From: Cytophagales bacterium
GTDB lineage: Bacteria > Bacteroidota > Bacteroidia > Cytophagales > ES-bin-26
Direction of reading: 5' to 3'
NCBI GenBank assembly: GCA_014379925.1
Contig: JACMKY010000493.1
Span: 1 to 38,144, forward strand
Length of the DNA stretch: 38,144 bases
The notes below the pieces were generated by a model. The model saw nothing but the letters and a program-made list of their open reading frames with translations, searched no databases and had not been told where the DNA came from. Position numbers and translations under genes: made by a program. Within the stretch, counting starts at the first letter, position 1; the number at the start of each line of letters is the position of its first letter. Shown piece by piece: positions 1-38,144 of this stretch.

Positions 1-208
1 CGACGGCCTGGTTGACCGCTTCCCGGTTGCGCACGTCGAAGCACAGGACGTGGATGTCGGTTCGGGATTGCAGTTGCGCGGCCAACTCCCGCAGGCGGTC
101 TTCGCGCCGCCCGCAGACAAGAAGGCGAAAGCCGAGGCCGGCCAGGGTTTCGGCCGTGGCCCGGCCAATACCCGAGGTGGCCCCGGTAATGAGCGCAGTT
201 TGGTTCAT
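1..208 (-). CDS. SDR-family short-chain dehydrogenase, N-terminal part (runs off window start)
   Basis: Minus-strand ATG at 206-208; translation MNQTALITGATSGIGRATAETLAGLGFRLLVCGRREDRLRELAAQL contains the TGxxxGIG Rossmann motif of SDRs. Confidence 0.85.
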   Translation of the reverse strand, partial: MNQTALITGATSGIGRATAETLAGLGFRLLVCGRREDRLRELAAQLQSRTDIHVLCFDVRNREAVNQAV

Positions 209-269
209 CGGTAGTGAGTTTATCGGGCAAGGAGTAAGGAAATATCGAGCTGAAGAATGTCCAATGTTC

Positions 270-313
270 AATGTCGAAGGATGAAATCGTTTCTTTCTTC
301 GTAATTCGACATT
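270..313. repeat. Intergenic inverted repeat AATGTCGAA ... TTCGACATT, preceded by a 7-bp-period AATGT repeat
   Basis: Arms 270-278 and 305-313 are perfect 9-bp complements; partially complementary GAAGGATGAAA/TTTCTTTCTTC nested inside; upstream AATGTCC AATGTTC AATGTCG. Confidence 0.55.
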
Positions 314-373
314 TCTTCGGTCCGCCGACGCGGTTCATCAGTTCGACACTCCAGTTGTTTAACCGGCAACTGC

Positions 374-1174
374 CTACTCAAAGTGCAGGTAGAGCGAAAC
401 GGTGTGGGTGGTCAGGCGGTTGAGGCCCCGGCTGTACACGTTTCGGTCGGGAACCAGCAGGTCGGCGATGCCGTGCGAAAAACGGATTTCGGGCGAAAAC
501 TTCACGAATTCATAAAACAGGTCGAAGCCCGCCCCGTATTCAATGGCCAGGTCTTTGTTGAGGACATTGAGCCGTTCGCTGCCACCCTGTTTTTTCTTGG
601 TATTGGCCTCCACACTTCCCTTGATGCCCGCCACCATGTACATCCGCACGTTGTCGCGCCGTTCCGATTGGTATTTCAGCAGCAGCGGCAGTTCGATGTT
701 GGTGGATTCGCGGCTTTGGGTGGCGCTGCGGCCGCTCTGGAACGCGTAATCAATGTCGCGGGTGTAGAACGAGACGGTGGGCAGCACCCGCACCGAAAAG
801 TAGCGGGCAAACCGGTAGTTGACGATGAAGCCCAGCCCGAACCCGTTGGTATTTTTCGGGGTGATGGCCACCACAGAATCTTTGTAATTCACGAACTGGT
901 CGCTGTGGCGGAGGTTGTAGTGGGTACCGTGGAGAGCCAGGAAGAAGCCGTAGTGCATGATCCGGTTCTCGTATTCGGCCTGGTTGATGCCGTAGAAGTT
1001 TTGTTTCGAGGAAGGAATCTTCTGGCCCAATACCGGATCGGCGGCCAGCCAGAGGGGAAAAATGGCGATCAGGATACGGACGGCTTGACGGGGTGCCGCC
1101 CAGGGGGGGGCATTTTCAATACTGGTTTTTTTCCCAGGTAGATGGAGCAAATGCCAAAAGTAAGGGGTATGCAT
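374..1174 (-). CDS. porT: PorT-like outer-membrane beta-barrel protein (type IX secretion/gliding); start uncertain
   Basis: Beta-barrel-like sequence ending in aromatic SLYLHFE; hydrophobic signal-like RILIAIFPLWLAADPVLGQ; immediately downstream of ubiE as in many Bacteroidota. The only in-frame ATG (1174) overlaps ubiE by about 106 bp. Confidence 0.7.
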   Translation of the reverse strand: MHTPYFWHLLHLPGKKTSIENAPPWAAPRQAVRILIAIFPLWLAADPVLGQKIPSSKQNFYGINQAEYENRIMHYGFFLALHGTHYNLRHSDQFVNYKDSVVAITPKNTNGFGLGFIVNYRFARYFSVRVLPTVSFYTRDIDYAFQSGRSATQSRESTNIELPLLLKYQSERRDNVRMYMVAGIKGSVEANTKKKQGGSERLNVLNKDLAIEYGAGFDLFYEFVKFSPEIRFSHGIADLLVPDRNVYSRGLNRLTTHTVSLYLHFE

Positions 1175-1851
1175 CGGGTTGATTGGAAACCAGCTTGCTT
1201 AAAAATCCGGAGAAAGTCCTCGCCGTCCGGAAAGGCCTGCACCGATTCGGGCAGGTAGGTATAGGCCGCCCGGTCCTTGGACACTGCCCGCCCCACCAGG
1301 GGCAGCACGGCGCGGGAATAGAAACGGTACAATTGCTTGAACGGAAACGCCCGGGGCTTCGAAAACTCCACCACCACGCAGGTGCCGTCCGGCTTGGTTA
1401 CCCGGTGCATATCGCGCAGCCCCTTCGCCAAGTCCTCGAAATTCCGCACCCCGAATGAAACGATGACCGCGTCGAAATAATTGTCATCGAACGGCAACCG
1501 CTCCGAGTCGCCGGTCCGCAGTTCGATCACCGACTCCAAACCCATCCGCTTGATCTTCTCCCGGCCTACCTTCAACATCCCCTCCGAAATGTCGACTCCG
1601 ATCACCCGGCGGGGTTGGAGGGCCAGGGCCTCGATGGCGAAATCGCCCGTTCCGGTGGCAATGTCGAGGATCAGTTGGGGGGCGGCGGAACGCAGGAGCC
1701 GGATCGCCCGCTTGCGCCAATAGATGTCGATGCCCAGGCTCAGGAGGTGGTTGAGGAAATCGTACTTGGGCGAAATGTTGTCGAACATCCGCGCCACCTG
1801 CTCTTTCTTGCCGGCTTGCTGCTCTTTGTACGGAATGACTGTCTTGGCCAT
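1069..1851 (-). CDS. ubiE: Demethylmenaquinone methyltransferase UbiE/MenG
   Basis: MFDNISPKYDFLNHLLSLGIDIYWRKRAI, LDIATGTGDFAIEA, GFQSTRCIPLTFGICSIYLGKK; ATG at 1851 (MAKTVIPYKEQ). Confidence 0.95.
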   Translation of the reverse strand: MAKTVIPYKEQQAGKKEQVARMFDNISPKYDFLNHLLSLGIDIYWRKRAIRLLRSAAPQLILDIATGTGDFAIEALALQPRRVIGVDISEGMLKVGREKIKRMGLESVIELRTGDSERLPFDDNYFDAVIVSFGVRNFEDLAKGLRDMHRVTKPDGTCVVVEFSKPRAFPFKQLYRFYSRAVLPLVGRAVSKDRAAYTYLPESVQAFPDGEDFLRIFKQAGFQSTRCIPLTFGICSIYLGKKPVLKMPPPGRHPVKPSVS

Positions 1852-2398
1852 GGGCGATTCTTGCGGGTGCAAAACTGCACTTTTTTCAGAAGAAACCCGG
1901 CAGTACGGCCAATTGTTGCGGGAGGTTGGTGATGGAATGAGCAAATTACCTGGCCGATTTTACGGGATCACCCGGCTAAGCTGCGGAAGCACCGCTTTTA
2001 GACCAACCCGGCATCGCTGGGCGTTGAATCGGAAATGTTCAATTGAATATTTTAATTTCAAGGTCCCCGCAATCCGTTGGGGTGGTCCGGCAATCCGGCG
2101 CCCACGCGTGCCTTCGCTTGCGAACCGCCCGGCAGCGGCCCAGTCCGAAGGAACGCGGTCCCGTAATCGGCGGACTGGCGACGAGAGCCGCCTTGGGCGG
2201 CTGGCCGCTGCGTTCCTAAAGGGCCCAGTTGCTACTGTATCGCTTTTGCTTGCGACTGGTGACTCTTGACTTACGACTGCTTAAAGCGCAGGCTTTTGGT
2301 TGCCCCTTGCGGTTCTCCCGCGTTTTTTCCCGCAAAACTTGGCCATTCCCCGATTCCTGCCTTACTTACTGGAAAAGATTCATCCCAACCCATTCACT

Positions 2399-3568
2399 AT
2401 GGAAGCCACCACTACCGTTGCCGCCCCGGTTGGCGCCCTGCCGGGGGAGAAAACCAAGCCAACCCGCCTTGCCTCGCTCGACGCCCTGCGCGGGTTCGAT
2501 ATGTTCTGGATCATGGGCGGCGAAGGCATCGCCCACGCCCTGGCCAAAACCACCCGCTGGCCGGTGTTCAACTGGCTGTCCAAGGAACTGGAACACACGC
2601 CCTGGCACGGCTTCACTTTTTACGACATGATCTTCCCGCTGTTTTTGTTCATTGCCGGGGTATCCATGCCGTTTTCGCTGGGGGCGAGGTTGGCCAAAGC
2701 GGACGGCGGGGCCAGCAAGCGCGCCCTGTACGCTTCCATGATCCGGCGCACGCTGCTGCTCATTTTCCTGGGAATGGTCGTCAACGGCTTGTTCGAATGG
2801 AATGGCTACGAGAACACCCGCTTTGCCAGCGTACTGGGCCGCATTGGACTGGCCTGGTTTTTCGCGGGACTGATTTACCTCAATACGCACCTGCGCGGGC
2901 AAATCCTCTGGTTCGTCGGCTTGCTGGTGGGGTATTGGGCCGCGATGACGCTGGTGCCGGTGCCGGGCTTCGGGGCGGGCGTGCTCACCACCGAAGGCAG
3001 TCTGGCCGCCTACTTGGACCGCCTGCTGCTTCCCGGCAAACTCTACCTCGGCGTGCACGACCCCGAAGGCCTGTTTTCGGCCATTCCCGCCGTTGGAACG
3101 GCGTTGCTGGGGGTGTTCACGGGGCGATTTCTGCGCCACGACTCCCCGCGGTGGCCGATGGTGCGCAAGGGAATCGCCCTGGCGGTGGCCGGGACCGTGC
3201 TGTTGGGTCTGGGCAGCGCGTGGAACCTGGTTTTTCCCATCAACAAAAACCTGTGGACGAGTTCGTTCGTGGTATACGTAGGTGGCTGGAGTCTGATCTT
3301 CCTGGCGGTTTTCTACCTGATCATCGACGTGGCAGGCTACCGCCGGTGGGCCTTTCTGTTTACCCTCATCGGGCTTAACTCCATCACCATCTACCTGGCT
3401 TCGCACGGGATGATCAACTTCCTGTCGACGGCCAACTTCTTTTTCGGCGGGTTGATCAGGCAAGCCCCCGAACCCTGGCAAGCCGTGTGGACGGCCACGG
3501 CCATCGTGGTGGTGCAACTGGCCCTGCTGTACTTCCTCTACCGGAACAAGCTGTTTTTGCGGGTATGA
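2399..3568 (+). CDS. DUF5009/heparan-alpha-glucosaminide N-acetyltransferase-like membrane acyltransferase
   Basis: RLASLDALRGFDMFWIMGGEG N-terminal signature and multiple TM segments; start taken at MEATTTV. Confidence 0.85.
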   Translation: MEATTTVAAPVGALPGEKTKPTRLASLDALRGFDMFWIMGGEGIAHALAKTTRWPVFNWLSKELEHTPWHGFTFYDMIFPLFLFIAGVSMPFSLGARLAKADGGASKRALYASMIRRTLLLIFLGMVVNGLFEWNGYENTRFASVLGRIGLAWFFAGLIYLNTHLRGQILWFVGLLVGYWAAMTLVPVPGFGAGVLTTEGSLAAYLDRLLLPGKLYLGVHDPEGLFSAIPAVGTALLGVFTGRFLRHDSPRWPMVRKGIALAVAGTVLLGLGSAWNLVFPINKNLWTSSFVVYVGGWSLIFLAVFYLIIDVAGYRRWAFLFTLIGLNSITIYLASHGMINFLSTANFFFGGLIRQAPEPWQAVWTATAIVVVQLALLYFLYRNKLFLRV

Positions 3569-3664
3569 GCCGGAGTCAGCGGTTGAGCCGTACGGGTTGG
3601 GAGGGTGCGTTGAGTTGGCAAGAAGGATGGAGTGGTGGCGAGTTTACGGTGACTGTAAATAGCT

Positions 3665-3716
3665 GCGACCAAACGGCGGCTGGTGTCTGCAACAACACCA
3701 GCCGCCGTTTGGTCGC
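3665..3716. terminator. Bidirectional terminator-like hairpin between convergent genes
   Basis: Perfect 22-bp arms GCGACCAAACGGCGGCTGGTGT (3665-3686) / ACACCAGCCGCCGTTTGGTCGC (3695-3716), 8-nt loop; lies between convergent CDS ends 3568(+) and 3758(-); GATTTTT follows on the + strand. Confidence 0.8.
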
Positions 3717-3757
3717 GGCCGATTTTTGGGTTTCGTGACGGAAGAGAATAAAAGCGT

Positions 3758-5995
3758 CTAATTCTGGGAACCCGATCCCGGTGGTTGAAAATTTGGGTGA
3801 CCCAGTTGCCAAAGCAGGAACGAACAGGCGTCGGCGTAGGTCGCTAACCGCTGCTGCTTCGTGACACCGGGGCCGTGGCCGGTCTGGTAATCGACCCGCA
3901 ACATCACCGGCTTATTGCTCGAGGTGGCCGCCTGCAACCGGGCCGCCATCTTCGCCATCAGCCAGGGATCAACGCGCGGGTCGTTGATGCCCGTACCGAG
4001 CAGCACGGCCGGGTAGTTGGTGCGGTCTTTCACGTGGTGATAGGCGCTCATTTGGTGCAGAATCCGGAAACCTGCTTCCGTTTTCACGCTGCCGAATTCG
4101 GGGATGTTTGGTACGCCATTGGCCGTGGTTTCGAAGCGCAGCATGTCGGTCAGACCAACGGCAATGCCGACGGCGCGGAACAGGTCGGGGCGCTCGGTGA
4201 TGGCCCGGCCAATGAGAATGCCGCCCGCGCTGATGCCCAACCCGCCCAGGTGCGCCGGGGTGGTGTATTTTTCCCCAATCAGGTACTCGGCGCAGGCAAT
4301 GAAATCCTGCCAGGTATTCGGCTTGGTCGCTTGGTAGCCCGCCCGGTGCCACTCCTCCCCGTATTCACCCCCACCCCGCACGTGCGCTACGGCGTAGATG
4401 CCGCCCTGCTCCAGCCAGGCCGACAGCAGCGGCCCGTTGCCCGGCAACTGCGGAATGCCGTAGGCCCCGTAGCCATTGAGCCAGGTCGGGTGGGTGCCGT
4501 CTAATTTTATCCCTTTTTTGTGGATGATGGAGAGCGGAATGAGCGTACCGTCCGTGGCTTTGGCTTTCACTTCGCGAACCACCACGTTTTTCAATTCATC
4601 GGCTGGTCCCTCGGGTTGCAGACCAAGCGCCTCGGCTTGACGCGTAGTGGGATTCCAGGCAAACGGCCGGGGGGTTTTTACCCACGAGGTCAGCGAAAAC
4701 AACAGGCCCGGCACCCGCGCATCGGCCTGCACCTCGGCCAGCGTTCCGTCGAAAGGCAACGCAACGTACGACTCATCTTCACTTTTTTTGAACGGAATGC
4801 GCCGTAACTGACCCAATCCACCGTCCAACTGTTGAACGTACAAGGCATCCTCGGCCACGTGCAGGGCCCCTTCTCCCACGATGTAACTGCCACTCAGCAC
4901 GGCCTCGCCGGGGGGCACCACGACCGTAGCGGTCGCCAAATCCGGGTTTTTCAGGCTGGTACGAATGACCTGGTAGCGGGGGGCGTTTTTGTGCGTAATC
5001 AGGTACAGATCATCGCCGTGAACGGCCGCATCCGTCACCTCGTCGGCCATATCGCAAACCTTACGCCAGGGGATGACCGGCCGGCCAATGGTTGCCAGGG
5101 GAGCTACGTAACCCGCTTTTCCGCCCCCAACGCCCGTTTCGACGGAGGCCAGCACGTAGTCCGAGTTCGCAAACGTGTGCAGCCGGGGCAGCAGCGTCGG
5201 GCCTACCTCGATGGCCGGATCAACGCCGTATCCGAAAACAACCTGGTCCTCGTCGGCCGACGTACCGACGACGTGCCGGTACACGCGCTTTTTCTGCTGC
5301 AATTCGGTTTTGGGCGCGTCGGTCGGCAGTTGCGGCAGCCGGGTGTAGAAAAATGACCGGTTATCGGGCAGCCAGGCTACCCCGCCGTACCGCGCCCGGT
5401 CGATGGTTTCGCCCGTTTCGCGGCCCGTCGCTACGTCGTAGATGCGGATATAGGTGTTTTCCGAACCACCCGCCGCCAGCCCGACGGCGATCAGTTTGCC
5501 ATCCCAGGAGGGTTGAAAATAACTGATCGACACCGGTTGTCCGTGGGTTGGTTGCACAGTATCCGGATTAACCAGCCGCGTTTCCGGCCCCGTCAGCCCC
5601 GGCCGGAAGTACAGCCGGGCCAGGTTTTCGTTCGCGTTCGTTTTAAGGTACACGTACTGCTCACCGGGCAACCGCAGGACGCTGCTCACGCGGGCCGGCG
5701 ACGCGTTGCTCCATTCCGTGAGTCGCTCCAGCAAGATCCGCCGACCCGGAATCTGGTTCAGTACTGACTGGGTGTGGGCGGCCTGACCTTTCATCCAGTG
5801 AAGCAGTTCCGGATTTTTCATATCCTCCATCCAGCGGTACGGATCGGTGATTTTGGTCCCGAAGTAATCGTCCACCACCGGGCGGATGGGAGCTACGGGG
5901 GGCAGGACCGGGTTTGGTTGAGCGCGGCCTGCGTGAGTGAACAGTACCATGGCCACCAACGCAGTGGCCGTGGTAGGAAGAATATTGATGGGCAT
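3758..5995 (-). CDS. S9 family prolyl oligopeptidase, secreted
   Basis: Signal peptide MPINILPTTATALVAMVLFTHAGRA; YFGTKITDPYRWMED; C-terminal alpha/beta hydrolase with LGGLGISAGGILIGRAITERPDLF, ND.RVDPW and TGHGPG. Confidence 0.93.
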   Translation of the reverse strand: MPINILPTTATALVAMVLFTHAGRAQPNPVLPPVAPIRPVVDDYFGTKITDPYRWMEDMKNPELLHWMKGQAAHTQSVLNQIPGRRILLERLTEWSNASPARVSSVLRLPGEQYVYLKTNANENLARLYFRPGLTGPETRLVNPDTVQPTHGQPVSISYFQPSWDGKLIAVGLAAGGSENTYIRIYDVATGRETGETIDRARYGGVAWLPDNRSFFYTRLPQLPTDAPKTELQQKKRVYRHVVGTSADEDQVVFGYGVDPAIEVGPTLLPRLHTFANSDYVLASVETGVGGGKAGYVAPLATIGRPVIPWRKVCDMADEVTDAAVHGDDLYLITHKNAPRYQVIRTSLKNPDLATATVVVPPGEAVLSGSYIVGEGALHVAEDALYVQQLDGGLGQLRRIPFKKSEDESYVALPFDGTLAEVQADARVPGLLFSLTSWVKTPRPFAWNPTTRQAEALGLQPEGPADELKNVVVREVKAKATDGTLIPLSIIHKKGIKLDGTHPTWLNGYGAYGIPQLPGNGPLLSAWLEQGGIYAVAHVRGGGEYGEEWHRAGYQATKPNTWQDFIACAEYLIGEKYTTPAHLGGLGISAGGILIGRAITERPDLFRAVGIAVGLTDMLRFETTANGVPNIPEFGSVKTEAGFRILHQMSAYHHVKDRTNYPAVLLGTGINDPRVDPWLMAKMAARLQAATSSNKPVMLRVDYQTGHGPGVTKQQRLATYADACSFLLWQLGHPNFQPPGSGSQN

Positions 5996-6080
5996 CGGTT
6001 GGGGTTTTTAGGCCGGGCAATTGGGCGCCGGCCAACGCTGAAGGCTTGGCCTGAATGCGCTTAAAATCGACAATCAGGCA

Positions 6081-6992
6081 TTAGTATATCAAAAAAGGCG
6101 CGTGTTCATCGTTGCAAGCCCCCAAATGAACCCTTTGGCAAGGATTGTATCCGTGGGCCCTGGATTGGTACGTTTTGTCGCTGTAGATGTACCAGTCCTC
6201 TACTCCCCTGGGGGCGATGTCAAAAGACCACCTTGGCACCCAGTGCCACGAGAGACACAAAAAGCCGTAACATTCCAATCGTTCCCCGCTAAAATGAATA
6301 CCGGTTTCAAAATCGGGAGCCATGGCGACCACTTTGGTCCAAGAATCGTTGGCCGTTTGGTAACAAGCTTGCGGCACATTCGTCCGGGACCGCCGGAACT
6401 TGTTTTCGCTAATAAAATTATCGATGAACCACTGTGCGCCGTAGTTGTCATTAAAGTAGTCCGCTGTACAGCCGGTGGCCTCCGTTCGCGCACTGCCTCC
6501 TTCGGTCCGTTTAGAGCCGGGTAGTTCAGCTGGGAATGGCAAGGGAGGGGTCGAATCCCGTTCCGCTTTGGCTTGAGTAAGGCGGGCCTGCGCTTGCGCC
6601 AAGCGGTTGATTGTCGCCTGGTCGGGCGCACTGGCAATGGCTCGGTAGATGGCAACCAGCGACTGCCCTTTTTCACTCATCAAGTCCAGTTTGCTGCTGA
6701 TTTGCAAAGAGGCACTGAGCCGGGCGTTCTGCCTACCAGGCTTGGGCGCTGTCCGCGAATGCCGAATGGCTACCTCGCCGGGCGCAAACTCGTGGAAGCC
6801 AACGAAGCTTCCGTCTTCGTAGCGGACCACGGCCAGCGTATCGCCCGTGATTACATTGGTGGAATCGTTGCCCTTGGCCACCCCGGGCGTTTCTTGTACG
6901 GGTCCGGAGAGCGGGTCTTTCGAGCAGGAAATCGCCGTCCCGGCGAACAACAAGGCAATAAAGTACTTGAAAACAGATTGTCTGTTTTTCAT
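6081..6992 (-). CDS. Hypothetical secreted lipoprotein with Cys/aromatic-rich C-terminal domain
   Basis: Start MKNRQSVFKYFIALLFAGTAISCSKDP (lipobox AISC); ATG at 6992. Confidence 0.75.
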   Translation of the reverse strand: MKNRQSVFKYFIALLFAGTAISCSKDPLSGPVQETPGVAKGNDSTNVITGDTLAVVRYEDGSFVGFHEFAPGEVAIRHSRTAPKPGRQNARLSASLQISSKLDLMSEKGQSLVAIYRAIASAPDQATINRLAQAQARLTQAKAERDSTPPLPFPAELPGSKRTEGGSARTEATGCTADYFNDNYGAQWFIDNFISENKFRRSRTNVPQACYQTANDSWTKVVAMAPDFETGIHFSGERLECYGFLCLSWHWVPRWSFDIAPRGVEDWYIYSDKTYQSRAHGYNPCQRVHLGACNDEHAPFLIY

Positions 6993-7038
6993 TGGTGTGA
7001 ATAAATTGGTTTGGGCAAAATGAAGTTGACTACGGCAG

Positions 7039-7083
7039 CAAAAGTAGAAGATCAGCAACCGGCTGGAAATAGTACTTTCGTAC
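7039..7083 (-). promoter_or_regulatory. Candidate promoter A: operator GTACGAAAGTACTA + TTT + N20 + TACTTTTG
   Basis: Minus-strand GTACGAAAGTACTATTTCCAGCCGGTTGCTGATCTTCTACTTTTG upstream of the 6992 start; -7 matches Bacteroidota TANNTTTG. Confidence 0.6.
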
Positions 7084-7522
7084 CCATTTTTGATCGACCA
7101 GCGCGTAGAAATTGGAACGGCAACGATGCCTGGCAGAGAGTGAAAAAGCGGCAGCTGAGCGGCCACCGGCACCGCTTCAAGCAGGCTGACGGAGGACTGC
7201 GCGGGAATAATTCGGGTCCGGTTGAAGTTTGCGGCCCCAAGGGGCATCCGGTACTCCCCTTCCGTGCATTCCCGGCACTCCATTGAGACGAGTAAGTTGA
7301 TCTCGAAGAGGCAGACGACGCTCCCTTACCCGGCGGTACGATGCGCTCAACAACCAGTAGCCGCGCGTCGTCCCCACGGTAAAGCACCTTTTTAAGCAGG
7401 CAAAGATCACCCACTCGCCGGAACGTTGGCTACGACGCAGATCAGTTGAGTAGTCCGAAACCCCGCGGTGTTTTTGCGGAAGGTTCCGCCTGGGATGAGG
7501 TTGGGATCGCTTTGGGATTTGG

Positions 7523-7918
7523 TTAGTCGATGCGGATAGCGATGTAATAGCCCGTCCCCTTCAGTACGTTGGCAGAGTGAATGACTCCTCTCGGAATCCA
7601 TATGCAGGCGTTGTTGCTTACCGTGTACACTTCATCCTCCAACTGAATTCGATAAACCAGTTCTTGTTCGGAAATGATGAGGTTGACTTCATCATAATCT
7701 TCGTGCACGTGCGGCTCCGTGTATTCCAAAGGGGGATATTGAACGGGCGATACTTGGTGAACCCCCAGGTGAAGGGGAAAACGCTTGGCGGTGTAACGCG
7801 TGATGGCTGCCGTATTGCGGTGAAAAGGCACCGCAGCGAGTGCTTCGGGTAGCATCTTGAAAATAAGCGATTCCTGGTCGTTTTCGGCGAAAAGTAAACG
7901 GTCGATTGAAGGTTGCAT
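7523..7918 (-). CDS. Cupin-domain protein
   Basis: EPHVHEDYDEVNLIISEQELVYRIQLEDEVYTVSNNACIWIPRGVIHSANV, cupin metal-binding pattern; start MQPSIDRLL. Confidence 0.75.
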   Translation of the reverse strand: MQPSIDRLLFAENDQESLIFKMLPEALAAVPFHRNTAAITRYTAKRFPLHLGVHQVSPVQYPPLEYTEPHVHEDYDEVNLIISEQELVYRIQLEDEVYTVSNNACIWIPRGVIHSANVLKGTGYYIAIRID

Positions 7919-7973
7919 AATTAAAGTGAGGGGGTGTTTGAGTCGATTTAAGAAAACGGATGACTGGTTTATT

Positions 7974-8498
7974 TCAATATTTAAGCCCGGAGAAGCCAGC
8001 ATAACCAGGCGCAAGCCCACTGGTTTGATGTGCATACGGCGTCATAATCCGCAGTAGCATCCAAAACGCCAGTCCCAGCCTCAAGAAACCGGGAATGACC
8101 CGGAGTGGTAGGTCAGTGCTAATGAGCCGTTCAATGGCTTCTTTAGAAAAGCCGGTCTCGTCCAACTGGGCTTGAATCGGGATCTGAATCACCGCCGTGG
8201 AAACCCAACCAATGAGCCCGAGAATGAACAGAGTCCATACCGACCACCGCGGAATGGCAGAGGGCCTGAACCAGAGCATCAGTACGTTAAAAACGGTGGC
8301 AAACAGCGCGGGCAGCACCATCGACGCAACAATGCGGGGACCCAATGCCTGGTGATACGCTTTGAATTCGGCCGCCCCGATCAGCAGCCAAGTTGGATAA
8401 TTGACCAGGCTCTCAACCGTGCCACCACCCGCACTGAAAAAGGTGAGGAGAAAAAAAACGGCGGTAACCCAACGGGCACGATGACTAATTGGTTTCAT
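7974..8498 (-). CDS. Small multi-pass membrane protein (DUF1772-like, tentative)
   Basis: Four hydrophobic segments; FFSAGGGTVESLVNYPTWLLIGAAEFKAYHQAL. Confidence 0.65.
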   Translation of the reverse strand: MKPISHRARWVTAVFFLLTFFSAGGGTVESLVNYPTWLLIGAAEFKAYHQALGPRIVASMVLPALFATVFNVLMLWFRPSAIPRWSVWTLFILGLIGWVSTAVIQIPIQAQLDETGFSKEAIERLISTDLPLRVIPGFLRLGLAFWMLLRIMTPYAHQTSGLAPGYAGFSGLKY

Positions 8499-8515
8499 AG
8501 AATTTACGGTGAAAG

Positions 8516-8944
8516 TTAAAACTCAACGCGCACCTGATCCATAATGCGCAGCACCGATTCCTGCCGGAACCGTTGCTTGTAGGCCCCGATGATTTCCCTC
8601 AGCTTCCGGCGAGACTCGTTTTCATCGGGGTGGGCCAGTTCCAGCAGAAAAGTGGACTCCCGAACGATGGTACCACTTGAATCCCGCCACTGCCCCTCGG
8701 CCCGCCAGACCGTCAGCCCGTCGGGGAAGCGGGGCGTCACCACCTCGGCCAGGAACTGCCGCCAGTTTTGCTCCGACACCTGCCCGCTATCCGGCAGCGA
8801 CCGGCCGAAATACAGCCGGTCCAGCGTCCAGGCCGACGCTTCGGCACGGGGGCGGCGGTGCGGCAGGCTGTCTTTTGCGCAGGAACTGAGTAGCAGAAAA
8901 GCAATCAGGAATGAATACAGGCGTGGCAATCGGATGGATTTCAT
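8516..8944 (-). CDS. DUF3574-like lipoprotein
   Basis: Lipobox LLLSSCAK; LDRLYFGRSLPDSGQVSEQNWRQFLAEVVTPRFPDGLTVWRAEGQW resembles DUF3574. Confidence 0.75.
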   Translation of the reverse strand: MKSIRLPRLYSFLIAFLLLSSCAKDSLPHRRPRAEASAWTLDRLYFGRSLPDSGQVSEQNWRQFLAEVVTPRFPDGLTVWRAEGQWRDSSGTIVRESTFLLELAHPDENESRRKLREIIGAYKQRFRQESVLRIMDQVRVEF

Positions 8945-8963
8945 GGGTCAATTAGTTCGGCAG

Positions 8964-9009
8964 CAAAGGTAGCGGGTGGGCCATCGCCGGATCAATAGTA
9001 CTTTACTAC
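8964..9009 (-). promoter_or_regulatory. Candidate promoter B: operator GTAGTAAAGTACTA + TTG + N21 + TACCTTTG
   Basis: Minus-strand sequence 20 bp upstream of the 8944 start; same layout as promoter A. Confidence 0.65.
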
Positions 9010-9044
9010 CAAACTCGGAGCAACTGGCGATGGCGGATAAATTA

Positions 9045-9089
9045 GTACAAAAGTACCATTGCCCGCCGGTGATCATTGCGAGAGTTTTG
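9045..9089 (+). promoter_or_regulatory. Candidate promoter C: operator GTACAAAAGTACCA + TTG + N20 + GAGTTTTG
   Basis: Plus-strand sequence upstream of the 9142 start; same layout as A and B. Confidence 0.6.
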
Positions 9090-9141
9090 TACCGAAATAT
9101 TTTAACCACCAACCCATCCAAATCACCAACTCATTTAAATT

Positions 9142-9915
9142 ATGAAAGCAAACGCTTTATTTAACTGGACAATGGGCCTCGCCGGGATCGCGCTGGTCTC
9201 CGCCTGCAAAGACTGCAAAGACGAGCCAACGCCTCCCGTCCGTTTCACGCTGGTGAGCGGCAGTGGAGACCTGTCAGGGAAATTGACGGAGTTCCGGGCG
9301 CTACTGGGCGATCCGCTCAATCTCACGCCTGATCAGACGACCGGTCGGCGGGAAGTGAACTGGGACGGGGTGCCGGCCACGCTGACCAATCCGAACGTCT
9401 TCCCCGGCGACTTCTTCAACAGCACCGATCCGGCCGTGGCTGCGGGCCGCAAGCGCGGTCTGGTCAGCACGACGCCCGGCACCGACCTCCGGGTTAGCAA
9501 CATCGATTTTACCGACGTGGTAGCGTCGGAGGGCAATCAATTCAATGCCTTTAGTCCCCCCCGCACGTTCGCGCCGTTCGGCAGTACCATTACCGAAAAC
9601 ACTTTCCGGGTACCGGGAACGAATATTGAGGCAACGGTGAAGGGTTTCGGCGTGATTTTCTCCGACGTCGATAACGCGAATTCAACGACGGTGGAATTTT
9701 TTGAGGGCAACAAAAGTCTCGGCACGTTCAAGGCGCCGGTGCGCACCGATGATGCCGGGTTTTCGTTCGTGGGCGTGTTATTCCCCGACAACAAAGTCTC
9801 GAAAGTGGTCGTCAAGTCGGGCAATGCAGCGGTCAACAGTGGTTTAGCCGACAGCTGGCAGAACGATTTGGTCGTGATGGACGACTTCTTTTACGACGAG
9901 CCAAAAGTAAACTAA
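9142..9915 (+). CDS. Hypothetical secreted lipoprotein
   Basis: Lipobox-like ALVSACKDCKDE; soluble beta-rich sequence with FGVIFSDVDNANSTTVEFFEG. Confidence 0.75.
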   Translation: MKANALFNWTMGLAGIALVSACKDCKDEPTPPVRFTLVSGSGDLSGKLTEFRALLGDPLNLTPDQTTGRREVNWDGVPATLTNPNVFPGDFFNSTDPAVAAGRKRGLVSTTPGTDLRVSNIDFTDVVASEGNQFNAFSPPRTFAPFGSTITENTFRVPGTNIEATVKGFGVIFSDVDNANSTTVEFFEGNKSLGTFKAPVRTDDAGFSFVGVLFPDNKVSKVVVKSGNAAVNSGLADSWQNDLVVMDDFFYDEPKVN

Positions 9916-10001
9916 CCAATCATCAGATTTTAATCCAGTCGCCATCAACCCCGACCCGTCGTTGGGGTTGATGACGAACCCTGGCAAAGTCGTCCCTCAC
10001 A

Positions 10002-10607
10002 ATGAATAGACAACGAGATATTGCCCGACTGGGCTTGGCCTGCGCTACCGGCGGGGTGTTGTTTGCCGTCAGCCTCTGGATGATGGTGTCCATTCAGGAC
10101 TTGCCGCCCGCCATCCGGCTGTTTTTTGAAAACCGCGACTACCTCCTGCGAACGCTGTTTTTTTTGTCGCAGATCGGATTTATGAGCGGGCTCTACGCCC
10201 TGCTTATTACGGACGCTACTGGCCGGTCAGGACTCCGAAAAAGTATTTTGCTCATCCCATTTATGGGCCAGCTCGCTTACCTGACCACTTCCTTGCTACC
10301 CAATCAGGCCGTGATGACGCTGTTGCCCATACCCCTGCCGCAGTTAGGCGCGATTCTGAACGCCATCGGGATGGTGCTGGTCGGTATTGCCGTGTTACGG
10401 AACGACGCGTGGCACGGTTGGTCCCGCCTCTTGCCCCTGCTAACGGGCCTGTATCCGTTCTTAGTGATGTTTCCGGTGCTGGTCATCACCGGCCATCCTC
10501 CCCGGGCGCTCATTGGTCTGTGGGGGCTGGTTTGGATGGCGCTCGGCTATGCGATCTACAGTATTGCTGCCTACGCCAAATCCATTCGCGGGAAAATAAC
10601 GGTTTAA
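10002..10607 (+). CDS. Multi-pass membrane protein, copy 1 of a tandem duplicate
   Basis: 201 aa, strongly hydrophobic; highly similar along its full length to 10842-11456. Confidence 0.75.
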   Translation: MNRQRDIARLGLACATGGVLFAVSLWMMVSIQDLPPAIRLFFENRDYLLRTLFFLSQIGFMSGLYALLITDATGRSGLRKSILLIPFMGQLAYLTTSLLPNQAVMTLLPIPLPQLGAILNAIGMVLVGIAVLRNDAWHGWSRLLPLLTGLYPFLVMFPVLVITGHPPRALIGLWGLVWMALGYAIYSIAAYAKSIRGKITV

Positions 10608-10668
10608 TTTCCAGCGTACCTACTGCCATCTTCACTGCTTATAATAAATTGAATCAAGGCGTTTGTTG

Positions 10669-10689
10669 TTCGGCATTTGCGATGCCGAA
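10669..10689 (+). terminator. Terminator-like hairpin after duplicate copy 1
   Basis: Perfect TTCGGCAT-TTGCG-ATGCCGAA; no strong T tract. Confidence 0.35.
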
Positions 10690-10841
10690 TTATTCGGAAA
10701 TCCGACTGGTACGTTAGACCAATTTTAACTCGGTAATAGTCGTGGTGAACGACTCGCTACACGATAAATTGAAATCAAGCTAATTCAGTCGCCACCAATT
10801 CCGATCGGGGTTGGTGGCGAACTTTTGTAGAACCATTCCCC

Positions 10842-11456
10842 GTGATGCGTAAACGAAGAATCATTGCCCGGCTGGAGTTGGCCTGCGCCATCGGCGGGGT
10901 ATCTTTTGCCGTTGTCCTCTGGACAATGGTATCCGTTCAGGACTTGCCGCCCGCCATCCGGCAGTTGTTTGAAACCCGTGGCTACATCCTGCGAACGCTG
11001 TTTTTTTTGTCGCAGATCGGGTTTATGAGCGGGCTCTACGCGCTGCTAATTGCTGATGCTACCGACCGGTCAAAGCTCAGAAAAAGTGTTTTGTCCATTC
11101 CATTTTTAGGTCAGCTCGGTTACCTAACTACTTCCTTGCTGCCCAATCAGACCGTGACAACGTTGCTGCCCCTACCACTGACGCAATTGGGCGCTATTTT
11201 AAACACCGTCGGGATGGTGCTGGTCGGTATCGCCGTGCTACGGGGCGACGCGTGGCACGGTTGGCCCCGCCCGTTGCCCCTGCTAACGGGTCTGTGCCCG
11301 TTCTTGATTATGTTTCCGGTATTGGCCATAACCAGTTATCCTCCCCGGGCGCTCATTGATCTGTGGGGGCTGGTTTGGATGGCGCTCGGCTATGCGATCT
11401 ACAGTAGTGCTGCCTACGCCAAATCCATTCGCAGAGAAATAAAAATATCTGTTTAA
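10842..11456 (+). CDS. Multi-pass membrane protein, copy 2 of a tandem duplicate
   Basis: 204 aa; shares LRTLFFLSQIGFMSGLYALLI, YLTTSLLPNQ, GMVLVGIAVLR, PPRALI.LWGLVWMALGYAIYS with copy 1. Confidence 0.75.
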   Translation: MMRKRRIIARLELACAIGGVSFAVVLWTMVSVQDLPPAIRQLFETRGYILRTLFFLSQIGFMSGLYALLIADATDRSKLRKSVLSIPFLGQLGYLTTSLLPNQTVTTLLPLPLTQLGAILNTVGMVLVGIAVLRGDAWHGWPRPLPLLTGLCPFLIMFPVLAITSYPPRALIDLWGLVWMALGYAIYSSAAYAKSIRREIKISV

Positions 11457-11509
11457 CTTCCGCGGTACCCACTGCCATTTTTGCTACTTTGGTTTGAGTA
11501 ACGGCTTTT

Positions 11510-11881
11510 TTGTTTCTGACAAAAAGGGCTGACCACTTCAAGACCGGCATTGCCGTAGCCCCCGTGACCAGCTGGCGGTTTTACGATTCCATCTACACGG
11601 AGCGGTACCTGAAAACGTCGCAGGAAAATCCCGGCGGCTACGACGACAACTCCCCCGTTACCCACGCCGACAAACTGAAAGGCAACTACTTACTTATTCA
11701 CGGCACCGGCGACGACAACGTGCATTTCCAGAATGCCGTGGTGATGGAGAACGCGTTGATCAAAGCCAACAAACAGTTCCGCTCCTTTTATTACCCCAAC
11801 CGCAACCACGGCATTTCCGGCGGCAACACCCGGCTGCACCTGTACATGATGATGACCGAGTTTCTAGAAAAGAATTTATAG
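11510..11881 (+). pseudogene. 5'-truncated S9B dipeptidyl-peptidase IV fragment (C-terminal region only)
   Basis: FKTGIAVAPVTSWRFYDSIYTERYLKTSQENPGGYDDNSPVTHADKLKGNYLLIHGTGDDNVHFQNAVVMENAL...NRNHGISGGNTRLHLY is the C-terminal part of the DPP-IV hydrolase domain (Asp and His of the triad present, Ser region absent); in-frame stop at 11495. Confidence 0.8.
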
Positions 11882-11987
11882 TTATCGCGGAATACGAGAG
11901 ATGGGCGAATGATGCCTGTCTCCGTTGCGGTGAAGCTATGCGGTGAGGAGGGGAAAAGTAGCTGGTAGCAGTGGTGCTAATAGCTTT

Positions 11988-12716
11988 TTATCTATTTTCG
12001 TTTAAATATTTAAAAGATTCTAACAATTCTTTATCTTCTGAAAAGCTTCTGATGATTTGTTCAAATTTTTCAGTCTCAATCTCCCAGTTATTAACTTTTG
12101 ATATCTCAATCGCACTTATTCTTTTTCCTTGGCGAAGGTATGCTTGAGTTTTGTGGTGACCATCAATAATAAAATTGACACTTCCATCTTTTATTTTTAG
12201 AATAATAGGTAAAGGGCTTTTTCCCTGCTTTATTAAGTTTTCATAAAAATAGACTCTATCCTTATTCAAATATTGCTGTGTTCCATACAACGGATAAGGA
12301 TCACTGCCGGAATAAAAACTGTGTGACTTATAGTCAAGTCTTAATTCTTTATCATCTACGTAAGAAACATCCTGTTTTTTGCAGGCTATTAGCATAAAAT
12401 GTGTATAGTCATATTCGATTACTTCAAGTTCATACGTAGCGTTTGATAGCATTTTCATGAACGGTTTTAGTATTTCTACCAATCCTTTCTCCTCCAGATT
12501 TCCTTGCTTAAGCAAATCAGATAATTCAAAATATTTCTCCAAATAAAATGATTGCTTATCGGGAACATCTCCGACAAAGAAATTCATAAGGGTATTCCAA
12601 TCCATTTCCCAAGCAACTACTCTTGGTTGTTTATTATGAAAAAAAATACCTGAATCAGTATTGCCTTTTATGTCAATGAGCCCCTTTCCTTCAGATTGTA
12701 TATGTGTCTCTTTCAT
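11988..12716 (-). CDS. AT-rich orphan gene; C-terminal ParB/Srx-like fold suspected
   Basis: 242 aa intact ORF; GKSPLPIILKIKDGSVNFIIDGHHKTQAYLRQGKRISAIEI resembles the ParB-like DGHHR motif; composition clearly more AT-rich than neighbours. Confidence 0.65.
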   Translation of the reverse strand: MKETHIQSEGKGLIDIKGNTDSGIFFHNKQPRVVAWEMDWNTLMNFFVGDVPDKQSFYLEKYFELSDLLKQGNLEEKGLVEILKPFMKMLSNATYELEVIEYDYTHFMLIACKKQDVSYVDDKELRLDYKSHSFYSGSDPYPLYGTQQYLNKDRVYFYENLIKQGKSPLPIILKIKDGSVNFIIDGHHKTQAYLRQGKRISAIEISKVNNWEIETEKFEQIIRSFSEDKELLESFKYLNENR

Positions 12717-12828
12717 TCTTTATTGCGGTTAATATATCAATACTCGAGACCTTTGAGACAAACTTAAATTCCAAAACTTCTTCGATTTACAAACACCTTC
12801 CAAAGCCATATGTCACGTCGAAAACAAA

Positions 12829-12861
12829 AAAGAGGGAATGCACGTCGTACATCCCCCCTTT
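12829..12861 (-). terminator. Terminator of the rimP-nusA-infB operon
   Basis: Imperfect palindrome AAAGAGGGAATGCACG / CGTACATCCCCCCTTT; minus-strand read continues CTCTTTTTTGTTTTC; just 3' of infB. Confidence 0.6.
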
Positions 12862-12906
12862 CCGTTATAATTTGTTATAATCTAAAACACCCTTCGCCGA
12901 AACCGC

Positions 12907-15900
12907 TTACAGAGTCCGTTTGGTTTCCCGCTGTTCGAACGATTCGATGACGTCTCCTTCCAGGATATCGTTGAAGTTCTTGATGCTGATTCCGCATTCG
13001 TAGCCGAATTTCACTTCCGACACGTCGTCCTTCAAACGCTTCAGGGCATCAATATCGCCCGTATGCACCACGATGCCGTCGCGCACCACCCGAATTTTCG
13101 CGTTCCGCTTGATGGTGCCGTCCGTTACGTAGGAACCCGCTACCGTGCCGACCTTGGTGATCTTGAAGACCATTCGTACTTCCGCCGTAGCCAGGATAAT
13201 TTCTTCCAGCTTCGGCGCCAGCATCCCTTCCATCGCGTCCTTCACCTCGTTGATGGCGTCGTAGATAATGGAGTAGAGGCGAATTTCAATTTCTTCCTGT
13301 TCGGCCAACCGGCGGGCATTGGTCGAAGGCCGTACCTGAAAGCCCACAATGACCGCATCGGAGGCAGAAGCCAGCAACACGTCGGACTCGGAGATCGGAC
13401 CCACGGCCTTGTGAATAATGCGTACCTGCACTTCCTCGGTGGAAAGACGCAGCAGCGAATCCGAAAGCGCCTCGATCGAGCCGTCCACGTCGCCCTTGAT
13501 GATGACGTTGAGCTCCTTGAAAGTGCCGATTGCCTTGCGCCGGCCGATTTCTTCCAGCGTGATGTGTTTGCGGGTCCGCAGACTTTGTTCGCGCAGGATC
13601 TGCTCGCGTTTGTTGGAAATCTCCCGGGCCTCCCTTTCGGTTTCGACCACGTTGAACTTGTCCCCTGCCTGAGGGGCACCACTCAAACCCAGCACCTGGG
13701 CCGGTGTGGAAGGACCGGCTTTCAGGAGACGCTTGCCGCGGTGGTCGGTCATTGCCTTGACGCGCCCGTGGTGAGCACCCGCCAACAGGATGTCGCCCAC
13801 CTTCAGCGTGCCACTCTGCACCAGCACAGTGGTTACGTACCCCCGTCCCTTGTCGAGCGACGCTTCAATCACGGTTCCAACGGCTTTCTTGTTGGGGTTG
13901 GCTTTCAGATCGAGCAGTTCCGCTTCCAACAGTACTTTTTCCAGCAGTTCGGAAATGCCCTTGCCCGTTTTGGCTGAGATATCTTCCGACTGGTATTTCC
14001 CACCCCAGTCTTCCACCAGAATGTTTTCCTTGGCCAACTCCTCCTTGATTTTTTCGGGATTGGCATTCGCCTTGTCCACTTTGTTGATGGCAATCACGAT
14101 GGGAACCCCCGCTACTTGCGCGTGGTTGATGGCTTCCTTCGTTTGCGGCATCACGTTGTCGTCCGCCGCCACCACAATGATGACCACATCAGTCACCTTG
14201 GCACCGCGGGCGCGCATTGCCGTGAAGGCCTCGTGACCGGGCGTATCCAGAAAAGCGATCCGCTTGCCGGAGTCCGTCATCACGTCGTAGGCGCCGATGT
14301 GCTGGGTAATTCCCCCGGCCTCGCCAGCGGCCACCTTGGCGCTGCGGATATAATCGAGCAGGGAAGTCTTTCCGTGGTCTACGTGGCCCATGATGGTTAC
14401 GATCGGGGCGCGGAAAATCAAGCTTGCCTCCTCGTCCACCTCACCCAACTGAATGTCCGTTTCTTCCTCGGCCGACGTGAACTCCACGTCGAAGCCGAAC
14501 TCATCGGTGATGACCGTAATGGCTTCGGCGTCGAGCCGTTGGTTGATGGAAACGAACATACCCAATCCCAGGCAAGCCGAAATCACCTCGTTCACTGAAA
14601 CGTTCATCAGGGAAGCCAGGTCGTTGGCGGAGATGAATTCCGTTACCTTCAGCGTTTTTGCTTCTTCCTGCTCCTGCAGGATACGGGCCTCTTTTTCCTC
14701 CGCCTTGCCCCGGCGCTTGGCCTGGCGCATCTTGGCCCCGACATTGGGCCGGTTACCGCTCAATTTGGCCAGGGTGGCCTTGATCTGATCCTGGATCTGC
14801 TTGTCCGATACTTCTTCCTTGCGTTCGGGTCCGGGCCGAAGCGCGGGTTTACCGGCGGCGGGGGCGGGCGTCGGCTTGCCCCTGGCGGGTATGCTGGGCC
14901 GGTTACGGTTGTCGCCCGGCGGGACGGGCGTAGCGCTTTTGGCTTGCTGTTCGCCAATTCTCACCCGTTTGCGTTTTCGCTTGACCTTCTTCTTGTCCTT
15001 GTCGTCGGAAGAAGCCACCGGATTGGGCTTTTTCCTCGAATCAGTGGGCAACTCGATCCTACCTAGTACCGTCAGACCCTTCAAGGTTTCGGCTTTACCA
15101 CCGACCACCCCGTTTTGCGGCTCCGGGGCAACCACCGGGACCACCGGAGTCGGAACCGGTGGCGCGACGGGAGCAACTGCCACCGGGGCAGCTACTGGCT
15201 GCGGGGGTTGGGGGTCTTTTTTGGGTTCAACGACGGGTTGGGGTTCAACGACTGGAATCGATGCGACAACCGGCGCCACCGGCGGGGTGACTCCTACCGG
15301 AGCAGCAACCAACGGGGTACTGACCGGTAGTGGGTCAACCGGCGGGGTAGTTTCCTGACGCTTCGGCTCGGAAGCCGTTTTTGCGGGTTCCATCACCGGG
15401 GGCTTGACCGGCGGCGTTTCTACTACCGGGACGGGCTCGGGCGCGCGGGCCACGACGGGCGGCGCAACCGGCTCCCTCATTGCTTCCTTCTCCTCCACAA
15501 CCGGTTTCTTCGGCTCGGGGGCAACGGGGTGGTTGCCCCGGTTCCCCCCCAAATCGATCTTGCCAATTACCGTGATACCCGGCAACTTGGCAGGGCGGGG
15601 CGCTTCAACGGATTTGGGGAACGGTGAAACTACCGACGCGGGTTTGATGGGCTCCGGCCGGGAAATAGGGTCTTCGTTTTGGTTGCGGTTTACCGGACTG
15701 GAAGGACTGACATCCATCACCAGGCTTTCGGGATGCTTCTTGCCGATGGAAAGACCGGAAGCCTCCCGTTTGTCGGATGCCGATGACTTAAAGGTTTTCG
15801 ACAACATCTCGAATTGCGAAGGGCTGATTCTAGAATTCGGATTGTTTTCCACGTCAAAGCCCTTGGCAGTAAGGTGTTCCACAATCGTGGCGATGCCCAC

Positions 15901-15951
15901 GTTGAGTTGCCTCGCAACCTGGTTCAACCGCATCATTCTGTCGTCTGCCAT
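12907..15951 (-). CDS. infB: Translation initiation factor IF-2
   Basis: N-terminal [26 protein letters not shown]-domain [27 protein letters not shown]; Pro/Val-rich linker; start [11 protein letters not shown] at 15951. Confidence 0.97.
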
Positions 15952-16067
15952 CGTTGAGCTTTCCTGATTATTTTTCCTCAAATCTACGAATTTTGATTCA
16001 TACTCTCTAACCGCTTTCCCAACGGAATCAAGGTTCCGTCGGGGATAATTCACGCCGGTGCGGCGGC

Positions 16068-17312
16068 TTATTCGAATTCCTGACGGAGAACCGCCAGTAC
16101 CTCGTCGACGGTTTCTTCCTCCAACTCAGTGCGCCGGAACAATTCCTCGCGGGAGAGGGCCAGTACACTCTTGGCCGTGTCCAAGCCGATGCGGCGCAGT
16201 TCGGAAATGACCCACCCGTCGATTTCGTCGTCAAATTCCGCCAAATCAATGTCCTCCTCGTCCTCGGTTTCCTCCAGTTCACGGAACACGTCGATCTCCA
16301 TTCCCACCAACCGGCTGGCCAGCTTGATGTTCTGACCGCCCCGGCCGATTGCCAGCGAAACCTGGTCGGGTTTCATGTACACCGATACGCGTCCGTCTTC
16401 CTGGTCGATCTTGAGGCTGCCGATCTTGGCCGGACTGAGAGCCCGGCTGATGAAAAGCTCCAGGTTGTCGGTGTAGTTGATCACGTCGATGTTTTCGTTT
16501 TCCAGTTCCCGCACAATGCTGTGGATGCGCGATCCTTTCATGCCCACGCAGGCTCCCACCGGATCGATGCGGTCGTCGTAAGACTCGACGGCCACCTTGG
16601 CTCGCTCACCGGGCTCGCGCACGATTTTCCGGATAGTAATCAGCCCGTCGTACACTTCGGGAATCTCGCTCTCGAACAGGCGCTCCAGAAACGCGGGTGA
16701 ACTGCGCGAGAGAATGATCTTGGGCGTGCCGTTGATCATTTCCACGCGGTGGACGATGGACTTGGTGGTTTCGCCCTTCCGGAAGCGGTCTTTGGGGATC
16801 TGCTCGGATTTGGGCAAGCTCAGTTCGTTGCCTTCCGGATCGATCAGAATCACTTCCCGGCCCAGGATCTGGTACACTTCGGCAGTAATGATCTCTCCCA
16901 CCACTTCCTTGTACTTCTGGTAGAGCAGGTCCTTCTCCAGGTCCTTCACTTTTTGAATCAGGGTCTGGCGGGCGGTTTGCACCACCCGGCGGCCAAAGTC
17001 CTCCAGCTTGATCGTCTCGGCCACTTCCTCTCCCACCTCGAAGTCGGTTTCTATCTTGCGGGCTTCGGTGAGCGGAATCTTGTCCAGGTCCCAGATGTCT
17101 TCCGAATCGTCGGAGACGATCTCGCGGGTACGCCACATCTCCAAATCCCCGTTTTCGGCGTTGATGATGACGTCAAAGTTTTCGTCCGAACCGAATTTCT
17201 TGCGGATCATCGTCCGGAAAACGTCCTCCAGGATCTTGATCATGGTGGGGCGATCGATGTTTTTGGACTTTGCAAACTCGGCAAAGGATTCAATTAATTC
17301 GTGGCTGTTCAT
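16068..17312 (-). CDS. nusA: Transcription termination/antitermination protein NusA
   Basis: [38 protein letters not shown]1 and KH regions ([30 protein letters not shown]). Confidence 0.97.
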
Positions 17313-17446
17313 TTTTCACCAAGGTAAATTCGTTCGTACTCTGCTGATAAGCAATTTAAAAAACACCCCCTCGGCGGCAGCTACCGGAAAAGGCGGCGGG
17401 TAAACCCTGGCCAACGGCCATTCACCAAACTTCGTTAGAAACTTCG

Positions 17447-17953
17447 TTAGAAAGAAACCACGACGAGCGTCCGCTGGATGGCCGTCCAGGCGATGCGAGC
17501 TTCCCCGTCCGGCGTGGTCTCACCCGGGGAAAACCTGGAAAGGGGCGGCTTCTTCCCTTTGGCCGCTTCGACCAACCGGATGCCCTCCTCATCGACTGCT
17601 TCCAGTCGGCCACTCCGCAGGTTTCCGTCGGTCAACGTCACCTTTACGTTCCGGCCCACGTTCCGGAGGTATTGTCGCCTCAATTGCAGGGGTGTGTCCA
17701 CCCCCGGCGACGAAACCTCGAGCACGTAAGCCGATTCCACCAGGTTCGTTTCTTCAATGCGCCCCCCCAACCGGCGACTGATCCGGGCGCAGCGGTCGAT
17801 ATCGATTCCCCGGTCCCCGTCAAGCAACACGGTCAACTTGGTAAAACCCGGATTGCCGGTTGCTTGCACTTCCACCAGGAACAGTTCGTCGTCCCACCCT
17901 TCCGCCACCAGAATCTGGTCGACCATTTCCTCCACGATTGCCCTCAAAACCAT
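17447..17953 (-). CDS. rimP: Ribosome maturation factor RimP
   Basis: LFLVEVQATGNPGFTKLTVLLDGDRGIDIDRCARISRRLG; VLEVSSPGVDTPL; upstream of nusA; ATG at 17953 preferred over the TTG at 17980. Confidence 0.92.
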   Translation of the reverse strand: MVLRAIVEEMVDQILVAEGWDDELFLVEVQATGNPGFTKLTVLLDGDRGIDIDRCARISRRLGGRIEETNLVESAYVLEVSSPGVDTPLQLRRQYLRNVGRNVKVTLTDGNLRSGRLEAVDEEGIRLVEAAKGKKPPLSRFSPGETTPDGEARIAWTAIQRTLVVVSF

Positions 17954-17979
17954 ACCCCAATCGATTCCGGTCCAAACCA

Positions 17980-18046
17980 ACCCCCTGGGCTACCGGAGGT
18001 TTCCCAAGGGGGGTGAATAAAAAGAGGGGACTACGTGTCCCCTCTG
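17980..18046 (-). promoter_or_regulatory. Structured leader of rimP-nusA-infB: terminator-like hairpin plus second hairpin
   Basis: Perfect AGAGGGGAC-5 nt-GTCCCCTCT (18024-18046), minus strand followed by TTTTTATT; then CCCCCC(T/TT)GGG...CCCAGGGGGT (17980-18015) before the rimP ATG. Confidence 0.55.
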
Positions 18047-18195
18047 ATTCGCTGAAATTCATTTAGCAACGCAAAAATACGGTTTTTTTTTGGGAAACAA
18101 ATTATGGTCAACAATTTGTTTGCTTCGAAACCACCGCCGGTTTTTCCACGGGTTCATCCGATAGGCGGCAAGGTTAGATTGACTGTTGCAATTAC

Positions 18196-19380
18196 GTGCA
18201 AAAAGAGGCACTTTGCGGACTATACTGGCGACCAACTACCCTGACTTCCATTCGACCCTCCCTGCCCGCCTTACCCAAGCCCCGGTCATTGCGCCGGGTG
18301 TGGATATTCTTTGTGCTGGGGGTGAACCTGCTGGTTTGTGCCTACACACTGGGGGTGTATCGATTCGTCCACATCTCCCCGGCGGATTTCTGGCCGGCGG
18401 GTTTTCTCACCCTGTCGCTGCCCATTGCGATGTTGCTGCACGTGGCGTTCGGGTTGTATTGGCTCTGGTTCTCCCCGCCCAAAGCCCTTTTCTCGCTGGT
18501 CGTCGTACTGGTGGGGTACCCGTACTGGCAGCGTACCCTGACCTACCACGCTCCCGGGCCGGTTGCCGAAAGCCTGCCCAGCTTCGAGGTACTAAGCTAC
18601 AACGTGCGGATGCTCAACACGTACCACGAACGCCTGGGGGTGAATGCCTCCACCTCCACCAAGATGCTCGATTGGCTGATTGAACACGATGCGGACATCA
18701 AATGCGTGCAGGAGCTCTACAACGCGGATACCTCGCGGGTGTACAATTCGATGAAGCAGTTGTATTTCCGGCAAAAGCATCCCCAGTACGCCACCCCGCC
18801 ACCTGACTTGTACGAAAGCCGGCAGGGTTACGTGGGCGTGGTCATTTTTTCGAAATTCCCCATCCTCCGGTACGAAAAGCTGGTCTTTGACCGGAGCGGC
18901 ATCAACAAGGGAGTGGTCGCCGACATTGCCGTCGGCAAGGATACCATCCGGGTTTTCAACGTGCACCTGCAATCCATGAGCATCCGCGTGAAGAAAGTGC
19001 TGAGCGAACGGGAGTACGAGCGCGCCAAGAAGGACTTAGCCGACATTTTCCGTCGGCTCAAGCGGGGCTTCGTTTCCCGGGCCGAACAGGTGGATCTGCT
19101 GGAAAAGCGCATTGCGGCGAGTCCCTATAAAGTAATCGTGTGCGGCGACCTGAACGACATGCCCTACGGTTACACGTATTCCAAACTCCGGAAGCGGCTC
19201 CGGAACGCGTTCGAAGAGGCGGGAAACGGCTTTGGCTTCACCTACAACGACAAACTGTTTTTCCTGCGGATAGACAACCAGTTCTGCGACCCGCGATTTT
19301 CCGTGCGCGATTTTACTACGCACCGGGAAGTCGACTATTCCGATCACTTCCCGGTATCGGCGGTGTATTCGCTGGAGTAA
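18196..19380 (+). CDS. Endonuclease/exonuclease/phosphatase (EEP) family protein with N-terminal TM segments
   Basis: FEVLSYNVRMLN, IKCVQELYN, FNVHLQS, VIVCGDLNDMPYGYTY, DYSDHFPV motifs; start approximate (GTG at 18196). Confidence 0.88.
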   Translation: MQKEALCGLYWRPTTLTSIRPSLPALPKPRSLRRVWIFFVLGVNLLVCAYTLGVYRFVHISPADFWPAGFLTLSLPIAMLLHVAFGLYWLWFSPPKALFSLVVVLVGYPYWQRTLTYHAPGPVAESLPSFEVLSYNVRMLNTYHERLGVNASTSTKMLDWLIEHDADIKCVQELYNADTSRVYNSMKQLYFRQKHPQYATPPPDLYESRQGYVGVVIFSKFPILRYEKLVFDRSGINKGVVADIAVGKDTIRVFNVHLQSMSIRVKKVLSEREYERAKKDLADIFRRLKRGFVSRAEQVDLLEKRIAASPYKVIVCGDLNDMPYGYTYSKLRKRLRNAFEEAGNGFGFTYNDKLFFLRIDNQFCDPRFSVRDFTTHREVDYSDHFPVSAVYSLE

Positions 19381-19442
19381 GGCGGCGGGGGATTTCGGAT
19401 CGGGAAACCGTTTCTTGCTTGACTCAACTTTTACACTGGCCC

Positions 19443-20333
19443 ATGGCTGTCCGCGTCGCGATCCGACACCACACCCAATACGAATACGACCGGCCCGTCT
19501 GGCTCTTTCCCCACGTTTTGCGGCTCAAACCCGTTGCCCATTCCCGCACCCCCGTCGAGGCGTACGCGCTCAACATCGTACCCGCCACGCATTCGATTCA
19601 CTGGCAGCAGGATCCATTCGGCAATTACCAGGCCCGGGTCGTTTTCCGGGAAACCACCACCCACTTGTCCATCACCGTCGCGCTGACCGCCCGGCTGGTC
19701 GTCTTCAATCCGTTTGACTTTTACCTGGAAAGTTACGCCGAGCATTTCCCTTTTCCTTACGAAGAAACCCTGCGGAAAGGGCTGGTGCCGTACCTGGAAA
19801 TCGCGGAACGGGGTCCCCGGCTGATGGGATGGCTGGCCGACCTGAACCGGCGCCTGGTAGTCTCGTCCCACCCCGGGACTGTGGATTATCTGGTGGGTCT
19901 CAATCGGTTGGTCTACCAGGATGTTGCCTACACGACGCGCATGGAACCGGGTGTTCAGACGAGTGAACAGACGTTGGAGTGGGCTTTGGGTTCCTGTCGC
20001 GATTCGAGCTGGCTGCTGGTGCAGATTCTGCGGCACCTGGGCCTGGCGGCTCGCTTCGTTTCGGGTTACCTGGTGCAGCTGAAGGCGAATGTTCAATCAC
20101 AGGGATCAGTTTCCGGCCCGAAAGCGGACGCCGCCTTCCTGCACGCCTGGGCCGAAGTGTACCTGCCCGGCGCCGGTTGGCTGGGGCTCGATCCGACGTC
20201 GGGTTTGCTGGCGGGCGAAGGACACCTGCCGCTGGCCTGCACCCCCGAGCCAACCAGCGCCGCCCCCGTGACGGGATCCACTGGCCCCGCCGAAACCACG
20301 TTCACGTTTGCCAGCACCGTGGCACGCGTATAA
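19443..20333 (+). CDS. Transglutaminase-family protein, N-terminal (Bact_transglu_N) plus transglutaminase core
   Basis: MAVRVAIRHHTQYEYDRPVWLFPHVLRLKP; GSCRDSSWLLVQILRHLGLAARFVSGYL; HAWAEVYLPGAGWLGLDPTSGLLAGEGH. Confidence 0.9.
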   Translation: MAVRVAIRHHTQYEYDRPVWLFPHVLRLKPVAHSRTPVEAYALNIVPATHSIHWQQDPFGNYQARVVFRETTTHLSITVALTARLVVFNPFDFYLESYAEHFPFPYEETLRKGLVPYLEIAERGPRLMGWLADLNRRLVVSSHPGTVDYLVGLNRLVYQDVAYTTRMEPGVQTSEQTLEWALGSCRDSSWLLVQILRHLGLAARFVSGYLVQLKANVQSQGSVSGPKADAAFLHAWAEVYLPGAGWLGLDPTSGLLAGEGHLPLACTPEPTSAAPVTGSTGPAETTFTFASTVARV

Positions 20334-20643
20334 TTCGAATGCCGGTCGGCGGGCATCCGGTTTGTCTTCTTCAGTTGCATCCCTGGCCAGGCGGAGCGTC
20401 TTCGGAAGCGCTCATCCGGGCGATAGCTGGACAAATAGCTTGCCCTGCGTTCGGGCACCCGGCTGCAAGCCATTCAGATAAAATTATCCATTGTTGTTGT
20501 TTTGCTCAACCGGAGTCTCTGAGACCTTAATTCAAGAAATAAAGACACCATCCGCGGATGAGATTGCCGAAAAAGTCCTACCTTTAAACCGCTCTTTACC
20601 AAGTTTTGCGAAGCCTTCACCAACCCACTTTATTGATTCCGTT

Positions 20644-22527
20644 ATGAAAAACCATCGCTTCCGGAGGGGAATAGCCGTGCTGGCCTGGAGCGCGTGCCTG
20701 GGCCTGGTTCGGCCGGGTGCCGCGTCTGCTCAAACTAATCCGGCCATGACCACCTTGCCGCTCGGTGACATGAGCGGCTTCCGACCCGTGGCCGACAACT
20801 GGCGCACCGTAGGTGGGGTATCCGCCGACCTCAACCAGAAAGAAGCCGTCAAAACTTCGCCGGGCAAAGGCATTCTGGTGAACGTTCCGGGTGAAAAGAA
20901 AAAGGACAACCTGACAACGACGTTCGAGCACGGGGACCTGGAACTGGAGCTGGACTTTATGATGGCGAAAGGGTCTAACTCTGGCGTTTACCTGCAAGGG
21001 CGGTACGAGATCCAGCTGTTCGACAGTTGGGGCGTCAAGAGTGCCGGCGTTCACGACCTGGGCGCCATCTACGAACGGTGGGACGACAGCAAACCGGAGG
21101 GTCAGAAGGGATACGAAGGACACGCACCCCGCGTGAACGTGGCCCGCGCCCCCGGCCTCTGGCAACATTACCGCATTTCGTTCCAGGCGCCCCGCTTCAA
21201 CGCGCAGGGACAAAAAATCCAGAACGCCAGGATCCTGGAAATCGCCCTCAACGGTGTCACGCTCCACGAAAACGTCGAACTGACGGGTCCGACCCGCGGG
21301 CCGATGGCTCCCAACGAGGTTGCGATGGGTCCGCTTTATTTCCAGGGCGACCACGGTCCGGTGGCTTTCCGCAACATCCGCTACCGGAATTACGACAAGG
21401 CTCCCGTCGAACTGGCGAACCTGCGCTACGGCTACTACGGGAAGTTCGACCGCGAACCCGACTTTGCCACGCTGAAAGCCGATGCATCGGGTACCTCCCC
21501 CGACTTAACCTGGGAGGTGAGCAAAACACCCAACGACTTCGTGCTGCGTTACACTGGAACGATGAAGATCAAGGAGCCGGGCCAATACACGTTTCAGTTG
21601 TTGTCGGCGGGAAACGGAATGCTCAAGGTAGCCGACAAAACCCTGGTTGGCTACAACCAACGCGATCGCCAGGGATCCGTCACGCTCCAGCCAGGTGATC
21701 AACCCATCGAAATCGTGTACGCCAAAGCCGAATCGTGGCAAAATCCCGCCCTGGGCGTGTTTGTGGAAGGACCGGGCATCCGGCGGCAACCCCTGCACAC
21801 GATGAGTTCGGTGCCGCTGCGCAATCCCGTGGACCCGATTATGTTGAAGGCCAACGAAATACAGCCTTCTCTACTGCGCAGTTTCGTGGATTTTCAAAGG
21901 GAAGGCGACCAGAAATCCAAACGCATCGTGCACGCCATCTCCGTGGGCGACGCCCAGGATGTGCATTACACGATGGACCTGGACAACGGGGCGCTGGTGC
22001 AAGTCTGGAAGGGCGGCTTCCTGGACACCACGCCGATGTGGCACGACCGCGGAGACGGCAGTTCCCGTCCCCTGGGAAGTGTGGTGCTGTTGAACGACGC
22101 GCCCGCGCTGACCGTCCTGGGTAACAACACCGCGGCTTGGCCAGACACCCTGGCAACCGAGGCCGCCTACCGGTTGCGCGGCTACGACATTGACGAAAGT
22201 GGTCATCCCGTCTTCAAGTACACCGTGTACGGTGCGGAAGTGGAAGATCGGCTGATGCCGGAGGAAAACGGCAAATTCCTGACGCGGCACGTGCGGATCA
22301 GCGGCGCCAACGTACCAAATTTGTACTACCGGGTAGCCGAAGGAAAGGACGTAGTCGCCCTCTCCGATGGTACCTACGGGGTAAACGGCAACCAGTACTA
22401 CGTGCGGGTAGCGGACGCGGGTAGCGCCAAACCGATTGTTCGCACCGTAAACAATCGCCAGGAGTTGCTGGTTGCAATAAGCGGAACCGCCCAGGGAGCC
22501 AACCTCCGGTATTCAATCATCTGGTAA
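20644..22527 (+). CDS. Secreted DUF1080 (3-keto-disaccharide hydrolase-like) protein with PA14-like domain
   Basis: Signal peptide; DLELELDFMMAKGSNSGVYLQGRYEIQLFDSWG; PGQYTFQLLSAGNGMLKV; ATG at 20644. Confidence 0.85.
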   Translation: MKNHRFRRGIAVLAWSACLGLVRPGAASAQTNPAMTTLPLGDMSGFRPVADNWRTVGGVSADLNQKEAVKTSPGKGILVNVPGEKKKDNLTTTFEHGDLELELDFMMAKGSNSGVYLQGRYEIQLFDSWGVKSAGVHDLGAIYERWDDSKPEGQKGYEGHAPRVNVARAPGLWQHYRISFQAPRFNAQGQKIQNARILEIALNGVTLHENVELTGPTRGPMAPNEVAMGPLYFQGDHGPVAFRNIRYRNYDKAPVELANLRYGYYGKFDREPDFATLKADASGTSPDLTWEVSKTPNDFVLRYTGTMKIKEPGQYTFQLLSAGNGMLKVADKTLVGYNQRDRQGSVTLQPGDQPIEIVYAKAESWQNPALGVFVEGPGIRRQPLHTMSSVPLRNPVDPIMLKANEIQPSLLRSFVDFQREGDQKSKRIVHAISVGDAQDVHYTMDLDNGALVQVWKGGFLDTTPMWHDRGDGSSRPLGSVVLLNDAPALTVLGNNTAAWPDTLATEAAYRLRGYDIDESGHPVFKYTVYGAEVEDRLMPEENGKFLTRHVRISGANVPNLYYRVAEGKDVVALSDGTYGVNGNQYYVRVADAGSAKPIVRTVNNRQELLVAISGTAQGANLRYSIIW

Positions 22528-22564
22528 GTCGTTTTCAGTCACCTTGCTTTCATTCAACAGCCCA

Positions 22565-24739
22565 ATGAAAATTTTTCGTTCAATGATTTTCTCGTTCAAA
22601 AAGCGCGCGTGTTACCTGCTAGCGGGCGTGTGCGCAGCCGGATGGGTTGAACCAACGGTTGCTTTTGCGCAGTCGGGCACGATGCCGACGGAAGAAACGT
22701 ACTACAACCTGGTTACCCTGCCCATTCCCGAAGGGTTGGTCATGGAAGTGGGCGGCCTGGCCGTGCTGCCCGATGGGCAACTGGCCGCTTCCACGCGCCG
22801 GGGTGACGTCTGGCTGATCGAGAATCCGTCCATGAACAACGGCAAAGCGCCCTACTACCGGCACTTTGCCAGCGGTTTGCACGAGATTCTCGGCCTGGCT
22901 TACCGGGAAGGAGCCTTGTACATGGCCCAGCGCGGCGAACTCACCCGCCTGCGCGACAAGAACGGCGACGGCAAGGCCGACAGCTACGAAACGGTGTACG
23001 CCTGGCCCATCTCCGGTCACTACCACGAGTATTCCTTCGGACCCAAGATCGCTCCCGACGGCACGATGTTCGTGACGGCTAACGTGGCTTTCGGCGACGT
23101 GGAATGGTGGCGGGGCGAGAGCCGGGTGCCCTGGCGCGGCTGGACCATGCAAATTTCTCCCGACGGAAAGATGACGCCTTACGCAACCGGGATGCGTTCG
23201 CCCTGCGGCATCGGCCTGGTAAACGGGGAATTTTTCTACGCCGACAACCAGGGTGACTGGATGGGTTCGGGCGGCGTATTTCACGTTGAGAAAGGCGATT
23301 TCACCGGCCATCCCGCCGGTTTGCGCTGGGCTACCCGTCCCGAATCGCCGGTGAAGGTGACTACCAACGAGGTTTACGCCCGCGTGGACCCGAGAATGGC
23401 CAAGCCGGGCGAAAGGCCCATTAAACCCGAAAACAACCCGAAGGACAAAGGAACCCCCTTGTTCGAGTTGGAAAAAGAGTTGCCCGCCGTCAAGACCCCG
23501 GCCGTATGGCTGCCCCACGGCTTGCTCGGTATTTCTACTTCCGAGATCGTGTTGGACGAATCCCAAGGCGCGTTCGGGCCGTTTGCCGGACAACTCTTCG
23601 TCGGTGACCAGGGCCAGAGCCGGGTGAACCGCGTCTTCCTGGAAAAAGTAAATGGGGTGTACCAAGGAGCAGCCTTCGCTTTCCGCGAGGGCTTCGAATC
23701 GGGCGTGTTGCGGATGGCCTGGGGCAAGGACGGCTCGATGTTCGTGGGCCAAACCAACCGGGGCTGGGGTTCAACCGGGCAGAAACCCGGTGGCATCCAG
23801 CGACTGGTCTGGACGGGGAAAATGCCTTTCGAGATGAAAGCCGTGCGGGCGATGCCGGACGGTTTCGAAATCGAGTTCACCCAACCCGTCGACAAAAAAA
23901 CCGCCGCTAACCCCGCTTCCTACGCCGTGACGGGTTTCACCTACAAGTACCACCCGGTGTACGGCAGTCCGACCATCAACCAGGAAGAATGCGCCATCAA
24001 GGGCGTGGAGGTGTCGTCGGACGGAATGAAAGTTCGGTTGGCGGCGGATGGCTTGCGTCCGAAATACATACACGAATTGAAAGCCCAAGGTGTGCGTTCC
24101 CAGTCAAACCTGTCCCTGTTGCACAACGTGGCCTATTACACGCTCAATGAAGTTCCGCAGGGCGAAAAAATGGCAGGAAAGGCAACTGTAGCCACCACCC
24201 ACGCGGACCATTCCGGCCCAACCGACGCGACCGCTTCGGCTTCGACCAAGGGAGGACTGGGGGACAGCAAAGCCGCTGCCGCCAACGTTTCCGCGGGACG
24301 GTCCGGTGCCAAGTCCATTGCGCTGGCGAAGCGGCTTACCAAGATGCCCGCCGATTGGACCAGTGGCCCCGACCAAACCCTGAACATCGGCACCCAGCCG
24401 GGACTGAAGTTTGACAAGACTGAACTGACCGTGAAGCCCGGCAGCAAGATCAAACTGACCTTCAACAACAACGACGATATGCTGCACAACTGGGTGCTGG
24501 TGATGCCCGGAGCGGCCATTGAGGTGGGCAATGCTGCCATCAAGTTGGGCTTGGACGCGGAGAAGATGAACTACATTCCTAATTCGTCCAAGGTATTGAG
24601 TCATACCAAGTTAATGCAACCCGGAACCAACGAAGCCATTTACTTCGTAGCGCCCACCAAGCCGGGCGAATACACGTACGTGTGCACCTTTCCCGGACAC
24701 GCCTACGTAATGCAGGGCACGCTGAAGGTAATGAATTAG
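22565..24739 (+). CDS. Secreted beta-propeller (sorbosone-dehydrogenase-like) protein with C-terminal azurin/auracyanin-like cupredoxin
   Basis: GLAVLPDGQLAASTRRGDVWLIEN, FGPKIAPDGTMFVTANV; C-terminal MLHNWVLV and CTFPGHAYVMQGTLKV give a type-1 copper ligand set (His, Cys-x4-His-x3-Met). Confidence 0.88.
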   Translation: MKIFRSMIFSFKKRACYLLAGVCAAGWVEPTVAFAQSGTMPTEETYYNLVTLPIPEGLVMEVGGLAVLPDGQLAASTRRGDVWLIENPSMNNGKAPYYRHFASGLHEILGLAYREGALYMAQRGELTRLRDKNGDGKADSYETVYAWPISGHYHEYSFGPKIAPDGTMFVTANVAFGDVEWWRGESRVPWRGWTMQISPDGKMTPYATGMRSPCGIGLVNGEFFYADNQGDWMGSGGVFHVEKGDFTGHPAGLRWATRPESPVKVTTNEVYARVDPRMAKPGERPIKPENNPKDKGTPLFELEKELPAVKTPAVWLPHGLLGISTSEIVLDESQGAFGPFAGQLFVGDQGQSRVNRVFLEKVNGVYQGAAFAFREGFESGVLRMAWGKDGSMFVGQTNRGWGSTGQKPGGIQRLVWTGKMPFEMKAVRAMPDGFEIEFTQPVDKKTAANPASYAVTGFTYKYHPVYGSPTINQEECAIKGVEVSSDGMKVRLAADGLRPKYIHELKAQGVRSQSNLSLLHNVAYYTLNEVPQGEKMAGKATVATTHADHSGPTDATASASTKGGLGDSKAAAANVSAGRSGAKSIALAKRLTKMPADWTSGPDQTLNIGTQPGLKFDKTELTVKPGSKIKLTFNNNDDMLHNWVLVMPGAAIEVGNAAIKLGLDAEKMNYIPNSSKVLSHTKLMQPGTNEAIYFVAPTKPGEYTYVCTFPGHAYVMQGTLKVMN

Positions 24740-24847
24740 ACCGGGCGAGGTTTTTTTCGGCTGGGTATGGGTCGCCTCCGTTAGGGTATCTATCGCGTGG
24801 GCTTCCGTATTTTTACTTATTTACCTCCAAACCTTTTCTGGTATAAA

Positions 24848-24867
24848 TATTGTTAACGTATTGTTAA
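24848..24867 (-). promoter_or_regulatory. 11-bp-period direct repeat TTAACAATACG TTAACAATA (minus strand)
   Basis: Two identical 9-mers TATTGTTAA (24848-24856, 24859-24867). Confidence 0.4.
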
Positions 24868-25060
24868 ATCAGTTCGGTAGATATTGTTTTCTTGGATTAA
24901 CTTGAGTACATGCACGGTGTGCAGTCGAGGGCTGAGGGCGGGTGCGGTCTTTTTTTGCCTCTTCCCGTCGGTGTTTTCAACTCACCAGTTTCAGGCCGGT
25001 TGACGGCTGATTTCAACGTAATAACAACTGTTTCCATCGCTTTAACGTAACAACAACATT

Positions 25061-26557
25061 ATGAAAACAGCCAACCCTTCCTTCAAATATGTAGCGGTGC
25101 TCGCCCTGGCCGGAGTGTGGGGTTGCAGTCCGAATCAGTACGCCCAGAACAAGGAGTACGACGATGTCTACTTCTCCTCTAAAGATAAGCAAGAGCCGAA
25201 GTACCTGGAACGACCGGTGGTTGTATCCAACCAACGAAGCCGAAACAGCTACCAGGAATACGCCGGTCAGGACGCCAATCCCGAGTACGCGCCGCCGTAT
25301 ACCCAACGGAGTCAAGCTGTGGACGCGCCGAGCAACGCCAACGGCACGGCTGACAACTACGATTCCGACAATGCGTACTACGACGAAGATTATGCCCGCC
25401 GCAAAGGCTATCTGAGCGCCCGGAACGTGAACCGCAATCTTTCGTCACAGGTCGGTTACAACGCGGGTTTTGGGGATGGCTACAACGCCGGTTTTAACTC
25501 CGCTTTTCAAAGCGGATCGTACAATCCTTTTTGGAGCGCCTACAATTCACCTTTTCGTCCTTCTTCGTTCTGGGGTGCCCGGCCTGGTATCATTATCAGT
25601 ATCGGATCCGGTCCCCGCTGGAATCGGTGGGGTTCGCGATTCTACGATCCCTTTTGGAACAATGGTTTTTACGGCTCGCCCTACTCAGCTTGGAACAATT
25701 CGGGATGGGGTAGTCCGTACGGTTTCAACGATCCGTTTTACGGAGGCTATTCGAATTATGGCTACGGTTACGGTTACAACAGCTTTGGTTACAACAGCTT
25801 TGGCTACAACAACGGAGGCTGGGGAGGTTGGGGAGGCGGTTACAACCGTCCTTACAATCCTTACTATAGCTACTACGGCGGACAAAATAACGTAGTGATT
25901 ATCTCGGGAAACAACGCGGGAGGAAACAACAACGCAGGAAACGTCAGAAATGACCGGCCCGCGGTGCAGTACGGTCGCGGTCAGAGTCCCAACGCTGGCA
26001 ATGGTTCTTCCAACTCGGCAGTAAACAACAACTTCGACAACACACCGCGCTACAACAACGGTGGTGGCCGGGCGAACTACGAGAACAGGACTACCCCAGT
26101 GCCGGGAAATAGCGGCAACGTGTACCCGAATAACAACGGCACCACTGCCGATCCGACGGGAAGCGGAAGCAGGGCGTACGGTAATTCGTATTACCGGTCT
26201 CAGCGAACCAATTCCGGCCAGAACAACGACAATACGGTGGTGCAACCGCGCGGCAACGCCAATACGTATTATTCCAACCCCGCGCGGGGCAATTTCAATA
26301 ATCAATCACAGAACAACACTCCTAGCAGTTCGGATAACTCAAGCGGGTGGAATCGTTCGAACGGCAACAGCTACAACAGCGGTTTCAACAACAGCCGCAG
26401 CAACAGCAACAACAGCGGTAGCGTTGGTAATTCCAATTCGCGCACGTACAGCGGCAACACCAACAGCAACGCCGGTAGTAACAGCAACAGCAGTGGTGGC
26501 AGCGCGCCCAGCGGTGGCGGCGGCGGTGGCGGTGGTCGCCCCAACGGGCCGAGGTAA
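25061..26557 (+). CDS. Low-complexity Asn/Gly/Ser/Tyr-rich lipoprotein
   Basis: Signal/lipobox VLALAGVWGCSPN; YNAGF, YNSFGYNSFGYNNGGWGGWGGG and long N/S/G tail. Confidence 0.8.
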   Translation: MKTANPSFKYVAVLALAGVWGCSPNQYAQNKEYDDVYFSSKDKQEPKYLERPVVVSNQRSRNSYQEYAGQDANPEYAPPYTQRSQAVDAPSNANGTADNYDSDNAYYDEDYARRKGYLSARNVNRNLSSQVGYNAGFGDGYNAGFNSAFQSGSYNPFWSAYNSPFRPSSFWGARPGIIISIGSGPRWNRWGSRFYDPFWNNGFYGSPYSAWNNSGWGSPYGFNDPFYGGYSNYGYGYGYNSFGYNSFGYNNGGWGGWGGGYNRPYNPYYSYYGGQNNVVIISGNNAGGNNNAGNVRNDRPAVQYGRGQSPNAGNGSSNSAVNNNFDNTPRYNNGGGRANYENRTTPVPGNSGNVYPNNNGTTADPTGSGSRAYGNSYYRSQRTNSGQNNDNTVVQPRGNANTYYSNPARGNFNNQSQNNTPSSSDNSSGWNRSNGNSYNSGFNNSRSNSNNSGSVGNSNSRTYSGNTNSNAGSNSNSSGGSAPSGGGGGGGGRPNGPR

Positions 26558-26596
26558 CGTTTGGCCCGGAGAAATCCGCACTGGCCCTGTTCTCAG

Positions 26597-26625
26597 AACC
26601 TCGCAGATAATTTATCTGCGAGGTT
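26597..26625 (+). terminator. Rho-independent terminator after 26557
   Basis: Perfect 14-bp arms AACCTCGCAGATAA / TTATCTGCGAGGTT separated by 1 nt, then TTACATTT. Confidence 0.75.
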
Positions 26626-26683
26626 TTACATTTGCACGCTTTTTGCAATAATCACCCAGGATTACACGCTTAATTCATCCCCC

Positions 26684-28330
26684 ATGAAACTGAGAATTGT
26701 CTTTATACTGGCTATTTTCGCTTCTCTCCTGCTTCCAGCGTATGCGCAGCAGGATTACGCGTCCGATGCGCTGCTCTATTCCGGTTCCAGCCTGTCGGGT
26801 ACGGCCCGCTTCCAAGGATTGGGGGGGGCGCAGACGGCCTTGGGCGCTGACTTAGGTTCTTTGTCCGGTAACCCCGCCGGCTTGGGCATGTACAAAAAGT
26901 CCGAGTGGAGCGTCAGCCCGGCCCTGGGATACGCCGGAACCAGTGCAGCGTACATCGGCAACACTACCCGGGAGGGCAAGCTCGCCTTCAGCGTTCCCAA
27001 CGTGGGCGTGGTGTTTTCGTCAGCCAAGGAAGAAACCGCACCCGGTAAGTGGCGAGGTGGGGCTTTTGGCGTCAGCTTTTCTCGTCAAAACAGCTTCCAG
27101 AACCGCTATGCCTTTGACGGCATCAACAACGTCAGTTCCATTGCCGACCGCTTTGCTTTTGAAGCCAATGAACGGGGAGCGAGTGTGAACACCCTTCGGA
27201 ATGAGTACGATTTTAATTCCAACACCACCTCCAGTCCTTACGACGGGGGGGCAACGGCCCTGTATTTCCAGACTTACCTGGTCAATCCGGTCGGCACCAA
27301 CGACGTCAATAACAACGAGTATTTCCAGTTCGAGGCGCAGGACGAACCGGAAGGTTCCTCCCGGACGTCCGTACGGCAACAAAAAACGCTGACCACCACC
27401 GGCTCCGCTTCCCAGTGGAACATTGCCTACGGCGGCAATTACGACGACAAGCTATATTTCGGGGCTTCGTTGGGCATTGCGCGACTCAATTACCAATCCA
27501 TCAACAAGTACGATGAGAGTTACGTCAACGGCAAAGTGTTCCGGGGTTTAACCCTGAACCAGGATTTCAACATCCGGGGAACGGGCGCGAACTTCACGGC
27601 GGGTGTAATCTACCGGGCCAATGACGTATTCCGCCTGGGCGCTTCGTTCACCACCCCGACGGTATATGGCCTTTCCGAAACTTACGATTCGTCCGTGGAC
27701 GTGGACCGCATTGCCATTCCAAAACTGGACTACAACGGTAACCAGGAAGTAGACAATCAAGGAAGGCCCCTTTTCGTGGACATTGACCCTACTTACACCG
27801 TGCGGACTGCCCCCCGCAGTTTCAACTACAACTTAACCACTCCCTTCAAGGCTTCGGGTGGCGTGGCGTTTTTCCTCGGTAAAGGCGGTTTCATTTCCGC
27901 CGATGTCGAATATATTCCCTACAACACCATGAAATTGCGTACGGACGGGGATGCCTCTTTCAAAACGGATTTCGAGCAAGGCAACCTTGCGTTGGGCATT
28001 ACGGGTATTCAGCAGCAATTTCAGTCGGTGATCAATTTCAAGGTGGGGGGTGAGTTTCGGTACAATATTCTGCGGTTGAGGGGCGGGTTTGCCTACCAAG
28101 CCGATCCGTACAAGCCCAGCCCGGCCAACAACCTGGACCATACCCGCCTGAATTTTTCGTTGGGCGGCGGGGTGCGACTGCCGAACTACTACATTGACTT
28201 GGCCACTACGTACAGCCGCTACAAAAGCGCCAATACTCCGTACACGCTGCCCGACAACTCCAGCTACGCTTCGGCACTCATCCGCAACCAGTTTACCAAC
28301 GTAGTAGTTACTTTCGGGACGTTCTTCTAA
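26684..28330 (+). CDS. OmpP1/FadL-family outer-membrane protein
   Basis: Signal peptide; YSGSSLSGTARFQGLGGAQTALGADLGSLSGNPAGLGMYKKSEWSVSPAL; C-terminal VVVTFGTFF. Confidence 0.88.
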   Translation: MKLRIVFILAIFASLLLPAYAQQDYASDALLYSGSSLSGTARFQGLGGAQTALGADLGSLSGNPAGLGMYKKSEWSVSPALGYAGTSAAYIGNTTREGKLAFSVPNVGVVFSSAKEETAPGKWRGGAFGVSFSRQNSFQNRYAFDGINNVSSIADRFAFEANERGASVNTLRNEYDFNSNTTSSPYDGGATALYFQTYLVNPVGTNDVNNNEYFQFEAQDEPEGSSRTSVRQQKTLTTTGSASQWNIAYGGNYDDKLYFGASLGIARLNYQSINKYDESYVNGKVFRGLTLNQDFNIRGTGANFTAGVIYRANDVFRLGASFTTPTVYGLSETYDSSVDVDRIAIPKLDYNGNQEVDNQGRPLFVDIDPTYTVRTAPRSFNYNLTTPFKASGGVAFFLGKGGFISADVEYIPYNTMKLRTDGDASFKTDFEQGNLALGITGIQQQFQSVINFKVGGEFRYNILRLRGGFAYQADPYKPSPANNLDHTRLNFSLGGGVRLPNYYIDLATTYSRYKSANTPYTLPDNSSYASALIRNQFTNVVVTFGTFF

Positions 28331-28389
28331 CCGTTTTGCCCGGTCCGGTTTGTCCAGGTCTGATGGAGGAGTCATATTTCGGTTAGGGA

Positions 28390-28424
28390 AAAATCCAGGT
28401 CGCTTTCTAAGCGGCCTGGATTTT
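28390..28424 (+). terminator. Rho-independent terminator between convergent genes
   Basis: AAAATCCAGGTCGCTT-TCT-AAGCGGCCTGGATTTT, then TT. Confidence 0.85.
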
Positions 28425-28461
28425 TTGTCTTCGTCGGAAGAAGCAACGCGCGAACACCTAC

Positions 28462-28983
28462 TTACCGCAACGTTTCTGCCTTAATCACTTCCAATAGCTT
28501 TCTCAGATCGATCCGGTCGTCTTGAATCGAGTAGTGGGCTTGCTGATAAAAGATTCGTCGTTCCTCGTATTTTTTCTCCAAGCCGGCCAACAAAATTGAG
28601 GCATCCGCTTGCACGTTGAACAAGGGGCGTTCGTTTTTTCTACCGTCTTTCAGACGGCGCAGCAATTCCCGCGGGGAAACGTCCATGAAGAGGCTGAGTC
28701 CATTGGCGTGAATAAAGGACATGTTGTCAAAAAAACAGGGGGTACCCCCGCCGGTGGCAACGACCAGTCGGCTATTGGGGACGATGCTTCGCAGCAAGGC
28801 ACGTTCGGATTGCCGGAAATAAGCTTCACCGTGACGACGGAAGATTTCGGCAATGGAAACGCCTTCCCGCTCAACAATCAGTTCGTCCAGGTCAAGAAAC
28901 TGGTAATCCAACTGGTTGGCCAAGGCTTTCCCCAGCGAGCTTTTGCCCGAAGTAGGCATACCGACGAGAAAAATATTTTTCAT
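28462..28983 (-). CDS. aroK: Shikimate kinase
   Basis: MKNIFLVGMPTSGKSSLGKALANQL (P-loop), FLDLDELIVEREG, VVATGGGTPCF. Confidence 0.95.
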   Translation of the reverse strand: MKNIFLVGMPTSGKSSLGKALANQLDYQFLDLDELIVEREGVSIAEIFRRHGEAYFRQSERALLRSIVPNSRLVVATGGGTPCFFDNMSFIHANGLSLFMDVSPRELLRRLKDGRKNERPLFNVQADASILLAGLEKKYEERRIFYQQAHYSIQDDRIDLRKLLEVIKAETLR

Positions 28984-29071
28984 TTGACTGCTGTCGGAGT
29001 GACCTTCCGGAGCGACCTTCCCAATCCGCGACCCCCATTGGTGGCAGGCGGACGCAATGGAAGCTCCAAAA

Positions 29072-30127
29072 TTATCCCAGCCTGATTCTCGGGTCCAGTG
29101 CGGCGTACAGGATGTCTACCAGGATGCTAACCAGAATGAAAATAAGGGCCACCACCAGGGTAGTACCCATCACCACCGGGAAATCCAGGTTAAGCACCGA
29201 AGAAATGGTCACCGAACCCAAGCCTTTCCAACTGAAAATATATTCGATGAAGAAAGCACCGGCCATCAGGGAAGCCAACCAGCCCGAAACGGCGGTGATA
29301 ACGGGATTCAGCGCGTTCTTGAGGGCGTGTTTCAGCACCACCTGGTAAAACCGCAATCCCTTGGCGCGGGCCGTACGAATGTAATCCTGGGAAAGTACCT
29401 CGAGCATGGCGCTGCGGGTGAGTTGCGTGATGATGGCCAGCGGTCGCAGCCCCAGCGTGAAGGCCGGCAGAATCAGGTTTTTCAGTTCGAGGTACCGCCC
29501 TTTCACGGGGTCGTTTACCCAGAGCGAACCCGTCAGGTTCAGGCCCGTGTAGTCACTCAGGTAGTAGCCGAACACGAGGGAGATGAGGATGGCCATCACG
29601 AAGGAGGGGACGGAAATACCCACTACCGACAGGCTGACGAGCGTATGGTCCCAGAAAGTGTTCTGCCGGAGCGCGGCTACAGTACCGAAAAAAATGCCGA
29701 ACCCCGTGGCAAATAACATCGCTGCCGTGGCCAACCAGATGGTTCCTTCCAGGTTGTCCAGAATGATCTCATCCACCCGCTTGTTGGTCTGAAACGAACG
29801 GCGCAGGTACGGCGACTTCAGGACCAGTGCCCCATTCCCGGCTTTTACCAATTCGGTGTAACCGTATTTTTGGCGGTTCTCCTCCGTGTTTTCGTACCAG
29901 GCCAGCGGAGAAAGATCTTTCAGGTACAAAACCAGTCGTTCGCCGATGGGTTTGTCCAAACCAAAGTCCCGGGTAATGGACTCGCGGGTGGAAACGTCCG
30001 TGCGCTGTCCGGCCATCATAGCGACCGGATCGCCGGGCAGCACCTGGAACAGGAGAAACACGGCGATGGCCACCCCCAACAACACCAGGAAACCGTAAGC
30101 CAGTCGTTTAAGGATGAATTGGAACAT
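29072..30127 (-). CDS. ABC transporter permease, DppB/OppB family
   Basis: MFQFILKRLAYGFLVLLGVAIAVFLLFQVLPGDP; EVLSQDYIRTARAKGLRFYQVVLKHALKNAL. Confidence 0.93.
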   Translation of the reverse strand: MFQFILKRLAYGFLVLLGVAIAVFLLFQVLPGDPVAMMAGQRTDVSTRESITRDFGLDKPIGERLVLYLKDLSPLAWYENTEENRQKYGYTELVKAGNGALVLKSPYLRRSFQTNKRVDEIILDNLEGTIWLATAAMLFATGFGIFFGTVAALRQNTFWDHTLVSLSVVGISVPSFVMAILISLVFGYYLSDYTGLNLTGSLWVNDPVKGRYLELKNLILPAFTLGLRPLAIITQLTRSAMLEVLSQDYIRTARAKGLRFYQVVLKHALKNALNPVITAVSGWLASLMAGAFFIEYIFSWKGLGSVTISSVLNLDFPVVMGTTLVVALIFILVSILVDILYAALDPRIRLG

Positions 30128-30188
30128 ACTTTTTTAGTCCGCAGTTAAGGATTGATGGTTTAAAGGGCAGAAAGTAGGTCTTATTCCA

Positions 30189-31355
30189 TCATTCTAACTT
30201 CTTTCTTACTTCCGCTGCCGAAGGCAGGTCGTGGTAGTGCCACTTGCCTTTCACGGTGCCGTTGCTGAGCAGGACCAGGCCGGGATTGGACCGGATGATG
30301 GTTTTCAGCACCGTTGCGTCGGCGAAGTAGTAGGGCATGGCCAGTTGGAATTGGTGGCGAAAATGTTCGAACGTCTTTTCGTCCGACGCCGTCAATACCA
30401 TGGGTTGCACTCCCGAGCCTTCCAGCGCCTTGGCCAAAGCCCCAACGGCGGCCAGACTGGACGGGGCCGCCCTGGTTACGTCGGCCAACACGGTGACCAG
30501 TCGGGCGCCTTCGAAGGTTTGCCGGGTAAAATCCCCCTCGTTGTTCCACACGGCGTAATCGGTGATCTTGGGTTGGGCTTCGGGGTTGAGCAGCACCATG
30601 GCCTGGTAGTGGTAGGTGGTGTCGGTGGGATACTTGGTAAATTCCACCCGCTTCCCGTCTTTTTCCATCTGGTACAAATACCTCAACTCGGCCGAGGGCT
30701 TCATCTGCGCCGGAATGCTGGCGCCCACGCGGTAGGGCAGCAGATCCACCGGAGGCAGGTGACGGATGGCGTAGATGCCCAAACCCATCGACAACGCGGT
30801 GGCCATCCCCACTACCCAACTGCCCACCCGTTGGTTGGTAGCCATCCGGAAATCGCCCAGCCGAACGAGAATGAACCCGATCAGGCCCAGCAGCACTACG
30901 TCTTTGCCGAACGACTGCCAGGGTTTGAGTTTGATGGCATCACCGAAGCAGCCGCAATCGGTCACCTTGTTGAAGTAGGCCGAGTAGAAGGTAAGGAACG
31001 TAAAGAAAATAATCAGGCCCAGCAGCACCCACGTCGTTTGCCGCAACCGGTACTGCACGAGCAGGGCCACGCCCAACACCACCTCGGCGGCGCAAAGCAA
31101 CACGGCGAGCGGCAAGGCAAGCGGAATCAGGAAGTGGAAAACCCCGTGCAGCGCGCCAAAATCGGTTGCAAACACCTCGAAGTATTCCTCCAACTTGATC
31201 TGCGTGCCCACCGGATCGTTCAGTTTGATCAGGCCGGAGAAAATAAACACCGTACCGACCAAAAACCGGGCTACTTGAGTGGCAACGGACACCGGGGTTT
31301 GACGGCGGGAAAAACCCGCTTCGTCTTGGCTTTTCAAAACTACGGATGGACGCAT
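30189..31355 (-). CDS. BT_3928-family DoxX/MauE-like membrane protein
   Basis: VGTVFIFSGLIKLNDPVGTQIKLEEYFEVF; TDCGCFGDAIKLKPWQSF. Confidence 0.9.
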   Translation of the reverse strand: MRPSVVLKSQDEAGFSRRQTPVSVATQVARFLVGTVFIFSGLIKLNDPVGTQIKLEEYFEVFATDFGALHGVFHFLIPLALPLAVLLCAAEVVLGVALLVQYRLRQTTWVLLGLIIFFTFLTFYSAYFNKVTDCGCFGDAIKLKPWQSFGKDVVLLGLIGFILVRLGDFRMATNQRVGSWVVGMATALSMGLGIYAIRHLPPVDLLPYRVGASIPAQMKPSAELRYLYQMEKDGKRVEFTKYPTDTTYHYQAMVLLNPEAQPKITDYAVWNNEGDFTRQTFEGARLVTVLADVTRAAPSSLAAVGALAKALEGSGVQPMVLTASDEKTFEHFRHQFQLAMPYYFADATVLKTIIRSNPGLVLLSNGTVKGKWHYHDLPSAAEVRKKLE

Positions 31356-31410
31356 AGTGGTTGCAATGGAAAAGGTGAGTCAAAGTCAGTTGCGTGGGTT
31401 TATGGGCAAT

Positions 31411-31995
31411 TTACGCCGTCGGGTGTTCTTTCGGAAGCTCCCCGGCAAGGTGGCCTTCGTCCAGCTTGATGAGGCAGAACACCGCGTAATTGACCATGTC
31501 TTGGTAATTGGCGGCTACGCCTTCCGAAACCAGGGTGGTACCCCCGTTGTCCTCGATTTTCCGTACGCGCAGCAATTTCATCAGGATGAGGTCGGTCATG
31601 GAACTTACCCGCAAGTCCCGCCAAGCCTCGCCGTAATCGTGGTTTTTCCGCGTCAGCAGCCCCAACGTGGCATCAGCGTGCCGGTCATAAAGCCCGCTCA
31701 GTTCTTCGTAGGGCACGTCCAGCGGGACGGTTTCCGGCAATTCCGACTGGATCAGGGCCATCAGGCAGTAGTTGATGATGCCCACGAACTCCGAAGCCAC
31801 GTCGTCAGCCACCCGTTGGGTGCCCTTTTCCTGGATGGAGCGGATGCGCTTGGCTTTGATGTAGATCTGATCGGTGATGGAAGGAAGCCGCAGGATGCGC
31901 CAGGCCGTGCCGTAATCGCGGGTCTTCTGCTCGAATACCGCTTTGCAAGCCCGGATGACTTCCCGGTACTGTTCCGGCGTGTTTGTCAATGTCAC
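31411..31995 (-). CDS. DUF1599 domain protein
   Basis: Two repeats with KTRDYGTAWRILRLPSITDQIYIKAKRIR and KNHDYGEAWRDLRVSSMTDLILMKLLRVRKIE; GTG start proposed at 31995. Confidence 0.88.
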   Translation of the reverse strand: MTLTNTPEQYREVIRACKAVFEQKTRDYGTAWRILRLPSITDQIYIKAKRIRSIQEKGTQRVADDVASEFVGIINYCLMALIQSELPETVPLDVPYEELSGLYDRHADATLGLLTRKNHDYGEAWRDLRVSSMTDLILMKLLRVRKIEDNGGTTLVSEGVAANYQDMVNYAVFCLIKLDEGHLAGELPKEHPTA

Positions 31996-32032
31996 GGAAA
32001 ATTGCTTAATTTTAGCGAACAGTTTCCACCGT

Positions 32033-32914
32033 TTGAGCCCGAAAGATACGGTTTTCCGACCAAACAAAACACTCTGCGTGCGGGGTGACCTCCTGCACCT
32101 GGCCGATCCGGTGGTAATGGGGATCCTGAACGTCACACCCGATTCCTTTTTTGACGGCGGGAGTTACACCACCGAAGCACAAATCTTACTTCGTGCGGAA
32201 CGAATCCTTTCCGAAGGCGCGACGTTCATCGACGTGGGAGGGTATTCGACTCGTCCGCACGCCCCCGACATCCCCGAGGAGGAAGAACGGGCGCGGGTCC
32301 TTCCCGCCATCCGTTGCATCCTGAAGGCTTTTCCGCGGGCCTACGTATCGGTGGATACCTTCCGGGCGCGCGTGGCGCAGTCCGCCGTGGAAGCCGGTGC
32401 CTGTCTGGTCAATGATGTATCGGGCGGCACCCTGGACGCCCGAATGTTCGAGACCGTCAGCCAGCTCAACGTGCCCTACGTGCTGATGCACACGCGGGGT
32501 ACGCCGCAGACGATGACCCGACTGACTGACTACCGCGACGTGACGCTGGAAGTGCTGGATGATTTGCAGAAAAAGATTTTCGCGCTGCGATCGTTGGGGC
32601 AAAAAGACATTTTACTCGACGTGGGATTCGGATTCGCAAAAACCAGGGAGCAAAGCTTTGAATTACTCGAAAATTTGAATTATTTTGAAGCCTTGCGGGC
32701 CCCCCTGCTGGTCGGGGTTTCGCGCAAGTCTATGGTCTACCAAACGCTGGGCACGACGGCGGCGGAAGCCCTCAACGGCACGACGGTATTGAACACCCTC
32801 GCCCTCACCAAAGGGGCTTCGGTGTTGCGCGTTCACGACGTGAGGGAAGCGGTGGAAGCGGTGAAACTGCACGGGATGATGGTCCGTACCCGTTCGCGGG
32901 CCGGATTGGATTGA
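32033..32914 (+). CDS. folP: Dihydropteroate synthase
   Basis: VVMGILNVTPDSFFDGGSY, FIDVGGYSTRP, DVGFGFAKT; TTG start proposed at 32033. Confidence 0.95.
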   Translation: MSPKDTVFRPNKTLCVRGDLLHLADPVVMGILNVTPDSFFDGGSYTTEAQILLRAERILSEGATFIDVGGYSTRPHAPDIPEEEERARVLPAIRCILKAFPRAYVSVDTFRARVAQSAVEAGACLVNDVSGGTLDARMFETVSQLNVPYVLMHTRGTPQTMTRLTDYRDVTLEVLDDLQKKIFALRSLGQKDILLDVGFGFAKTREQSFELLENLNYFEALRAPLLVGVSRKSMVYQTLGTTAAEALNGTTVLNTLALTKGASVLRVHDVREAVEAVKLHGMMVRTRSRAGLD

Positions 32915-33062
32915 AATCCGGCGGGAAACCGGCCGTCAGCCAAGGGTAAAAAACGGGAGGCAAACGAGGAGCAGCAATCAATAAAAAGGTCAGGCAATGG
33001 GGTAAAAAGGAAGAGCCAGCCGCTTGGATTCTTTTACCGCTTGCTTCATTCTTCCAAGTACA

Positions 33063-33899
33063 ATGCACTTACTTTTTACGATCGGATTTTTGCAGATCAC
33101 CTGGGTAGACATCATCGACATCTGTCTGGTGAGTTACCTGCTGTACCAGTTGTATAAGTTGATGCGCGGCAGTGTGGCCGTGAAGGTGTTTCTCGGTTTC
33201 CTCTCCATCTACTTCTCTTTCCTGATCGTGAAGGCGGCGGGCATGCGCCTGCTCACCGAGATTTTAGGCCGATTCATTGAGGTGGGCGTGATTGCCGTGC
33301 TAATTCTGTTCCAGCAGGAAATCCGTAAGTTTCTGCTGCTCATCGGCAAGACCACGCCTTTCAACAGCGATAATTTTTTCAAAGGCTTCCCCTGGGGAAA
33401 GCCGACGGTGGAAAAGAGCCTCAACATTACCCCCATTCTCGAAGCGGTGAAAAATATGGCGGCCGCCCACGTGGGCGCGCTCATCGTGCTGGGCCAAGAC
33501 TCGGAACTGAAGTTCTACGCCGAATCAGGCGACGAACTGGATGCGGTCATCTCCAAACGCCTTTTGCTTTCCATCTTCAACAAGTACAGCCCGATGCACG
33601 ACGGGGCAGTGATCATCGCGAAAGGACGCATCCAGGCGGCCCGCTGCATCCTGCCCGTCTCGGAAAGGGAAAACATTCCGGCCTCCTTCGGCCTGCGTCA
33701 CCGCGCGGCCATCGGCATCGCCGAAGTGACCGATGCCCTGGTGCTGGTGGTGTCGGAGGAAACCGGTCAGGTCTCGCTGGTGCGAAACGGCGAATTAATG
33801 CACAACCTTTCGGTGCAGGAACTGCGCAGCAAACTCAATTTTTATCTCTTCGAGGAAGATGAGATGGAGCGGAAAGAAATCACCCCGGAAGTGGCTTGA
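33063..33899 (+). CDS. cdaA: Diadenylate cyclase CdaA
   Basis: Three N-terminal TM segments; DAC domain YSPMHDGAVII and GLRHRAAIGIAE. Confidence 0.95.
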   Translation: MHLLFTIGFLQITWVDIIDICLVSYLLYQLYKLMRGSVAVKVFLGFLSIYFSFLIVKAAGMRLLTEILGRFIEVGVIAVLILFQQEIRKFLLLIGKTTPFNSDNFFKGFPWGKPTVEKSLNITPILEAVKNMAAAHVGALIVLGQDSELKFYAESGDELDAVISKRLLLSIFNKYSPMHDGAVIIAKGRIQAARCILPVSERENIPASFGLRHRAAIGIAEVTDALVLVVSEETGQVSLVRNGELMHNLSVQELRSKLNFYLFEEDEMERKEITPEVA

Positions 33900-33994
33900 A
33901 CAAGTGGCGGTTGGTATCCATTTTAAAAAATAATTCATTTCAACTGCTCCTTCAACCGGTAACCCCGAGTGGTTCGCTACTCTGGTCCTTCCAA

Positions 33995-34025
33995 TTGCCA
34001 GCCACGGCCCGTTTGCGTACCTTTG
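33995..34025 (+). promoter_or_regulatory. Promoter of rlmN: TTG-N20-TACCTTTG
   Basis: TTG 33995-33997, TACCTTTG 34018-34025; ATG at 34030. Confidence 0.6.
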
Positions 34026-34029
34026 CGCC

Positions 34030-35109
34030 ATGACCATTGTTCCAGAAACTGCTCCAGAAACTGCTGCGGTTGATGCCCGGAAAGACATCCGCCAACTGAA
34101 CCTGTCCGAACTCAAGGACGCGCTGACGCGGTTGGGCGAACAGGCCTTTCGGGCCAAGCAAGTTCACGCGTGGCTGTGGAAACAATCGGCGCGTAGTTTC
34201 GACGAGATGACCAACCTTTCGCTCAAAACGCGGCAGTTGCTGGCCGAACGGTTCGTGATCCGGCCCGTGGCGGTGGAGAGCAAGCAGGTCAGCCGCGACC
34301 GGACCATCAAGTCGGCCTTCCGGCTCCACGACCGCCATCTGGTGGAGGGAGTGCTCATTCCCGCCGACGACCGGATGACGGCTTGCGTATCGTCGCAGGT
34401 AGGTTGTTCGCTCAGTTGCAAATTCTGCGCGACGGGCTACATGGTGCGCAAGCGCAACCTGGATGCGGCTGAAATCTACGACCAAATCGTCCACCTCCGC
34501 GGGCAGGCCGAGCAGCATTACCAGACCCCCCTTACCAACATCGTCTACATGGGCATGGGCGAGCCGCTGCTCAACTACGCCAACGTGCTGCAATCCATCG
34601 CGCACGTCACTTCGCCCGAAGGGCTGAACATGTCTCCCCGACGGATCACGGTATCGACGGCGGGCATTGCCAAGATGATTAGCAAGCTGGGCGACGACGA
34701 GGTGAAATTTAACCTGGCCCTTTCGCTGCACGCCGCCAACGACGGCAAGCGCAACCAGCTCATGCCCATCAACGAAAGCAACTCGCTGGCGGTGCTCAAG
34801 GAGGCGCTGCAATACTTCTACCGGAAAACCGGCACCCGCGTCACCTACGAATACATCCTCTTCCACCGGTTCAACGACACCCTGGAGGACGCGAAAGAGC
34901 TGTACGAATTCACCAAGCACACGCCCTGCAAGGTCAACATCATCGAATACAATCCGATTTCCGAAGCCAGCTTCGTCAACACCGACGAAGACTCGCTCCG
35001 CCACTTCGGCCAGTTTCTCGAAAACAAGGGCGTGGTGGTCAACGTGCGCCGCAGCCGGGGCAAGGACATCGACGCCGCCTGCGGCCAGTTGGCCGGCAAG
35101 CAGGGATGA
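34030..35109 (+). CDS. rlmN: 23S rRNA (adenine2503-C2)-methyltransferase RlmN
   Basis: Radical SAM motif CKFCATG; NIVYMGMGEPLLNYANV; NIIEYNPI. Confidence 0.96.
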   Translation: MTIVPETAPETAAVDARKDIRQLNLSELKDALTRLGEQAFRAKQVHAWLWKQSARSFDEMTNLSLKTRQLLAERFVIRPVAVESKQVSRDRTIKSAFRLHDRHLVEGVLIPADDRMTACVSSQVGCSLSCKFCATGYMVRKRNLDAAEIYDQIVHLRGQAEQHYQTPLTNIVYMGMGEPLLNYANVLQSIAHVTSPEGLNMSPRRITVSTAGIAKMISKLGDDEVKFNLALSLHAANDGKRNQLMPINESNSLAVLKEALQYFYRKTGTRVTYEYILFHRFNDTLEDAKELYEFTKHTPCKVNIIEYNPISEASFVNTDEDSLRHFGQFLENKGVVVNVRRSRGKDIDAACGQLAGKQG

Positions 35110-35205
35110 CGGATTGGTTAATGGCGAGCGACGGGTAATGATCCGGCAAAAAGGCTGCCCTTCAGGCGAGCCGCGTTCGTCGGGACGAACAGGCCCTTCC
35201 TTGAT

Positions 35206-35250
35206 TTAACATTGAGGTAACATTGGCCGGAAAAAGTCTGGCTACCTTTG
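35206..35250 (+). promoter_or_regulatory. Candidate activator-dependent promoter of the phosphate transporter
   Basis: TTAACATTGAG GTAACATTG 11-bp direct repeat (35206-35225) and TACCTTTG (35243-35250), ATG at 35268. Confidence 0.5.
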
Positions 35251-35267
35251 ACGCAAAATGCCCCCGC

Positions 35268-36671
35268 ATGTTTGGACTTGAACCCGGTTTACTCATCCTG
35301 CTCATTCTTTGCCTTGTTGCTGCCTGCGGGTTTGAATTTGTCAACGGCTTTCACGATACGGCCAACGCGGTGGCCACCGTTATTTACACCAACGCCCTGA
35401 AACCCAACGTAGCCGTGGTGTGGGCAGGCTTCTGCAATTTCGTTGGCGTGTTTTCGGGGGGCATTGCCGTTGCGATGGGCATCGTTTACCTGTTGCCCGT
35501 CGAATTGCTAATCGACCAGGACATCTACCACAGCGTTGCCATGGTGCTGGCCCTGCTGCTGAGCGCCATCATCTGGAACCTGGGAACGTGGTACCTGGGG
35601 TTGCCCAGTTCGAGTTCGCACACCCTCATCGGTTCCATCCTGGGCGTGGGACTGGCTTTTTCATTCATGCCCGAAAGTACCGGGGCCGCCGTCAATTGGA
35701 ACGAAGCCACCAAAATCGGCCTCTCGCTGATTGTCTCCCCGCTGTTCGGCTTTGGATTCACCATTCTCCTGATGTTTCTGCTCCGGCGGTTTACCAACAG
35801 TGAAACGCTTTTCCGGGAGCCCCTCCCCAACCAGCCACCCCCCCCCTGGATCCGCGGCGTGCTGATTGCGACTTGCACGGGGGTAAGCTTCTTTCACGGT
35901 TCCAACGACGGGCAGAAGGGCGTGGGACTGGTCATGCTCATCCTGATTGGCATTATCCCCTCGTACTTCGCGCTCAACGCGGAGAAAAATCCGTCTACCA
36001 TGCAGACCAGCCTGAGCAACATCGAGCGGGCGCTGGCCGGGGTGGACGCCTCCCAACTGACTGCTCCCAACCGACCGGTACTGCAAAGCGTGAAAAACGA
36101 GGTTGCCGACCTGCAACAGATGCTGGCGCTCGAAAAGGGAAACGGAACCGAAGCGGTCCGCCGCGACCGGCTGTCCATCCGCAAAGATATCTTGCTGATT
36201 GCCAATGGCACGAATAAAATTCTGGCGGACCAATCCGTCAACCTTCCCGCCGCCCGCGTCGCCAGCCTGAAGGGCGGGGTGGGGGCGTTGAAGGAATACA
36301 CCGACTACGCCCCCACCTGGGTGTTGCTGATGATCTCCGTTTCGCTGGGCCTGGGAACCATGGTAGGTTGGAAACGGATCGTGAAAACAGTGGGTGAAAA
36401 GATTGGCAAACAGCACCTTACCTACGCACAGGGCGCCTCGGCCGAATTGGTGGCGGCCAGTACCATCGGCGTGGCGAGCGGGCTGGGCCTGCCCGTCAGC
36501 ACGACCCACGTGCTTTCGTCGGGCATTGCGGGCAGTATGGTGGCCAACAAGGGTCTGGGCAATCTGCAACCCCAAACCGTGCGCAGCATCGCCCTGGCCT
36601 GGGTACTCACGCTGCCCGTTTCGATTCTCCTCTCGGGTTCGCTCTACGTCTTCTTCCGGTGGCTGTTTTAG
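35268..36671 (+). CDS. Inorganic phosphate transporter, PiT family
   Basis: EFVNGFHDTANAVATVIYTNAL; GLPSSSSHTLIGSILGVG; GLPVSTTHVLSSGIAGSM. Confidence 0.94.
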   Translation: MFGLEPGLLILLILCLVAACGFEFVNGFHDTANAVATVIYTNALKPNVAVVWAGFCNFVGVFSGGIAVAMGIVYLLPVELLIDQDIYHSVAMVLALLLSAIIWNLGTWYLGLPSSSSHTLIGSILGVGLAFSFMPESTGAAVNWNEATKIGLSLIVSPLFGFGFTILLMFLLRRFTNSETLFREPLPNQPPPPWIRGVLIATCTGVSFFHGSNDGQKGVGLVMLILIGIIPSYFALNAEKNPSTMQTSLSNIERALAGVDASQLTAPNRPVLQSVKNEVADLQQMLALEKGNGTEAVRRDRLSIRKDILLIANGTNKILADQSVNLPAARVASLKGGVGALKEYTDYAPTWVLLMISVSLGLGTMVGWKRIVKTVGEKIGKQHLTYAQGASAELVAASTIGVASGLGLPVSTTHVLSSGIAGSMVANKGLGNLQPQTVRSIALAWVLTLPVSILLSGSLYVFFRWLF

Positions 36672-36735
36672 GCAGTTGGTCAAGAGATTGGACTACCTTC
36701 GCTGGATGCCACCCTTTTCGTGCGTACCGCTGGTA

Positions 36736-36759
36736 GAAAGGTTTTGACGGAAACCTTTC
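36736..36759 (+). terminator. Rho-independent terminator of the PiT gene
   Basis: GAAAGGTTT-TGACGG-AAACCTTTC followed by CGAAATTTTTT. Confidence 0.75.
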
Positions 36760-37044
36760 CGAAATTTTTTGCTACAGCAGGCGGTCGCTAACCTACCATC
36801 CACAGACCATGCTGACCCTCCCTTTTGCGTAGTCTACTGGCAACCAACGGTGGTCGGTGGGATCTACCCCGCGCACTTCCCGGTCTGATCCCTAAACTTT
36901 TTCAAGATTAGTTTGCATTTGTCAGCGCGATTTTTTACGTTGCGTCAGGATGGAATAGTGCGTTTGTTTGTGCCAAAGCCCCCTGAGCGTACACAAACGT
37001 CGGTCTTGCTATCTCATTCGTCTAGCCACCTAACTTCATCTTCC

Positions 37045-37288
37045 ATGCAAAAGAACTCATTACTTCCTCCCTTAATCGCCCAAGCCGACCAATCCGTTTT
37101 TCTTCAACATCGCGCTGGTCGTTTACCTTTCCCTTGCGGAGGCACCCGCGGCTTTCAGCCAAGATAAAACCGCCAGCGGCAGTGCAACACCGGACCGGGA
37201 CAACCGCCCGGTAGCGTACGCGTCGGTTGTGTGGTACAAGTCATTGGTACGAAACCCAGACGACTTTCCTTTTCTGACCAAGCCCTAA
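37045..37288 (+). pseudogene. Possible frameshifted remnant of a small secreted protein
   Basis: MQKNSLLPPLIAQADQSV in frame 1, continuing after T5 (37097-37101) in another frame as FFNIALVVYLSLAEAPAAFSQDKTASG...FLTKP*, signal-peptide-like. Confidence 0.35.
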
Positions 37289-37485
37289 GGATTCCGTGCT
37301 TACCTCCGACGCGGTGGTTATAAATCCGGCAAACCGGTTAATCCGGTAGGTCGTGGTTCCGACTTACCGGCGATACCACCACTCGTTTGAAACCAATCCC
37401 CTTGCTGACATTGCCGGCTCCGTCGTCGGCCACCCTTTTTTCATTAAACTTTCCCTTTCCTGCTCACACTTAATCACAACCGTCC

Positions 37486-38144
37486 ATGAAATTAACGCTT
37501 TACCTCTTCAAACCCGCTGTCTGGCTCTTGATAGTGGGTTGTTTGCTATTTCAAACGGCCCGGGCCCAGCAGGCCGCATCCGTGCGGGTAACCGGACGCG
37601 TTGCCGACGATCGGTCCGAGCCCCTGCCCGGCGTAAGCGTAATCATCAAAGGCACCACCACGGGTACGGCTACCGACACCGACGGAAAGTACGCCCTGAC
37701 CGTGCCGAGTGGCAACGAAACGTTGATTTTCTCCTTCATCGGCTACAATAGCAAGGAGATGCCCATCAACAACCGCACGACCCTCGACGTGGCACTCGCG
37801 CCCGACGTCCAGTCACTTTCCGAACTGGTCGTCGTCGGATACGGACAGCAGAAGAAGGAAACGGTGACCGGCTCGGTGGCCACGGTAAAAGGCGCGGAAT
37901 TGGTGAAATCGCCTGCGGTGAACCTCTCCAACTCGATTGCGGGCCGAATGCCCGGGGTGATCGCGGTCAACCGAAGTGGTGAACCGGGCAACGACGGTTC
38001 CGGTATCCGCATTCGAGGTTCCAATACATTGGGTAGCAACGAAGCCTTGATTGTGATTGGCGGAATTCCGGCCCGGGCCGGTGGCATTGACCGACTGAAC
38101 CCGGCCGACATCGAAAACATTTCGGTGTTGAAAGACGCGTCGGC
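37486..38144 (+). CDS. SusC/RagA family TonB-linked outer-membrane protein, N-terminal part (runs off window end; absent from the ORF track)
   Basis: MKLTLYLFKPAVWLLIVGCLLFQTARAQ; VTGRVADDRSEPLPGVSVIIKGTTTGTATDTDGKYAL; LSELVVVGYGQQKKETVTGSVATV; plug domain GIRIRGSNTLGSNEALIVIGGIPAR. Confidence 0.95.
   Translation, partial: MKLTLYLFKPAVWLLIVGCLLFQTARAQQAASVRVTGRVADDRSEPLPGVSVIIKGTTTGTATDTDGKYALTVPSGNETLIFSFIGYNSKEMPINNRTTLDVALAPDVQSLSELVVVGYGQQKKETVTGSVATVKGAELVKSPAVNLSNSIAGRMPGVIAVNRSGEPGNDGSGIRIRGSNTLGSNEALIVIGGIPARAGGIDRLNPADIENISVLKDAS

Follow-up and report, generated by a model that had tools for sequence, protein, structure and literature searches.

Three promoters in the window, by which we mean the whole stretch of 38,144 nucleotides analysed here, carry one operator fused to a -33 element, raising the question of which protein reads this operator and how far its regulon extends. 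An earlier note on this DNA had taken the three promoters for a candidate local regulon of lipoprotein genes, and had guessed at a winged-helix (HxlR/MarR-like) regulator. The 16-bp dyad, the -33 element and the -7 box were seen at all three sites with the letters noted earlier (Table 1), and the fused operator, present as written, is best described as a 6-4-6 dyad, TRGTAC-N4-GTACYA (16 bp), directly joined to TTK-N20(21)-KANNTTTG. The -7 box is by sequence a Bacteroidota sigma-A type TANNTTTG box at -12 to -5, the consensus and placement being those of PMC9723704. A further string that had been noted as common to A and B, CAGCAAARGTAG, is present in both, but simply reads as the -7 box on the opposite strand with a few extra bases, and the other sites do not share it.

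Table 1. Positions of the sites, their predicted target genes and the candidate regulators. Positions are those of the window unless a contig or locus is named.
Feature	Position	Strand	Remarks
Site A, whole	7085..7039	-	spacer N20
Site A dyad, 16 bp, GGGTACGAAAGTACTA	7070..7085	-	
Site A -33 element TTT	7067..7069	-	
Site A -7 element TACTTTTG	7039..7046	-	N20 from -33
Site B, whole	9011..8964	-	spacer N21
Site B dyad, 16 bp, TGGTAGTAAAGTACTA	8996..9011	-	
Site B -33 element TTG	8993..8995	-	
Site B -7 element TACCTTTG	8964..8971	-	N21 from -33
Site C, whole	9043..9089	+	spacer N20
Site C dyad, 16 bp, TAGTACAAAAGTACCA	9043..9058	+	
Site C -33 element TTG	9059..9061	+	
Site C -7 element GAGTTTTG	9082..9089	+	N20 from -33
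Lipoprotein gene, predicted target of site A	6081..6992	-	G346 orthologue 60%
Prolyl oligopeptidase gene	3758..5995	-	probably in a transcription unit with 6081-6992
DUF3574 lipoprotein gene, predicted target of site B	8516..8944	-	Pfam E 2.5e-38
Membrane protein gene, DUF1772-like by resemblance	7974..8498	-	no Pfam match
Lipoprotein gene, predicted target of site C	9142..9915	+	
Nine N20 sites (0-1 mismatch)	window A and C, C240, C321, C364, C398, C462 (two), C682		
Site target, astacin lipoprotein	C240		
Site target, DUF1772-like/anthrone-oxygenase-like membrane protein	C321		
Site targets, cupins	C364 and C462		
Second C462 site target, small secreted protein	C462		in front of marR
Site target, secreted protein	C682		
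Site target, unassigned protein	C398		
marR	C462, 1755-2219		beside pasR and two sites; 81% to G004
TGTACGTACA-type palindromes	C462 (L210), 2296-2307 and 2425-2436		
pasR (PAS-GerE/PAS-LuxR gene)	C462, about 2871-3584		beside two sites

With up to 2 mismatches allowed, the operator alone occurs 3 times in the window versus 0.63 expected, a count reached in 2 of 100 shuffles, and the composite of dyad, TTK, N20/21 and KANNTTTG likewise occurs 3 times, with none in 30 dinucleotide shuffles. The window's genome (G000) is a 5.4-Mb draft of 717 contigs, in which exact matches to the bare dyad number 4 (reversed control, 0). A genome-wide scan, which the note had proposed as a check, was run with the N20 composite, up to 3 mismatches being allowed; it returned 9 sites at 0-1 mismatch, 0 at 2 and 1 at 3, the last probably a chance match, against 0 sites for the reversed control in the same 5.4 Mb. 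Site B of the window, with its N21 spacer, is the tenth, and the promoter-proximal half of the dyad (GTACYA plus TT) is the better conserved half among these ten. Each is followed by a plausible gene, whose start codon comes about 20-190 bases further downstream. As seven of the ten lie outside the window, spread over six other contigs, the term local does not hold; the three window promoters belong, by sequence, to a dispersed regulon of at least ten predicted promoters in G000.

The products of all three genes faced by the window sites carry a lipobox, as seen by eye, and to this extent the lipoprotein claim stood; among the remaining predicted targets are cupins as well as membrane proteins of DUF1772/anthrone-oxygenase-like type, and the predicted regulon is thus neither local nor lipoprotein-only. 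No Pfam family matched the product of the gene facing site A, whose orthologue in G346 likewise adjoins a prolyl oligopeptidase gene; from this gene order, the same in both genomes, the two probably form one unit. The DUF3574 lipoprotein has orthologues in G346 (66%) and G004 (52%), and the 18-base gap to the membrane protein gene that follows points to a probable second unit. Orthologues of the lipoprotein facing site C were found in G346 (70%) and G385 (62%), both with a site. Clustered neighbours of the targets include a flavin monooxygenase, a UDP-glycosyltransferase and hydrolases, and targets and neighbours together suggest that the regulon responds to a small molecule or takes part in its processing. 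Further along the window, 10002-10607 and 10842-11456 are paralogues in tandem, 79% identical, that belong to an unassigned family of membrane proteins; the homologue in G004 has its own site. Beyond them lie a truncated gene fragment encoding the C-terminal part of a Peptidase_S9 protein, the N-terminal part being absent (11510-11881), and a gene of 242 aa (11988-12716) with no Pfam family and visibly AT-rich DNA, which looks like a recent arrival.

We then turned to relatives in the Cytophagales. The exact dyad alone was too rare and noisy across 59 relatives, so that the composite pattern was required; with at most one mismatch, the N20 composite occurs in only ten of 391 genomes of the order, three copies being in G004. 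A relaxed N20 pattern gave 7 copies in G004, 2 in G346 and 1 in G227, and a weight matrix added N21 copies in each of these three. In G004, sites precede orthologues of the C321 (62%), C682 (47%) and C240 (45%) targets, while in G346 and G385 the gene order is site, 9142 orthologue, marR, pasR, an arrangement that ties site C to the regulator locus. The motif lies upstream of genes in the genome and of orthologues in relatives (G004, G346, G385). Lone sites were also seen in genomes without a close PasR homologue (G316, G259, G008, G349 and G019), some of them within coding genes; for G349, G019 and G259 the single matches, which fall within coding genes, are taken as chance.

The geometry of these promoters is sharply fixed. 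When inverted 6-mers before -33/-7 boxes were collected from 20 loci (at most one mismatch between arms, arm gaps 0-8, spacers 12-28), gap 4 with N20 was found 13 times, gap 4 with N21 5 times and any other combination once, many of the loci having been picked by motif, so that the counts speak for sharpness and do not give an unbiased rate; loci L267, L310, L311 and L312 were picked independently of the half-site they show. The gap-4 class was found 0 times in 402,745 bases of other Bacteroidota loci. Taking the -7 box as -12 to -5 (PMC9723704), the dyad extends from about -51 to about -36, with its centre at about -43.5. Near distant homologues of the candidate regulator PasR, described below, the half-site differs (GTGC, GTCC, GCCC) and the geometry is constant. 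Recognition-helix residues and half-sites show no one-to-one mapping: the G385 L310 protein retains the serine of the GTAC group, yet adjoins a GTCC dyad. Genome-wide recurrence, fixed geometry and sites that covary together argue strongly for the note's proposal of one transcription factor acting just upstream of RNA polymerase. A separate case is seen in G008 (L274, 8822-9000), where TAGTTA-type 6-4-6 dyads, placed relative to -33/-7 as in the regulon promoters, precede a receiver-GerE (NarL-type) response-regulator gene and a divergent gene.

There is no regulator gene in the window, as the note had stated; the candidate, pasR, lies on contig C462. Its product in G000 has a GerE domain (PF00196, E 1.5e-16) and an N-terminal PAS domain above cut-off (PAS_3 E 2.2e-9, PAS_9 E 1.1e-7), the latter scoring below cut-off or going undetected in the homologues of G317 and G385. 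Pfam shows PAS and GerE only, with no autoinducer-binding domain and no match to Response_reg, the receiver domain. In site neighbourhoods of G346 and G004, genes for a MarR protein and a PAS-GerE protein are adjacent. PasR-like proteins (E<1e-35) are encoded by 7 of 382 genomes, and the strongest four (G000, G004, G346, G227) all have sites; the remaining three are G317, with another site type, G116, with one good site, and G071, in which the homologue is weak and no site was seen. The association between PasR and sites has a Fisher's exact probability of 5e-6 over the shared genomes, and of 1e-4 without G000. G385, which has two sites and four PasR homologues, was outside the 382-genome sample, its sites being already known before the homologue search.

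Other regulator families were also considered. HxlR was rejected, with a strong dyad at 0 of 8 HxlR loci of the genome, as was PadR: the DNA upstream of about 100 PadR homologues is without the dyad, minus-strand entries among L073-L101 being uninformative (the stretch was not turned round), and the one site near the best PadR gene, on C398, faces another gene. Pairs of a PadR-like regulator and a permease gene do occur near regulon genes, at L311 2524-5531 (G385) and L273 13489-16001 (G004).

The alternative nearest to the winged-helix guess is that MarR itself binds the dyads, as repressor or activator. The marR gene adjoins sites in G000, G346, G227, G004 and G385 L310, is 74-81% conserved among them, and has a weak site in its own promoter in G004. 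However, G213 (75%) and G223 (68%) have kept MarR, with neither PasR nor sites found, and G317, which has two pasR genes and no close MarR (best about 1e-33), has five TAGTGC-N4-GCACTA promoters within a 10-kb stretch around them, four N20 and one N21; no N20 copy was found in the six other genomes of its genus that were searched. In G385, L311 and L312 each have pasR, CTC- or CCC-type dyads and no MarR at the locus, although G385 holds a close MarR at L310, so that these sites alone do not exclude MarR and weigh less than those of G317. In addition, marR is accompanied by a different palindrome, TGTACGTACA, even in G213 without pasR, and a strictly fixed position before -33 better suits an activator than a repressor. 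We therefore regard direct binding by MarR as unlikely. Because MarR can be present without sites (G213, G223) and sites without a close MarR (G317), PasR is favoured over it; PasR tracks the sites, and the sensor working the switch is most likely this PAS-GerE protein rather than a winged-helix one.

PasR might instead bind the dyads as a repressor, blocking sigma region 4 at -33, as could be expected from a dyad that directly abuts the -33 element and from -33 and -7 boxes that are fairly good. All copies are nevertheless placed alike, though a repressor needs no fixed spacing, and this is the position from which the PAS-LuxR proteins of Streptomyces, like class II LuxR proteins, activate; we consider repression improbable. 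Finally, a layout common to several copies could reflect one dispersed repeat, or a promoter segment that was duplicated, with no regulatory role. The copies have only the dyad, TTK and the -7 box in common, the N20 spacers and flanks being unrelated, and the layout is seen again in other genomes with different half-sites, so that this reading is already contradicted and has next to no likelihood.

Palindromes of the TGTACGTACA type are found near marR and pasR, usually paired about 120-130 bases apart (also at L202, L204, L244, L245, L310 and L312). Two of them lie between marR and pasR in G000, G346, G227 and G385 (slightly changed), two lie upstream of marR in G004, and a single one precedes pasR at L312 of G385; in G213, where pasR is absent, similar palindromes follow marR. 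On the simplest reading these are probably MarR operators gating pasR.

Taken together, these data lead us to propose, with good confidence, that a PasR homodimer activates at least ten promoters through the 16-bp dyad, that its PAS domain senses a signal, and that MarR probably gates pasR. The homodimer would bind at about -51 to -36, directly upstream of -33, and would activate through contact with sigma region 4 or RNA polymerase, in the manner of class II LuxR-type activators; activation is preferred to repression because the placement relative to -33 is strictly fixed. The neighbouring MarR would probably repress pasR through the palindrome pair, and the PasR site upstream of marR in several genomes would then make a gated feedback circuit. 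Such a dyad-promoter layout may be common to GerE proteins of the Cytophagales in general. We further suggest, tentatively and as a reading with a substantial though not prevailing chance of being right, that PAS-GerE activators have diversified in this order, with paralogues in one genome (four in G385) owning different half-sites (e.g. GTCC, GCCC) at fixed geometry, forming separate, insulated regulons with MarR gating the activator. If true, the recognition of Bacteroidota promoters by GerE proteins would become readable as a code. Sequence alone yielded the operator, the geometry of the promoters, the set of targets and a single candidate activator; half-sites that change at fixed geometry represent a natural experiment on the choice of DNA by GerE proteins and on the action of activators at the -33/-7 promoters of Bacteroidota, an unusual promoter type.

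Activation by PAS-LuxR proteins is a known kind of control, and we found no description of a PAS-LuxR regulon in Cytophagales in the open-licence literature searched, nor of its occurrence there with varied half-sites at -33/-7 promoters. Like the LuxR quorum-sensing activators, PasR has a GerE helix-turn-helix and a dyad centred beside the -35 region, the lux box being centred at -42.5 (PMC4471428); unlike PasR, which has a PAS domain instead, those activators have an autoinducer-binding domain and a 20-bp box. ComA/NarL-type response regulators share the GerE helix-turn-helix and inverted hexamers 4 bases apart, a preference that was measured for the GerE-type ComA (PMC4797271), but they carry a receiver domain and act in a phosphorelay where PasR has PAS, and ComA uses an extra direct repeat. 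The nearest known system is PimM of Streptomyces, which with PteF belongs to the PAS-LuxR activators with operator CTVGGGAWWTCCCBAG (PMC9774167, PMC6448028, PMC5930380), their operators being 16-bp dyads in the -35 region (PMC9774167). PimM and PteF, like PasR, combine an N-terminal PAS with a C-terminal GerE domain, a 16-bp dyad in the -35 region (here by sequence position) and several scattered promoters under one regulator (here predicted), with a second regulator standing above (here probably MarR). The half-sites in Cytophagales are, however, TRGTAC, TAGTGC, TAGTCC or TAGCCC and not CTVGGG, and since the Streptomyces consensus is not matched we do not file PasR as a PimM orthologue. Furthermore, the promoters are of the Bacteroidota -33/-7 type, the targets are not polyketide clusters, and the upstream regulator would be of MarR type where that of PimM and PteF is a SARP-LAL protein.
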